From: Marinomonas sp. TW1
GTDB taxonomy: Bacteria > Pseudomonadota > Gammaproteobacteria > Pseudomonadales > Marinomonadaceae
Assembly: GCF_001625355.1 (NCBI RefSeq)
Contig: NZ_JSEE01000008.1
Location: 62,001 to 126,000, forward strand
Direction: 5' to 3'
Length of the DNA: 64,000 nucleotides
Positions 1 through 64,000 of this stretch are shown here, in pieces. Positions within the stretch are counted from its first letter, which is position 1. Every line of letters begins with the position of its first letter. The notes beneath the pieces were generated by a model. The model was not told where the DNA came from and ran no database searches. It saw nothing but the letters and a program-made list of their open reading frames with translations. The translations under genes and the position numbers were made by a program.

Positions 1-1035
1 GCGGCGGCAGTAAGTAAGATCATGCGCAACCAAGATCTGATTTTGGTTGCGAAGAAATGCCATGTTCGTACGGCGTTTCGTAACACCATAGGTTTACCAG
101 GCCACCTTTCCACTCGCTTGCAACCTAATCACCCAACCGACGATTTAACCGGTATTGCTGCCAGTATGTTAGACGGTTTGTTGTATGCCAATGGCGATGC
201 TGTGATAGGCATCAACCCAGCGACCGACAATGTTCAGCAGGCCACACGACTCATCAAGATGATGGATGAAGTTATCCAGCATTACGAGATTCCAACGCAG
301 TCCTGCGTGCTGACTCATGTCACCAATACCATTGAGTGCGTTGAACAAGGCGCTCCTGTGGATTTGGTGTTTCAGTCCATTGGCGGCACCCAAGCGACCA
401 ATGACAGCTTTGGTTTCAACCTCGCCACCTTGGCCGAAGCTCAAGACGCCGCCTTGTCTTTGAAGCGTGGTACGGTTGGCAACAATGTCATGTATTTTGA
501 AACAGGCCAAGGCAGCGCCTTGTCGGCAAACGCCAATCACGGCTTAGATCAACAAACCTGTGAAGTTCGAGCTTATGCGGTGGCACGCAAATTTAATCCA
601 TTATTGGTTAACACCGTCGTTGGTTTCATCGGACCGGAATATTTGTACGATGGCAAAGAGATTACTCGAGCCGGCCTAGAAGATCATTTTTGTGGCAAGT
701 TACTTGGCCTACCAATGGGTTGTGATGTTTGTTATACCAACCATGCGCAAGCCGATCAGAATGATATGGACAACTTGCTGACCTTATTGGGCGTCGCAGG
801 CTGTACGTTCATTATGGGCATTCCTGGCTCTGACGACATCATGCTCAACTATCAAACCACTTCGTTCCATGATGCTCTGTATGCCAGACGCGTACTGGGG
901 CTAAAGCCTGCACCGGAATTCGATGCTTGGTTGGCGAAGATGGAAATTTTCAAAAACAACGAACAATTTACGTTGAATTCTCAGTTGCCTTCGGCCTTTC
1001 AGTCCTCGCTACAACGTTTACTTGGAGGCCGATAA
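1..1035 (+). CDS. eutB: Ethanolamine ammonia-lyase large subunit (5' partial)
   Basis: Large subunit of the adenosylcobalamin enzyme that splits ethanolamine into acetaldehyde and ammonia. The frame is open to base 1, so the start lies upstream and only about 344 codons are visible. Family stretches seen include FRNTIGLPGHLSTR near the left edge, ETGQGSALSANA in the middle and NNEQFTLNSQLPSAFQSSL at the end. The stop overlaps the eutC start by one base (TAATG), the usual eutBC coupling. No microcompartment shell genes follow, so this is probably the short, shell-free ethanolamine route; genes upstream of the window could change that view. Confidence 0.96.
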   Translation, partial: AAAVSKIMRNQDLILVAKKCHVRTAFRNTIGLPGHLSTRLQPNHPTDDLTGIAASMLDGLLYANGDAVIGINPATDNVQQATRLIKMMDEVIQHYEIPTQSCVLTHVTNTIECVEQGAPVDLVFQSIGGTQATNDSFGFNLATLAEAQDAALSLKRGTVGNNVMYFETGQGSALSANANHGLDQQTCEVRAYAVARKFNPLLVNTVVGFIGPEYLYDGKEITRAGLEDHFCGKLLGLPMGCDVCYTNHAQADQNDMDNLLTLLGVAGCTFIMGIPGSDDIMLNYQTTSFHDALYARRVLGLKPAPEFDAWLAKMEIFKNNEQFTLNSQLPSAFQSSLQRLLGGR

Positions 1036-1886
1036 TGGCGCAAGACACATCGCCTCAACAAGATGCCGTCACCAAGAACAGCTGGCAAAAGCTAAAGGCC
1101 TTTACTGACGCCCGTGTTGGTCTTGGTCGCTCCGGTGTCAGTACGCCAACCCAGCATTTATTGGCCTTTCAGCTGGCCCATGCGCAAGCCATCGATGCGG
1201 TGCATACTCAGCTCGATGCACATCAGCTTGCACAACAAATTATGGCCCAGGATTGGGCCCCAAACTGTGCCCCCCTATTTTTGCACAGCCGCGCGACGGA
1301 CCGCGCAACCTACTTACAACGACCGGATTTTGGTCGTCGCTTAGATCAAGCCTCAGCAAATCGCTTGGATCAACACGCCCAAAGCGTAACAACAGAATAC
1401 GACTTGGCCATTGCCGTCGTGGATGGTCTGTCATCCTTGGCGGTTGAACAAAATACCTTGCCTTTTTTAGCGGCGCTGTTTGGTTATTTATCGACAGAAA
1501 ATCCATTAAACCAACCAGCTTGGTCAGTCGCCCCCATTTGTTTTGTCGAACAAGGTCGCGTGGCCATTGGCGACGATATTTGCGAAAGGCTCAACGCCAA
1601 ATGTGTGCTGGTACTGATTGGAGAGCGCCCAGGATTAAGCTCTCCCGACAGTTTAGGACTGTATTTAACTTGGGGCGGAAAAGTCGGCTATACAGACGCT
1701 TTTCGTAACTGTATTTCTAACATTCGTCCAGCGGGTTTGATCTATCCAGAAGCCGCACGCAAGGCTTTTTACCTATTAAGCGAAGCACGAACACTGAAAT
1801 TATCGGGTGTGAAGTTAAAAGACAGATCGGATGACGATTTGCTTGAACATGACAGCCAAACCACTGAGAACTTTTTAATTTCATAA
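1035..1886 (+). CDS. eutC: Ethanolamine ammonia-lyase small subunit
   Basis: Small subunit of ethanolamine ammonia-lyase, completing the cobalamin-binding interface with EutB. The ATG at 1035 overlaps the eutB stop and gives 283 residues, close to the family length of about 290; an in-frame extension upstream inside eutB is not needed. Recognisable parts are the N-terminal TDARVGLGRSG stretch, VVDGLSSLAV, the VLIGERPGLSSPDSLGLYLTW block and the C-terminal RPAGLIYPEAA motif. An ammonium transporter follows 80 bases downstream, which fits handling of the released ammonia. Confidence 0.96.
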   Translation: MAQDTSPQQDAVTKNSWQKLKAFTDARVGLGRSGVSTPTQHLLAFQLAHAQAIDAVHTQLDAHQLAQQIMAQDWAPNCAPLFLHSRATDRATYLQRPDFGRRLDQASANRLDQHAQSVTTEYDLAIAVVDGLSSLAVEQNTLPFLAALFGYLSTENPLNQPAWSVAPICFVEQGRVAIGDDICERLNAKCVLVLIGERPGLSSPDSLGLYLTWGGKVGYTDAFRNCISNIRPAGLIYPEAARKAFYLLSEARTLKLSGVKLKDRSDDDLLEHDSQTTENFLIS

Positions 1887-1968
1887 AAAAACAGCGCGCT
1901 AAGACGCTGTGTAAATAACGACCTCGGTCACTTAAAAGCTAACCACTTTCACAAAAAGGAACCAAACT

Positions 1969-3330
1969 ATGGCTACAGAAACCCCAACCCTGGAATCCTT
2001 GCAAGCATCCCTCGATGCTCAGCAAGCGATTTTCAACATGCACCAAGCGATGAACGTAGAAGTTTTCTACTGGTGGTGTACCGCTATCATGGTAATGATT
2101 CACGCAGGCTTCCTAGCCTACGAAATGGGGGCGTCGCGCAGTAAGAACGCCCTTGCCGCAGGGGTGAAAAACATTCTTGCTTTGGCCGTTATCATCCCAA
2201 CTTTCTACCTGTTCGGCTGGTGGATTTACAACGCTTTCCCTGGTGGTTTGATGCCAGTAGAAGCGTCTGCCGCCCTTCCTTGGGCACAAAGTATGGGACC
2301 TGACGTACAAGACATGGGCACAGGCATCTTCTGGGCCGCCTTCGCTCTATTCGGAGCAACAACAGGTTCTATCATGTCTGGTGCGGTTATCGAGCGTATT
2401 CGCGTTAGTGCCTTCCTTATCCTAACGGTTATTCTGGGTAGCGGTGTGTGGATTCTTGCAGGCGCTTGGGGCTGGCACCCAGACGGCTGGATGCTCACCG
2501 AAATGGGTTACCATGACGTAGGGGCATCTGGTGTGGTGCACGCTATTGCTGGTTTCTTCACCTTGGGTGTTCTTATTAACCTAGGGCCTCGTGTCGGCAA
2601 GTTCATCAATGGCGTGCCACAGCAAATTCGTGCTCACAACCTACCCATGACCTTAATTGGTTTGATGATGATCATCTTCGGCTTCTTCGGTTTCCTAGGT
2701 GGCTGTATCATCTTTAACGGTGGTGACACTGGCTGGACAACCATCTACAACAACCCAACGAACCTTTCCGCTTTCGCTTTCAACACCCTAATGGGCTTTG
2801 CTGGTGGTGTGATCGGTTGTTACATTGCGACTCGCGACCCTTTCTGGACCATGTCTGGTGGCCTAGTGGGTATCATCTCTGTGGCAGCAGGCCTTGATTT
2901 ATACGATCCAGGTTTGGCTTTCATCATCGCCACTTGTGTCAGCTTCATTGCCGTTGGCGCAGCGAAATTGCTTGAGAAAAAAGGCATTGACGATGCCGTT
3001 GGCGCCGTTGCCGTTCACGGTGTAACCGGTGTGGTAGCCGTTATCCTAGTGGGTGTGTTCGCAGGTGGTACACCAAACGTTGGTGGTAACCCTGCAATCA
3101 GCCTTTACGGTCAAACCATTTGCGCCATCATCATGGCGGTACTTGGCTTTGTTCCTGGCTACACTGTTTCTTACCTATTGAAGAAATTCAACATGCTACG
3201 CGTGCCAGAAAATGTAGAAGTATTGGGTCTAGACGAAGTCGAAATCTTGGCTCACCCATACCCAGAAACCGTACCAGCGAAAAGTGGTACAACAACGAAT
3301 GTCGGCGATCTAGAAGCGAAAGGAGCTTAA
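1969..3330 (+). CDS. amt: Ammonium transporter, Amt/MEP/Rh family
   Basis: Inner-membrane ammonium channel/transporter of 453 residues, with about eleven hydrophobic helices. The two pore histidines appear to be those in VVHAIAGFFTLG (about residue 190) and VAVHGVTGVVA (about residue 347); the signature DxxGxxVVH and GA-rich helices are present. The ATG follows AAAAAGGA. Its position right after eutBC suggests recovery or export of ammonia made from ethanolamine. There is no glnK gene beside it, unlike the common glnK-amtB pair; instead a tiny membrane protein gene follows two bases after the stop. Confidence 0.93.
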   Translation: MATETPTLESLQASLDAQQAIFNMHQAMNVEVFYWWCTAIMVMIHAGFLAYEMGASRSKNALAAGVKNILALAVIIPTFYLFGWWIYNAFPGGLMPVEASAALPWAQSMGPDVQDMGTGIFWAAFALFGATTGSIMSGAVIERIRVSAFLILTVILGSGVWILAGAWGWHPDGWMLTEMGYHDVGASGVVHAIAGFFTLGVLINLGPRVGKFINGVPQQIRAHNLPMTLIGLMMIIFGFFGFLGGCIIFNGGDTGWTTIYNNPTNLSAFAFNTLMGFAGGVIGCYIATRDPFWTMSGGLVGIISVAAGLDLYDPGLAFIIATCVSFIAVGAAKLLEKKGIDDAVGAVAVHGVTGVVAVILVGVFAGGTPNVGGNPAISLYGQTICAIIMAVLGFVPGYTVSYLLKKFNMLRVPENVEVLGLDEVEILAHPYPETVPAKSGTTTNVGDLEAKGA

Positions 3331-3332
3331 TT

Positions 3333-3497
3333 ATGGGTACTTCTATTACCTCTTGGGAAAATGTCTCAGCGTATTTTACCTTTGCTGATAATCCACTTGC
3401 TCTGATGCTCTTTAGCCTAGGTGTGGCTGGTATCGTAGTGGGTCTGATTCGCTTCATTATGAAGCACGAAGCGGAAGCATTTGATAATCACAAGTAA
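3333..3497 (+). CDS. Small single-helix membrane protein coupled to amt
   Basis: A 54-residue protein starting at the ATG two bases after the amt stop, with AGGAGC inside the end of amt as ribosome binding site, so it is almost certainly translated and coupled to amt. One hydrophobic segment (about residues 20-43, ALMLFSLGVAGIVVGLIRFI) is followed by a charged tail with His, Glu and Lys. I do not recognise the family. Position and topology suggest an accessory subunit or regulator of the transporter, which is inference only. Confidence 0.75.
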   Translation: MGTSITSWENVSAYFTFADNPLALMLFSLGVAGIVVGLIRFIMKHEAEAFDNHK

Positions 3498-3580
3498 TCA
3501 CAACACGTTCAGTAAATGACGTTAACAATGCGGCTTTGATATGACCTAATTAAGACCAGACTCATGATTAAGCCGATGAC

Positions 3581-3619
3581 AAAAAAAGGCCTGATATTCT
3601 ATTGAATATCAGGCCTTTT
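3581..3619. terminator. Bidirectional intrinsic terminator between amt unit and purL
   Basis: Perfect 12-base inverted repeat (GGCCTGATATTC, loop TATT, GAATATCAGGCC) flanked by an A run on the left and T run on the right. It can end both the amt operon (+) and purL (-). Confidence 0.9.
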
Positions 3620-3638
3620 CGTTTAAGCCATTAGCCGA

Positions 3639-6600
3639 TTAGCCTAACCATTTACGACCGTTTTGGAACAAGCGAAGCCAAGGTGCTTGCTCTTCCCAGT
3701 CACTTGGGTGCCAGCTATGCTGAACCGTACGATAAACACGCTCTGGGTGAGGCATCATAATGGTCACACGACCATCTTCAGACGTTAATCCAGTGATGCC
3801 TTGTGCAGAACCGTTCGGATTGAACGGATAACGTTCCGTCGCTTGACCATAGTTATCTACGTATTGCAGTGCCACTTGTTGATTGGCTTGCAACAGTGCT
3901 TGATGTGCGTCATCACGGTATTCCGTTTGACCTTCACCGTGTGCCACAGCGATTGGCAGACGAGAACCTTCCATTCCTGCCAACAGAATAGAGTTGGATT
4001 TTTGCACAGCCACTTGCACCAAACGTGCTTCAAATTGTGCCGATTGGTTACGGACAAATTTCGGCCAATTTTGCGCACCTGGAATCAGTTCATGCAAGTT
4101 AGACAACATCTGACAACCATTACACACACCTAAACTGAAAGTGTCTTGACGGTTGAAGAAAGCTTCGAACTGATCACGAGCACGAGCATTGAAAAGAATG
4201 GACTTCGCCCAACCTTCACCCGCTCCCAATACGTCACCGTAAGAGAAACCACCACAAGCAACCAAACCATGGAATTCCGCCAAATCAATTCGACCTGACA
4301 GTACATCGCTCATGTGAACATCGACTGGCGTAAAGCCCGATTTATGGAAAGCCGCTGCCATTTCTACTTGGCCGTTGACTCCTTGTTCACGCAACACGGC
4401 CATACGAGGCTTCACACCTGTGGCGATGAAAGGCGCGGCAATGTCTTCGTTGTGATCAAAGGTCACCTTAGCGGACAAACCAGGGTCCTTAGCATCCAAC
4501 AGATTGTCGAACTCTTGTTGTGCTAATTCTGGGTTATCACGCATCGCCTGAATACGATAACTGGTTTCTGACCAGACTCGCTGCCAGTTAATACGAGTTT
4601 CTTCTAACAGTGTTTCGCCAGCGAAACGCACACGAATTTGATCGTCACCCGATAGCGTGGCAATCGCCGCCACCGCAACGCCAGCGTTGGCATAAGCCGC
4701 CACAACCGCATCAACATCCGCTTGATTAACTTGAACCACCGCACCTAACTCTTCATTGAATAAGGCTGGCGCGACTTGCTCGGCAGAGTTAACTACAGCA
4801 TCTAAGTCGATGTTCAGTCCTAAATGACTAGCAAAAGACATTTCCGTCAAGGTTGCGAACACACCACCGTCAGAACGGTCATGGTAAGCCAACAATTTAC
4901 CTTCTGCGTTTAACGCTTGCGTGGTATCGAAGAAGCCAGCCAGTGCAGCAGCATCATCCACATCTGGCGCCTGCTGACCTAACTTGTTGTATACTTGAGC
5001 AATAACAGAACCGCCCAGACGATTTTTACCGGCACCCAAGTCAATCAATAAAAGCTGGGTATCGGCTTTATTTTGCAATTCTGGTGTTAAGGTTTTACGA
5101 GCATCAGCAACCGGCGCAAACGCCGAAATTACCAAAGACAATGGCGACGTGACGGCTTTTTCTTGCTCGCCCTCTTTCCAAACAGTCTTCATCGACATGG
5201 AATCTTTACCCACTGGAATCGCAATATCCAATGCCGGACACAGTTCCATACCAACGGCTTTAACCGTTTGATAAAGTTTCTCGTCTTCCCCTTCATGACC
5301 TGCTGCGGCCATCCAGTTTGCTGACAACTTAATCTGGCTACGCTGAGTAATCTGAGCCGCCGCTAAGTTGGTCAAGGCTTCACCAACCGCCATACGACCA
5401 GACGCTGGCGCATCCAATAGAGCAACAGGTGTACGCTCACCCATGGTCATGGCTTCGCCTGTGTAGCTGTCTAAAGAAGACGTAGTGACCGCTACATCGG
5501 CGACTGGCACTTGCCAAGGACCGACCATTTGATCACGCGCCACCATACCAGTAATGGTACGATCGCCAATGGTAATCAGGAAGTTTTTACTCGCCACTGT
5601 CGGCAAACTCAATACACGCTTCGCCGCATCCGCCAGATCCACACCCATTGCGGTGAAGTCATCACCTGCAATTACCGCTTTGGTGGCTTCACGATGCATC
5701 TTCGGCGGCTTGCCAAACAACACAGACATTGGAAGATCCACAGGTTTGTTACCAAAATGGCCATCTTCTACCTGCAAATGCATTTCTTCTTTGGCTTCAC
5801 CCACAATGGCAAACGGACAACGCTCACGTTCACAGATTTCGCGGAACTCATCCACTCGATCCGCGGATACCGCCATGACGTAACGTTCTTGCGACTCGTT
5901 ACACCAAATCTCCAGTGGTGACATGCCAGGTTCATCATTCAACACCTTACGAAGGTCGAAATTACCGCCACGCTCACCGTCTTTGACTAGCTCAGGCAAG
6001 GCATTCGATAGACCACCCGCACCCACATCATGGATAAAGCTGATTGGGTTCTTATCCCCCAGTTGCCAGCAACGGTCGATGACTTCCTGACAACGACGTT
6101 CCATTTCTGGATTACCGCGCTGTACAGAAGCGAAATCGAGGTCTTCGTTACCATCAGACGAGGCCATAGAAGACGCGGCACCACCACCAAGACCAATCAA
6201 CATCGCTGGTCCACCCAGCACGATAAGCTTAGCGCCTACCTTGATTTCATCTTTTTCGACGTGTTCACGGCGAATGTTACCAAGACCACCCGCCAACATG
6301 ATTGGCTTGTGATAACCACGTACTTCTTCTTGTGAAGCACCTTGGATTTTTTGTTCGTAAGTTCGGAAATAACCCAATAGGTTTGGACGCCCGAATTCAT
6401 TGTTAAACGCCGCGCCACCAATTGGACCTTCGATCATAATATCCAATGGCGTGACGATACGGGCAGGTTTGCCGTAATGGCTTTCCCATGGTTGCTCGTA
6501 ACCTGGAATTTTAAGGTCAGAGACGGTGTAACCGCTCAACCCCGCCTTGGGTTTTGAACCAATCCCCGTCGCCCCTTCATCACGAATTTCACCACCAGAA

Positions 6601-7538
6601 CCGGTTGCCGCACCAGAGAAAGGTGAGATCGCCGTTGGGTGGTTATGGGTTTCCACCTTCATCAAGATATCGATGTTTTCTTGACTGAAATCGTATTCAC
6701 GAGATTCTGGAGAAGGGAAGAAACGACCCGCATGATGACCTTCCATCACGGCGGCATTGTCTTTGTAAGCCGACAAGGTGCCATGAGGATTATGTTCATG
6801 GGTATTTTTGATCATTTTAAACAAAGAGCGCGCTTGCTCTTCGCCATCAATGGTCCAAGACGCGTTGAAAATTTTATGACGGCAATGCTCTGAGTTTGCT
6901 TGGGCAAACATCATTAGTTCAACGTCAATTGGGTTACGCCCCAAAGCGATAAATGATTCAACCAAATAATCAATTTCATCGTCAGCCAATGCCAAGCCTA
7001 AGCTTCGGTTTGCCTCAACCAAAGCGGCACGACCACCACCTAACACATCAACACTGGTCATCGGAGCCGGTTCTGCATGGGAGAACATTTGCGCAGCGTC
7101 GCTCAATGCCGGGAGCACGCTTTCTGTCATACGGTCATGCAACATGGCCGATAACAAATCCAACTCTTCTAACGTCAGTGGCTTGCTGCTGTGAATAAAA
7201 TATTCAACACCACGTTCAACACGAGACACAGCGGTCAAACCACAGTTATGAAGAATATCCGTTGCTTTTGAAGACCAAGGAGAAATAGTGCCCAAACGAG
7301 GGACAACTAAAACACTCTGATCAGACGATTGAATGTCTGCCGACTTAGGGCCGTATTCAAGTGCTCGTTGTAAAACAACCTCTTGTTCAGACGTAAGAGA
7401 CTGATCATCAGCCAGTTCAACAAAATGAATAAACTGAGCGTCAACGTCGATAACAGACGGAACAGATGCAGTCATATTCGCTAATAACTTTGCCTTACGA
7501 AACGCTGATAGCGCTGCGGAACCATGCAGGGTTAGCAT
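3639..7538 (-). CDS. purL: Phosphoribosylformylglycinamidine synthase (large, fused type)
   Basis: Fourth step of purine synthesis: FGAR + Gln + ATP to FGAM. The 1299-residue length is that of the fused gammaproteobacterial PurL: N-terminal domain with [15 protein letters not shown]-like sequence (here [16 protein letters not shown]), the ATPase core with [16 protein letters not shown], and a C-terminal class I glutaminase with nucleophile Cys in [10 protein letters not shown] and a C-terminal MPHPERV. The start [19 protein letters not shown] matches the E. coli N-terminus in register, and GAGG precedes it. Monocistronic; no clear PurR operator seen upstream. Confidence 0.98.
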
Positions 7539-7652
7539 GTTGGTTATTGCCTCATTTGTAGTTTTGGGGGAAATGGTGCGGGTATTTTAAATCAATGAGG
7601 CAAATAGAGGCCAGCAGAGTCTGACTTTTCTGCAAAAAAAGGGGCAAATTAA

Positions 7653-8147
7653 TTAGTAAGTAGGGGGATTAGACAACGCTTTAAGCTTTTTCTTTTGTGC
7701 TCGACGATACTGAAAAAATCGTGTCAGCTGTTCCGACGCCACTTCGGCCAACACCCCACCTTGGGCAGTGACAGAGTGATTCAAAAAAGGCGCATCGAAA
7801 AACTGCCCTTGGCTTTCAATAATGCCACTTTTGGGCTCCGTTGCCGCATACACAACACGCCCTATACGAGCATGAACAATGGCGCCAGCACACATAGAAC
7901 AAGGTTCAAGCGTGACATAAAGGGTCGCATCTGGAAGGCGATAATTTCCCACTCGCTGACAAGCATCTCGGATCGCTTGAATCTCAGCATGAGCCGTCGG
8001 ATCGCATCTCGAAATAGGCGAATTGTAGCCTTCCCCGATCACCTTGCCATTTTGCACAATAATGGCACCCACTGGAATTTCGCTCTCGCCTGCCGCTTTT
8101 TCAGCTTGTTTAATCGCCAGCGCCATCCAGTCTTCTTCTGTCATCAT
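7653..8147 (-). CDS. tadA: tRNA-specific adenosine deaminase (A34 to I34)
   Basis: Zinc deaminase that converts the wobble adenosine of tRNA-Arg(ACG) to inosine. The 164-residue protein has the catalytic HAEIQAI and the zinc motif PCSMCAGAIVHARIGRVVY, typical of TadA rather than cytosine deaminases. A second ATG one codon in is an equally good start. It lies 114 bases upstream of purL on the same strand and could be read together with it, though each may have its own promoter. Confidence 0.95.
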   Translation of the reverse strand: MMTEEDWMALAIKQAEKAAGESEIPVGAIIVQNGKVIGEGYNSPISRCDPTAHAEIQAIRDACQRVGNYRLPDATLYVTLEPCSMCAGAIVHARIGRVVYAATEPKSGIIESQGQFFDAPFLNHSVTAQGGVLAEVASEQLTRFFQYRRAQKKKLKALSNPPTY

Positions 8148-8237
8148 TGATCTACCTCAATTGCTGCGCATTGCGTTTTACTCATTCTTCACCCAAACTC
8201 AATGCAAACCTATCAGTCGTACAAGGAGATAGCTAGA

Positions 8238-8654
8238 ATGCAAACCGTCGCAGATTTAATGGTTACTAAGCTGATTACATTGAGAGAGAACGACTCTCTG
8301 GCGACCGCCAAAACCATTATGCAGGAAAAGAACATTCGCAACATTCCCATCATCAATGATGAGAATGAATGCGTGGGCATGTTAACTCAACGGGAATACT
8401 TGCGTCATGCCTTCCACCTTGTGAGTCAATTTGGCACTCAGCAACTGTCCAAAAAAGAACAACAAACACCTATTTCCAACGCCATGAACAAGGACATTTT
8501 GACCATCAGCCCAGAAATGCCGCTCGACACAGCCGCCGAGTTCTTCATTGACAATAAGTATGGTTGCTTGCCAGTCATCGCAAACAACACACTGGTGGGT
8601 ATTTTAACCCCAGTCGACTTTGTCAAACTGGCTCATAAAATGTTAAACAGCTAG
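8238..8654 (+). CDS. CBS-domain pair protein
   Basis: Stand-alone pair of CBS domains, 138 residues, predicted cytosolic, probably binding an adenine nucleotide or similar ligand. Domain 1 spans about residues 1-60 (TVADLMVTKLITL, then NIPIINDENECVGMLTQREYL) and domain 2 about residues 80-138 (ISNAMNKDILTISPEMPL, CLPVIANNTLVGILTPVDFV). I chose the ATG at 8238 because AAGGAG sits 9 bases before it; an in-frame ATG at 8202 adds 12 residues without a good site. Its stop overlaps the stop of the convergent cold-shock gene. The regulated target is unknown. Confidence 0.85.
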   Translation: MQTVADLMVTKLITLRENDSLATAKTIMQEKNIRNIPIINDENECVGMLTQREYLRHAFHLVSQFGTQQLSKKEQQTPISNAMNKDILTISPEMPLDTAAEFFIDNKYGCLPVIANNTLVGILTPVDFVKLAHKMLNS

Positions 8655-8911
8655 TGACCTACAGCCTGTTCATTGATGTCTTTTTGAACAGGCTGAGTTA
8701 AGCCCGTTTCCACTTGAACATCCATCGCTTGTAAACCGAAATCTGTTTTCGTTAAGACAAAGCTCACACTTTGCCCCTTCTTAAGGGTTTTATGTCCAGT
8801 GCAAGAAATGGATTTATAATGTACAAACACGTCAGTATCCGCTTCTCGTTTAATAAAGCCGATGCCCTTCGCATCATTAAACCACTTAACACTTCCCGTC
8901 AGTCGTTGCAT
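8651..8911 (-). CDS. Cold-shock domain protein (CspA family, divergent)
   Basis: An 86-residue single-stranded nucleic-acid binding protein: cold-shock domain (residues 1-66) plus a short acidic tail. RNP1 reads KGIGFIKRE instead of the usual KGFGFI, and RNP2 reads DVFVHYKSIS instead of VFVHFSAI, so it is a divergent member rather than a main CspA. GTVKWFN-type start is seen as GSVKWFNDAKG. Convergent with and overlapping the CBS gene by four bases. Role in cold response is inferred from family only. Confidence 0.88.
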   Translation of the reverse strand: MQRLTGSVKWFNDAKGIGFIKREADTDVFVHYKSISCTGHKTLKKGQSVSFVLTKTDFGLQAMDVQVETGLTQPVQKDINEQAVGH

Positions 8912-8984
8912 TTAGATCGCCTCTTTTTTTATTTTTATTAAAGTAAGCGCGAAGTCAGGACACCTGCCCTGACCTCTCATTTTT

Positions 8985-11768
8985 TTACAATGACTCTATG
9001 CTGGCTTTTTGATCTTCTAACTTACTGACCGCCAACTTAAGGTCATCGCATTTCGCTCTTTCTTTTGCGACAACGGCTTCAGGTGCCTTCGCCACAAAAC
9101 TTTCATTCGACAACTTACCTTCAATACGCTGTAGGTCTTTAGATGCCTTATCAATTTCTTTTTGCAAACGTGCTAATTCCGCATCTTTATCGATCAAACC
9201 AGCCATCGGCACCAAGACTTCCATATCACCGACCAAAGCGGTCGCCGACATCGGCGCTTCGTCACCCGCGTTCAACCAAGTCACAGACTCCAGTTTCGCC
9301 AATTTTTGCAAGAAAGTCAGGTTCGCTTCTAAGCGCGCTTTATCTTGCTCAGATCCATTACGGAACAACACCGTTAGCGGTTTAGAAGGCGCAATGTCCA
9401 TTTCACCACGGATGTTACGAACGCCTAGAATCACTCCTTTAAGCCATTCCACATCGGCTTCAGCTTGCGTATCTTTTTTGGTTTCTTCCGCTTCAGGGTA
9501 TTGCGCCAACATAATAGTGTCGCCTTCAACGCCTGCCAGCGGCGCAATGCGCTGCCAGATTTCTTCCGTTAGGAATGGCATCATTGGGTGTGCCAGACGC
9601 AAGAAAGCCTCCAACACACGAACCAAGGTGCGACGCGTCCCCGTTAACTGAGCCGCTGTGGCATTCTCATCCCATAGTACCGGCTTAGACAACTCCAAGT
9701 ACCAATCACAGTATTCATGCCACATAAACTCGTACAAAGCTTGTGCCGCAAGGTCATAGCGATGTGTTTCGAAGGCACGATTGACGGCGTCTTCAGCATG
9801 CTGCAAACGAGAGATAATCCATTTATCAGCAAGCGACAACTCAACATCCGCGCCATTTTGTCCACAGTCTTGTTCTTCTGTGTTCATCAACACATAACGT
9901 GTGGCGTTCCAGATTTTGTTACAGAAGTTGCGGTAACCTTCCAAACGGTTTAGGTCAAACTTGATGTCACGACCACCGGAGGCCAAAGAGCACAAGGTGA
10001 AACGCAAAGCGTCCGTACCGTAAGCCTGAATCCCTTCTGGATAAGTCTCACGAGTATTTTTCTCAACTTTTTCCGCCAAGCGTGGTTGCATCATGCCGTA
10101 AGTACGTTTTGCGACTAAAGACTCGATATCGATACCGTTAATCAAGTCCAATGGATCAATGACGTTACCTTTGGATTTCGACATTTTGTCGCCACGTTCA
10201 TCACGAATCAAGCCCGTAATATAGACGGTTTTGAAAGGCACTTTGTTAGTGAACTTCAAGGTCATCATGATCATACGAGCGACCCAGAAGAAAATGATGT
10301 CAAAGCCGGTTACCAAAACATCAGACTCACTGAAATCCATAAAGTCTTGTGTTTCTTCCGGCCAACCTTGCGTCGCGAAGGTCCATAATGCGGATGAGAA
10401 CCAAGTGTCTAGAACGTCTTCGTCTTGCGTTAATTCAAGATCTGCTGCCAAACCGTATTTAGCACGTACGCTAGCTTCGTCTTTACCAACATACACCTTG
10501 CCATCAGCGTCGTACCAAGCTGGAATTTGATGACCCCACCACAACTGACGAGAGATGCACCAGTCTTGTAGGTCTCGCATCCAAGCAAAGTAGGTGTTTT
10601 CCCACTGCTTTGGCACAAATTGGATGTCGCCATTTTCAACCGCTTCGATGGCAGGCTTGGCGAGGCTTTCCACCGCCACATACCATTGTTGTGTCAAATA
10701 AGGTTCGATAATGGTGTTGCCACGTTCACCACGAGGCACTTTGAGCTTGTGATCAGCCACTTTCTCTAACAAGCCCAGAGCATCAAAATCGGCGACCACG
10801 GCTTTACGAGCATCAAAACGATCCATACCACGATATTTTTCCGGGGCATTGTCGTTAATTGCCGCGTCATCATTGAAAATATTGATCAACGGCATGTCAT
10901 GACGCTTACCTACTTCATAGTCATTGAAGTCGTGAGCCGGCGTGATTTTCACACAGCCTGTGCCGAATTCTTTGTCTACGTATTCGTCAGCAACAATAGG
11001 AATACGACGCCCGACCAAAGGCAATTCAACTTCTTTACCCACCAAGGAAGCAAAGCGCTCATCGTCTGGTGCCACTGCTACAGCGGCATCACCAAACATG
11101 GTTTCAGGACGCGTTGTCGCGACCACAATATGATCTTTACCATCGGAGGTTTTAACGCCATCCGCTAGTGGGTAGCGGAAATACCACATGAAGCCGTTTT
11201 CTTCTTCCGAGATGACTTCAAGATCAGAGATCGCTGTATGTAAAACTGGGTCCCAATTCACCAGACGCTGACCACGGTAAATGATGTCTTCGTCAAACAA
11301 ACGAACAAACACTTCCTGTACCGCCGCAGACATGCCTGGGTCCATGGTAAAACGTTCTTTATCCCAAGCGACAGAGTCACCCAACACACGCATCTGGTCA
11401 GAAATGGTACCCCCCGATTGGCCTTTCCACTCCCAGACCTTGTCTAGAAATTTCGCACGCCCCAAATCATGACGAGTGACATTTTGTGCTGCCAATTGAC
11501 GCTCGACGACCATCTGAGTAGCGATACCCGCATGGTCACAACCTGGTTGCCATAATGTACGACTGCCTTTCATACGTTCACGACGAATCATGGCGTCCAT
11601 CAAGCTATGCTGGAAAGCATGCCCCATATGCAGACTACCTGTGACGTTTGGCGGGGGAATCATGATCGAAAAAGGAGTGCCGTTGCCTTGAGGTGAAAAA
11701 TAGCCACTCTCTTCCCAACGTTTATAAATAGGTTGTTCGATACTTTGAGGTTGGTAAGTTTTTTCCAT
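8985..11768 (-). CDS. valS: Valyl-tRNA synthetase
   Basis: Class I synthetase charging tRNA-Val, 927 residues. The HIGH-type motif is [16 protein letters not shown] (about residue 40) and the second signature is [16 protein letters not shown]; the CP1 editing domain and a C-terminal coiled-coil arm ([20 protein letters not shown]) are present. In most gammaproteobacteria the order is pepA-holC-valS; here a small acidic gene stands between pepA and valS and no holC is visible. Confidence 0.98.
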
Positions 11769-11897
11769 TATGGTGTCTTAAAGCTCTTTGTAATGTCGCG
11801 GTCAAAATTAATTGGGTGGAATTATACCCTGTCATAGCCAGATAAAGAACTATAGGGTTCGGTTTCAATAAACATCCTACAAAAACAGCGTGATAAC

Positions 11898-12239
11898 TTA
11901 GTTTTCGTTTTGTGTCTCAGTCGTCTGCATGACCTGAATCACTTCGGCAACCAGCTCAGGCAAGCGTTTCTGCAAGACTGAAGCAATGGCTTCTTCTAAC
12001 GCTTCTCGTGATGGGGGGTGAGAGACAACCGCCTCAACTGAAGACTCAACTTGCTCAGTGATGTCCTCAACAGAATGCACAAAATGCGCTTCCTGACTGA
12101 CCCCATCGTCTTCTGAATCTGGGTCCGTCACAACATCCATAAGAATAGGAATGTCGTCCTGATTGCGTAGCGCAGAAATGAGCGCTTCTTCATCCGGCTC
12201 ATGAGTCTCTTCATTTTGATTCGTCGCAAGATCTGACAT
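11898..12239 (-). CDS. Small acidic protein of unknown function upstream of valS
   Basis: A 113-residue strongly acidic protein (rich in Glu and Asp) with a mostly disordered N-terminal half and a predicted helical C-terminus (REALEEAIASVLQKRLPELVAEVIQ). I recall small acidic genes at the same pepA-holC-valS position in pseudomonads, which supports it being real, but I cannot name the family. It does not resemble the chi subunit, which is a compact folded protein. Likely co-transcribed with valS, 129 bases away. Confidence 0.7.
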   Translation of the reverse strand: MSDLATNQNEETHEPDEEALISALRNQDDIPILMDVVTDPDSEDDGVSQEAHFVHSVEDITEQVESSVEAVVSHPPSREALEEAIASVLQKRLPELVAEVIQVMQTTETQNEN

Positions 12240-12414
12240 ATAAAACCAATCGTTGAAATGCTAAATGAAATTGTTTGTAACCAGATTAAACAGGCCACGT
12301 ATTCTCTCCACTTTCGCATTGAAGACCTCAAAAGTCTAGTCTGCCAAACACACAAAACGCGGATAGAAACCGTTCAATTGAAAACTAAAATATTGATTCC
12401 TAATGGGTTTATCA

Positions 12415-12446
12415 AAAAAAAGCGGCGATAAAAATATCGCCGCTTT
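12415..12446. terminator. Intrinsic terminator after pepA
   Basis: Ten-base perfect stem AGCGGCGATA / TATCGCCGCT with AAAA loop, an A run on the left and TT on the right. On the minus strand the A run becomes a T run directly after the stem, so it terminates pepA. Confidence 0.85.
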
Positions 12447-12489
12447 ATGATCACTAGAATCTACGTTTTTCACTAGCTGAGAAAGTCGC

Positions 12490-13950
12490 TTAAGCCTTAC
12501 TAAGCAAGTAACGCGTCAACAAGGCAACCGGTCGACCACTTGCCCCTTTATTCGCGCCACCCGACCAAGCCGTACCCGCAATGTCTAAATGTGCCCAAGG
12601 GTAAGATTCCGTAAAACGAGACAAGAAGCAAGCAGCCGTTACAGAACCCGCTTCAGGGCCGCCAATGTTGGCAATGTCAGCAAAGTTACTGTCTAACTGC
12701 TGTTGATATTCTTCATCCAATGGCATCTGCCAGAGCTTATCCGCCGACACTTTTCCAGCCGTTTTCAATTCCGCCGCCAACGTATCATTGTTCGCATACA
12801 TACCAGAATTCACGCTACCCAAAGCCACCACACAAGCCCCCGTCAGAGTCGCAATGTCGACCACAGACTTAGGCTCAAAGCGTTCAATGTAAGACAGAGC
12901 ATCACACAACACCAAACGACCTTCTGCATCGGTATTCAGAATTTCCACGGTTTTGCCAGACATGGTTTTCACAATGTCACCCGGCTTAGTCGCATGGCCA
13001 CTTGGCATGTTTTCCGCAGCGGCAATGACCGCCGTAAAATTCATTTTAGGCTTCAATTCACAAATGGCTTTCATGGTGCCAAAGACACTTGCTGCGCCAC
13101 ACATGTCGTACTTCATCTCATCCATTTTCGGACCAGGTTTCAATGAAATACCACCGGTATCAAAAGTGATGCCTTTACCTAATAGAACGTGTGGTGCATC
13201 GCCTTCTTCACCGCCACGATAATGCATGACAATCAAGTAACTCGGCTGATCACTGCCGCGACCAACAGACAATAAACAATGCATGCCGAGTTCGTCCATT
13301 TTGGTTTCATCAAGCAGCTCAACCTCAATGGAGAAATCTTCGGCCAACTGTTGCGCTTTTGAAGCAAGGTAACTTGGCGTACACACATTGCCCGGCAAAT
13401 TGCCTAGCTGACGCGCAAAAGCCGAACCACTAGCAGTGGCTTTACCAATTGCCAACGCGGATTCATCACTGCCTTGAAGCAATAACGTCTCCACTTTTGT
13501 GGCTTTTTCAGCATCGTCTTGTTTGAAACCAATAAAGCTGTAGAAACCTTCATTCAACCATTGCGCTACTAAGGCAATGACTTCAGATTCCGAACGGTCT
13601 TTCATGACCAAACCTTGGCTCGCCACCGCGACCTTCGCGAACGGCAATCCTTTAATTTGTGCTGCCACCGCCGCCACCACTTTACGTGACTGCATATCAC
13701 TTAAAGCATCGCTTTTACCGACGCCGACCAACAATACGGCTTGCGCAAAATCTTGACTTAAAGAAGGCAGCAATAAAGTCTGAGCAACACCACCTTTGAA
13801 AACACTGGTTTCACGCAATTGAGAAATGTGCCCAGCGGCATTTTCATCCACCCAAGCCGTCGACTCAGGCAAGTCGCCTTCACTTGGTACAAACACGACC
13901 AACAAATCTGCCTCTACATTAGGCAGGCGATCAAATAACGCCATATTCAT
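12490..13950 (-). CDS. pepA: Leucyl aminopeptidase (M17 family)
   Basis: Cytosolic M17 metallo-aminopeptidase, 486 residues, with the family signature NTDAEGRL and a [14 protein letters not shown] metal/active-site block. Start ATG at 13950 has GAGGG seven bases before it. Some orthologues also act as DNA-binding regulators (for example of carAB in E. coli); nothing here shows that for this copy. Divergently transcribed from lptF across a 119-base promoter gap, a conserved gammaproteobacterial layout. Confidence 0.97.
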
Positions 13951-14075
13951 GAAAGAACCCTCAATAAAATAACTTTAAAAAAATACTGGATAATGTCCTT
14001 CTTACCACGAGATAATGGGGGCTTTAGAAGTGTAATCAACTCTCGGCTTAGAAGCATTAATCATCAGAGGTGACT

Positions 14076-15188
14076 TTGAGACTATTCAGATACTTAGCGA
14101 AAGAAGTGCTGGTGTCAACTGCTGGCGTCACGCTAATTTTATTATTGGTGATTTTGAGCGGCCGCTTTTCCTATTACTTAGGACGCATTGCGGAAGGCAA
14201 AATGTCCTTCGAATTTCTCTTTGTTATCTTGGGTTATCACATTCCCAGTTTTGTACAAATGATCATTCCATTGGCCTTTTTTCTTTCCTTGCTGCTCGCG
14301 TTTGGTCGCTTGTACATTGAAAATGAAATGTCGATTTTATTTTCCAGCGGCATCAGTAAAGTCAAACTAGCGGGTTATACCCTCGGCATTGCCTGTTTAA
14401 TCAGCCTGTTCAGTGCCACCATCAATCTTTGGTTAGCCCCAGCCAGTGAATACAAAGCCGCCGAGGCTTCAGAACAGCAGAACCAGCTCTCTACTTTCGA
14501 TTTTTTGATTCCAGGGCGCTTTGAAGGCAGCGGTCAACGTACTACCTATGTTGACAGTTTCACACCGGAAGAAGGTTGGATGAATAACCTCTTCATCTCT
14601 GACGTTATTCGCAAAAAAGGGCAAAGCCTGCCCGTGCAAACTTTTGCTGCGAATGCCGAACAGATCCGTATCAGTGACAGAGGCGATCAAAACTACCTCG
14701 TCTTTAAAAATGGCACTCGCTACGAAGGTCAACCAGGTACAGCAGAATATCGTGTGACGCAATTCGACACCTACGCCATTCGAATGGAAAATCAGGCCAG
14801 CGGCCCCATCGATGATCCGTTCACCCAAAGCACACTCACGTTGATTAACAGTGATCGTAAAATTGACAAAATTGAACTGCAATGGCGTTTATCCCTAGTC
14901 ATTATCATTCCAATTCTAGCCATCATTGGTTTGTCTCTGAGTCAGGTAAACCCAAGACAAGGACGCTTCTTCAAAATGCTGCCCGCCATTCTTATTATGA
15001 TTCTGTATCTCGCACTGCTGATCTGGGGACGCACAGGACTAGAGAAAGGCAAGCTTCCAATGCAATACGGATTATGGTGGATTCATGGCATTTTCTTACT
15101 CTTGGCGGCATTGCTGTTCGCCCAGTACAACCAGGTATTTCATCGCCGTAAAGCACGCTTACCAAGCACCACAGAGGTTGAACCGTAA
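14076..15188 (+). CDS. lptF: LPS export permease LptF
   Basis: Inner-membrane permease of the LptB2FG exporter that moves lipopolysaccharide to the LptC-A-D bridge. About 370 residues: two N-terminal TM helices, a large periplasmic jellyroll (about 120-260) and three or four C-terminal TM helices with VNPRQGRFFKMLPAIL. An in-frame GTG at 14070 coincides with the Shine-Dalgarno AGAGGTGA itself, so I prefer the TTG at 14076 (LRLFRYLAKEVL), which aligns with the E. coli start. Forms a two-gene operon with lptG. Confidence 0.93.
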   Translation: MRLFRYLAKEVLVSTAGVTLILLLVILSGRFSYYLGRIAEGKMSFEFLFVILGYHIPSFVQMIIPLAFFLSLLLAFGRLYIENEMSILFSSGISKVKLAGYTLGIACLISLFSATINLWLAPASEYKAAEASEQQNQLSTFDFLIPGRFEGSGQRTTYVDSFTPEEGWMNNLFISDVIRKKGQSLPVQTFAANAEQIRISDRGDQNYLVFKNGTRYEGQPGTAEYRVTQFDTYAIRMENQASGPIDDPFTQSTLTLINSDRKIDKIELQWRLSLVIIIPILAIIGLSLSQVNPRQGRFFKMLPAILIMILYLALLIWGRTGLEKGKLPMQYGLWWIHGIFLLLAALLFAQYNQVFHRRKARLPSTTEVEP

Positions 15189-15191
15189 GTC

Positions 15192-16253
15192 ATGAACAAA
15201 ATAGACAAGTACATTGCCAGTAGTGTGTTGTGGGCGTTTTTGATTGTGGTTCTCGTGTTACTCGGGCTCGACTTTGCCCTCACGTTCATAGAGCAAATCA
15301 AAAAGGTTAATGACCACTATACCGTCTCGTCATTACTACAGGTCATTCTCTTTCGTTTACCGGGAAAATTCGCTGAATACGTTCCCATTGCCTCTCTGAT
15401 TGGCACCCTGATGGGATTAGGCACCCTTGCTGCAACATCCGAACTGACGGTTATGAGAGCTGCGGGCATGCCCATTTGGCGCATCGGATTTGCGGCCTGC
15501 CAGCCGATTTTATTGGTGTCTCTAATCGGTCTCGGGGTCTCTGAATTTGTGTCTCCGGTGAGCGAACAGAAAGCCAATCTCATTGAAAAATTCCGCAATC
15601 AAAAAAGTGGCGAATTTTCTCTTACGGGTGGCGTGTGGCTAAAAGCAGACAATCGCTTTATCTACATAGATGCGGCGGACAATACCGGCAAACTGTATGG
15701 CATTGAAATTTTTGAGCCACAAGGTCAACAACTAAAAAGTGTTACAAAAGCCGCAACGGCAACCTATGTGGACGATTCCCTATGGCAACTGCATCAAGTT
15801 TCGGAAACCCTCTTTTTCCCTGATCGAATCGATATCAAACAAGCTGAAACACAAGACTGGAACATGAGCATCAAGCCAGAACATCTCTATCTGGCTTCAC
15901 AGGACCCTGAAACCTTATCGCTGAGTCAATCCATCAGCTATCAGAATTACTTAAGCCAACAAAATTTGGACGCGTCACAATACGAACTGGAGTTCTGGAT
16001 CACCATGCTAAGGCCGATTGCAGCGATGGCCTTGGTTCTAGTCGCCTTGTCGAGTGTCTTTGGCCCTCTGAGATCCTCCACCATGGGAGGACGCATTTTC
16101 TCCGGCGTCTTGATTGGCTTAGCGTTTCAAAATGCACTTAACCTATTTGGACGCATGAGTGTCGCCTTAGATTTTCCACCCGCCATTGGCGTGAGCATCC
16201 CAATTGCCATTTGTCTTTGCGCTGGCGTCTTACTAATGAAGAGAAGAGGTTAA
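15192..16253 (+). CDS. lptG: LPS export permease LptG
   Basis: Partner of LptF in the LptB2FG exporter, 353 residues with the same plan: helices at about 13-35, 60-85 and 100-120, a periplasmic jellyroll, and C-terminal helices (IAAMALVLVALSSVFGPL, GRIFSGVLIGLAFQ). Starts 3 bases after the lptF stop, so translation is probably coupled. The next gene is convergent and I see no strong terminator in the 29-base gap. Confidence 0.95.
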   Translation: MNKIDKYIASSVLWAFLIVVLVLLGLDFALTFIEQIKKVNDHYTVSSLLQVILFRLPGKFAEYVPIASLIGTLMGLGTLAATSELTVMRAAGMPIWRIGFAACQPILLVSLIGLGVSEFVSPVSEQKANLIEKFRNQKSGEFSLTGGVWLKADNRFIYIDAADNTGKLYGIEIFEPQGQQLKSVTKAATATYVDDSLWQLHQVSETLFFPDRIDIKQAETQDWNMSIKPEHLYLASQDPETLSLSQSISYQNYLSQQNLDASQYELEFWITMLRPIAAMALVLVALSSVFGPLRSSTMGGRIFSGVLIGLAFQNALNLFGRMSVALDFPPAIGVSIPIAICLCAGVLLMKRRG

Positions 16254-16282
16254 CCCTCTCTCTTCAAACGGAATCAATGGCA

Positions 16283-17449
16283 TTATTTGTTGATGAAGCG
16301 CTCAATTCGAGACAAGGCCTCCAGCAAATCCGTTTCATCAGATGCGTAAGCAAAGCGCACATAAAGATTGGCGTCTTTGCTGCCAAAATCGGCTCCTGGG
16401 GTCAATGCTACATATTCCGTCTCCAACAAGGCCAGACACCAAGCCATCGCATCTTGAGTCACACTGGAAACATCCACATAGACATAAAACGCACCCTGAG
16501 CTGGCGAGGCGACAGGTAAACCAAGCCTCTCAAGCCCCTCTAGTAGAACCAAACGACGAGCGTTCAACGTTTGTCGACGTTGCTCACATTCGTCCAATAC
16601 ATCTTGACCAAACGCTCGTATTGCAGCGTGTTGAGACACACTGGGAGCCGAAATAAACAGATTTTGCGCCAACTTGGTCGCCCCTTCGATAGCCCACTCA
16701 GGTACCACTAACCACCCTAACCGCCAGCCGGTCATGGCAAAATATTTTGAGAAACTGTTAATCACAAACACATCGTCGGCAATGGATAACGCGGAAAAAT
16801 CCTCTCCTTCGTACACCAAGCCTTGATAAATTTCATCGACCAACAAATGGCCACCTAAGCGACGCACTGTGTCATACATAGATTCCACATAAGATCGACT
16901 CAGCACCGCCCCAGTTGGATTGGAAGGCGAGGCCAACCACACACCTGACGTCGTTGCTTGCCATGCGGCTTCAACCGCCTCTGGCGTCATGGCAAAAGTC
17001 TCTTCTGCCTGCGTCGCCAACAATCTTGCACGAGCGCCAACTTGCATCACAAAATGTCGATTACAGGGGTAGCAGGGATCCGGCATAAGCACTTCATCAC
17101 CGGCATCAACCATTAAGGACGCCATTAATAGTAACGCCCCTGACGCCCCCGGCGTCACAATAATCCGCTCAGACGCCACCTCAACCTGATATCGTGAAGC
17201 ATAATAATGGCTAATCGCCTGCTTTAATTCGGGCAACCCAGTGGCCGCCGTATAACCTGTCTGATGCTGTGCAATAGCCTGCATACCGGCTTGTTCAACT
17301 TGAGCCACCGCCGAAAAATCTGGCTCACCTATTTCCAAATGGATAACCGGCTTTCCTTCTGCTTCTAATGCCTTGGCTTTTTCCAGTACCGCCATCACTT
17401 GAAAAGGAGAAATTTGCTCAACTCGAGCCGCCATTTTATGCTGTTTCAT
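16283..17449 (-). CDS. PLP-dependent aminotransferase, class I/II
   Basis: Fold-type I aminotransferase, 388 residues from the internal Met at 17449 (MKQHKMAARVEQISPF); the longer reading frame adds 34 residues of low-complexity sequence that are probably not translated. Motifs: HLEIGEPDF, SPSNPTGAV, DEIYQGLVYEG and the Schiff-base lysine in NSFSKYFAMTGWRLGW. It resembles aspartate/alanine-type aminotransferases; the amino donor cannot be named from sequence. Divergent from dksA. Confidence 0.88.
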   Translation of the reverse strand: MKQHKMAARVEQISPFQVMAVLEKAKALEAEGKPVIHLEIGEPDFSAVAQVEQAGMQAIAQHQTGYTAATGLPELKQAISHYYASRYQVEVASERIIVTPGASGALLLMASLMVDAGDEVLMPDPCYPCNRHFVMQVGARARLLATQAEETFAMTPEAVEAAWQATTSGVWLASPSNPTGAVLSRSYVESMYDTVRRLGGHLLVDEIYQGLVYEGEDFSALSIADDVFVINSFSKYFAMTGWRLGWLVVPEWAIEGATKLAQNLFISAPSVSQHAAIRAFGQDVLDECEQRRQTLNARRLVLLEGLERLGLPVASPAQGAFYVYVDVSSVTQDAMAWCLALLETEYVALTPGADFGSKDANLYVRFAYASDETDLLEALSRIERFINK

Positions 17450-17608
17450 CCGGAGTTCTCTGCCTAATTGAAAAATTTCGTCATATTTTGCGCAAAAAAA
17501 GTGGTGAACAACCGAATAATCTGGTAAGTTTCCGGCCGAAAAATAAACCACCTAATTTTATTGGTTACAGGTTACCACAACGGATACCTGCGAAGTGAGG
17601 CAATGCGT

Positions 17609-18043
17609 ATGCCAAATATGAACCCAGATTCATTAATGAAAGACTTCACCCCTTATGTAGCTAAGGAAGGCGAAGAATACATGAACGAGAACCAGTTGGC
17701 GCATTTTAAAAGCATCCTACTCAACTGGAAACAAAACTTAATGGAAGAAGTCGATCGCACTGTTCACCACCTTAAAGAAGAGGCGGTAAACTATGCAGAT
17801 CCAAATGACCGAGCTAGCCAAGAAGAAGAGTTTAGTCTTGAATTGCGCGCTCGTGATCGCGAACGCAAATTGGTCAAGAAAATTTCTCAAACCATTGAGC
17901 TAATCGACAACGATGATTACGGTTTTTGTGAAGAGTGCGGTATCGAAATTGGTATTCGTCGCTTAGAAGCTCGCCCCACGGCGACCATGTGCATTGACTG
18001 TAAAACACTTGCTGAAATCAAAGAGAAGCAAGTCGGCGGTTAA
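17609..18043 (+). CDS. dksA: RNA polymerase-binding transcription factor DksA
   Basis: Works with ppGpp on RNA polymerase to retune rRNA and amino-acid promoters. The coiled-coil and tip (DPNDRASQEEEFSLELRARD) and the C4 zinc finger (CEECGIEIGIRRLEARPT ... CIDC) match E. coli DksA almost residue for residue. The ATG at 17609 lies 8 bases after AGTGAGG and gives 144 residues; ATGs further upstream lack spacing. gluQ begins three bases after the stop, the conserved dksA-gluQ pair. Confidence 0.97.
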   Translation: MPNMNPDSLMKDFTPYVAKEGEEYMNENQLAHFKSILLNWKQNLMEEVDRTVHHLKEEAVNYADPNDRASQEEEFSLELRARDRERKLVKKISQTIELIDNDDYGFCEECGIEIGIRRLEARPTATMCIDCKTLAEIKEKQVGG

Positions 18044-18046
18044 TCC

Positions 18047-18925
18047 GTGACAAGTTGTTACATAGGCCGGTTTGCGCCATCGCCAACCGGTCCGCTCCAT
18101 TTTGGCTCGCTAGTGAGTGCTTTAGCGAGCTATTTAGAAGCTAAGCAGCGACAAGGTAAATGGCTTATTCGCATTGAAGATGTGGATGGAACCCGCTGCA
18201 AACCCATGTTTGCCGAACAAATCCTGACCACACTTCAAAGCTATCAACTTATTTCAGACGACAACGTTGAAGTACAAAGCCAACACCACCAATCTTATCA
18301 AAATCATTTAGAGCAATTAGAACAGCAAGGGCAACTTTTTCCCTGCAACTGCACGCGTCAATCGCTGCAACCATACCAAGGTCGTCATCCACACATTTGC
18401 AATAGCCATACTGACACTCCGCACTCTTGGCGCTTAAAGAGCAGTGAATTGGTTTATCAATACCTAGATCCCATTCAAGGGATGCTCACTTTTACAGATG
18501 ATCTTAAAAACACCTGCCCTGTTTTAAAACGCAAAGATGGCTACTTTTCCTATCAATTAGCCGTGGTGGTGGATGACCATAGACAAAACATCACCCACCT
18601 TGTTCGTGGTGCCGACCTAATCGACACCACCGCTCAACAATTGCATCTGTATTCATTGTTTAATTGGACACCACCAAAACTGTGCCACATCCCTCTTATC
18701 GTGAATCAAAGAGGCGATAAAATCAGTAAACAGAATCATGCTAAAGCCATTGCTGATGGCGACATCACCACCTTACTGTGTGCCCTTAAGTATCTTGGGC
18801 TTCAGATTCAAGCCTCAAGCATTCAAGCCGCCTTAGACCAAGCCATCCAATTGTGGGACATAAAACGCCTACAGGGACAAAGCGCTCTGCCGATCCAACC
18901 GCAAGACTGGCACCTTATTCAATAA
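18047..18925 (+). CDS. gluQ: Glutamyl-Q tRNA(Asp) synthetase
   Basis: GluRS paralogue without anticodon domain that attaches glutamate to queuosine in tRNA-Asp. 292 residues from a GTG start. GRFAPSPTGPLHFGSLVSAL is the HIGH-type region, CNCTRQSL with the later HICNSH gives the zinc site, and NQRGDKISKQN is the KMSKS counterpart. Coupled to dksA, as in many gammaproteobacteria. Confidence 0.95.
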   Translation: MTSCYIGRFAPSPTGPLHFGSLVSALASYLEAKQRQGKWLIRIEDVDGTRCKPMFAEQILTTLQSYQLISDDNVEVQSQHHQSYQNHLEQLEQQGQLFPCNCTRQSLQPYQGRHPHICNSHTDTPHSWRLKSSELVYQYLDPIQGMLTFTDDLKNTCPVLKRKDGYFSYQLAVVVDDHRQNITHLVRGADLIDTTAQQLHLYSLFNWTPPKLCHIPLIVNQRGDKISKQNHAKAIADGDITTLLCALKYLGLQIQASSIQAALDQAIQLWDIKRLQGQSALPIQPQDWHLIQ

Positions 18926-18995
18926 CCCTTCTCTATTCCAACCTCTCTTCATCCGTGTGTATAATCGTTACACTGGTTACAAGAGGTGACATCAC

Positions 18996-20417
18996 ATGCA
19001 CAGCATTATGATTATCTGCCCCGACAACTCCCTATTGAAAGAGTCGGAAAGATGGCTATCGAAATACGGTTTTCAAATTAACACCAGCCAATCTTTTGAG
19101 CAGGCCAACAAATATTATGACCTCTCAGCATTCGACTTAATGCTCGTGGATCAAGCGGCCATCGAATCACTAGACAATCCCGCTAACGAGATCCCCGAAA
19201 CACCAAAACACATTGTGTTGGATGCCAAACCCAGTCTAAGTACTGGGGTAAACAGTATGGCAGAGGGCGCAGTCTATTATTTACCCTTACCTACAGACAC
19301 AGAAACGCTGCTCAAACATGTCGTCAATACGCTGGAACAAGGTGATCAAGAAAAAACCACCCCAACCGCCGACACGTTATCCTCAAAACCTGTCTTGTTT
19401 GCGGCCAGCGAGCGCGAAGAAGCCCTTCCTCTTGGCACACCTGGTAGTGGCATTATTGGGCAATGCCCACCTATGCTCGAGTTATTCAGCGATATGCGCA
19501 AAGTAGCCGCAACCGACGTTACCGTTCTGATAAGAGGTGAGTCTGGAACAGGTAAAGAACTCGTGGCCAAAGCACTCCACAACCTAAGCCAACGACACGA
19601 CCACCCTATCATCAGCGTCAACTGCGCCGCCATTCCCGAAAACCTAATAGAATCAGAGCTATTCGGCCATGAAAAAGGCGCTTTCACGGGGGCTACCACA
19701 GCGCACGACGGCCTAATCGTTGCCGCAAACAAAGGCACACTATTTCTGGATGAAATTGGCGAACTGCCGCTCGAAGCGCAAGCGAGATTACTTAGGGTAT
19801 TACAAGAGGGCGAGATTCGTCGCGTCGGTGCCACGCAATCGACTTATGTTAATATTCGCCTTATTACAGCCACCCATAGAAACCTCTTTGAAATGGTCAA
19901 AAATGGCCAATTTCGGGAGGATTTATACTACCGCTTATATGTCATGGAATTACTGTTACCGCCGTTACGAGATCGTGGCGAAGACATTTCCATATTGGCG
20001 AAAGCCTTATTGGAAAAAACTTGCTTAAAACATCGTCGTCCACCCGTTCCTTACAACAGAACATTTGACAAAGCCATTCGCTCACACAACTGGCCAGGTA
20101 ACGTTCGGGAATTGGAAAACGCCATAGAACGAGCCATCATACTTAGCCCTACGGACAGAGTGGAAGCCGCTAATCTCAAATTAGCCAGCCAACATCACAC
20201 CAAGCAACAAGGATCGCAAGCCCCTACTGATGGCAAGATTAACGCCACTCTTCCACAAGGGACGACTCTTGACGATTACTTTAAACACTTTGTACTCACG
20301 CACCAGCACAAGATGACAGAAACCCAACTTGCACATTCGTTGGGCATATCGCGCAAAAGTTTATGGGAAAGAAGACAAAAGCTGGCAATACCCAAAAAAG
20401 TAACAACCGAAAAGTAA
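18996..20417 (+). CDS. cbrB: CbrB-type sigma-54 response regulator with degenerate receiver
   Basis: Sigma-54-dependent activator of 473 residues: receiver-like domain (about 1-125), AAA+ domain (about 150-390) with Walker A GESGTGKE, ELFGHEKGAFTGA and LFLDEIGELP, and a Fis-type helix-turn-helix (TETQLAHSLGISRKSLWERR). The AAA+ and C-terminal parts match what I recall of Pseudomonas CbrB very closely, and gluQ-cbrB-pcnB is the same context. The receiver keeps an Asp in FDLMLVDQ, but the conserved Lys of the -KP- motif is replaced (YYLPLPT) and the N-terminal acidic pair is reduced to PDN. No CbrA sensor kinase gene lies next to it. It probably drives the sigma-54 promoter about 100 bases downstream. 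Confidence 0.85.
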   Translation: MHSIMIICPDNSLLKESERWLSKYGFQINTSQSFEQANKYYDLSAFDLMLVDQAAIESLDNPANEIPETPKHIVLDAKPSLSTGVNSMAEGAVYYLPLPTDTETLLKHVVNTLEQGDQEKTTPTADTLSSKPVLFAASEREEALPLGTPGSGIIGQCPPMLELFSDMRKVAATDVTVLIRGESGTGKELVAKALHNLSQRHDHPIISVNCAAIPENLIESELFGHEKGAFTGATTAHDGLIVAANKGTLFLDEIGELPLEAQARLLRVLQEGEIRRVGATQSTYVNIRLITATHRNLFEMVKNGQFREDLYYRLYVMELLLPPLRDRGEDISILAKALLEKTCLKHRRPPVPYNRTFDKAIRSHNWPGNVRELENAIERAIILSPTDRVEAANLKLASQHHTKQQGSQAPTDGKINATLPQGTTLDDYFKHFVLTHQHKMTETQLAHSLGISRKSLWERRQKLAIPKKVTTEK

Positions 20418-20514
20418 CACTTGATACCAAAATACCCAAAAAAAGAGAAAGATATTGTAAAAAAAGTGTACAGCATTTTACTAAAAACCAATAAAATCAG
20501 TATATTATGTTTTT

Positions 20515-20530
20515 TGGCACAACTAATGCC
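20515..20530 (+). promoter_or_regulatory. Sigma-54 (-24/-12) promoter
   Basis: TGGCACAACTAATGCC: GG at -24 and GC at -12 with exactly ten bases between, preceded by a T tract, a near-consensus RpoN promoter. Predicted start about 20540. An imperfect palindrome TGTA-N9-TACA at 20456-20472 could be the activator site. The nearest gene upstream encodes a sigma-54 activator. Confidence 0.8.
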
Positions 20531-20539
20531 TTATATATG

Positions 20540-20830
20540 GCACAACGATAATAAGATTGACCAAGAATAAAAATAAGTTAATCGTCGTATGTTAAGTTCT
20601 TAAAAATAACAATAACAATTAGGAACACCGTGGCCTCTTCAAATAAAAATAAAATTTGAGGCCATGGATGGAAAATCGCTTTGGATAATTGATTTTTTTA
20701 GATATACAAGCCCTCGGGCGATGAAAACAATGCAATAATAAAAATAAGACCCAAGTAGAACTGCAGAAGCAGCACTGACTTTGTTTTCGGAACTAGTATC
20801 TTCATGTATCCAAAGCGATTATTTTATTTC
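20540..20830 (+). ncRNA. Candidate CrcZ-like Hfq/Crc decoy RNA
   Basis: No coding gene fits in the 534-base gap between cbrB and pcnB. Behind the sigma-54 promoter lie four A-rich clusters containing AANAANAA motifs: 20563-20577, 20602-20618, 20640-20654 and 20733-20748. One is in the loop of a GGCCTC/GAGGCC hairpin (20632-20663). A perfect 14-base inverted repeat (AATCGCTTTGGATA at 20674-20687, TATCCAAAGCGATT at 20807-20820) encloses the last cluster and is followed by ATTTTATTT, a possible 3' end. In Pseudomonas, CrcZ lies in this same place, is driven by CbrB and sigma-54, and sequesters Hfq/Crc through such motifs. Boundaries are estimates. Confidence 0.72.
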
Positions 20831-20951
20831 TTGATTCATCTCTTTGATTTCCGATCTTCACCATTTTCACTGAAACTGCCTCATAAATCGTGTAACTTTT
20901 CGCCATCACGTGTAGAATGCCATTTTCGTTAACTTTTAAATTTGTTGTCTA

Positions 20952-22388
20952 ATGCTTACAGGATTCAAATCTCTGGTACGTAAAGCCTCTTCTGTGTTCA
21001 CACCTAATAAAACACAGACTTACCCCATTATCATACCTCGTAAACAACACAGTCTATCAAGACAGGACATGAGTCCAAATGCTGTTAAGGTTTTATATCG
21101 TCTTAATAAAGCAGGTTACGATGCTTATTTGGTGGGTGGTTGCATACGAGATCACTTGATAGACATAGAGCCCAAAGACTTTGACGTCGTTACCAATGCC
21201 ACGCCCGAAGAAGTTCATGCCATTTTTTCCAACTCTCGATTGATTGGTCGACGCTTTCGCTTAGTGCATGTTACTTTTGGTCGAGAAATCATTGAAGTCT
21301 CTACTTTTCGAGCCAATACAGCACAAGAAGAGACGCCAAGTCCCAGCGCGACTCAAACGTCACTAAAAAATAAAGATTCAGCTCGCTCAACCCATGGCAT
21401 CATTCTGCGTGACAATGTTTATGGCAGCATAGAAGAAGACGCCGAGCGTCGCGACTTTACCTTCAACGCCCTTTACTACAATGTTCAAGACTTTAGTATT
21501 CACGATTATTGTGGTGGTCTTGCCGACATTAAAAACAAACAGATTCGCATCATTGGGGATCCTAAGCAACGTTACCAAGAAGACCCTGTTCGAATGCTTC
21601 GAGCAATTCGCTTTGCCGGTAAGCTTGGCTTTGAGATTGAAGCCAGTACAGCTGCTCCCATTAAAGAAATGGCGCACTTACTGGACCATATCCCGCCCGC
21701 CCGCCTATTTGAAGAAGTATTGAAATTACTGGGCAGCGGTAACGGCATTAAGACCTTTGCGTTACTGCGTGAATTTGGCCTGTTTCGTTATTTATTTCCA
21801 GACACAGACGCTTTACTGCAAAGTGGCTGGAAGCGGGATGACATAGACCCTGAAGCCTTCATTCTACGCGGCCTAAAAAACACGGATGACCGCATTCAAA
21901 GTGGTAAAAGTACCGCGCCTTATTTTTTATACGCCATTCTACTGTGGCCAAGTGTTGTACTAAGACACGAAGAGTTTCAGGCGCAAGGCATGCCGGTTAC
22001 ACCAGCACTTCACCAAGCCGCCAATATGGTACTTGATAATCAGGTCGCTTCGACGGCCATCCCACGTCGATTCTCAACGCCTATGCGTGAAATTTGGGAC
22101 ATGCAACTCAGATTACCGAAACGCTACGGCAAACGTGCTTTCCAACTATTAGAGCACCCTAGGTTTCGCGCTGGCTTTGATTTCTTATTAATACGTGAAC
22201 AAAGCGGCACAGAATTGAATGATCTTGGCACTTGGTGGGAAGCATTCCAACACGGCAACGAGAATCAACAACGAGATCTCATTAAACAAATTGACAGTCG
22301 TTCTAATAATGAAGGGCCAAAAAAACGTCGCCCTCGTCGACGCCGTAAAAGCAATGCCCCACAAAGAGACGATGCAAGCGACTCATAA
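20952..22388 (+). CDS. pcnB: Poly(A) polymerase I
   Basis: Adds poly(A) tails to RNA 3' ends, promoting decay. 478 residues with the nucleotidyltransferase motif LVGGCIRDHLIDIEPKDFDV, the second motif RRDFTFNALYY, and a highly basic C-terminal tail (KKRRPRRRRKS), which together favour PcnB over a CCA-adding enzyme. No good Shine-Dalgarno precedes the ATG. TAGAAT at 20913-20918 is a possible -10 element, so pcnB may have its own promoter besides read-through from the upstream RNA. Confidence 0.94.
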   Translation: MLTGFKSLVRKASSVFTPNKTQTYPIIIPRKQHSLSRQDMSPNAVKVLYRLNKAGYDAYLVGGCIRDHLIDIEPKDFDVVTNATPEEVHAIFSNSRLIGRRFRLVHVTFGREIIEVSTFRANTAQEETPSPSATQTSLKNKDSARSTHGIILRDNVYGSIEEDAERRDFTFNALYYNVQDFSIHDYCGGLADIKNKQIRIIGDPKQRYQEDPVRMLRAIRFAGKLGFEIEASTAAPIKEMAHLLDHIPPARLFEEVLKLLGSGNGIKTFALLREFGLFRYLFPDTDALLQSGWKRDDIDPEAFILRGLKNTDDRIQSGKSTAPYFLYAILLWPSVVLRHEEFQAQGMPVTPALHQAANMVLDNQVASTAIPRRFSTPMREIWDMQLRLPKRYGKRAFQLLEHPRFRAGFDFLLIREQSGTELNDLGTWWEAFQHGNENQQRDLIKQIDSRSNNEGPKKRRPRRRRKSNAPQRDDASDS

Positions 22389-22399
22389 GAGACAGGCCA

Positions 22400-22885
22400 A
22401 TGATGACAGCTTATATTGGTCTTGGCAGCAATCTTGATCAGCCACTTGAGCAGATTCGCCAAGCCATTCAAACTCTTGCCTCTCAGCCGAGTTTGAATCA
22501 TTTTAGAGTATCTAATCTGTACGCCAGCAAACCGGTTGGCCCACAAGATCAACCGGACTATGTCAATGCGGTTGCGTCATTCGAAACCGCATTATCCGGT
22601 ATCGAATTATTGGATTTACTGCAATCCATCGAACAAGATCATCATCGGCGTCGCGAACGTCACTGGGGACCGCGCACCTTAGATTTAGATCTGTTATTGT
22701 ATGGCAAAGAGCAGATTGATTTACCAAGATTGACCGTGCCACACCCTTTTATGCTTGAGCGAGGTTTTGTCATCCAACCTCTTCATGATCTTGCTCCCGA
22801 TATGCTCTTGGTAAATGGCAAAACCGTTACCGAGCAGTTACACCAACTTGATACCAACGACTTGGTTATTATCACAGAAGAATAA
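22400..22885 (+). CDS. folK: 6-hydroxymethyl-7,8-dihydropterin pyrophosphokinase
   Basis: Folate pathway kinase, 161 residues. Signature parts: YIGLGSNLDQP at the start, ATP/Mg site in RHWGPRTLDLDLLLYG, and LTVPHPFMLERGFVIQPL. Two consecutive ATG codons are possible starts. Sits 11 bases after pcnB and 3 bases before panB, forming a pcnB-folK-panB-panC operon common in pseudomonads. Confidence 0.96.
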   Translation: MMTAYIGLGSNLDQPLEQIRQAIQTLASQPSLNHFRVSNLYASKPVGPQDQPDYVNAVASFETALSGIELLDLLQSIEQDHHRRRERHWGPRTLDLDLLLYGKEQIDLPRLTVPHPFMLERGFVIQPLHDLAPDMLLVNGKTVTEQLHQLDTNDLVIITEE

Positions 22886-22888
22886 GAT

Positions 22889-23713
22889 ATGTATTCAGAC
22901 AACTCACAAAAAAAACTGACCAAACCCGTAACTTTATCGACACTCAAAAAAATGAAAATCGACAAAGAAAAAATCACCTGCCTAACCTCATATGATGCTT
23001 CTTTCACGAACGTCATGAATGCGGCTGGTGTTGAAACCATCTTGGTGGGTGACTCACTTGGCATGGTCGTTCAAGGCAAAGACAGCACCTTACCCGTCAC
23101 CATCGAGGACATGTGCTATCACACTGCCGCAGTGAAGCGTGGCAACACAAATGCCTTCATCATGTCAGACATGTCTTTCATGAGTTACAGTAAGCCAGAG
23201 CAGGCTTTAGACAATGCCGCTAAGCTGATGCAAGCTGGCGCGAACATGGTCAAGCTAGAAGGTGGCAGCTGGCTGGCGGACACCATTAAACTGTTAAGCC
23301 AACGCGGCATTCCCGTTTGCGCACATTTAGGTTTAACACCACAATCAGTTCATAAGCTAGGTGGCTATAAAGTACAAGGCAAAAGCCAAGATGCCGCCGA
23401 ACTGTTATTGCAAGAGTCGTTGGATTTAGTCGAAGCGGGTGCCGATATTTTATTGTATGAATGCATCCCCACTGAACTTGGCAAAAGCTTAACTGAAGCC
23501 GTTCCCGTCCCGACCATCGGCATTGGTGCTGGCCACCATACAGACGGTCAAGTGTTGGTCATGTATGACATGCTGGGCATTAACCTTGGCCATGTGCCAC
23601 GTTTTGTCAAAAACTTCTTAGTGGATGGCCGTAATGTTAGCCAGGCCTTTGAAGCCTATGTAGACGAAGTAAAAAGTGCCAGTTTCCCTGGTCCAGAACA
23701 CGGATTCCAATAA
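22889..23713 (+). CDS. panB: 3-methyl-2-oxobutanoate hydroxymethyltransferase
   Basis: First step of pantothenate synthesis: transfers a hydroxymethyl group from methylene-THF to ketoisovalerate. 274 residues; VGDSLGMVVQGKDSTLPVT, VKLEGG, HLGLTPQSVHKLGGYKVQG and GIGAGHHTDGQVLV are family motifs. Its stop overlaps the panC ATG by one base. Confidence 0.97.
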   Translation: MYSDNSQKKLTKPVTLSTLKKMKIDKEKITCLTSYDASFTNVMNAAGVETILVGDSLGMVVQGKDSTLPVTIEDMCYHTAAVKRGNTNAFIMSDMSFMSYSKPEQALDNAAKLMQAGANMVKLEGGSWLADTIKLLSQRGIPVCAHLGLTPQSVHKLGGYKVQGKSQDAAELLLQESLDLVEAGADILLYECIPTELGKSLTEAVPVPTIGIGAGHHTDGQVLVMYDMLGINLGHVPRFVKNFLVDGRNVSQAFEAYVDEVKSASFPGPEHGFQ

Positions 23714-24564
23714 TGCAGACGTTTCATACCATAGCTGAATTACGAGCAGCACTTAAAACCTTACGCCTTCAAGATAAAAGCATCGCGTTTGTTCCGACGA
23801 TGGGCAATCTACACGATGGCCACATGTCATTAATTCGTCGAGCCTCAACAGAAGCCGACATTGTTGTTTCATCCATTTTCGTCAACCCAATGCAGTTTTC
23901 CGCTAACGAAGATTTAGAGCGCTACCCGAAAACATTAGAGGAAGACAAAAAGGTACTCAAAGCCAACGGTTGTGACTATGTCTTCGCACCCGATGCCTTA
24001 GAAATGTACCCAGATGGCAAACGCAGTCAGACACAGATTGAAGTCGTTGGCCTATCCGACATACTTTGCGGCGCTTCTCGCCCAGGCCATTTTGTTGGCG
24101 TGGCGACCGTTGTTACGAAATTATTCAACATAGTGCAGCCTGATTGCGCTATTTTTGGTAATAAAGATTTCCAACAATTAAAAGTCATCGAAGACATGAC
24201 TCGAGATCTCAGTTCCAACGTCCGCATTATAGGGATAGATACAGCCCGAAATGAAGATGGCTTAGCAATGAGTTCTCGCAACGGCTATTTAACAGAACAA
24301 GAACGAGACATTGCACCGACAATGTACAAAACATTGCTCTGGGCAAAAGAACAGCTCTTAGCAAACAGCGCGAGTCACGAGGACATCCGCGAACAAGCTC
24401 AACAGAAGCTTGAAGCGGTCGGTTTCCGTCGTGATTATTTTGAAATCCGCGCGCAAGATAATTTACAAATGCCAACAGAGGAAGAGAAGAGCCTAGTCAT
24501 CTTGGCTGCGGCACATCTAGGGAGCGCACGTCTTATTGACAACCTGCGCGTAGAACTTGGGTAA
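23713..24564 (+). CDS. panC: Pantothenate synthetase
   Basis: Ligates pantoate and beta-alanine via pantoyl-adenylate. 283 residues; FVPTMGNLHDGHMSLIRRA is the HIGH-type site, followed by FVNPMQF, FGNKDFQQLKVIEDM and MSSRNGYL. The beta-alanine substrate is also the end product expected from uracil breakdown by the enzymes at 46.7-51.2 kb, although the two operons are not adjacent. Confidence 0.97.
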   Translation: MQTFHTIAELRAALKTLRLQDKSIAFVPTMGNLHDGHMSLIRRASTEADIVVSSIFVNPMQFSANEDLERYPKTLEEDKKVLKANGCDYVFAPDALEMYPDGKRSQTQIEVVGLSDILCGASRPGHFVGVATVVTKLFNIVQPDCAIFGNKDFQQLKVIEDMTRDLSSNVRIIGIDTARNEDGLAMSSRNGYLTEQERDIAPTMYKTLLWAKEQLLANSASHEDIREQAQQKLEAVGFRRDYFEIRAQDNLQMPTEEEKSLVILAAAHLGSARLIDNLRVELG

Positions 24565-24624
24565 GTTGAGTCGTTAAGCTCAACCCCATAACCTAATTCA
24601 CTTTCAAATACGAGGGAGATTGTA

Positions 24625-26271
24625 ATGCGTTCACCCACTGAATTTTCTGCCTGGAAGAAACTCGCAGAACATCAACAGGAAATGACCTCTGTTGATATGA
24701 CATCACTTTTCCAAACAGACCCTAAGCGTGCAGAAAAGTATCAAGCGCAAGCGGCTGGCTGGACCCTTGATTATGCAAAAAACCGAGCGAATGACACCAC
24801 CCTGTCTTTGTTAACCGAACTGGTCAATGAAGCGGGCATGAAAAACGCCATCGATGGCATGTTTAGCGGTGCTCATATCAACAATACGGAAGATCGTTCA
24901 GTACTGCATATCGCCTTGCGTGCCAGCCAAGCACAGGACACCCTCATGGTAGATGGCGTCAACGTGCTTGCGGAAGTTCGTGCCACGCTAAAACAAATGG
25001 AAAAATTTGTTGCGCAATTACACAGCGGCGAATGGAAAGGACATACAGGAAAAACGATTACTGACGTCGTATCGATCGGTATCGGTGGCTCTTACCTTGG
25101 CCCTAAAGTCGTTGCTGAAGCACTCACGCCGTACAAAAAAGACGGCATCAAAGTTCACTTCGTCGCCAACATCGATGGTTCAGACATCACAGGTAAACTC
25201 AAACAAGTAAACCCAGAAACCACCGTGTTTGTCATCTCATCCAAAACCTTTGGTACGTTAGAAACCTTATCTAACGCTAACGCAGCGCGTGATTGGTTCC
25301 TAAGCAACGGAGGCTCTAAAGAGTCAGTAAGCAAACACTTCGCCGCCGTCAGCTCAAACGTTAAAAAAGCGGTTGATTTTGGCATGGCTGAAGAAAACAT
25401 TTTCCCAATGTGGGATTGGGTTGGCGGACGCTACTCTCTTTGGTCGGCGATTGGTTTACCGGTAGCCATTGCGGTTGGCATGGACAACTTCTACGAATTG
25501 CTAGACGGCGCTCACCAAATGGATGAGCATTTCCGCACCGCACCGTTAGAAGAAAATCTACCCGTCATAATGGGTGCCCTTGGCGTGTGGTATATCAACT
25601 TCCATAATGCTCAAACTCACGCCTTGATCCCTTACGATCATTACCTACGCGCCATGCCTGCTCACATTCAGCAGCTCGACATGGAAAGTAATGGTAAAGC
25701 GAATCTATTGAATGGTGACGGCGTAGAAACCGATACAGGCCCAATCATTTGGGGGGGCGCTGGTACCAACGGCCAACATGCTTACCACCAATTGTTGCAC
25801 CAAGGTACTCGTCTTGTTCCTGTTGACTTCATCGCACCATTAACCAGCCACAATCCAATTGCTGAACACCACACACACTTGTTTGCTAACTGCCTAAGTC
25901 AGTCGCAAGCGCTAATGGTGGGCAAAACCCTTGAACAAGCTCAACAAGAGCTAAAAGAGGCAGGAGCAACCGACGAACAAATCGCCAAGATTGCACCGCA
26001 CAAAGTCATCAAGGGCAATCGTCCAAGCAACACCCTATTAACCGACAAGATGACCCCTGCGACCGTTGGTGCGTTAATCGCGCTTTACGAGCACCGCACC
26101 TTTGTTCAAGGTACCATTTGGGGGATTAACTCATTCGACCAATGGGGTGTAGAACTGGGTAAAGTGTTGGGCACAGACATCTATAACCGCTTAGTCAGCA
26201 ACAGCGACAACAGCGCACTGGATGCTTCTACCCAAGCACTGATCACAGCGTTTAAGAAAGCTCAAGCCTAA
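24625..26271 (+). CDS. pgi: Glucose-6-phosphate isomerase
   Basis: Interconverts glucose-6-P and fructose-6-P. 548 residues, with [27 protein letters not shown], the catalytic region GGRYSLWSAIGLP and C-terminal GINSFDQWGVELGK. GAGGGAG precedes the ATG. Follows panC by 60 bases as in Pseudomonas and ends at a strong terminator. Confidence 0.98.
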   Translation: MRSPTEFSAWKKLAEHQQEMTSVDMTSLFQTDPKRAEKYQAQAAGWTLDYAKNRANDTTLSLLTELVNEAGMKNAIDGMFSGAHINNTEDRSVLHIALRASQAQDTLMVDGVNVLAEVRATLKQMEKFVAQLHSGEWKGHTGKTITDVVSIGIGGSYLGPKVVAEALTPYKKDGIKVHFVANIDGSDITGKLKQVNPETTVFVISSKTFGTLETLSNANAARDWFLSNGGSKESVSKHFAAVSSNVKKAVDFGMAEENIFPMWDWVGGRYSLWSAIGLPVAIAVGMDNFYELLDGAHQMDEHFRTAPLEENLPVIMGALGVWYINFHNAQTHALIPYDHYLRAMPAHIQQLDMESNGKANLLNGDGVETDTGPIIWGGAGTNGQHAYHQLLHQGTRLVPVDFIAPLTSHNPIAEHHTHLFANCLSQSQALMVGKTLEQAQQELKEAGATDEQIAKIAPHKVIKGNRPSNTLLTDKMTPATVGALIALYEHRTFVQGTIWGINSFDQWGVELGKVLGTDIYNRLVSNSDNSALDASTQALITAFKKAQA

Positions 26272-26299
26272 TAGAAAGTGGACAGCTAATGCGATTTAA

Positions 26300-26328
26300 A
26301 AACACCAGCCTCGGCTGGTGTTTTTTTA
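26300..26328 (+). terminator. Intrinsic terminator after pgi
   Basis: ACACCAGCC - TC - GGCTGGTGT followed by seven further T residues, about 30 bases after the pgi stop. Confidence 0.92.
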
Positions 26329-26689
26329 TGACATAAACCATATAACAAACTTCCCCCAAACACTCATCAAAGCTTATTTTCTTCAAGTTCGTTTTTCCAA
26401 GCCACGATTCGAATAGAAAAACAGAAAAGGTTCTACTGACCCATCAGCAAGACAGGCACCCTCTCTAACCACCATCGTATTATTCGCCACACTTACCAAA
26501 GGTAACTATTTAACGACACAAAAAACACAACAAGCAACCAAATAAAGTGGCCGTTTCAAGTCCAAGCTTCTATATTTTTCGTATCCAAGAATATCGTTAT
26601 TTTTAGAAGTGACAGTGAGATCAACAGCGCCATTTGTTTTGTGACTTTGTTGATTTCGTGAAATACCAGTAAGGAGGCTAAAGCACTCG
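26329..26689. other. Intergenic region without a recognisable gene
   Basis: Between the pgi terminator and the leader of the GGDEF/EAL gene. A 61-codon frame on the minus strand (26556-26741) has no codon-usage or motif support. I see no repeat or RNA gene. It presumably holds the promoter of the downstream gene. Confidence 0.5.
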
Positions 26690-26776
26690 ATGATGCTGCA
26701 GCTACTCCAGCATCAAATTTCCATTCAGTCACTTGTATCATGTATTCGTCGATTGATCATTCTGAGTGAGGCATGA
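26690..26776 (+). CDS. Possible 28-residue leader peptide before GGDEF/EAL gene
   Basis: AAGGAGG at 26671-26677 is the best ribosome site in this stretch and is followed by ATGATG at 26690. The frame ends with TGA at 26774-26776, directly before the ATG of the next gene, so translation could be coupled. The first codons overlap a GATGCTG/CAGCATC hairpin (26692-26714). The predicted peptide is Leu/Gln/Ile-rich and matches nothing I know. The spacing of 12 bases is long, so it may be chance. Confidence 0.35.
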   Translation: MMLQLLQHQISIQSLVSCIRRLIILSEA

Positions 26777-29077
26777 ATGGCTTTAATCAAAAAAAATATC
26801 TGGGCGGCCTTTTATCTGACCGCTGCCATTTGGTTGGTGTTTTTTGGGGCGGCGACTTTTGTTAGCTATCAAACCGTCTACGAAGAATACACCTCCGAAC
26901 AAAAAAGACTCATGGCACTTACTGCCAATTCCATACAGTCCATTTTACGTCAGTACGAGGTATTACTCGACTTAGTTGCCAAGGAAGTCATTGCCTATGG
27001 CGATCTTGCAGACAAGGAAACCATTCAAAATGTGATGGACTCAGTTGTGGAAGTGGACAACTCCATGCTGGGGGTTGGTCTTTTTCTACCTCATGGTGAT
27101 GTGTATGTTGCCTCATCTGGGGTGAAACTTCCGCCGAGTTTCAACATACTGTCTCAGCCTGAAAACCGTGACAGTTTCCAGCAAACGCTAGAAACCAATA
27201 GAATGGTGTTGGGACGAACCTATCAAAGTGACGTACTGAAATCCGTCGTTTTTCCTTTACGAAAATCGGTAGTGGACCAAGATGGCAACGTTCTGTTTGT
27301 CTTATCTACTGTGATCAACATCCCAAAAGGCTTCCGCTTTTTCTTCGACGGTGAGAGCAATCAAAGCAACAGTAACCTCTACCTCTATCGAGACAGTGAC
27401 CGTTATTTCCAAATGGTACTATCTCATCATGAAATAGATTCAGATATTTACAATTACCAGATCCCTCAGGCCGATCTTGATCACGCTTTCAACACATTAG
27501 AGCAGAAAAAAGGCCTGCGTAGACAGGAAATAAAACAAACCGAATTAGAAATTATCACAACCAGTGTCCAGCCAGGACCAACTGGTAAAGCGGTCAGTCG
27601 CTACATTGCCAAGTACGATTTGTGGGCGGAACTTAAATTAGACACAAGTTATGTAATGGGCTTGTTTTTCAAAGAACTACAAGTACTCATTGGCATTTTC
27701 GCAAGTTCTTTATTTCTCATTTTTTTGTTATTCAGAAGCGTAGCGAGCAATGAAAAACGCATTAAAAACGCTTTAGAACATCAAGCAAGCCATGACTATT
27801 TAACGGCACTTCACAATCGTTTCTATTTGGATCAACAACTCTCTTTAATGAAAAGAGACTCCCTGTATTACCTTATCTTCATTGACTTAGATAATTTCAA
27901 GGCCATCAATGATGGCTACGGTCACGAAGTCGGAGACAAAGTACTTTGCCTCGTTGCTGAAAGATTGCAGAGCTTAGTAAACTCAGAAGATGTACTGGTG
28001 CGTTACAGTGGTGATGAATTCATCATTGTGGTGTTTAACCAAGATGAGAGCAGCATAAATCTATTCTGCAAAGCCATTCAGAAGAATTTGGCGTTACCAG
28101 CACAAATTGGAGATTATCGCTTTGTTTTAAGCGCGAGTATCGGTATCGCGGCCTTCCCTGAAGACGGCCAAGATCTAGATGAATTAAAACGCTATGCCGA
28201 TCTCGCTATGTATGAAGCGAAGAAAACACGCAACACCATCACCTTCTTCCGAGAGGACTTCAAACAAGCTTATCAATATCGCGCACAAATGGAACAAGAA
28301 CTTAAAAAGGCTTTATTGCAGAATGAGCTGTACATGATGTATCAACCGCAAATTCGTCGTGATGGTAGCTCTTTTGGTGTAGAAGCCTTAGTTCGTTGGG
28401 AAAACAAATTACTAGGTTTTGTGCCACCAGATAAATTCATTGCCGTTGCCGAAGCCTGTGGCCTGATGTTACCCATTGGTGAATTTATCATTGATAAAAC
28501 GTTTACCGACATGACGGAAATCCAAAAAGAAACAGGCTTACCTGTGACCGTGTCGATCAATATTTCAGTACGGCAATTCCAGCACAATGAATTCTTTGAT
28601 AGATTGATTGAGTTGATGGAAAAACACACCTTTATTCACGTTGAATTAGTACTTGAGGTAACAGAGAACCTCTTTATTGACGATGTCATCGACATTCAAA
28701 ACCTAATGAAGAAAATACGTGAGAAAGGCATTCGCATCTCCTTAGACGATTTTGGTACAGGCTACTCGTCATTGAGCTTGTTAAATCAGTTGCCGATTGA
28801 TGAGCTTAAAATAGACAAAAGTTTTGTGGATGATATCACCACCAATAGCAACACCCTTGCGATGGTTGAAGGCATCATTGCGATTGCTAGAAGATTAAAC
28901 ATCACCACCGTAGTGGAAGGCGTGGAAAATGATGAACAGAGACAGGTCTTGGCTGACTTACAATGCGATATTTTCCAAGGCTATCATTTCTCTAAACCAT
29001 TAAAACTTGATGACTTAAAGACATTCATGACGAGCAATACGCATTTACTGAATGGTGACAACAACCCTTTCATCTGA
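26777..29077 (+). CDS. Membrane GGDEF-EAL cyclic di-GMP enzyme
   Basis: 766 residues: TM helix (about 9-31), periplasmic sensor region (about 32-290, Cache-like by position, not proven), second TM (about 296-316), GGDEF domain (about 335-500) and EAL domain (about 510-755). The cyclase motif at 411-415 reads SGDEF rather than GGDEF; the phosphodiesterase motif EALVRW begins at residue 536 and DDFGTGYSSL at 657, both intact. It is therefore at least a phosphodiesterase candidate; cyclase activity is uncertain. Stands alone between two terminators. Confidence 0.93.
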   Translation: MALIKKNIWAAFYLTAAIWLVFFGAATFVSYQTVYEEYTSEQKRLMALTANSIQSILRQYEVLLDLVAKEVIAYGDLADKETIQNVMDSVVEVDNSMLGVGLFLPHGDVYVASSGVKLPPSFNILSQPENRDSFQQTLETNRMVLGRTYQSDVLKSVVFPLRKSVVDQDGNVLFVLSTVINIPKGFRFFFDGESNQSNSNLYLYRDSDRYFQMVLSHHEIDSDIYNYQIPQADLDHAFNTLEQKKGLRRQEIKQTELEIITTSVQPGPTGKAVSRYIAKYDLWAELKLDTSYVMGLFFKELQVLIGIFASSLFLIFLLFRSVASNEKRIKNALEHQASHDYLTALHNRFYLDQQLSLMKRDSLYYLIFIDLDNFKAINDGYGHEVGDKVLCLVAERLQSLVNSEDVLVRYSGDEFIIVVFNQDESSINLFCKAIQKNLALPAQIGDYRFVLSASIGIAAFPEDGQDLDELKRYADLAMYEAKKTRNTITFFREDFKQAYQYRAQMEQELKKALLQNELYMMYQPQIRRDGSSFGVEALVRWENKLLGFVPPDKFIAVAEACGLMLPIGEFIIDKTFTDMTEIQKETGLPVTVSINISVRQFQHNEFFDRLIELMEKHTFIHVELVLEVTENLFIDDVIDIQNLMKKIREKGIRISLDDFGTGYSSLSLLNQLPIDELKIDKSFVDDITTNSNTLAMVEGIIAIARRLNITTVVEGVENDEQRQVLADLQCDIFQGYHFSKPLKLDDLKTFMTSNTHLLNGDNNPFI

Positions 29078-29095
29078 TTGCCCTTCTTAAAGCAC

Positions 29096-29126
29096 AAAAA
29101 AACCACCCATAAGGGTGGTTTTTTAA
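29096..29126. terminator. Bidirectional terminator between GGDEF/EAL gene and greA
   Basis: ACCACCC - ATAA - GGGTGGT with A run before and T run after; serves both convergent transcripts. Confidence 0.9.
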
Positions 29127-29148
29127 AGATCAGCCACATTAACGCAAT

Positions 29149-29628
29149 TTAAATGTACTCAACCTTCTCAATTTCATATACCGCTTCGCCGCTAGGAATT
29201 TTAACAGCCACTTCGTCGCCTTCTTCCTTGCCGATAATGGCTTTGGCAATAGGAGACGCATATGAAATTTTCTTCACTTTCACATCCGCTTCGTCATCCC
29301 CAACGATCTGATAAGTCACCGTATCTTCTGTATCAACATTATACAGCGTAACGGTTGTGCCAAAGACAACCTTACCAGTTGCAGGAATCGACTTAACATC
29401 AATCACTTGTGAATCAGACAGCTTACCTTCGATCTCTTTAATACGACCTTCCGTAAAGCCTTGCTCTTCACGAGCAGCATGATATTCCGCGTTTTCTTTT
29501 AAGTCGCCATGCTCTCGCGCTGTTGCAATGTCTGCAATAACGCGAGGACGGACAACAGCTTTCAAGTGATTCAGCTCTTCTCTAAGACGAGCTTCACCCT
29601 CTACTGTCATTGGAACTTTTTTCATCAT
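29149..29628 (-). CDS. greA: Transcription elongation factor GreA
   Basis: Rescues backtracked RNA polymerase by stimulating transcript cleavage. 159 residues: N-terminal coiled coil ([17 protein letters not shown] ... [19 protein letters not shown]) with the acidic tip, then the FKBP-like domain ([32 protein letters not shown]). The start overlaps the carB stop (ATGA), so it is the third gene of a carA-carB-greA operon as in Pseudomonas. Confidence 0.97.
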
Positions 29629-32600
29629 TTCCCCAAGTGCAAATCTTGTAATCTTCTGACTTTGGTTTCGCCGGTTAGGCCAATAGCCAAACTCGTCGCC
29701 TCAGCGCCAGCCAATGTCGTAGTGTAACAAACCTTGCGCTGTAATGCTGTACGACGAATCAAAGAAGAATCCGTAATCGCTTGAGTGCCTGACGTGGTGT
29801 TAATAATGTAATCAATTTCGCCGTTCTTCATCATATCAACAATGTGAGGGCGACCTTCATTCACTTTATTAACTTTGCGCACTTCGACGCCATGTTCCGT
29901 CAAATATTTCGCCGTGCCTTCTGTACCCACTAGATCAAAGCCCAGCTCAGCAAGACGTTGAGCAACTGCGACGGCACCTTCTTTGTCCATGTCACGAACA
30001 CTGATAAATGCGCGTCCTGATGTTGGCAATTCTGTACCACCACCCAATACCGCTTTGCCAAAGGCTTCAGCAAATGTATCGCCAACCCCCATGACTTCAC
30101 CAGTGGATTTCATTTCAGGCCCAAGAATTGGGTCTACCCCTTGGAACTTATTAAATGGGAATACCGCTTCTTTAACACTGTAATAAGAAGGAATAATCTC
30201 TTCAGTGAAACCTAGTTCAACAAGAGTTTTACCTGCCATCACCAAGGCTGCAACTTGCGCCAAAGAACGACCGATACACTTAGACACGAATGGCACAGTA
30301 CGTGATGCACGAGGGTTGACCTCGATGACGTAAATCTCTCCGTCTTGAACCGCTAGCTGAGTGTTCATCAAACCGATCACACCTAACTCAAGCGCCATGT
30401 TCTTAATCATCTCGCGAATGCGATCTTGTGTCTCAGCAGGCAGCGAGTAAGGTGGCAATGAACAGGCCGAATCACCAGAGTGAACCCCAGCTTGTTCGAT
30501 GTGCTGCATAATACCGCCAATCACCACTTGCTCACCGTCAGACACACAGTCGATGTCGATTTCGATGGCCGCATTTAGAAAGTGATCAAGCAATACTGGG
30601 CTGTCATTAGACACTTTCACGGCCGTTGTCATATAACGAGTCAGTTCTTTCTCGTTGTAGACGATTTCCATTGCGCGACCGCCCAAAACATAAGATGGGC
30701 GAACCACTAATGGGTAACCGATTTCAGCCGCTTTCACAATGGCTTGCTCTGTAGAACGAACCGTTGCATTGTTAGGCTGTTTGTAACCAAGACGCTGGAT
30801 CATGCTTTGGAAACGCTCACGATCTTCCGCACGGTCAATGGCTTCTGGAGTGGTACCAATAATTGGCACACCTTCGTTTTGCAAAGCACGAGCAATCTTC
30901 AATGGCGTTTGTCCACCGAACTGTACAATCACACCTTTTGGCTTCTCAGTACGCACGATTTCCAATACGTCTTCCAAGGTAACCGGCTCAAAGTACAAAC
31001 GATCCGATGTGTCGTAATCCGTTGATACTGTCTCTGGGTTACAGTTCACCATAATGGTTTCGTAACCGTCTTCACGCAAACCAAGCGCCGCGTGCACACA
31101 ACAGTAATCAAATTCGATACCTTGACCGATACGGTTAGGCCCACCACCTAAAATGATGACCTTGTCTTTGTCACTTGGGGCGGCTTCACACTCGTCTTCA
31201 TAAGAAGAATACATGTAGGCGGTATTTGTCGCGAACTCAGCGGCACAAGTATCAACTCGCTTGTAAACCGGATGCACATCCAACAAATAACGACGCTCAC
31301 GCAAGGATTTTTCAGTCACTTGCAGCAAATCCGCAAGACGCGCATCCGAGAAGCCCTTACGCTTCAAGCGACGCATCACGTCAAACGTCATGTCCGACAA
31401 ACCTTTGTTAGACAAGGTCATTTCTTCTTTGATCAAGTCTTCGATCTGTACCAAGAACCAAGGATCCACGCCTGTCACGGCATACAATTCGTCAACCGTC
31501 ATACCTGCACGGAAACCATCGCCAATGTACCAAATGCGGTCAGCGCCAGGAGATTGCAGCTCATGAGACAATTTCTCTTTGCTGTTTTCTTCTGCCATGT
31601 CCAACTGAGGATTAAAACCGTCAGAGCCGGTTTCCAAACCACGTAGGGCTTTCTGCAAAGACTCTTGGAAGCTACGGCCAATCGCCATCACTTCACCCAC
31701 TGACTTCATTTGCGTCGTAAGTCGATCGTTCGCCGTTGGGAATTTCTCAAAGGTAAAGCGAGGAATCTTAGTCACAACATAGTCAATCGCAGGCTCAAAG
31801 CTCGCTGGTGTTTGACCGCCAGTGATGTCGTTCTGCAACTCATCCAGCGTGTAACCAATGGCCAATTTCGCCGCGATCTTGGCAATCGGGAAACCCGTCG
31901 CTTTGGATGCCAAAGCCGATGAACGAGACACACGAGGGTTCATTTCGATGACCACGAGGCGACCCGTTTGCGGGTCCATACCAAACTGTACGTTCGAACC
32001 ACCGGTTTCAACACCAATTTCACGCAATACCGCTAGAGAAGCGTTACGCATGATTTGGTATTCTTTGTCCGTCAAAGTTTGTGCTGGTGCCACTGTGATG
32101 GAGTCACCCGTGTGAACCCCCATGGCATCGAAGTTTTCAATGGCACAAACAATAATACAATTGTCTTTTTTGTCTCGTACCACTTCCATTTCGTATTCTT
32201 TCCAACCGATCAAAGATTCATCGATTAGCAATTCATTGGTTGGCGACAAATCCAAACCACGAGTACAAATTTCTTCAAACTCTTCCATGTTGTAAGCGAT
32301 ACCACCACCGGTACCGCCCATGGTGAAAGAAGGACGAATGATACAAGGGAAGCCTACTTCACTTTGTACTTTCAAGGCCTCTTCCATGTTATGAGCGATG
32401 CCAGCACGAGGACATTCTAGGCCAATTGATTTCATCGCTTGGTCAAAACGATTGCGGTCTTCTGCTTTGTCGATCGCATCCGCGGTCGCACCAATCATTT
32501 CAACATTGTATTTTTCTAAAACACCATGACGCTCTAAATCCAGCGCACAGTTCAATGCCGTTTGCCCACCCATGGTTGGCAACACCGCATCTGGACGCTC

Positions 32601-32840
32601 TTTTTCAATGATTTTTTCAACGGTTTTCCACTCAATCGGTTCGATGTAAGTGGCATCCGCCATCACTGGATCCGTCATGATGGTAGCTGGGTTAGAGTTC
32701 ACCAAGATAACGCGGAAACCTTCTTCGCGCAGGGCTTTACAGGCTTGCGCACCTGAGTAATCAAACTCACAGGCTTGACCGATTACAATTGGGCCGGCAC
32801 CTAAAATTAAGACGCTTTTTATGTCAGTACGTTTTGGCAT
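29625..32840 (-). CDS. carB: Carbamoyl-phosphate synthase large subunit
   Basis: Makes carbamoyl phosphate for pyrimidines and arginine. 1071 residues, two homologous ATP-grasp halves ([19 protein letters not shown], then [19 protein letters not shown]) and a C-terminal allosteric MGS-like domain ([18 protein letters not shown]). Full family length, no defects seen. Twenty bases after carA. Confidence 0.98.
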
Positions 32841-32860
32841 AATCTTTCGTTCCGCTCCTT

Positions 32861-33991
32861 TTAGGCTTTTGAGGCTTTGATGTTGTCAATAAATTGGTCG
32901 AACAAAGGCGCAACGTCATGTGGCCCTGGGCTCGCTTCTGGGTGACCTTGGAAGCTGAACGCTTTCTTATCGGTTCGACTAATTCCCTGCAAAGAGCCAT
33001 CAAACAGAGACTTATGAGTCATCTCCAAGTTGGCAGGCAAGCTGTCTTCATCCACTGCAAAACCGTGGTTTTGACTAGTGATCATCACAGTACCTTGTTT
33101 GATGTCTTGAACTGGGTGGTTGGCACCGTGGTGACCAAACTTCATTTTCTTCGTCTTAGCTCCACTGGCCAGCGCCAACAATTGGTGACCAAGACAAATA
33201 CCGAAGACAGGCACATCGGTTTCTAAAATCGCTTTAATTGCGGTGATTGCGTAATCACATGGCTCTGGGTCACCAGGTCCGTTTGATAGGAAAACGCCAT
33301 CTGGGTTCAGAGCCAACACATCACTGGCTGGTGTTTTCGCTGGTACAACTGTCAAGCGGCAACCACGCTCAACCAGCATGCGTAGAATATTTCGTTTTAC
33401 ACCGAAGTCATAGGCAACAACATGAAATTCGGAGTTTTCTGGTGTGGTGTGACCTTTAACAAGATCCCAAGTAGACTCAGTCCACTGGTAAGCTTCTTGT
33501 ACCGTCACTTCTTTTGCCAAATCCATTCCCTTTAGACCAGGGAAGGCACGTGCCGCTGCAATGGCTTCTTCTTCGTTGATGTTATCACCAGCCATGATAC
33601 AACCAGCTTGTGCACCTTTTTCGCGAAGAATACGTGTTAATTTACGAGTATCAATATCCGCGATACCAACCACACCCTTGCGAGTTAAGTAGTCAGACAA
33701 CGTCTCTTCTTTACGCCAGCTGCTGGCCATTAAAGGTAAATCACGAATAATTAAACCCGAACACCACACTTGGTTGGACTCTTCATCTTCAGAGTTAACA
33801 CCTGTATTACCAATATGTGGATAGGTCAAAGTGACCATTTGTCGAGCATAGGAAGGATCAGTAAGAATTTCTTGATAACCAGTCATTGAGGTGTTGAATA
33901 CCACCTCTGCGGTTGAGGAGCCATCCGCTCCGATCGACACGCCCTTAAAAATTGTGCCGTCTTCCAGAGCTAGAATCGCTGATGTTGCCAA
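32861..33991 (-). CDS. carA: Carbamoyl-phosphate synthase small (glutaminase) subunit
   Basis: Hydrolyses glutamine and channels ammonia to CarB. 376 residues from a TTG at 33991 ([15 protein letters not shown]), which has GGGAGG five bases before it and aligns with the E. coli N-terminus; a longer frame from ATG 34051 runs back through the leader hairpin and is unlikely. [19 protein letters not shown] and the class I glutaminase Cys in [10 protein letters not shown] are present. The leader carries a terminator-like hairpin and an ArgR-like box. Confidence 0.96.
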
Positions 33992-34024
33992 AGGAACCTC
34001 CCGTTTAGAGCCTATCAGGTTGCA

Positions 34025-34061
34025 AAAAAGCGAGACGAACCGGCGGCCCATCTCGCTTTTA
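34025..34061 (-). terminator. Terminator-like hairpin in the carA leader (possible attenuator)
   Basis: On the minus strand, perfect 10-base arms AAAAGCGAGA / TCTCGCTTTT with a GC-rich 15-base loop, followed by further T residues, ending about 35 bases before the carA start. It may be a transcription attenuator for carAB or simply the end of the upstream DJ-1 gene; its distance of about 180 bases from that gene's stop favours the former. Confidence 0.6.
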
Positions 34062-34226
34062 AGAAATTGCGTTTTTGCCGTCTATCCATCGTCAAAATGT
34101 AGATGGATCTCGCGTTCAAAAAATCTGCCTAATTTTACTCTGAACTGGCTTAACCGTCCACCTAAGAATGGGGCTGATATGGTGAAAAACAGCCTATTTT
34201 TACGGTTTTTAACTAACCCTTTGGTC

Positions 34227-34242
34227 AAGAATAAATATTCTT
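34227..34242. promoter_or_regulatory. ArgR-like operator upstream of carA
   Basis: Perfect 16-base palindrome AAGAATAAATATTCTT. It matches the ARG-box pattern TGAAT-N4-ATTCA except for one symmetric position in each half. It overlaps a TTGACC element on the minus strand that could be the -35 of the carA promoter, fitting arginine repression of carAB known in other gammaproteobacteria. Confidence 0.5.
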
Positions 34243-34793
34243 TAACACAACAGACCATCAGCGACTTTTTGTGCCTCTTCATAGCCTTTGAGATTTGCCA
34301 ACAAAGTCAGTGCAAACGCCATGGAAACGGCTGGTCCTTTCGCGGTTAAAATATTGCCATCCATCACCACAGGTTCGTCCGCTAAATATTCTGCGCCGGT
34401 TAAACCCGATTCAAAACCTGGGTAACACGTCGCTTGTTTGTCCACGACAAAACCATGCGTGCCTAAGACCAATGCTGGCGATGCACAAATCGCCGCCAAT
34501 AGGGCATCTTGAATATCGTGTTTTTCCAACAAATCCACCAGCATCTTACAATCACGAAGGTGCTCAGCCCCTGGCATGCCACCGGGTAAAGCGATGGCAT
34601 CGAACATTTTTTCGGCGTGCTCACTCAACAGAGAGTCCGCCGTCAACTGACAACCATGCGCCAAGGTCACATCCGTTGTTTCGTGGACACTGGCAACCGT
34701 TACCTCTACACCGCCACGCCTCAGCACATCAATAATAGTAATGGCTTCAATGTCTTCGCTGCCATTGGCGACTGGTACCAATACTTGGGTCAT
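34242..34793 (-). CDS. DJ-1/PfpI family protein (YajL-like)
   Basis: 183 residues from the ATG at 34793, which has GAAGAGGA at good spacing. MTQVLVPVANGSEDIEA provides the conserved Glu, ALPGGMPGAEHLRD the family loop and AAICASPALVLG the nucleophilic Cys at about residue 105. YajL/DJ-1 members are linked to oxidative-stress chaperone, glyoxalase or deglycase activity, which is debated. It follows rimI by only 4 bases, so holD-rimI-DJ-1 are probably one transcript. Confidence 0.88.
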   Translation of the reverse strand: MTQVLVPVANGSEDIEAITIIDVLRRGGVEVTVASVHETTDVTLAHGCQLTADSLLSEHAEKMFDAIALPGGMPGAEHLRDCKMLVDLLEKHDIQDALLAAICASPALVLGTHGFVVDKQATCYPGFESGLTGAEYLADEPVVMDGNILTAKGPAVSMAFALTLLANLKGYEEAQKVADGLLC

Positions 34794-34797
34794 TTTT

Positions 34798-35283
34798 TTA
34801 TCCTCTTCCAACAGGGGTAACTAATGTATACAAGCAAGCCGCTTCACGACCCGTCTCTGTTTGATAATAGTGTTTACGGCGCCCAACTAACTCAAAACCC
34901 AGAGCCTCATACAAATGCATCGCCGCCAAGTTTGATTCCCGAACTTCTAATAAAAATTCCGCAACGCCTTGTTGGTTCAAACTGTCTAGCCAATGCCCCA
35001 CCAGTTGCTTAGCGATCCCTTGTCGACGCACACTGGAATCCACCAAAATCAGCTCCAGCTCAGATTGATCCACACATCTAGAGGCGGTCAGCCAAGCAAG
35101 GATGGTGCTGGGACTTTGTGCTTGGCACATCACCCAATTTATGCGAACTTCCAAAGCATCAGCCACTAAGGTGGGGCCCCAAGGATGAGGGTTTGAATGT
35201 TTGTCCAAGTGTTCGAGACCTAATACATCAGATTCAACAGCTGGACGAATCATATAGGTAGAATTCATAGATAGACGCCACAT
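34798..35283 (-). CDS. rimI: Ribosomal protein alanine N-acetyltransferase-like GNAT
   Basis: GNAT acetyltransferase of about 161 residues; the acetyl-CoA loop is VRRQGIAKQLVGHWL and the C-terminal NLAAMHLYEALGFELVGRRKHYY is the typical RimI ending. RimI acetylates the N-terminus of ribosomal protein S18 in E. coli. Alternative starts at residues 6 and 11 exist. Adjacent to a holD-like gene, the same pair as E. coli holD-rimI. Confidence 0.9.
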   Translation of the reverse strand: MWRLSMNSTYMIRPAVESDVLGLEHLDKHSNPHPWGPTLVADALEVRINWVMCQAQSPSTILAWLTASRCVDQSELELILVDSSVRRQGIAKQLVGHWLDSLNQQGVAEFLLEVRESNLAAMHLYEALGFELVGRRKHYYQTETGREAACLYTLVTPVGRG

Positions 35284-35292
35284 TTCATTGTA

Positions 35293-36141
35293 TTAATGGG
35301 ACGAAAAGAAACTCGTTTGCATGCTATTCCAAGCTTCCTTCCGTAACTCAGGAATTCGATGTAACTCAGATAAACTCACAATCCTAGCCGTTGGATAGGA
35401 TTTTAAAGGACTGCTGTTCGGTAAATCGTCCATTAACTGGGCAATTTTACTGCCCGCTAACACCAACTTAGCCTCAGGTAAAAAGTCTTGAGTCCAACGC
35501 TGGACTGAGGATTCCAACGCGCCAATCAACCAATCGGTTCGATTTAAAAAGTGCGGATTTTTCAATGTGCCCGGCCAAGTAAATGCATAGCGCTGCCAGT
35601 TTTCAACAGGGTCTTTTAATAAGGCTTGCGCCATTTTCAACGCCAACTGATCCACTTCTTCTTGCTGCGAAAATACCGCCGGCACATCACTCAAAATTAA
35701 CAACTTACTCGACAAGGCATACGCTCTAAGCTCAATCGACGATACCTGGGTCAAATGAATGTCCGTCGCCACCTCGATATCGACCGCCAACTCTTCAATC
35801 GGCTGCAAGTCTTCCACAATGATTTCAGGCGCTGCATTTAACTGCTCACGCAAATTGGAAACAGACTGTTGTTTCTCTTGCGGATCTAACATCACAGGAG
35901 GCTGAGCCGCTTTGGCCGAGAAGCCGGACACCTTATCATGCTCAGAAACAGGCGACAGCGTCTCGTCTAGGGTTTTAGAGTCCGTCAACACATTGCCTTG
36001 AGCTTGCCAAGGTTGCGCAGGGAGATACACTTGCCCCACAACATCTTCCACACCATTCAGCCAAGTCACCACCCCCATTTGTGCAAGGCACTGGGTTTGA
36101 AACGCATGCTGTGACGATAATTCGCGTAAGCGATTACTCAT
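35293..36141 (-). CDS. holD: Enlarged DNA polymerase III psi-like subunit
   Basis: 282 residues, twice the length of E. coli psi (137). The N-terminal segment QTQCLAQMGVVTWLNG resembles psi LQQLGITQW, the central LLILSDVPAVFSQQEEVD resembles the LVMVANDLPAL strand, and the C-terminal VSLSELHRIPELRKEAWNSM resembles ALTDLRANPTARAALWQQI. A long acidic, low-complexity linker (about 45-130) separates the N-terminal motif from the core. The position directly upstream of rimI supports the call; pseudomonads also have a longer, cryptic psi here, from memory. Assignment rests on short motifs, so moderate confidence. Confidence 0.68.
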   Translation of the reverse strand: MSNRLRELSSQHAFQTQCLAQMGVVTWLNGVEDVVGQVYLPAQPWQAQGNVLTDSKTLDETLSPVSEHDKVSGFSAKAAQPPVMLDPQEKQQSVSNLREQLNAAPEIIVEDLQPIEELAVDIEVATDIHLTQVSSIELRAYALSSKLLILSDVPAVFSQQEEVDQLALKMAQALLKDPVENWQRYAFTWPGTLKNPHFLNRTDWLIGALESSVQRWTQDFLPEAKLVLAGSKIAQLMDDLPNSSPLKSYPTARIVSLSELHRIPELRKEAWNSMQTSFFSSH

Positions 36142-36332
36142 AATAGGAATGACTCATCCGTGGCGGTGGTAAATTAGGACTATTTAGAATAACCAGAATA
36201 TACGCGTTTCCTTGCTTAGATGCTACCGAACAGGCGGTTCCGCATAGTGTCGAATGGGACAAAGGTGTATAATCTTCAACGAATATCAAATCGATAGTGC
36301 CCTTTCAACCGTTTCTCTAAAAGGTAATCATC

Positions 36333-37121
36333 ATGCATTCTTTGCTGTCCCGTTTGGCTTTAGTGGCTAGCTTATTTATCGCCAGTGCAAGTCAAGCTGC
36401 TGCTCTCCCCGATCTTCAAGGCCGTACTATTCTAGCCGTTACCGAAAACGCCTATACACCGCTGAATTTTGTCGATGCCAACACAGGGCAAGGCATAGGC
36501 TGGGAATACGATGCCATGAATGAGATAGGAAAACGCTTGAACGCGAATATTGAGTGGCATTTAAGCAGCTGGGACGCCATGATCCAAGCCGTGAAACAAG
36601 GTCAATACGACATCGGCATGGATGGCATTACCATTAATGCCGAACGAGCTCAGCAAATTAATTTCTCCATTCCCTACATGACCTCACAACAGTTCATGTT
36701 AGTCAGAGCGGACGAAGATCGATTTAGCGATGCCAAAAGTTTTGCTGCTAATGACGACCTACACTTTGGAGCACAAGCTGGCACCACGAACTTCTATGTG
36801 GCCGTATACGATGTGTTAGATGGTAATGAAGACAACCCTCGCATCACTTTATTAGAAACGTTTGGGGCTTCCGTTCAAGCCTTGAAATCCGGTGACGTTG
36901 ACAGTGTCCTAATGGATGCCACATCGGCACGCGGATACATAGGCGCTAACCCTGGCGCGTTTAAAATTGTCGGCGGCCCACTCGGCACAGAAGATTTCGG
37001 TTTTATTTTCACACCTGGATCGGACCTAGTCGAGCCGGTGAATGCGGCAATTCGAAGCATGAAGACAGATGGCACTTTAGATGCATTAAACAAGAAATGG
37101 TTTTTCGACTATAACCAATAA
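36333..37121 (+). CDS. Amino-acid ABC transporter periplasmic binding protein
   Basis: Family 3 (HisJ/GlnH type) solute-binding protein, 262 residues. Signal peptide with hydrophobic core about residues 7-20 and AxA cleavage near residue 24. Visible features: [37 protein letters not shown] and the C-terminal [11 protein letters not shown]. The amino acid bound cannot be told. AAGG precedes the ATG. Followed by a permease gene after a terminator-like hairpin; no ATPase gene is present. Confidence 0.92.
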
Positions 37122-37169
37122 TCCACCTGTTATCGTTTAAGCGACTATGACGCCGCCGTAACATGACCA

Positions 37170-37217
37170 ACACCTCACCAATCATCGGCTAAAACCCTTT
37201 GTCGGTGAGGTTTTATT
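37170..37217 (+). terminator. Hairpin between binding protein and permease genes
   Basis: CCTCACC / GGTGAGG stem with a 24-base loop followed by TTTTATTAT, 50 bases after the binding-protein gene. Likely a partial terminator that leaves more binding protein than permease mRNA. Confidence 0.6.
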
Positions 37218-37235
37218 ATGATCAACAACTGAAAT

Positions 37236-38045
37236 ATGATGCCCCTTAAAAAGACCTTAGATCGCACTCCTTGGTGGCTTATTGCTACTATTATCATAGG
37301 CATAGTCTTGCTCTGGAACATGGTGGCAAACCACAGCTATCAAAAGATCGCAGGCGCATTAAGTAACGGATTATTGACCACCATTGGCGTCACCTTAGTC
37401 GCTTTCCTATTAGCCAGCGCCATAGGCTTGCTCATCGCCCTAGCCGGTTTTTCGAAATGGCGTATTCTGCGAGAGTTCGCTCGTTTTTATGTGGAAATTT
37501 TTCGTGGCATTCCGGTATTGGTATTGCTGTTTTACATCGCCTTTGTTGGCGCAAGCGAAATGGTCCACCTCTACAATTGGCTATTACAATGGCCCATTGA
37601 AGCTGGCTGGTTGGAAACCGCTAGAACGCGTGATTTCAATATGCTCTGGCGCGCTATTATAGCGTTATCCATCAGTTACAGTGCCTTTATTGCGGAAGTC
37701 TTTCGTGCCGGTATTCAAGAGGTCAGCAAAGGCCAAATTGAAGCCGCACAGTCTCTTGGTTTATCCAGCTGGATGCGATTTCGCCTAATCATCTTGCCAC
37801 AAGCCATGCGCAAGATATTGCCGCCATTAGGCAATGACTTTGTCGCCATGATCAAAGACTCTGCCTTGGTGTCCGTACTAGGTGTTCAAGACATCACTCA
37901 GCTCGCTAAGGTCTATAGCTCATCTACTTTTCAGTTCTTTGAGACCTATAACGTCGTCGCTTTCATGTACTTAACCCTGACCCTCAGTTTATCCCTCTTA
38001 ATTCGAGCTTTTGAAGCCCACCTGAGGCGCAACGATCATCATTAA
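37236..38045 (+). CDS. Amino-acid ABC transporter permease
   Basis: HisM/GlnP-type inner-membrane permease, 269 residues, with about five TM helices starting at residues 15-35. The EAA loop that docks the ATPase is seen as EVSKGQIEAAQSLGLSSWMRFRLIILPQ-type sequence (residues about 165-190). Works with the binding protein upstream; the cognate ATP-binding subunit must be encoded elsewhere. Confidence 0.93.
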   Translation: MMPLKKTLDRTPWWLIATIIIGIVLLWNMVANHSYQKIAGALSNGLLTTIGVTLVAFLLASAIGLLIALAGFSKWRILREFARFYVEIFRGIPVLVLLFYIAFVGASEMVHLYNWLLQWPIEAGWLETARTRDFNMLWRAIIALSISYSAFIAEVFRAGIQEVSKGQIEAAQSLGLSSWMRFRLIILPQAMRKILPPLGNDFVAMIKDSALVSVLGVQDITQLAKVYSSSTFQFFETYNVVAFMYLTLTLSLSLLIRAFEAHLRRNDHH

Positions 38046-38124
38046 ACCATGGAAACCGCTCGCAAAGATGCAAACACTCTCATACGGCCCTATTCAGATA
38101 AGCAGGCGAACCATCTTGTTTATG

Positions 38125-38760
38125 TCATTGCTCAGAATGCTTCACTAAAAAAGACACCACATTTTTAATCAATGCTTTTTTATCTTCGAAGCTCATATTA
38201 TTAGCTGCGGGAGAATCGGCTCTCTTGCGGTCTTTTAACGTGGATAATTTTCTTATTTTAGCTTGGGCGGAAGCCTCTTCATCAATCGCGTGACACGCCA
38301 ACTCAATATTACGCTCGGCCAAACGTTTACTAATCACTTTTCTGGGATCACTCATTTCGCCATCCACAGCAATATCAACATAAAGAGAGTGACTCTTCAT
38401 ATTATGTGCTTGATGTGGCAATACCGTCATACTCCCAGCCATTTTAATAAAATCGCCTTGCCCTTCTAACAGCGCCGCTAAAATGGAATTTTCGGTGATC
38501 TCTTGTTTAAGTTTTAATTGATGATCTTGTAATCTCTTCATCGTCATTTTCCAATCCACGTCTATTCCCGATGCCATCCTAAGCGCCGTGGCATACAAAA
38601 TCTTGCTCATCACAATTTCTTCCCTGGCAATATGAGAAAGCGTGTAAGAACGAGCAAAGGCTTTATGCTCAAACAAAACTTCAGACTCTTTTAATAACGC
38701 CTTAGCATTTACGATGAGAGCCAGCATATATTCATCAATTTGATTAAGGTTGAATGACAT
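38125..38760 (-). CDS. AbiV-family-like protein (HEPN-like)
   Basis: 211 residues from ATG 38760, preceded by GGGAGAG. The helical N-terminal part NAKALLKESEVLFEHKAFARSY followed by LSHIAREEIVMSK resembles AbiV abortive-infection proteins, where a helix pair with an E-rich segment after a Tyr/Ala-rich turn is conserved. No typical R-x4-6-H HEPN RNase motif is obvious. AbiV in Lactococcus blocks phage translation by binding a phage protein; that role here is inference from a weak family match. It stands alone, with no other defence gene next to it. Confidence 0.55.
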   Translation of the reverse strand: MSFNLNQIDEYMLALIVNAKALLKESEVLFEHKAFARSYTLSHIAREEIVMSKILYATALRMASGIDVDWKMTMKRLQDHQLKLKQEITENSILAALLEGQGDFIKMAGSMTVLPHQAHNMKSHSLYVDIAVDGEMSDPRKVISKRLAERNIELACHAIDEEASAQAKIRKLSTLKDRKRADSPAANNMSFEDKKALIKNVVSFLVKHSEQ

Positions 38761-38989
38761 AAGCTCTCCCAAAGTTTTACTTTCCAATCACGGCATACAC
38801 GGCCATTCTTTCTAAATATTAGTAGAAACAGCTAAGTTTTCCGCCATTTTGACTATTTTTTAAACACCCCGATACAACACAAGCCAGCCGTAAACTGAAT
38901 CTTTATCCACTAAAGACCTCGTTATTCATTGATCTTAAAAAGGCTTTAGAACGTCCACACAAACAAGTTCAAGATAAGAGGCATGTTGG

Positions 38990-39022
38990 TAAAACAAAAA
39001 AAGCCAACTCCATGAGTTGGCC
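38990..39022 (-). terminator. Terminator of the F420 operon
   Basis: GCCAACTC - CAT - GAGTTGGC; on the minus strand it is followed by a run of seven T, 25 bases after the stop of the luciferase-like gene. Confidence 0.9.
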
Positions 39023-39046
39023 ATTTTCGCCTTTTAAGGTCATTCA

Positions 39047-40048
39047 TTAACGAAATTTTGGAATAATCTCAGCACCGTATTTGGCAATAATGTCTTCTTC
39101 GTCGCCGCTGTCTAGATAGATGTTGAACTGCGTGGTTCCCGCCGCTTCAAGATCTTTGATCTTAGCGATGTGATCTTCTGGTGTACCTAATACACAGAAG
39201 CTTTTCACGATATCTTCGGTGATGAAATCTAAGAATGGGTTGTCGCTTTGACCATGTTTCGAGTAATCGTAGCCACGACGTTTTTCGATGTAATCCGTTA
39301 AGCTTTTTGGCACTAAGCCTGAATCGCTGCCGTATTTCTCAACAATATCTGCCACATGGTTACCCACCATAGCAGGGAACCATTTGGTGTGTTCAATGCA
39401 GTAGTCCATGTCACCAAAGTAAGCGGGAGCGGCAGCTTGAACTTTAAAGTTAGACATATCACGCCCCGCTTCATTACCCGCTGCAATGGCCTGATCTTTA
39501 AACCATTTCACCAAGTCTGGATCACCAATCTGCAGGATCAAACCATCTCCTACTTGCCCTGCGGTTGCTAAGGCTTTTGGCCCATAAGCACCAATCCAAA
39601 CAGGCAATTCATAACCTGTCGCCCAAGGCAATTTGACCGGCTCTGGGCATTCGCCGTATTCCACTTCTTCCCCTCGGACCATGGCTTTAACTTTCGTGGT
39701 AAATTCCGCCAAACGAGCCAATGTGGCCGGTTTTTTTCCCATCACCCGCATGGATGAATCACCACGTCCTAAACCGATATCAAAACGCCCATTACTTTGA
39801 TGCGCTAAGCTGGCGTATAAGCTAGCAGACAAAGACCAATCACGAATATTAGGGTTGGTCACACAAGGGCCAAATCGCATGTTTGTCGTGTGTTCCATAC
39901 ACATGGCCATGGCGACAAATGATTCACGCCATAAAATGTGAGAATCGTAAAACCAACAGTAAGTAAAACCGGCTTCCTCAGCCTGACGTACCAAACTGCG
40001 TGCCCGATCTGGGCTGACAAAGCCTTTAAAGGTGATGCCGAATTCCAT
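39047..40048 (-). CDS. F420-type luciferase-like oxidoreductase (CPS_4043-like)
   Basis: 333-residue TIM-barrel protein of the luciferase-like superfamily. Visible: MEFGITFKGF first strand, CWFYDSHILWRE, the GRFDIGLGRGDSSMRVMG phosphate/cofactor loop and LPVWIGAYGPKALATAGQVGDG. I recall a family of putative F420-dependent oxidoreductases named after Colwellia CPS_4043 with this type of sequence; that is from memory. It is the last gene of the F420 operon, 53 bases after npdG. A signature of methylene-H4MPT reductase (Mer) is not claimed. The substrate is unknown; the neighbouring pyrimidine genes make a C5=C6 reduction of uracil/thymine a reasonable candidate. Confidence 0.85.
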   Translation of the reverse strand: MEFGITFKGFVSPDRARSLVRQAEEAGFTYCWFYDSHILWRESFVAMAMCMEHTTNMRFGPCVTNPNIRDWSLSASLYASLAHQSNGRFDIGLGRGDSSMRVMGKKPATLARLAEFTTKVKAMVRGEEVEYGECPEPVKLPWATGYELPVWIGAYGPKALATAGQVGDGLILQIGDPDLVKWFKDQAIAAGNEAGRDMSNFKVQAAAPAYFGDMDYCIEHTKWFPAMVGNHVADIVEKYGSDSGLVPKSLTDYIEKRRGYDYSKHGQSDNPFLDFITEDIVKSFCVLGTPEDHIAKIKDLEAAGTTQFNIYLDSGDEEDIIAKYGAEIIPKFR

Positions 40049-40101
40049 AGTAAGTTCCTCTTGTGATCATTTTTAGTATGAGTTTTTTGTAAGATAAAAC
40101 C

Positions 40102-40794
40102 TTAATGCGCCTGCTCTGGTGGGCAAATGCGCACCCCTGCATGGGAAAAAGGCACATCCTTTGAAATGTTCAGACGAATCAGAATGGGCGTTAACGCCTC
40201 GATGCATCGAGCGCTCTCAGCCAATCCTGCGTTATAGGCTTGCGTGCCCATGGTTTGGCATAATTGAATCACCCGCTTCTTCGCGGCCAAATCATTGCCA
40301 CAGACTAGAATGTCGCAATTAATGGGACGCGATAAATCGTTTAGCGTAATGGCAGACACATTATGCAGCGCACCGACCACCGGTATGTCATCGCCTAACA
40401 AGGCTTGCGCAGCTTCCGTCACCGAACCTTCAACCGGCATCTCTACGGCTTTTGGGTTGCCCGGTGCCAGAGGCACAACAATGTCCACTAGGGTTTTGCC
40501 GATTAATGACGAAGCCAATGCTGTTAAGGTCTCATCATGCCCCGCATACGGCACAGATAGAATCACCAAATCATCAGCCGTTTCAGTGGCTTTTACCATA
40601 TCGGCGCCGGTTATCTGAGCGGTTACGCCCAGCCCATTGAGCTGTTCCGTTAATTCAATGGCGGTCTGTTGAGCTTTGCTGGCGTCTCTCGACCCAAGCA
40701 CAATATGCACACCAGCCTGGGCTAAACGCAGGGCTAATCCCTTACCTTGTGGACCGGTGCCACCTAAAATAGCGACTGTGTTTTTTTCACTCAT
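40102..40794 (-). CDS. npdG: F420:NADP oxidoreductase
   Basis: Transfers hydride between NADPH and F420. 230 residues; the N-terminal Rossmann motif [18 protein letters not shown] followed by VLGSRD (the SR binding the NADP phosphate) is characteristic of FNO/Npd[11 protein letters not shown] and [10 protein letters not shown] are further family regions. ATG overlaps the cofE stop (ATGA), so the operon not only makes F420 but also reduces it. Confidence 0.92.
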
Positions 40795-41564
40795 CTAAAT
40801 AAATCCTCGTTATGTGAACGGATAAGGTCTCGACTTGAGCTCTGTGTTTTTGGCCAATTTAAGCCTCGAAAAAGAATCACTGGAGACTTAGCACTTTTTT
40901 CCATCAAAAGACCGGACGCAGCCGCCAGCTCGTCGGCAAACGCCGGAGCGGTAACACTCAACGGACGACCAAAAGCATCGACTTCTCCCAACATAGACAT
41001 GACCCCAGGAACATTGGCTAAACCAATTGCCACATTGGTTTGACCTAAGCGCCAAGGGCGACCAAAGGTATCGCTGATCACCACGCCTAACTCACATTGA
41101 AAATGTGCTTCCAAACGTTGGCATAATACGGTCGCACTTTTATCTGGATCTTCAGGTAATAAAATCAGCTGATCAGGTTGATCCGCATTGGATTCATCCA
41201 CAGCGGCATTGGCACAGATATAGCCTTTTTTATGTTCTGCAATCAGCACGCCTTCTTGCTGATCTGGTCGTTTCATTGCTCGAACGATACGATTCGACTG
41301 AGATAAGATGACTTCTACTTTGCGTGGGTCTTTATTCACGGTTTTCGCCAGTTCAATGGCGTCATTACTGGGCGTTACATCAGATAGATAGACACAAGCC
41401 CCTTCTGTTTTGGATACCACCTTATGTGCAATCACCAGAATATCGCCCTGCTGCAAGCTTTGATTTTGTGTCGATAAGGTATCAATAATGCTCTGCGCCA
41501 GATCATCACCTGCTTGGTAATCCGGTAACCCCATCAAACGAGACATGCTCATAGAATCAGGCAT
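40791..41564 (-). CDS. cofE: F420-0:gamma-glutamyl ligase
   Basis: Adds gamma-linked glutamates to F420-0 with GTP. 257 residues from the ATG at 41564, which has AAGGAGG eight bases before it and overlaps the end of cofC by eight bases; a longer frame into cofC is rejected. Family motifs: [47 protein letters not shown]. It is the stand-alone archaeal-type form, lacking the FMN-binding C-terminal domain of mycobacterial FbiB, so the dehydro-F420-0 reductase activity, if needed, is elsewhere. Confidence 0.93.
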
Positions 41565-42228
41565 ATCGGGCCTCCTTAACGGGAGCAATGAGTGACTTAT
41601 GCCAAAACTGGAAACGTTCGGGTTGACGACGTGACGCCAGCGACAAATCTTCCTTTTGATCAATGTCCAACGACAGGTGGGTCAAATGCAGACTTCGACA
41701 ACTGAGTTGTTGCATTTGTGCATTGGTTTGATGAGCTACCGCAGAGTGACAACCGTACTCAAATTCAATGGCATCCGGCGGAGAAGTGAATAAGGCATTG
41801 GTACCACCATCTTTGGCCACAGCAATGACCACATGGGCTTCTAACCCTGCGTTTAACAAGGCCTGAATCTCAGATTTTTCCAGCATGGCAATGTCACTCG
41901 GGATGATCAACTGACCATCGTAGCCAGACTGCTTCACCCAATCACAGGCAAACCGTAAGGCCCCATTCAAGCCCTTTTCACCGTCATCAAATAAGCTGTT
42001 GGCTTGGTAATCTTGCGCCAACCGAAGGACATCCAATGACTCACTTACCACCAACATGTCCAACTCAGGAAAATGGCGCTGGAAAAACTGCAATGTCGTT
42101 TCAAACAAGCTTAGAGACAAGCTCTCGCGTGCCTCCGCAGGCAAGTTCGACGACAAACGCTGCTTCCCTTTAGCAGGTGATTTCATCGGAATCACCACAC
42201 AAAGATTGTTCACTTTTGGTTTCATCAA
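41557..42228 (-). CDS. cofC: 2-phospholactate/PEP-type guanylyltransferase
   Basis: Activates a three-carbon phosphate acid with GTP for F420 side-chain synthesis. 223 residues; VVIPMKSPAKGKQRLSSNLP is the nucleotide-binding start, IIPSDIAML the metal region and KDGGTNALFTSP the family motif. Known homologues use 2-phospholactate, PEP or 3-phosphoglycerate; I cannot tell which from sequence. Overlaps cofD by four bases. Confidence 0.9.
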   Translation of the reverse strand: MMKPKVNNLCVVIPMKSPAKGKQRLSSNLPAEARESLSLSLFETTLQFFQRHFPELDMLVVSESLDVLRLAQDYQANSLFDDGEKGLNGALRFACDWVKQSGYDGQLIIPSDIAMLEKSEIQALLNAGLEAHVVIAVAKDGGTNALFTSPPDAIEFEYGCHSAVAHQTNAQMQQLSCRSLHLTHLSLDIDQKEDLSLASRRQPERFQFWHKSLIAPVKEARYA

Positions 42229-43184
42229 GCGGCCCTCTTTGCCTGTTTATCTAATGCAAAAGCCACTACTTGATCGAGCAAACTCACTTTGTCATCACGT
42301 TCTTTCATCAAGCTTGGCGTTACTAAGACATCCACGCCTTGCGCAAGCAGCCAATCCGCTTCTTGTGCATCTTGCGGGTCAATCACCATGCCATCTAAAA
42401 AGCCCTGATAAGAATCGTAAATGCCTTTTGAATCGACACTCTTCCCTTCGCTTGCCAGCATTTTGTCTGCGGGACCTTTAACCGTTTTTCCTCCGATCAA
42501 GGGCGACACCGCCACAACATAGGCATCACTGTCGATAACCGCTTGACGAATATCGGGAATAGACAGAATCGCTCCGATGCTAACCACAGGGTTACTGGGG
42601 GCAATAACAATGACATCACTGGCGGATAATTGAGCTAAGGCCGCGGCATTGGGGGTCGCTTGATCCGCCCCTTGATAAGCCACTTCAATCACCTCCGGCA
42701 GACAGTGCTCGCGAACAAAGAATTCTTGGAAAGACAACCAACCAGCGGGTGTCTTAACACGAGTCTGCAACGTATCGTCTGTTGGTAATAAAATCGGCAG
42801 ATTCACCCCATGTCGCGTTGCGAGCCTTTGCGTAATGTCACTCATGCTGACGCCTTGCTTTCTTAGCTGAGAGCGGTAAATATGCGTCGCCAGATCCAAA
42901 TCCCCCAAGGTCATCCAAGTATCTTGGCCCAACGCCGCAAGCTCTTTTAAGGTTTGGTGGCTTTCGCCTTTGCGTCCCCAACCTTGCTGACGATCAATTT
43001 GATCACCCAGAGAATAAATCAAAGTATCAATGTCTGGAGAGACCCAAAGACCATGAAATTCATCGTCATCGGCGACGTTTCCAATCACTTTTACCGCTTG
43101 TGAATAGTGTCCAAATGCCAGCCCTTCTGCTGCTTTAGCGCCACCCACTCCACCAGCTAACAAGGTGATATTTAACCCAGCCAT
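42225..43184 (-). CDS. cofD: LPPG:Fo 2-phospho-L-lactate transferase
   Basis: Joins the activated phospho-acid to the deazaflavin Fo. 319 residues; the N-terminal LLAGGVGGAKAAEGL and NVADDDEFHGLWVSPDIDTL are the phosphate-binding and metal motifs, and VIAPSNPVVSIGAIL plus SPLIGGKTVKGPADKM complete the site. The start overlaps the cofH stop by one base, the end overlaps cofC. Confidence 0.94.
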   Translation of the reverse strand: MAGLNITLLAGGVGGAKAAEGLAFGHYSQAVKVIGNVADDDEFHGLWVSPDIDTLIYSLGDQIDRQQGWGRKGESHQTLKELAALGQDTWMTLGDLDLATHIYRSQLRKQGVSMSDITQRLATRHGVNLPILLPTDDTLQTRVKTPAGWLSFQEFFVREHCLPEVIEVAYQGADQATPNAAALAQLSASDVIVIAPSNPVVSIGAILSIPDIRQAVIDSDAYVVAVSPLIGGKTVKGPADKMLASEGKSVDSKGIYDSYQGFLDGMVIDPQDAQEADWLLAQGVDVLVTPSLMKERDDKVSLLDQVVAFALDKQAKRAA

Positions 43185-44398
43185 TACGCCACTCCTTGGA
43201 TCGCAATACGATTCGGTTGCACTGGATCTTGGCTATAATCTCTCACCGTCTGATACTTGGTATTACGCTGAATCGCAGTTAGCCCCGCCGCTTCAATATT
43301 GGCCACCATGTCTTCTGGCATCACTTCCTGACCATGCGTCGCGCCAGCCGCACGGGAAATGCTTTCATTCATCAAGGTACCGCCCAGATCGTTGGCGCCG
43401 GAACGTAACATTTGAGCCGCAACATCCGGTCCCATTTTCACCCACGAAGCTTGGATATTGTCGATGTAGCCTTGCAACATAAGACGAGCAATGGCGTGCA
43501 TTTTGAAATGTTCATCTCGAGTTGGTCCGGGACGAACCTTGTCTGGATTATCCTTATATAAACGGGTTTCATAATGGATGAAACCAAGTGGCACAAACTC
43601 AGTAAAACCGCGGGTGTCTTTTTGAATATCGCGCAGCAATTTGAGGTGATTCGCCCAATGAATCGGCTGATCCACATGACCGTACATAATCGTCGACGTC
43701 GTCGGCACACCCACTGAATGCGCAGCACGGATAATGCGCACCCACTCTTCTGTGGTCAGTTTGTTCTTGGTCAGCTGTTTACGTACTTCCGTATCCAGAA
43801 TTTCTGCAGCGGTACCCGGCATAGAACCCAGGCCTAAGGCTTTTAACTCGGACAAAAACACTTCCGGCTCAAGACGGGCTTTTTTACAGCCATACCAAAT
43901 CTCAAACGGTGAAAAGGCATGGATATGAATTTCTGGTACACGTTTTTTGACGGCAATGACCAAATTCCGGTAATAATCTGCGTCTATGTCTGGGTGCAAA
44001 CCGCCTTGAATACAAACCTCGGTAGCGCCACGCTGCCAAGCCTCTTCAGCACGGTCTGCCACTTGCTTAACCGTTAAAAATTCCGCGTCTTTACTGCCTT
44101 TTTCCGTCGCAAAGTTACAAAAACGACAACCCATGTAACAGACATTGGTAAAATTAATATTGCGAGTCACCACAAAGCTACCGGTATTACCAACACGTCG
44201 TTCTCGCACCTGGTCGGCCGCCGCTAACACAGCTTGCGCTTCGTCACCTTCGGTTGCAAATAACACACAGGCTTCGTCGACACTCAGCTCCTCGCCCAAA
44301 ATCGCTTTATTCAAAATCGTCTGAACCGCCAAATTCAGCGGGTGGGATCTAACAATCGCCTCAGGGGTCGGGGTTTCATTGATGGTATTTAGACTCAT
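43184..44398 (-). CDS. cofH: Fo synthase subunit 2 (radical SAM)
   Basis: Radical SAM enzyme that couples tyrosine with 5-amino-6-ribitylaminouracil on the way to the deazaflavin Fo. 404 residues from ATG 44398, preceded by AGGAGG; iron-sulfur cysteines in CX3CX2C are C87, C91 and C94 (CYMGCRFC). EVCIQGGLHPDIDADYY and IHIHAFSPFEIWYG-like sequence are typical of CofH. CofG and CofH are separate genes as in archaea and cyanobacteria, not fused as in actinobacterial FbiC. Start overlaps the cofG stop (ATGA). Confidence 0.94.
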   Translation of the reverse strand: MSLNTINETPTPEAIVRSHPLNLAVQTILNKAILGEELSVDEACVLFATEGDEAQAVLAAADQVRERRVGNTGSFVVTRNINFTNVCYMGCRFCNFATEKGSKDAEFLTVKQVADRAEEAWQRGATEVCIQGGLHPDIDADYYRNLVIAVKKRVPEIHIHAFSPFEIWYGCKKARLEPEVFLSELKALGLGSMPGTAAEILDTEVRKQLTKNKLTTEEWVRIIRAAHSVGVPTTSTIMYGHVDQPIHWANHLKLLRDIQKDTRGFTEFVPLGFIHYETRLYKDNPDKVRPGPTRDEHFKMHAIARLMLQGYIDNIQASWVKMGPDVAAQMLRSGANDLGGTLMNESISRAAGATHGQEVMPEDMVANIEAAGLTAIQRNTKYQTVRDYSQDPVQPNRIAIQGVA

Positions 44399-45549
44399 GC
44401 GACAAGTCCTCCTGTAGCACAAAGAGAGTGAGCAGATGACGAAGATGACGCCGACATGGACGCCACTCGTTGTATTAGGTTTTCAGTCAGGTATTTGCCC
44501 TGCGCTTGCTGATAGCGAGGGTAGATGGTCAGTCGCTCATGTAATGAATACCCCAAGCCTTCACAGGCTTTCGCGACACTACTGATTTGCGGCCAAGCTC
44601 TTTCAGGGTTAATGAAATCTTTGGTCAATGGAGAGATGCCCCCCCAATCATTGATGCCTGCATGAAGGTAGCTGCCATATTCTTCTTCTAAATTGGGCGG
44701 TGCCTGTAGGCTAATCTCACTCGGCAGAATGAGTCGCGCCACAGCAATGGTTCGCTTCATGTCATCCAGATCCGGTTCTTGGCAACCCGCCATTTGCGTC
44801 CCTGGCTTGGCACGAAAGTTTTGAATAATGACTTCTTGAATATGGCCGTATGCCAGATGACAGTCACGAATGGCCGCCAGACTGCGTACTCGGTCTTCCC
44901 AACTTTCCCCTATGCCAATCAAAATCCCCGTCGTAAAGGCGATGTCTAAACGGCCTGCATATTCCAGAGTATTTAAACGCCGCTTTGGCGTTTTATCCGG
45001 GCAGGCGTAATGGGCTTGGCCTTGTTTGAGTAACTCTGTTGTGACGTTTTCCAACATCATCCCCATACTCGCGGCCACGGGTTTTAGACGTTTCAATTCA
45101 GCATAAGTTAAAGCCCCTGCGTTCACATGAGGCAATAGACTGGTGTTATCAAGCACATTGGCACATTGATCATGGAGGTAGTCTAGGGTGTTGTCGTATC
45201 CCAACTCAGCCAGTTTATCGCGCGCCTTTTGATAACGCAGTTCAGGACGCTCACCCAAACTGAATAACGCCTCTTTGCAATCTAAAGCCGCGCCTTCTTG
45301 TGCGGTTTTCAATACTTGCTCAGGCGTCATATAGTTCGCGTGAATGGAATCTGGTGATTGAACAAAAGTGCAGTAGCCGCAAGTGTCTCGACACATATTC
45401 GTCAAAGGAATAAAGACTTTTTTCGAATAACTGATGGCGTTTCCCCAAGCTTGATCACGGGTATTTGCCGCCTGTTGGCAGAGTGCGTATAAGTCTGGCC
45501 CAGTCGCAAACTCATAAGATATGGCTTCGGTAACAGAGATCATATTCAC
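44395..45549 (-). CDS. cofG: Fo synthase subunit 1 (radical SAM)
   Basis: Radical SAM enzyme that closes the deazaflavin ring of Fo. 384 residues with CX3CX2C at C53, C57 and C60 (CRDTCGYC), ALFSLGERPE, HYACPDKTPKRRL and GILIGIGESWEDR, all typical of CofG. AGTGGAGTG precedes the ATG. It is the first gene of a seven-gene operon whose members mostly overlap. The RutR-like palindrome lies 30-41 bases upstream of its start. Substrate precursor comes from the riboflavin pathway (ribD at 54.2 kb). Confidence 0.94.
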   Translation of the reverse strand: MNMISVTEAISYEFATGPDLYALCQQAANTRDQAWGNAISYSKKVFIPLTNMCRDTCGYCTFVQSPDSIHANYMTPEQVLKTAQEGAALDCKEALFSLGERPELRYQKARDKLAELGYDNTLDYLHDQCANVLDNTSLLPHVNAGALTYAELKRLKPVAASMGMMLENVTTELLKQGQAHYACPDKTPKRRLNTLEYAGRLDIAFTTGILIGIGESWEDRVRSLAAIRDCHLAYGHIQEVIIQNFRAKPGTQMAGCQEPDLDDMKRTIAVARLILPSEISLQAPPNLEEEYGSYLHAGINDWGGISPLTKDFINPERAWPQISSVAKACEGLGYSLHERLTIYPRYQQAQGKYLTENLIQRVASMSASSSSSAHSLCATGGLVA

Positions 45550-45578
45550 TCCACTCTAGGTCAGGAAATTAACTTTTT

Positions 45579-45590
45579 TACCATTTGGTA
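45579..45590. promoter_or_regulatory. RutR-like operator upstream of the F420 operon
   Basis: TACCATTTGGTA, inside ACTTTTTTACCATTTGGTA. Resembles the E. coli RutR consensus TTGACCA-N2-TGGTCAA in its core ACCA-TT-TGGT. A nearly identical sequence precedes the pyrimidine operon at 46669-46680. Confidence 0.75.
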
Positions 45591-45632
45591 TAAAAATTAA
45601 TAACAAGCATTTTGGTGGTAGTAAATTGTTTT

Positions 45633-45657
45633 TTTTAGTGCAAATTGCGCACTAAAA
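45633..45657. repeat. Perfect inverted repeat upstream of cofG
   Basis: TTTTAGTGC / GCACTAAAA, 9-base arms with a 7-base centre, about 85-108 bases before cofG. It lacks a T run on either transcript side, so it is more likely a protein-binding site than a terminator. The repeat AAATTGCGC occurs twice here. Confidence 0.6.
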
Positions 45658-45803
45658 TTGCGCCATTAAATTAAAGTTTAGTTAAACAAAAAGTTAACTA
45701 AATGGTTAAGATCATGAAAAGACGTACTTTTTTGAAGGTTTTAGGCTGACTATTTTTTCACCAGCCGAGTGGGAATGTGAAAGAAATGAAGTAAGAAAGA
45801 ATT

Positions 45804-46451
45804 TTAATTTATTTTTTTGGCACCAAGAGCGCGCATTACAAACTCAGTGACCGCTGACTCGGCTCGCTCAAAATCATCTTCGTCTAATGATGTCTTCACC
45901 AATAACACTTCCATTTGCAGGGAAAAATCTGCATAGGTTTGTGTTGCAGCCCAGATGGTAAAAAACAAATGTTCAGCGTCAATATCAGCGATTAATCCTT
46001 TACTAATCCAAGACTTAACCAATTTAACATCACGTTCAAACTGTGGTTTTAAATGGCTCACTAGATAGTCCTTTAGCATTGGTGCACCGCTAATAATTTC
46101 ATGAGCGAACACTTTCGAACCGTTCGGATAAAGGCGAGATAACTGCATTTTTTCATGGACGTAGCGACGAATAACCTGCTCTGGTGTATCGCCGTCTTTT
46201 TCAAGAAAAGACAGCTTTTCAATCCAAATATCAAGCATCTCTTTGAGCACTCGTTTATAGAGTAACTCTTTGTTTGAAAAGTAATAAATTAGATTTTGCT
46301 TGGATATTTTAGCAACCGCGGCGATGGCTTCCATAGACGATCCGTTATAGCCTTTCTCAGCAAAAACAATTTCCGCTGAGCGTAAAATTCTCGCTTCCAA
46401 TTCTTGTCGATTAATAGACTGCTTCGTTTGTTTCTGTTTTTTCACTACCAA
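45804..46451 (-). CDS. rutR: RutR-like TetR family regulator
   Basis: 215 residues. The N-terminal helix-turn-helix (ILRSAEIVFAEKGYNGSSMEAIAA ... KISKQNLIYYFSNKELLY region) and especially the ligand-domain segments LDIWIEKL, SRLYPNGSKVFAHEIISGAP and HLFFTIWAATQTYADF align with E. coli RutR, the uracil/thymine-responsive repressor. It lies between the F420 operon and the pyrimidine operon, both of which carry matching palindromes, so it is the likely regulator of both. Ligand identity is inferred from homology. Confidence 0.87.
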   Translation of the reverse strand: MVVKKQKQTKQSINRQELEARILRSAEIVFAEKGYNGSSMEAIAAVAKISKQNLIYYFSNKELLYKRVLKEMLDIWIEKLSFLEKDGDTPEQVIRRYVHEKMQLSRLYPNGSKVFAHEIISGAPMLKDYLVSHLKPQFERDVKLVKSWISKGLIADIDAEHLFFTIWAATQTYADFSLQMEVLLVKTSLDEDDFERAESAVTEFVMRALGAKKIN

Positions 46452-46668
46452 ACTTTATTCCACCTTTTATTTGTCTTTAACCGCTTTTCTAAAATATCAC
46501 AAATATATGTTTTTAAAGGTTAATTTTTAATTTATCAGCGTTATTTTGAGAACGCTTATGGCTATTAATATGGCTTTGTTTCACTGAATCAAGACAGTGT
46601 CATTTAAAAACTTGGCCTAGTTATTGCTGACCGAAAAGACAAGTTCAAAATTTTTTATTCAGCTTTTT

Positions 46669-46680
46669 TACCTTTTGGTA
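46669..46680. promoter_or_regulatory. RutR-like operator upstream of the pyrimidine operon
   Basis: TACCTTTTGGTA, inside GCTTTTTTACCTTTTGGTA, 30-41 bases before the start of the amidase gene. Seventeen of 18 bases from CTTTTTTACC onwards equal the site before cofG. Confidence 0.75.
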
Positions 46681-46709
46681 AATGTATTTAACGGTAATAG
46701 GAGACGGCC

Positions 46710-47957
46710 ATGCAAGACCTTCGAATTAACGAACAACGCCTTTGGGATACGTTAATGGAAATGGGGGAAATTGGCGGCACCGAAAAAGGCGGCTGTAATC
46801 GTTTAGCCGGAACGGATTTAGATAAACAAGCCCGTGATCTTTTTGTGTCTTGGTGTGAAGCCTGTGGCTGTACTGTGGAAATAGACAAAATTGGCAACAT
46901 TTTTGCTCGTAGACCTGGTATCCATAACGATTTACCAGCCGTCGGTACGGGTAGCCACCTTGATACTCAACCCACTGGCGGTAAGTTCGACGGTGTCTTT
47001 GGTGTGCTATCGGGCGTTGAGGTATTACGAACCCTTCATGAAAACCAGATAGAGACACCAACGGCGATGGAGTTCTCTGTTTGGACTAACGAAGAAGGCT
47101 CTCGTTTCCAGCCCGCTATGCAAGGTTCTGGCACTTATGTCGGTCGCTTCGACTTAGACGCGGAATTGAATAAAACTGATGTGAATGGCATTCGTCTCGG
47201 CGATGAGTTGGAACGCATTGGCTACTTAGGCGACATGGAATTAGGCAGTCGTCATATGGGTGCATTTTTCGAAGCACATATTGAACAAGGCCCTATACTG
47301 GAAGATGAAAAAAAGGCCATTGGTATTGTGCGCTTAGGTCAAGGCATTCGCTGGTATAACGTAGAGGTGGTCGGTCGTCCTTCGCACTCCGGCACAACCC
47401 CCATGCATTTACGTAAGGATGCCATGTTAGCGGCCTCAGCCATTGTTACAGAGATGAATAATATCGCTCATCGTCACGAAAATGGTTTGGGGACTGTTGG
47501 TTATATGGATGTGTGGCCAAATTCACGCAATACGATTCCGGGTAAGGTAACCTTTAGTGCGGATTTACGTAACCCACTACCTGATGTGTTATTGACCATG
47601 CATGAAGAACTGGAAGCCTTTTGTAAAAAGATTGCCAAAGAGCATGAGCTTGACGTTAATCTAGATCACTTCTGGTATTTCGCACCGGTGGAGTTTAATG
47701 CTTCTGATGATGTCAAAGCTGCCACCGAGAAATTAGGTTATAGCCATATGGACATCTATGCTGGCGCCGGACATGATGCCTGCTATATGGCGGATTTGGT
47801 CCCAACAGGGATGATTTTTACCCCTTGTTTAAACGGCATCAGTCATAACGAAGCCGAGTACAGTTCGCCAGAAGAATGTGCCGCTGGTGCCAACGTGCTG
47901 CTGCATACCATGTTAGAAGCCAGTGACCGAATTGCCCAAGAGCATACAAAAGCATAA
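46710..47957 (+). CDS. hyuC: M20-family N-carbamoyl amidase / beta-ureidopropionase
   Basis: Hydrolyses N-carbamoyl amino acids to amino acid, CO2 and ammonia; in pyrimidine breakdown it would turn N-carbamoyl-beta-alanine into beta-alanine. 415 residues with GTGSHLDTQPTGGKFDGVFG and WTNEEGSRFQPAMQGSG (two-metal site), EAHIEQGPILE and GAGHDACYMADLVPTGMIF. GGAGACGG precedes the ATG. L-carbamoylase and allantoate amidohydrolase are relatives; the adjacent NCS1 permease and dihydropyrimidinase with a RutR-type regulator favour the pyrimidine role. Confidence 0.9.
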   Translation: MQDLRINEQRLWDTLMEMGEIGGTEKGGCNRLAGTDLDKQARDLFVSWCEACGCTVEIDKIGNIFARRPGIHNDLPAVGTGSHLDTQPTGGKFDGVFGVLSGVEVLRTLHENQIETPTAMEFSVWTNEEGSRFQPAMQGSGTYVGRFDLDAELNKTDVNGIRLGDELERIGYLGDMELGSRHMGAFFEAHIEQGPILEDEKKAIGIVRLGQGIRWYNVEVVGRPSHSGTTPMHLRKDAMLAASAIVTEMNNIAHRHENGLGTVGYMDVWPNSRNTIPGKVTFSADLRNPLPDVLLTMHEELEAFCKKIAKEHELDVNLDHFWYFAPVEFNASDDVKAATEKLGYSHMDIYAGAGHDACYMADLVPTGMIFTPCLNGISHNEAEYSSPEECAAGANVLLHTMLEASDRIAQEHTKA

Positions 47958-48073
47958 ACCTTGTCCGTAAGAGACAAGATGAAGAAAGGGCGCTTAATAA
48001 ACTGAGCGCCCACCTTGAATGAAACAATAATTCCATAATAACGATCAACCCAAGAATAGAAGAGGTGGCAAAA

Positions 48074-49558
48074 ATGACCAGCAAGTCTGTTAAGCAAGGT
48101 GAGTTTTATGAGTTAGAGGTCGACAGCGACCTGCAAAACAGCACAGCCTATAATGACGACCTTGCTCCGACTAAGATCAAGGATCGCACTTGGAGCAAAT
48201 GGAACATCGCCGCCCTTTGGGTTGGGATGTCCATTTGTGTGCCAACTTACACCCTAGGCGGCGTACTGACCGCTTACTTCGGCTTATCTGTTACCGAAGC
48301 CCTGTTCACCATTTTGATTGCGAATATTATCTTGCTGGTGCCACTCACATTGAATGCCTACCCGGGTACAAAATTTGGCATTCCTTTCCCTGTCCTATTA
48401 CGCTCTTCCTTTGGCATGGTGGGCTCCAACATCCCCTGCTTGATTCGAGCCATTGTCGCTTGTGGCTGGTTTGGAATTCAAACCATGTTTGGTGGTTTGG
48501 CCATTCACTTATTTCTCTCTGCCATCTCAGATGGTTGGGCTAGCTTAGGTGGCGTGGGCGAAGTCATTGGCTTCTTCATTTTCTGGGCACTGAACATGTA
48601 CGTCGTCATCAAGGGGGCGGAATCCATCAAATGGCTTGAAACATTGGCCGCACCTTTGCTCCTTATTGTTGGCATTGGCTTAATGGTTTGGGCTGGCGGC
48701 AAGGTATCCTTTACAGAGATTTTAGCCACACCCGCTAACCGTCCAGAAGACGCTGGCTTTATGGGTTATTTTTTAGGTGGCTTGACCGCGATGGTCGGTT
48801 TTTGGGCGACACTGTCACTCAATATTCCTGACTTCAGTCGTTATGCCAAAACGCAAAAAGATCAGGTGATAGGGCAAATTATTGGTCTGCCTGTCACCAT
48901 GTTTTTCTTCGCGGCGTTAGGTGTTGTACTAACGGCTGCTTCTAGCACATTAGTCGGTGAAACCATTTCCGATCCGATTTCGTTAATTGGTAAAATTGAC
49001 AGCCCTGTTTGGGTAGCCGTTGCCATGGTATTAATCGTGATTGCGACGTTATCAACCAACACGGCGGCCAACGTAGTATCGCCTACCAATGACTTCCAGA
49101 ACATTGCACCGAAACTCATCAACCATACTCGCGGTGCCTTATTGACAGGACTTATCGGCATTCTCTTGATGGGCTGGGAATTGCTCAAAAAAATGGGCAT
49201 GTTGGAATCGGATGTCAGTGTGGAAAGTATGTACTCTAACTGGCTATTGGGTTACTCCAGCTTACTTGGCCCCATTGCTGGCATCATGATTGTCGATTAT
49301 TTCTTAATCAAACGTCAGCATTTAGATCTGGTGGCCTTGTATACTCCAAGTAGCTTGTATCCAGCGTTCAACAACGCAGGTCTCATCGCTTTTGCTGCCC
49401 CGGTATTGATCACCCTGATTGCTTTGAATGTGCCGTCATTAGGCTGGTTCTATAACTATGGCTGGTTTACCGGTGCTTTCACTGGCGCTTTGCTGTACTT
49501 CATCTTAGCCAATCTACAAAGCGCATCAGCGAACCAAACCGATGCTGTGGCCTCATAA
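48074..49558 (+). CDS. NCS1-family nucleobase/hydantoin permease
   Basis: 494-residue membrane transporter with about twelve TM helices. NCS1 traits: WSKWNIAALWVGMSICVPTYTLGG near helix 1, PVLLRSSFGMVGSNIPCLIRAIVACGWFGIQT for helix 3, and NIPDFSRYAK. Such proteins carry uracil, thymine, allantoin or hydantoins with sodium or protons. I take the ATG at 48074, seven bases after AGAGGTGG; an in-frame GTG at 48065 lies within that site. Second gene of the pyrimidine operon. Confidence 0.92.
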   Translation: MTSKSVKQGEFYELEVDSDLQNSTAYNDDLAPTKIKDRTWSKWNIAALWVGMSICVPTYTLGGVLTAYFGLSVTEALFTILIANIILLVPLTLNAYPGTKFGIPFPVLLRSSFGMVGSNIPCLIRAIVACGWFGIQTMFGGLAIHLFLSAISDGWASLGGVGEVIGFFIFWALNMYVVIKGAESIKWLETLAAPLLLIVGIGLMVWAGGKVSFTEILATPANRPEDAGFMGYFLGGLTAMVGFWATLSLNIPDFSRYAKTQKDQVIGQIIGLPVTMFFFAALGVVLTAASSTLVGETISDPISLIGKIDSPVWVAVAMVLIVIATLSTNTAANVVSPTNDFQNIAPKLINHTRGALLTGLIGILLMGWELLKKMGMLESDVSVESMYSNWLLGYSSLLGPIAGIMIVDYFLIKRQHLDLVALYTPSSLYPAFNNAGLIAFAAPVLITLIALNVPSLGWFYNYGWFTGAFTGALLYFILANLQSASANQTDAVAS

Positions 49559-49581
49559 AATCTAATTTAACCGCACTGGCG

Positions 49582-49615
49582 TTGCCTGTTTCCGTCTAGA
49601 ACGGAGACAGAGCAA
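49582..49615. repeat. Long hairpin between permease and dihydropyrimidinase genes
   Basis: TTGC + CTGTTTCCGT, loop CTAGA, ACGGAGACAG + A + GCAA: about 14 paired bases with one mismatch and one bulge. No T run follows, so it may be an mRNA processing or stabilising element rather than a terminator. Confidence 0.6.
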
Positions 49616-49706
49616 TGCCATTCTTCAACGCTGGCAACTCGTGAACGAGCAAGATCCATTCTTGCTGGTCGGTCGCGCTTGCCCAAATTTAACAAAAAAC
49701 CTGTAG

Positions 49707-51161
<1,455 letters not shown>

Positions 51162-51195
51162 TTCAACGCACTTTGGTGCCCAAAATACGACGCAC

Positions 51196-51229
51196 AAAAA
51201 AGCGATGTGATCACTCACATCGCTTTTTT
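51196..51229. terminator. Bidirectional terminator between hydA and pgpA
   Basis: AAAAAAGCGATGTGA - TCAC - TCACATCGCTTTTTT, 15 perfect pairs. Confidence 0.95.
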
Positions 51230-51260
51230 GATGTCCTAATTGAGGTCATTAGGAAGAGCA

Positions 51261-51752
51261 TTAGAAACGTTCGATAACAAAGTGCACAATGGCTTGCAGT
51301 ACCACAAAAGACATGACACCAGCGAGGATGTCGTCGAGCATAATACCAAAACCGCCATGGATTTTTTTATCAACCCATGAAATCGGCCAAGGCTTCAAAA
51401 TGTCGAACAGACGAAACAAGATGAACCCTAAGACGATATAAAGCCAACCAGCGGGGGCCATCCACATGGTGATCCAGAAACCGACGAATTCATCCCACAC
51501 AATACCCGCATGATCATGTACTCCCATGTCTTTGGAGGTCTTGCCACACAGATAAATACCCAGCAGCGACGTAAGCACTAAGACCACCAAGTATGCCATA
51601 TTGGACAGGTCTTGGAGGAACCAAATAAATAGCGGCACCGCCGCCAAGGTGCCAAATGTCCCAGGAGCTTTAGGCGCGGCACCGGAACCGAGACCAAACG
51701 CCAGAAAATGAATTGGATTTCGCCATACAGAGGCAGGGGCAGAATTTGCCAT
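51261..51752 (-). CDS. pgpA: Phosphatidylglycerophosphatase A
   Basis: Dephosphorylates phosphatidylglycerol phosphate in the inner membrane. 163 residues, three to four hydrophobic segments; GLGSGAAPKAPGTFGTLAA and WDEFVGFWITM and RLFDILKPWPISWVDKK are the family signatures. Follows thiL by 40 bases, as in many proteobacteria. Confidence 0.95.
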   Translation of the reverse strand: MANSAPASVWRNPIHFLAFGLGSGAAPKAPGTFGTLAAVPLFIWFLQDLSNMAYLVVLVLTSLLGIYLCGKTSKDMGVHDHAGIVWDEFVGFWITMWMAPAGWLYIVLGFILFRLFDILKPWPISWVDKKIHGGFGIMLDDILAGVMSFVVLQAIVHFVIERF

Positions 51753-51792
51753 AACGCGATTAACCTTCTAAAAAATTAAATGTATTGTACTG

Positions 51793-52743
51793 TTAAAAAT
51801 GTTGCCAACCGGACACCTCGCCATCATACCCTTGAATGGAGAACCCAGACGTCGTCACTTCACCCACTTTGACACAAGGCAAGCCCAGCGTTTGGGTGAT
51901 CAAAGCAATTTCGGCGGCCTGAGAAGGCTCTGCGGTAAAGCACAGTTCGTAATCATCACCACCGGTTAACGCCAAATTCAACGCTTGCTCTGGTTGCCAT
52001 TGCCTCAACTCATAGGACATTGGTATGCGACTCGCATCCAAGTTGGCCCCCACCTTTGACGCGGATAAAATGTGCTGAATATCTTGCGCTAAACCATCCG
52101 AAATATCCATCATCGCATTCACTACTCGCTTCAACGCCATACCTGCAATCAAACGCGGTGACGGACGCCAGTAGCGTTCATAGAAATAGTCAAAACGCTC
52201 ACTGGATACCTGTGTTTGTCCAGTCACAATCGCCACGGCCGCCGCCGCATCTCCCAAGCAGCCAGTGACATAAATGTCATCTCCCACTTTCGCATTAGCA
52301 CGCCGAGGGGTTTGATTGTGCTCAACATAACCATGAACTTGTAAACTGATGGTTAAAGGACCTTTGGTGGTGTCCCCGCCGACCAATATCAGACCAATGG
52401 GCTCCGCCAGTTCCGCCATACCTTGCGCTAACCCAGCAAGCCATTGTGGGTCCGAGTGAGGTAACGTTAAGGCCAGGGTAAAAAAGGCAGGTTTCGCTCC
52501 CATTGCCGCTAAATCGCTGACGCAAGTGGCCACCGCCCGATAACCAATATCAACAGGATCAGCATCATAGGGAAAATGACGACCTTCAACCAAGGTATCC
52601 ATTGAAAATACCAAACTCTGACCCGTTGGCACTTGCACCTGAGCGCAATCATCACCGATGCCCAATAAAAGATCGTCACGACCTCGAATGCTTGCCATTT
52701 CAGAGGTCTGAAAGATGTTTTGTATCAACTCAAATTCTTTCAA
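51793..52743 (-). CDS. thiL: Thiamine-monophosphate kinase
   Basis: Final step to thiamine diphosphate. 316 residues with GIGDDCAQVQ, VFSMDTLVEGRHF, DLAAMGAKPAFFTLALTLP, GGDTTKGPL and MDISDGLAQDIQHI, the ATP/Mg motifs of the AIR-synthase-like fold. nusB lies upstream as usual but separated by the DUF6172-like gene. Confidence 0.96.
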   Translation of the reverse strand: MKEFELIQNIFQTSEMASIRGRDDLLLGIGDDCAQVQVPTGQSLVFSMDTLVEGRHFPYDADPVDIGYRAVATCVSDLAAMGAKPAFFTLALTLPHSDPQWLAGLAQGMAELAEPIGLILVGGDTTKGPLTISLQVHGYVEHNQTPRRANAKVGDDIYVTGCLGDAAAAVAIVTGQTQVSSERFDYFYERYWRPSPRLIAGMALKRVVNAMMDISDGLAQDIQHILSASKVGANLDASRIPMSYELRQWQPEQALNLALTGGDDYELCFTAEPSQAAEIALITQTLGLPCVKVGEVTTSGFSIQGYDGEVSGWQHF

Positions 52744-52877
52744 CAGAATGTCCTTTTATTCCCCAGCCAAGCCCACCAAAGAGGGATTGAGGAAAATCAA
52801 TTTACGCATTAAGAGGATACCGTATTGTCAGAAAGATGTCAGAAGCAAAACGGTGGGGCAGGATCAAGCGTTGCAAA

Positions 52878-52918
52878 ACAAACAAGGCCGACCACTTATC
52901 GCTGATCAGCCTTGTTAA
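52878..52918. terminator. Weak terminator-like hairpin after the DUF6172-like gene
   Basis: AACAAGGC / GCCTTGTT with a 20-base loop, between thiL and the gene at 52948. A-rich before it, so on the minus strand it is followed by T residues; likely ends the upstream small gene. Confidence 0.5.
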
Positions 52919-52947
52919 TCACTAATAAATGGTTCTCTACCGCGAGA

Positions 52948-53244
52948 TTAATCGTCTTTCGGGCGTTTCATTCGCGTCTTAGGCGTTGGTACCACTTCCA
53001 GATAAAAAGACTTCCAGTTTTGACTCTGTGCAGTACTGATATTAACCTTGATATCCCCTTCATGAATCTCGCGGGCTTTGCTTTCAACCTGTCCAAACTT
53101 ACAGTTAAATCCCCAAAAATCAGCCCCTTCTGGTAAGGCTTTAGCGCGCTCCTGCTTAATGTATTTCTTAACTTCGTTTTTTGCTTCTTCAATGAGGCGC
53201 GGGTAGTTTTTTTTGGGATGAGATAACACAAAGTTCTTTTTCAT
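52948..53244 (-). CDS. DUF6172-like small basic protein
   Basis: 98 residues, basic, starting MKKNFVLSHPKKNYPRLIEE and ending in a KTRMKRPK tail; a central LPEGADFWGFNCKFG stretch is well conserved in what I remember as DUF6172 proteins. Function unknown. It sits between hairpins at both ends, inserted between nusB and thiL, which are usually adjacent, so it is probably its own transcription unit. Confidence 0.75.
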   Translation of the reverse strand: MKKNFVLSHPKKNYPRLIEEAKNEVKKYIKQERAKALPEGADFWGFNCKFGQVESKAREIHEGDIKVNISTAQSQNWKSFYLEVVPTPKTRMKRPKDD

Positions 53245-53384
53245 TATGATCCTAAAATTATTGAGTAAGGCTGCGTTCTAGCCACCTTGATGCACCTATG
53301 ATAACGGGTTAGCCATCAACCAGCCATCGATATCAAGAGGCTACGCCTATTTATGCTAGAAACCAGCAAACCATTGCTCGCCAT

Positions 53385-53432
53385 AAAAAAGCCCCCGTTC
53401 ATTGGCAATGAGCCATAAACGGGGGCTTTTTC
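53385..53432. terminator. Terminator after nusB
   Basis: AAAGCCCCCGTT / AACGGGGGCTTT with an 18-base loop, A run before and T run after; on the minus strand it ends nusB and hence the nrdR-ribD-nusB transcript. Confidence 0.9.
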
Positions 53433-53456
53433 GATGTCTAAAAGCGATGAACAGGC

Positions 53457-53957
53457 TTATTTATTACGACGTGCGGCAATTTCTTCACGGCGAACACGTT
53501 GTGCTAACTTGTCCAAAATACCATTTACATACTTATGACTTTCTGTTGCGCCAAAGCCTTTTGCTAATTCAACGCTTTCGTTGATCGCTACTCGATATGG
53601 CACGTCCAAACGCTCAGACAATTCAAACGCACCAATACGCAATACAGCCAATTCGATCGGATCAAGTTCTGAGAATGGGCGATCTAATAGCTCTTCAAAC
53701 AAGCCATCCAGTTTTTTCGTACCAGACGTGACACCTTGTAGCACTTCACGGAAGTAAGCTTTATCACAAGCTCCCATGTCTTGATCCATCACAAATTGGG
53801 TCTCAATTTCACTTACCGCAGTGTGATTCATCTGCCATTGGTAGACAGCCTGCAATGCCAAACGACGCGACGCACTGCGCATTTGTGAACGTGAAGGTTT
53901 TTTATCCTTACGTTGCGGTGCTGGGTTTTGTTCGTTTGTAGTTTCCACTTCGCTCAT
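53457..53957 (-). CDS. nusB: Transcription antitermination factor NusB
   Basis: Binds boxA RNA with NusE for rRNA antitermination. 166 residues; N-terminal basic stretch, then RRLALQAVYQWQMN, LLDRPFSELDPIELAVLRIGAFEL and YRVAINESVELAKGFGATESHKYVNGILDKLA, the standard C-terminal helix bundle. Confidence 0.96.
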   Translation of the reverse strand: MSEVETTNEQNPAPQRKDKKPSRSQMRSASRRLALQAVYQWQMNHTAVSEIETQFVMDQDMGACDKAYFREVLQGVTSGTKKLDGLFEELLDRPFSELDPIELAVLRIGAFELSERLDVPYRVAINESVELAKGFGATESHKYVNGILDKLAQRVRREEIAARRNK

Positions 53958-54196
53958 TTTTTGCCTCAGTTATCCAGACTACACGACCTTTTGGGTATGT
54001 GTGTTCAGTCTGTTTTATTGTGCTCTAAACCGTTATGGCCAAGAGCACGAGAATACGCTTTATCTTGGCGGGCGATTATAGCAACATTTACGCTAGGTTT
54101 CTCGGCAAAGTTATCGAAATTTCACCAAGTTTTTAAGGTTTTTCTGCTTTCCTCAAAAAAGCGAGTAAAAGCAATGACTCAGTGATCAACACACAC

Positions 54197-55342
54197 TCAT
54201 TCCAGCGCGTCTTCTGACTCATCAAGATAAATCGGTTGATATACCAAGCGTAGATCTTGCCCTACCTGACGTACAGACTTTAACTGTAAATCGACCGCAT
54301 CGGCCATCACTTCTAAGGGTAGCTGGAATAAAGCACGAGCACTGGATCCCAGTAATTTCGGTGCCATGTAAACCACAATTTCATCGATCAAGCCGGCTTG
54401 TAGAAAGCCACCCGCCAGCTCAGCCCCCGTTTCCAACAAAACTTCATTAATGCCCATGTCCGCCAATTGTTCCATCGCATCAATCAGATCCAAACGACCA
54501 TCGTCTCCGGACGGTGAAAATTTCACCTGCACCCCTTTTTGTTGCAACACTTCAAGATGCTCTGCTTCCACTTCCTTTTCAATGGCAAACACACACGCCT
54601 GTGAACTAGGGTAAAGAATTTTTGCTTCTGGCACGATCGAAAGCGCCGTGTCCATAATGACACGCAAAGGTTGACGAACTGTCTTAGCATCCACTTGCTG
54701 ACCCTGTTCATCAATGCGCACTGTCATACTCGGATTATCCGCTAATACCGAGCCAATGCCGGTCACAATGGCATCACTTTGAGCTCGCCATTTCTGTACA
54801 TCCAAGCGCGCATCAGGCCCCGTTATCCACTGACTTTCACCAGATTCCATCGCCGTTCGACCATCTAGACTCATGGCCAATTTCACTCGAACAAAGGGGA
54901 GACCTTCACGCATGCGTTTATTGAAGCCTGGGTTTAAAGCCTCGCATTCAGCGTCTAGAATGGGGCCAACGACCTCTATGCCTGCGGCTTTGAGTTTCGC
55001 TAAACCATTGCCCGCAACCTCTGGGTTCGGGTCTTGCATACCGTACACAACACGCGCCACTCCCGCTTTAATGAGTGCGTCGGCACAAGGTGGTGTTTTG
55101 CCCTGATGACTACAAGGCTCTAAGGTGACATACGCGGTCGCGCCACTCACATCTTGCTTGGCATCCGCTAACGCATTGACTTCAGCATGACCTTCGCCAG
55201 CTTTCACATGGTAGCCTTGTCCAATCAATTCATCTTGTTTCACTAACACGCAACCCACTCTAGGGTTTGGATGTGTGGTAAACAGGCCCTTTTGAGCGAG
55301 TTGCAACGCTTTGGTCATCCAATATTCGTGGTTATGCATCAT
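54197..55342 (-). CDS. ribD: Bifunctional riboflavin biosynthesis deaminase/reductase
   Basis: N-terminal deaminase ([27 protein letters not shown] zinc motif) and C-terminal reductase ([23 protein letters not shown]) leading to 5-amino-6-ribitylaminouracil phosphate. About 381 residues from the ATG pair at 55342/55339, overlapping the end of nrdR; a longer frame through nrdR is not credible. ribE, ribBA and ribH, often between ribD and nusB, are absent. Its product pathway feeds both flavins and, via CofG/CofH, F420. Confidence 0.95.
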
Positions 55343-55829
55343 CTTTGTCTTCTTCAATGGCAGCTGGCAATGCCATACTATGGCTTTCAAGGCGATCAAT
55401 GGCCTCACGGAATTCGCTGATGTCTTTAAAGCTCCGATACACGGAAGCAAAGCGAACATAAGCAACTTGATCCAGTCGCTGAAGTTCTTCCATAACCGCT
55501 TCACCCGTCCATCGAGATGGCAATTCCCGCTCACCTGTCGCCTGCATTTTTTCTTTAATACGCGTAATTGCGGTTTCCACCGCTTCCATGCTCACAGGGC
55601 GTTTTTCAATGGCTTTGAGTATGCCATTGCGTAATTTATCATCGTCGAATGACTCTCGACTGCCATCACTTTTGATCAGTTTTGGCATTTGCAATTCGGC
55701 CACTTCAAAGGTGGTGAAGCGCTCCTGACAATGTATGCAAGTACGTCGACGTCGAACCTGTGCGCCTTCTGACACAAGTCGAGAATCCACTACTTTAGTC
55801 TCTTGAGTTCCACAAAAAGGGCATCGCAT
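55332..55829 (-). CDS. nrdR: Transcriptional repressor NrdR
   Basis: ATP/dATP-sensing repressor of ribonucleotide reductase genes. 165 residues: N-terminal zinc ribbon with C3, C6, C31 and C34, then an ATP-cone domain ([20 protein letters not shown]). First gene of nrdR-ribD. Confidence 0.97.
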
Positions 55830-55964
55830 AGTGCTTCCAATATCACAGGTTTGATGTAAGAATGTTTGCTTATTATTTCTGGCTCAGATGATACCAACCC
55901 CATTCTTAGATAGCCACTAAGCGCGCTGTTTGCTCGCCCAGTAAATACATTAATAAGGAATCTA

Positions 55965-56879
55965 ATGGCTTTTGCTGAATTATCCGGTCTGGTTGCTGCC
56001 CTCTGTTGGACCTTGTCCAGTTTGATGGCACCACGACTGATCCTGCGCTTTGGCACCATGCGCTTTAATACCTGTCGAATCACCATCGCCAGCAGCATTT
56101 TATTAATACTCTGTTTGGCCACCGACCGCTTTGACGACACGCTCTGGCAACATGCCGAACTGGTCATGCTATCTGGCGTACTGGGTATTTTCTTAGGCGA
56201 TACTATGCTGTTCACTGCCGTTCATCGCCTCGGTCCAAGACGAGCTGGCGTTTTATTCTCAATGAACGCGCCCATTTCCATTGTATTAGGCTGGCTCTTT
56301 CTCAATGAACACCTGTCCATTCTGCAATTATTCGCCTGTGGATTGGTACTAACCGGTGTCATCATCGCCATCTTATTTGGCAAACGCGATAATGCCCATG
56401 CGTGGGAACAAACTCGCGGTCATCTAGGGTTTGGCATTGTCATGGCCCTTGGCGGTGCGCTTGGTCAGGCCAGTGGTGCTTTATTGAGTAAACCCGCTTT
56501 GCTCAGCGGTGCCGATCCAATTGCCGTCTCTGGTCTACGTGTCACCACGGGGGCAATCGCCCTTATTCTGGCCTACAGTTTGTACTACCGTCACAAACTA
56601 CCCGTCGACGCTATCCCTTTTTCACAGCTAACAAAACGTGACTTTATTGGCATCAGCGCTCTGGCAACCATCGGCATGGTCATTGGCATGAGCGTGTTAG
56701 TGTGGGGCGTCGGTAATGCCAATGTCGGTATTGTCACCACCTTATCAGCGGTGGTGCCAGTGCTCATTCTCCCTGGCTTATGGATCACCACGGGACAACG
56801 GCCAGCATTTGGCGCTTGGTTGGGTGCCATTCTGGTGGTGATTGGCGCCGCTTTGATTGTTCAATTCAGTCAATCATAA
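55965..56879 (+). CDS. EamA/DMT-family transporter
   Basis: 304 residues with ten predicted TM helices in two EamA repeats (SGLVAALCWTLSSLM, and GFGIVMALGGALGQASGALL). Drug/metabolite exporter superfamily; substrate unknown. AAGGAA precedes the ATG. Divergent from nrdR. Confidence 0.9.
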   Translation: MAFAELSGLVAALCWTLSSLMAPRLILRFGTMRFNTCRITIASSILLILCLATDRFDDTLWQHAELVMLSGVLGIFLGDTMLFTAVHRLGPRRAGVLFSMNAPISIVLGWLFLNEHLSILQLFACGLVLTGVIIAILFGKRDNAHAWEQTRGHLGFGIVMALGGALGQASGALLSKPALLSGADPIAVSGLRVTTGAIALILAYSLYYRHKLPVDAIPFSQLTKRDFIGISALATIGMVIGMSVLVWGVGNANVGIVTTLSAVVPVLILPGLWITTGQRPAFGAWLGAILVVIGAALIVQFSQS

Positions 56880-57071
56880 GGCTTACTTACAATGCCCCCC
56901 ATAAAATAATATGGAATTTGCCTTTCTTATCTGTGGTCATATTTTGCCCCTTGTTCCCATGTGCTATTCTTAGCGCACTTATATATCAGCGCGCTATCCC
57001 ATCATTAAGCCTGTTTTTATTAATGATGGTCAGGCGCGTATTATCAATCTCAGGAATAAGTTGGCTCTGTT

Positions 57072-58733
57072 ATGGCTCAGTTTGTATACAGCATGAATCG
57101 CGTTGGAAAAGTTGTTCCACCTAAACGCGAAATTCTAAAAGACATTTCTCTTTCATTCTTCCCGGGCGCAAAGATCGGTGTATTGGGCCTGAACGGTTCT
57201 GGTAAGTCCACGCTATTGCGCATCATGGCGGGGGTTGATACCGAGCATAATGGTGAAGCACGTCCGATGCCGGGCATTAAAATCGGCTATTTGGAACAAG
57301 AACCTCATCTTGACCCAACGAAGAACGTGCGCGGCATTGTTGAAGAAGCCTTTACTGACGTTATCGAAGCCATGGCACGTTTGGATGCGGTTTACGCTGA
57401 ATACGCCGAGCCAGATGCAGACTTCGATGCCCTAGCAAAAGAACAAGGCCAACTGGAAGCCTTGATCGAAGCCAAAGAGGGTCACAACCTAGAGCGTGCG
57501 CTTGAAGTGGCCGCCGATGCGCTACGCCTTCCACCTTGGGAAGCCAGCGTTGAACACCTTTCCGGTGGTGAACGTCGCCGTGTTGCCCTTTGTCGTCTAT
57601 TGCTAAACAAGCCTGACATGATCCTTCTCGACGAGCCTACCAACCATTTGGATGCGGAATCCGTGGCTTGGCTAGAACGCTTCTTGAAAGACTACCCAGG
57701 CACTGTTGTGGCAATTACCCATGACCGTTATTTCCTAGACAACGCCGCTGGCTGGATTCTGGAACTTGACCGTGGCCACGGTATTCCATACGAAGGTAAC
57801 TACTCTTCTTGGTTGGAGCAAAAAGACGCTCGACTACAAACAGAAACGAAACAACAAGCCTCTCACCAAAAAGCCATTAAATCGGAACTTGAGTGGGTTC
57901 GCCAAAACGCCAAAGGTCGTCAGTCTAAATCCAAGGCCCGTTTGGCTCGATTCGAAGAAATGAACTCGCAAGAGTTCCAAGATCGTAACGAAACCAACGA
58001 ATTGTACATTCCACCAGGACCACGTCTTGGCTCGAAAGTCATCGAAATCGAAGGCGTGAGCAAGAGCTTCGAACATAAGATGCTACTAGAAGACTTCAAC
58101 ATGGTGGTACCGCAAGGCGCGATCGTTGGTGTGGTTGGTGGTAACGGTGCCGGTAAATCGACGCTGTTCAAAATGATCGCAGGCATCGAACAACCCGACA
58201 CAGGCACAGTGACCATAGGCGAAACCGTACAGCTTGCTTACGTTGACCAAATGCGTGAACTGGATGGCGACAAAACCGTCTTCGAAGAGATCGCCGACGG
58301 CCAAGACATGATCACGGTTCACAACTACAAAGTACCGTCTCGTGCTTACATTGGTCGCTTTAACTTCAAAGGATCGGATCAACAAAAATTGGTTAAGCAC
58401 TTGTCTGGTGGTGAGCGTAACCGTTTGCACCTTGCGAAATTGCTTAAAGAAGGCGGCAACGTATTACTACTGGATGAGCCGACCAACGACCTTGATGTGG
58501 AAACATTACGAGCACTGGAAGACGCGCTATTGGCCTTCCCAGGCGCCGCGATTGTTATTTCCCATGACCGTTGGTTCCTAGACCGTATCGCGACACACAT
58601 CCTAGCGTACGAAGGCGATTCAAAAGCCGTCTTCTTCGAAGGTAACTACGCAGAATACGAAGCCGACTACAAACAACGTACCGGTAACGAAGCGACACCA
58701 ACGCGTATCAAGTACAAACGCATTGATGCTTAA
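57072..58733 (+). CDS. ettA: ABC-F translational throttle protein EttA
   Basis: Soluble tandem ABC ATPase acting at the ribosomal E site to gate translation by energy state. 553 residues: Walker A GLNGSGKS and GGNGAGKS, signatures LSGGERRRVALC and LSGGERNRLHLA, Walker B DEPTNHLD and DEPTNDLD, and a charged inter-domain linker (about 240-300). The N-terminus MAQFVYSMNRVGKVVPPKR is typical of EttA. No membrane segment. Confidence 0.97.
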   Translation: MAQFVYSMNRVGKVVPPKREILKDISLSFFPGAKIGVLGLNGSGKSTLLRIMAGVDTEHNGEARPMPGIKIGYLEQEPHLDPTKNVRGIVEEAFTDVIEAMARLDAVYAEYAEPDADFDALAKEQGQLEALIEAKEGHNLERALEVAADALRLPPWEASVEHLSGGERRRVALCRLLLNKPDMILLDEPTNHLDAESVAWLERFLKDYPGTVVAITHDRYFLDNAAGWILELDRGHGIPYEGNYSSWLEQKDARLQTETKQQASHQKAIKSELEWVRQNAKGRQSKSKARLARFEEMNSQEFQDRNETNELYIPPGPRLGSKVIEIEGVSKSFEHKMLLEDFNMVVPQGAIVGVVGGNGAGKSTLFKMIAGIEQPDTGTVTIGETVQLAYVDQMRELDGDKTVFEEIADGQDMITVHNYKVPSRAYIGRFNFKGSDQQKLVKHLSGGERNRLHLAKLLKEGGNVLLLDEPTNDLDVETLRALEDALLAFPGAAIVISHDRWFLDRIATHILAYEGDSKAVFFEGNYAEYEADYKQRTGNEATPTRIKYKRIDA

Positions 58734-58756
58734 TCAGTTCAATATCGTCTAGAAAC

Positions 58757-58787
58757 CAAAAAGCCGCTTCAGAGGAAGCGGCTTTTC
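58757..58787. terminator. Bidirectional terminator between ettA and the PIN gene
   Basis: AAAAGCCGCTTC - AGAG - GAAGCGGCTTTT. It overlaps the very end region of the convergent PIN-domain gene. Confidence 0.9.
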
Positions 58788-58788
58788 T

Positions 58789-59952
58789 TTATAGGTCAAT
58801 GATATCTATTGTGGCATTTTCTATTTCAGGTTCAAGCATACATCTATCTTGTCCAAGATAACCTAAATGCACCTCTAGCGCCTGAGGGTTGATATTAAGG
58901 TCTATCCCGTCTATCACAATATTACTTTCTAGATACCCTTTTAGTTTTCCATAAATATGTTCTTCACCAGCAATTAGCTCTTCGTCACAAAAAAGCTCTT
59001 TCCTATATGGATACGCAAGCTTCTCATACGTTTCAGGCGAACAAAAAATATGTAATTCAAATAAACACTCCATATTAATAGATAGACTGAATTTATTTTC
59101 ACCTAAATACTTTGCTTTAGAAACAAACAGGCTGTAGAGATCTGGTTCACCAGAAAATACAGCTTGTACAGAGTCATTTCTTAAGTCAGAAAAGCAAACA
59201 TCAAGATCAGTAGGCAACCTAATAGAGTCATAATAGAATTGCTTTTCAAGATATTCTTCTTTTTTAAAATCTCTTATAAAATCTTCGACTAATACGCTCA
59301 CAGAGGAAGATCCTAAAGTTTTTAGAATCCCGTTAATTCGTCCATCTAGACTATCTAGATCTATGATTGCTTTCTTAATATCTTGCTCTTCAAACAAACT
59401 ATCCAGCGAGCTATATGTCCTAACGCTATCTAAGCTATTACAGCATTCAATTAGGTGTTGATCTTTCGTGATTACTGTAACAATAGACTCTAAAGAGACT
59501 TTCTTTATGCAATCAAAGATTACTGCGTCAGGAAAGTCATCACGACTTTTAGGCTTTTTAAAAGCTCCTTCTCCAAGAAAGTAGTCATCAAAAATCTCCT
59601 CTATTGAGGAGTTATTTATTTTATAGGTTTCTATACCCTCTTGGCTGGCCCAACCATAAAAATCAGGCTCAATTTTTTTAATAGCGCTTGAAATTGAAGA
59701 CTCTAAACCAGCAAGACTATATTCACTGCCATAAACCTTACTATTTTTAAGCTTCCTTAACGCTGAAAGAGTATTTTTTTTAGAAACCTCAGACTCCTCA
59801 ACCCGTTTAGTTAAATATTCTCTCGCTACAACTTCAGGTATGACAAGCTTTAAGATACCTGATTTAACAAGCCTTAAGAGCACCTGTATACCAGATGTAT
59901 CTGTACGAGTATTGTGAAAAATATTGGTATCTAAAATTACTTTATGATCCAT
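58789..59952 (-). CDS. PIN-domain protein (putative ribonuclease)
   Basis: 387 residues. The first 150 form a PIN-like nuclease domain: ILDTNIF with the first acidic residue, an E in VVAREYLTKR, and D in SRDDFPDAVIFDCIK followed by VTKDQHLIECC. The rest (about 160-387) is unknown and acidic. It is clearly more AT-rich than its neighbours, suggesting acquisition by transfer. Twenty bases downstream of a HicB-like gene, likely the same transcript, so the pair may be an unusual toxin-antitoxin or defence unit; unproven. Confidence 0.78.
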   Translation of the reverse strand: MDHKVILDTNIFHNTRTDTSGIQVLLRLVKSGILKLVIPEVVAREYLTKRVEESEVSKKNTLSALRKLKNSKVYGSEYSLAGLESSISSAIKKIEPDFYGWASQEGIETYKINNSSIEEIFDDYFLGEGAFKKPKSRDDFPDAVIFDCIKKVSLESIVTVITKDQHLIECCNSLDSVRTYSSLDSLFEEQDIKKAIIDLDSLDGRINGILKTLGSSSVSVLVEDFIRDFKKEEYLEKQFYYDSIRLPTDLDVCFSDLRNDSVQAVFSGEPDLYSLFVSKAKYLGENKFSLSINMECLFELHIFCSPETYEKLAYPYRKELFCDEELIAGEEHIYGKLKGYLESNIVIDGIDLNINPQALEVHLGYLGQDRCMLEPEIENATIDIIDL

Positions 59953-59971
59953 CTAATGCTTCCTTAATTAT

Positions 59972-60376
59972 CTATACCAACTGTAGCACTTTCTTAGACG
60001 CCTCAGCTAAGAAGCCAGATCGGGATTTGTATTTTGGATTGGCGGCGACGACCTTATCAATCTTGGTGATTAATAAGTGTGGCAAAGTGACGTTGATCTT
60101 CTCGCTTTTACCAAGCAGTGGCGTGATGTCGACATTCACGATTGCCCAAACACCATTGCTGAAGTCAGGGTTGTCTTTTAACTCGGCAATCGGACTCGCC
60201 ACGGGAATCTCCTCGCCATCTTCCAGCATCAATTCTAAATGGCTGAAAATTGCTTCTTCTGCCATTTCTAGTGCTTCATCAAATGTATCGCCAGCAGAAA
60301 AACAGCCGGGCACATCTGGCACAGTAACGCCGTAGCTAACGCCATTATCGGTATGTAATACAATTGGGTATTTCAT
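59972..60376 (-). CDS. HicB-family antitoxin-like protein
   Basis: 134 residues from ATG 60376 (AAAGG before it): HicB fold (MKYPIVLHTDNGVSYGVTVPDVPGCF, then FDEALEMAEEAIFSHLELM) and a C-terminal ribbon-helix-helix/HicB DNA-binding region (VTLPHLLITKIDKVVAANP ... RSGFLAEASKK). HicB normally neutralises HicA, a small dsRNA-binding RNase, encoded directly upstream; no hicA-like frame lies on either side. It precedes the PIN gene instead. Confidence 0.85.
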   Translation of the reverse strand: MKYPIVLHTDNGVSYGVTVPDVPGCFSAGDTFDEALEMAEEAIFSHLELMLEDGEEIPVASPIAELKDNPDFSNGVWAIVNVDITPLLGKSEKINVTLPHLLITKIDKVVAANPKYKSRSGFLAEASKKVLQLV

Positions 60377-60517
60377 TGTTCGTACCTTTGCTAAAGCCAC
60401 TAATGAATTTAGTTGAGCTAAGCTTGTTTCTTTATACTATTGAAAGTACCAATCAGTAATTTCTAAATTGAATAAACTATAACTCCAATAACTCTTGAAG
60501 TGAATGGCAACAACACT

Positions 60518-60550
60518 ATAAAAAAAACCGCTTACCTTTCAGTAAGCGGC
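60518..60550 (-). terminator. Terminator of the sugar-acid operon
   Basis: CCGCTTAC / GTAAGCGG with a short loop; on the minus strand a run of at least seven T follows, 25 bases after the hydratase-like gene. Confidence 0.9.
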
Positions 60551-60571
60551 TTCAAAAAACAGTGTCAGGCG

Positions 60572-61246
60572 CTACACAACATCCACACGAATCAGTGTGC
60601 CACTGTCACCTACGACTTCGTTTTTCCCCAAGCAAATATCGGTTTCGATAAGGCCATTTAAACTGCCCGTCATGAAGAAAAAATCATCAATGTAGCCTCG
60701 GCGAACACATTCTTGAACGCCTTTTAACAACACAGCTTGCTTTTGCTCAAAGAAATCAGGGGAACTGGTTGAGTAATGATACTCTTGGCCACTTTTCAAA
60801 GAAAAATCACTCGCAATAGGCTGATCTGACACCAGCATGCCGTAATGGTAATAAAAGTCACAAGACTGATAGCTCTGCTCATTGATCTTGGGGCGTAAGA
60901 CTTCAATTGCTACAAGAGGCTTGCTTTGATTAACCGCATATTCAATATCATGAGCTAAAAGAGGCACACGGCACTGATAGCAAATTTCAACTTCTATGCC
61001 AGATATATCACGGCTCGCAATCTCGGTACTTTGATTCGACAAAACTTGAAAGTCAAAAATAGGGGAGAGGATAAACAAACCGGAGTCTTCTACGACCTTC
61101 CAGCCTTTGATAACCGCCCCTTTGCTTATTAACTCAGCAATTAACTGATCTTGCGCATGACAAATATCATCATAACTGTCCGTAATCGAGGTGAAAGCAC
61201 CACCGTCAAAAGTACGAACAATGGCCGAGTATTCTGTAAAATTCAT
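60572..61246 (-). CDS. 2-keto-4-pentenoate hydratase-like (FAA-type) protein
   Basis: 224 residues. The segment GIEVEICYQCRVPLLAHDI and the ending TGSLNGLIETDICLGKNEV resemble the metal-binding and C-terminal parts of MhpD/FAH-type hydratases and hydrolases, though the N-terminal third is poorly conserved. Placed after a SMP-30 lactonase and a sugar ABC transporter, so it may act on a 2-keto-3-deoxy sugar acid. Function is inferred from weak similarity. Confidence 0.6.
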   Translation of the reverse strand: MNFTEYSAIVRTFDGGAFTSITDSYDDICHAQDQLIAELISKGAVIKGWKVVEDSGLFILSPIFDFQVLSNQSTEIASRDISGIEVEICYQCRVPLLAHDIEYAVNQSKPLVAIEVLRPKINEQSYQSCDFYYHYGMLVSDQPIASDFSLKSGQEYHYSTSSPDFFEQKQAVLLKGVQECVRRGYIDDFFFMTGSLNGLIETDICLGKNEVVGDSGTLIRVDVV

Positions 61247-61273
61247 CTAATAATTCCTTAAAAAAATTCAATA

Positions 61274-62215
61274 TCAAACACTTAAATTCCTCGGACGGGC
61301 TCCTTTGGTATTCAGTCTAATACGATAAATAGAAGTAGAAGCAGTAATGTATAATGTCTCGCCCTGATGATCCGAAGATCGATCAACAGCAAAAGTACAG
61401 TTAGAGACTGTTTCAGGGACAAAAATTTTGCCTAATAATGTCCCGTCATCATGATAAACCTGAATACTGTCTTCTGACGACGTGTAGATCCAACCCTGCA
61501 CATCCACACGAAAACCATCGGCTAAACCGGGGGATACTGTGGCAAACAGTCTTTCATTCGTTAATGTCGCCCCCTGCTCAACATCAAACACTTTGATATG
61601 ATGGTTTCCCGAGCCATCTTGTCTTAATGCTGCAGAAGTATCAGCAATATAAAGTTGAGACTCATCAGGGGAAAAAGCCAGTCCATTAGGTTCTTCAATC
61701 GTACGACAAACGACAGATAACTCATTGTTAGCAGGATCGAAGCGGAAAACGAAATTCCCCTCCTGCTCAGACTCAGCTTTATAACCTTCGACATTAGATA
61801 AAATGCCATAAGGCGGATCGGTAAACCAAATAGTACCGTCTGATTTAACAACTAAGTCATTTGGAGAATTAAAGCGTTTACCAAGATAACGGTCTACCAA
61901 GGTTGTGGTTTCATCTGTCTGTAAATTCGTTTTCTCTATCGCTCGAGCACCATGACTACAATGCAATAAATTACCTTGTAAATCTAAATAATGACCATTG
62001 GTAAAGTTGGCAGGAGAGCGCCAAATGCTTGCCCCTTGTTCGCTATTCCAGCTTAATATTCGATTATTCGGAATGTCACTCCACAATAAGGTTTGTGATG
62101 CTTCTAACCAAACAGGGCCTTCAAACCATTTCCCGCCCGTATAGACTTTCTCTAGAACAGAGTCCGCCAATAAAATACGTTCCAATCTATTATCGAACTT
62201 TTCGATGCCTGCCAT
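61274..62215 (-). CDS. SMP-30/gluconolactonase family lactonase
   Basis: Six-bladed beta-propeller lactonase of 313 residues that opens sugar lactones. Family motifs: KWFEGPVWLEASQTLLWSDIPNNRILSW-type first blades, FNSPNDLVVKSDGTIWFTDPPYG with the metal-binding Asn/Asp, EEPNGLAFSPDESQLYIAD and DGFRVDVQGWIYTSS. The sugar is unknown. Downstream of a sugar binding protein gene, likely in one operon. Confidence 0.92.
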   Translation of the reverse strand: MAGIEKFDNRLERILLADSVLEKVYTGGKWFEGPVWLEASQTLLWSDIPNNRILSWNSEQGASIWRSPANFTNGHYLDLQGNLLHCSHGARAIEKTNLQTDETTTLVDRYLGKRFNSPNDLVVKSDGTIWFTDPPYGILSNVEGYKAESEQEGNFVFRFDPANNELSVVCRTIEEPNGLAFSPDESQLYIADTSAALRQDGSGNHHIKVFDVEQGATLTNERLFATVSPGLADGFRVDVQGWIYTSSEDSIQVYHDDGTLLGKIFVPETVSNCTFAVDRSSDHQGETLYITASTSIYRIRLNTKGARPRNLSV

Positions 62216-62294
62216 ACTCTATCTCCAAAATAACGTAGAGACTCAAATAACAAGCCCTTTCACATACAAAAGGGCTTCACGATTTACACAGAGG

Positions 62295-63407
62295 CTACTT
62301 CCAAATAGCTTTATAATGTTCACGATAGTTATTATCAGGATCGAAAATATCGTTTTGACCACCGTCAAATTGAATATTACCAGGCGTGACTAAATGAACA
62401 GGAGTCGAAAAGCCACTGTCAGCCACACCCGCAAACGATCGATTTAATTCATCAACGATTTGCCAACCATGCATATTCAATGGCTCTGGCACGGTACCTA
62501 CTTGATTAAAGTTAGATCGAATACGCGAGTAAGCAGATTGGCTTCCGTCTCCGGCTGAAATATTGCGAGGAAGCTTGTCTTCCGGTAAACCTGACGCGTT
62601 TAGAGCTGAGCCTATGTAATCAAAATAAAGATCATTAATCCCTAAAGAATAAGTCCATTTATTTTGATAGCGTTGGAGCAAAGAGGTTGTTAATTGCGGC
62701 ATACGAGTAGACGTATCGGATAAAGGCGTATCCTCAACCGAAATCAAGGTACAACCACTACATTGCTTAATGACCTTAGCCATAGCATCAGACTTTGCAA
62801 TGGCGACAGCATAAGCAGAGTCAGTAAATATCACAACTCCAGCTTTACCATCAGACCCTGCCACAGCCGCTAACGCAGCAATTTCAGCGACATCATCTGC
62901 GCTAGTCGTAATATTTGAAAAGACATTTTTGCTCGGAATTGGACCTGGATTTGGTGCAGAGTGCCACCCAACTACTTTGATACCTTGCTTCGTCGCCATT
63001 TCAAGCGCCGCCGCTTGTTCATTAACATCAAAACCGCCTAATACAATGCCATCTGGTTTTAACGCTATCGCCTGATTAAAAGCCGCAGTACGACCAGACA
63101 CAGTGCCTTGCCCATCGAGTAATCGAACATTCCACCCTGTCCATCCTGCCGCTTCTCTAACACCATTACTGACCCCAAGTACGCCTCCATTTCGCATATC
63201 TGAAGCTAAAAATACAATCGTTTTATCCGCTTCTGCTGTTGGGCCTGAAGTGGGTCCATCCCACTTATTATAAGGCGCTGTTGCAGCTTGAACCTTAGCT
63301 TTAGCTTCGCTTAAAAAATCATCGGCGTTAGCACTTCCAGAACCGATGGCCAATAATATAGATACACTTAAAGAACTGAATTTTAAGATCGATTGATATT
63401 TTTTCAT
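62295..63407 (-). CDS. Sugar ABC transporter periplasmic binding protein
   Basis: 370 residues from ATG 63407 (GAGG before it): signal peptide ending near SANA (about residue 28), then a periplasmic-binding-protein-like type 1 fold of the RbsB/LacI class. IVFLASDMRNGGVLGVSNGVREAAGWTGW-type start, LKPDGIVLGG and GWHSAPNPG are visible. Two Cys close together (QCSGC) may form a disulfide. Partner of the RbsC-type permease upstream; ligand unknown. Confidence 0.9.
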   Translation of the reverse strand: MKKYQSILKFSSLSVSILLAIGSGSANADDFLSEAKAKVQAATAPYNKWDGPTSGPTAEADKTIVFLASDMRNGGVLGVSNGVREAAGWTGWNVRLLDGQGTVSGRTAAFNQAIALKPDGIVLGGFDVNEQAAALEMATKQGIKVVGWHSAPNPGPIPSKNVFSNITTSADDVAEIAALAAVAGSDGKAGVVIFTDSAYAVAIAKSDAMAKVIKQCSGCTLISVEDTPLSDTSTRMPQLTTSLLQRYQNKWTYSLGINDLYFDYIGSALNASGLPEDKLPRNISAGDGSQSAYSRIRSNFNQVGTVPEPLNMHGWQIVDELNRSFAGVADSGFSTPVHLVTPGNIQFDGGQNDIFDPDNNYREHYKAIWK

Positions 63408-63484
63408 GGTAACCTCATCGCTGTTTTTTGTTTTTATTTCTAGACATGAAACTACAAAACCATTCACTCATTTCGTTTGTCGTA

Positions 63485-64000
63485 CTACTCATTTTTTTTA
63501 CTAATTCGTTTTATGCGACCTCCACGGCGTTGGGCGTATCCGGCAATGCCGATAGAAATCAATAACGTCGCGCCATTAAATAAAGGTTCAATGTAAAAGG
63601 CACCGCCAAGCTGTTGAATCCCGGAAATACCCACCGCCAAAATAGAGACACCAATAATGGTCCCCAACACATTGACTCGTCCTGGTCTGATGGTGGTTGA
63701 ACCGAGGAAAGCACCAACCAGTGCAGGCAATAGGAATTCCAAACCGACATTGGCTTGTCCTATGCGCAGCTTTGCCGCCAAGAGAACCCCTGCAAAAGCC
63801 GTCAATAAACCGGATGTGACAAAAGCACCGATGACATATTTTCTAGCCGGGATACCATTTAAGTCAGCGGCTCTTGGGTTAGCGCCAATGGCATATAAAC
63901 AGCGCCCTAGAGGCAGACGTTCAGTCATAATCCACAACAAGATAGCAATACCCAACACATAGAAGGCAGGTGCAGGCAAACCAAAGAAAAAGGCATTAGA
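63485..64000 (-). CDS. Sugar ABC transporter permease, RbsC type (5' partial)
   Basis: C-terminal about 171 residues of a BPD_transp_2 (RbsC/XylH) permease; the frame stays open to the right edge. ATERLPLGRCLYAIGANPRAADLNGIP-type sequence contains the EAA-like loop (GRCLYAIGANPRAA), followed by four to five TM helices and a basic tail. The matching ATPase is presumably further upstream outside the window. Confidence 0.9.
   Translation of the reverse strand, partial: SNAFFFGLPAPAFYVLGIAILLWIMTERLPLGRCLYAIGANPRAADLNGIPARKYVIGAFVTSGLLTAFAGVLLAAKLRIGQANVGLEFLLPALVGAFLGSTTIRPGRVNVLGTIIGVSILAVGISGIQQLGGAFYIEPLFNGATLLISIGIAGYAQRRGGRIKRISKKNE

Follow-up and report, generated by a model that had tools for sequence, protein, structure and literature searches.

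What does a Marinomonas need coenzyme F420 for, and does the regulator gene that lies between its F420 operon and a pyrimidine operon govern both? A review of 2021 counted the purpose of making F420 in Proteobacteria among the unanswered questions and stated that no bacterial F420H2-dependent reductase had been investigated experimentally outside actinobacteria (PMC8498797). The window analysed here, a stretch of 64,000 nucleotides from Marinomonas sp. TW1, carries the two operons on either side of the regulator gene, and a preliminary description made from its letters had proposed that the same RutR-like palindrome precedes each of them and ties F420 synthesis to pyrimidine sensing. The genes concerned are the following.

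39047..40048, minus strand: F420-dependent LLM oxidoreductase of TIGR03842 (520.4 bits, cut-off 295.45)
40102..40794, minus strand: npdG/fno, NADPH-dependent F420 reductase (TIGR01915, above cut-off)
40791..41567, minus strand: cofE (TIGR01916, above cut-off)
41557..42228, minus strand: cofC (TIGR03552, above cut-off)
42225..43184, minus strand: cofD (TIGR01819, above cut-off)
43184..44398, minus strand: cofH, FO synthase subunit 2 (CofH_C PF19288 and Radical_SAM)
44395..45543, minus strand: cofG, FO synthase subunit 1, with which the F420 operon begins (Radical_SAM PF04055)
45804..46451, minus strand: RutR/PydR-like TetR-family regulator (PF08362 and TetR_N)
46710..47957, plus strand: M20-family carbamoylase, a PydC-like beta-ureidopropionase, referred to below as the amidase gene (TIGR01879, 420 bits, cut-off 204)
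48065..49558, plus strand: NCS1 nucleobase transporter (PF02133, 317 bits)
49722..51161, plus strand: dihydropyrimidinase, PydB (TIGR02033, 586 bits, cut-off 393)

The name of cofG rests on the radical SAM match together with its place beside cofH, and the start of cofE was chosen so as to avoid overrunning cofC (the longest reading frame starts at 41663). By family score, the plus-strand operon encodes the dihydropyrimidinase and the carbamoylase of the Pyd pathway, with putative substrates; the transporter scores slightly under the TIGR00800 cut-off (333 bits against 353). PydA, searched for with the PreA model NF006183, was absent from the genome of this strain and from all 49 Marinomonas genomes, with a positive E. 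coli control, and in the part of the window under study no gene was recognisable as RutA. The order LLM-npdG-cofE-cofC-cofD-cofH-cofG-rutR/amidase-ncs1-hydantoinase was constant in every Marinomonas island unbroken by a contig end. An AbiV-type HEPN gene (38125-38787; PF18728, 93 bits) adjoins the LLM gene.

Both palindromes are real and were found exactly where the preliminary description had placed them, with TACCATTTGGTA at 45579-45590 ahead of cofG and TACCTTTTGGTA at 46669-46680 ahead of the amidase gene. Taken at their full extent, they read as follows.

45577..45592, no strand: operator 1, TTTACCATTTGGTATA, which overlaps the place where transcription of the F420 operon is predicted to start
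46667..46682, no strand: operator 2, TTTACCTTTTGGTAAA, 3' of the sigma-54-like promoter that precedes the pyrimidine operon

The claimed agreement of 17 of 18 bases between the sites holds over CTTTTTTACC(A/T)TTTGGTA. Relative to their own genes the two are oppositely oriented, which is of no consequence because the element is a palindrome. A distance of 30-41 bases to the start codon had been given for both; it is correct for site 2 (amidase ATG 46710), whereas site 1 is found 36-47 bases ahead of the likelier cofG start (ATG 45543, minus strand) and would be at 30-41 bases solely if cofG started at GTG 45549. E. coli RutR binds TTGACCA-N2-TGGTCAA, from which the Marinomonas box differs at a symmetric position, its half-site being TTTACCA for TTGACCA. 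Both window sites depart from the E. coli consensus at 3 of 14 positions, as does the box of the E. coli rutA region (likewise 3 mismatches), which is accompanied by a sigma-54-type promoter. An operator of RutR/PydR type (TTGACCANNTGGTCAA) is found near the target promoters in the form of the variant TTTACCANNTGGTAAA.

Scored over the 14 informative positions of TTTACCANNTGGTAAA, each of the two sites carries a single mismatch; they are the only matches in the window with fewer than three, the next best having three. The bare 12-mer TACCNTTTGGTA is not rare in itself, because the 3.77 Mb genome contains five exact copies against eight of the reversed control pattern, and it was dropped as evidence. 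The remaining three copies all lie within ORFs, and the scan of the genome turned up no rival exact copy between genes. With flanks included (TTTTACCWNNWGGTAWAA), the two sites are the sole genomic matches having at most one mismatch and an intact ACC-N4-GGT core. The case is carried by this extended motif and its conservation rather than by the 12-mer alone.

Both sites were retained in all 26 Marinomonas islands, the window counted in, as TACCATTTGGTA before cofG and ACC(T/A)TTTGGT before the amidase gene. In the aligned cofG upstream region, 18 columns (TTTTACCATTTGGTATAA, 45576-45593) were invariant across the 26 islands, and operator 2 read ACCTTTTGGT in 25 of them and ACCATTTGGT in the remaining one (L056). 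Outside the genus, a scan of species genomes yielded 80 loci from Gamma-, Beta- and Alphaproteobacteria. Regions upstream of cofG were examined in those gammaproteobacterial loci of other genera that have a RutR-like gene close by, counting as a motif any match with at most two mismatches: TTTACCANNTGGTAAA was present in 27/27 testable loci (in 26 with no more than one mismatch) against a shuffled expectation of 0.05-0.1, and in 0/31 regions upstream of the internal operon genes cofH or LLM. Between genera the site is 94% identical compared with 29-34% for its flanks, and in several genera a further copy, less perfect, lies some 34 bp upstream. Ahead of the amidase gene the motif was found in half of the regions (10/20); in those without it, the amidase gene mostly follows LLM directly, in one gene run. 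An initial classification of Alphaproteobacteria as lacking the box was revised, since most possess a diverged form (e.g. TTTACCAGATAGTCAA or TTTATCTAGTAGTCAA), and these diverged boxes sit at near-constant positions.

The conservation bears directly on the idea that the palindromes might be AT-rich repeats that arose by chance and came along with the island. The copy numbers of the 12-mer, five against eight in the control, speak for it, but the site is preserved in about a dozen genera despite diverged flanks and 18 columns are unchanged, and we give this idea next to no credence. Judged on sequence, the conservation of the sites is decisive against chance. That sites before F420 genes and pyrimidine genes alike are conserved in many bacteria suggests that these bacteria make F420 in order to digest uracil.

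The RutR-like gene said to lie between the two sites is there: 45804-46451 encodes a TetR-family regulator with both of its domains above cut-off (PF08362, 156.4 bits; PF00440, 45.3 bits). We call it RutR-like, and not RutR proper, because its 175.5 bits against TIGR03613 remain under the NCBIfam equivalog cut-off of 368; against PRK15008 it scores 152.9 for a cut-off of 230. The solved structures nearest to it are those of E. coli RutR, in which W77, Y97, W167, Q171 and Q179 contact uracil, and K52 and K62 contact DNA (PMC10891134). All five uracil-contact residues (in E. coli numbering) and both lysines are present in the window regulator, and the former are nearly invariant among the homologues of the other loci, with W77 changed to L in two Amphritea proteins. 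The repressor between the operators is probably uracil-sensing.

Might the palindrome nonetheless belong to another transcription factor, the RutR-like gene being a mere neighbour? Binding by the RutR-like protein is read from sequence, the same intergenic region contains further conserved dyads, and a LysR-type gene adjoins rutR in loci of Alteromonas, Vibrio and Thalassolituus; we still regard this as quite improbable. The box is of the RutR type (TTGACCANNTGGTCAA), and the Marinomonas island keeps it though no LysR-type gene was identified there. Classical PydA/PreA-type clusters with a RutR-like gene (L203, L204, L208) have TTGACCANNTGGTCAA in an intergenic region with 0-2 mismatches, whereas a comparable intergenic RutR-type site was absent from the seven such clusters without the gene, which favours the RutR-type reading of the box made in the preliminary description. 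Moreover, in the Roseobacter loci the recognition helix reads TTPN in place of SKQN, and the box shifts in step. Returning to the regulator itself, the conserved sites, the kept uracil pocket and the kept DNA-contact lysines all support the proposed pyrimidine-sensing control of the F420 operon. Co-regulation of both operons by the RutR-like protein appears highly likely, and uracil or thymine would very likely be its signal.

The following promoters and additional dyads were predicted around the operators.

45597..45625, minus strand: predicted sigma-70 promoter of cofG, with -35 TTTACT at 45620-45625, a 17 bp spacer and the extended -10 TGTTATTAA (-10 at 45597-45602)
45638..45652, no strand: dyad GTGCAAATTGCGCAC, immediately ahead of the cofG -35
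45694..45709, no strand: third dyad, TTAACTAAATGGTTAA / TTAACYAAATGGTTAA, downstream of the rutR stop codon
46612..46628, plus strand: predicted sigma-54 promoter of the amidase operon, TTGGCCTAGTTATTGCT

The pattern TTTACT-N17-TATTA recurs on the cofG side in most Marinomonas islands, and the predicted promoter TTTACT-N17-TATTAA would put operator 1 at about the transcription start. A sigma-54-type element (TGGC-N8-TGCW) is present in 25 of the 26 islands; its spacing to operator 2 varies from about 57 to 134 bp, which counts against the mechanism that we propose below. The dyad GTGCAAATTGCGCAC is kept in most islands. The third dyad recurs in most of them as TTAACY-N4-RGTTAA at a nearly constant distance of about 117 bp from operator 1, and with three mismatches to either consensus it is possibly a weaker RutR-type site.

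The predicted promoter layout is similar to the way in which the E. coli rut operon combines nitrogen and uracil signals. In both systems, a TetR regulator with PF08362, the same uracil-contact residues and a related box is encoded divergently from the catabolic operon, which is preceded by a sigma-54-type promoter. The Marinomonas operator is situated downstream of the sigma-54 element, whereas that of E. coli rut is upstream; the catabolic genes differ as well, with the flavin monooxygenase RutA in E. coli and a dihydropyrimidinase and a carbamoylase in Marinomonas, and only the latter has an operator before a coenzyme F420 operon too. A second relative is PydR of Pseudomonas putida, which Hidese (cited in PMC7332683) reportedly described in 2012 as a RutR-like repressor of the dihydropyrimidine dehydrogenase gene. 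It is alike in being a RutR-like repressor of the reductive pyrimidine (Pyd) pathway, but it controls a classical PydA, whereas Marinomonas lacks PydA and has the F420 operon under putative control.

We propose that the RutR/PydR-like TetR repressor uses the palindromes on either side of its gene as operators. As long as pyrimidine is lacking, a repressor dimer would cover the region where the F420 operon (cofGHDCE-npdG-LLM) starts and block its transcription, and a dimer 3' of the sigma-54 promoter would likewise block the carbamoylase-NCS1-dihydropyrimidinase operon. Uracil or thymine entering the conserved pocket would release the repressor, whereupon the cofactor and the pathway would be made together, with the sigma-54 promoter adding a response to nitrogen limitation, as that of the E. 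coli rut operon does. The TIGR03842 enzyme would then reduce uracil to dihydrouracil with F420H2, replacing the iron-sulfur flavoprotein PydA, while NpdG would regenerate F420H2 from NADPH; dihydropyrimidinase and subsequently carbamoylase would convert dihydrouracil to beta-alanine. Taken as a whole, this explanation, in which the repressor couples F420 synthesis to the pyrimidine operon and the LLM enzyme replaces PydA, seems to us likely, and we hold it with good confidence.

The preliminary description had put the palindromes first among the sequence evidence for a single system made up of both operons; we would rank above them the gene runs of other genera, in which the operons are fused. 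In Halomonas, Marinobacter, Herbaspirillum, Burkholderia and a Gammaproteobacteria MAG, the amidase gene directly follows LLM and shares a gene run with cofGHDCE-npdG-LLM, and in Herbaspirillum and the MAG a hydantoinase gene lies ahead of cofG. At two further loci (L135 and L150) the LLM gene stands amid pyrimidine-pathway genes (transporter, regulator, amidase) with cof genes absent nearby, and L135 additionally has a dihydropyrimidinase gene beside it. The transhydrogenase genes pntAB adjoin about 18 loci and are a likely source of NADPH for F420 reduction; in Halomonas loci (L114, 12404-15252) they are located immediately 3' of the amidase gene. Other genera have aptA and mmsA (methylmalonate-semialdehyde dehydrogenase) as neighbours, which would serve beta-alanine disposal and would match published Pyd clusters (PMC7332683). 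In L107 (919-3279), the omega-aminotransferase gene aptA and a LysR-type regulator gene are found beside rutR, an arrangement seen in Alteromonas, Vibrio and Thalassolituus loci.

These neighbourhoods also bear on the possibility that F420 is co-regulated with the pathway but has no enzyme in it, either through the ribityldiaminouracil precursor of FO or through a separate role of F420 in nitrogen stress. The starting material of FO is indeed a diaminouracil compound (PMC8498797), and ribA (GTP cyclohydrolase II) lies between LLM and the amidase gene in four Amphritea-type loci (L151, 11081-11734; L153; L154; L157), where it possibly supplies the FO precursor. Such a reading would have to accommodate an F420 operon ending with an F420 reductase and an F420-using enzyme, the absence of PydA, the adjacent pntAB in about 18 loci and, in L135 and L150, an LLM gene among pyrimidine-pathway genes with no cof genes nearby, and we consider it highly improbable.

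The distribution of the LLM gene across genomes was then compared with those of dihydropyrimidinase and PreA. The TIGR03842 gene occurs in 25 of 49 Marinomonas genomes, and dihydropyrimidinase is present in all 25 of these versus one of the 24 others (G386, where a contig end truncates the island). Among 50 genomes of other genera with LLM, 49 have dihydropyrimidinase and 41 are missing PreA; the nine in which LLM and PreA occur together all belong to the Roseobacter group, so the replacement of PreA is not strict there. The absence of PreA was rejected as proof of replacement, being a weak argument where PreA is found in only 10 of 369 gammaproteobacteria anyway. A better argument is that PreA and LLM are confined to genomes with dihydropyrimidinase: in the same 369, LLM was found in 2 and dihydropyrimidinase in 16, and all 12 genomes with PreA or LLM fall among those 16, none having both. 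The four of the 16 that have neither count against the replacement. The nearest LLM protein is 99% identical and comes from M. aquiplantarum. LLM relatives were absent from viral contigs; on plasmids they gave 13 records, for the most part of Leisingera.

The predicted structure of the LLM protein (pLDDT 86, pTM 0.87) has as its nearest solved fold the F420-dependent methylene-tetrahydromethanopterin reductase Mer (Z 33-34, rmsd about 3.0 Å over some 315 residues), ahead of all FMN monooxygenases, RutA included (Z about 24). From the model, the protein would use F420. Its identity to Mer, despite the same fold, is only 25-29%, and the position of the catalytic Glu6 of Mer (PMC11094777) is taken by Thr or Cys; therefore, a substrate other than that of Mer is to be expected. 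In the NCBI collection, TIGR03842 (F420_CPS_4043) is a hypothetical equivalog with no stated function. We judge it fairly likely that the LLM protein is a uracil reductase.

The co-regulation might be real and the substrate of the F420 enzyme a different one, namely a hydantoin, a purine-ring intermediate or another pyrimidine. This deserves attention inasmuch as hydantoins and allantoin, too, are substrates of the dihydropyrimidinase, M20 carbamoylase and NCS1 families. Yet the regulator pocket (W77, Y97, W167, Q171, Q179) is almost invariant, the dihydropyrimidinase score is far above its equivalog cut-off, and AptA and methylmalonate-semialdehyde dehydrogenase as neighbours fit the disposal of beta-alanine, as in known Pyd clusters (PMC7332683), which leaves a different substrate unlikely.

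Classical bacterial Pyd clusters comprise PydA/PreAT, PydB, PydC, PydD and MSDH (PMC7332683). The Marinomonas set shares with them the dihydropyrimidinase, the carbamoylase and a nucleobase transporter and, in some genera of the wider set, the beta-alanine aminotransferase and the semialdehyde dehydrogenase; in contrast to the classical clusters, the enzyme of the first step appears to be replaced by a TIGR03842 LLM protein with its own cofactor operon. A precedent of a kind exists in uric acid clusters of Chloroflexota, where a putative F420 enzyme stands in place of the PydA-like enzyme (PMC12507026). In the searchable open-access literature, neither a link between F420 and pyrimidine catabolism nor the name TIGR03842 was found. 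RutR-type control of pyrimidine catabolism is known, from RutR of E. coli and PydR of Pseudomonas putida; RutR-type control of F420 synthesis and an F420-dependent first step of the Pyd pathway are proposed here as new to that literature.

More broadly, it seems rather probable that many marine and soil Proteobacteria have an F420H2-dependent Pyd pathway, with TIGR03842 in the place of PydA and F420 made on demand through a uracil-sensing repressor. A role is thereby proposed for the proteobacterial branch of TIGR03842. If the proposal is true, it provides a reason why such Proteobacteria make F420, and a route of pyrimidine breakdown in which the substrate itself turns on the supply of the cofactor. 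With a shared operator placing cofactor and pathway in one regulon, the purpose of F420 and the function of TIGR03842 become directly testable.

Elsewhere in the window, an element upstream of carA (34213-34228, minus strand) reads CTAACCCTTTGGTCAA (reverse TTGACCAAAGGGTTAG) and is 3 of 14 positions off the E. coli RutR consensus. In E. coli, carAB is another target of RutR; the element may alternatively be a -35 box. A dyad at this position is kept in 12 Marinomonas relatives, mostly as TTGACTAAGAAGTCAA.
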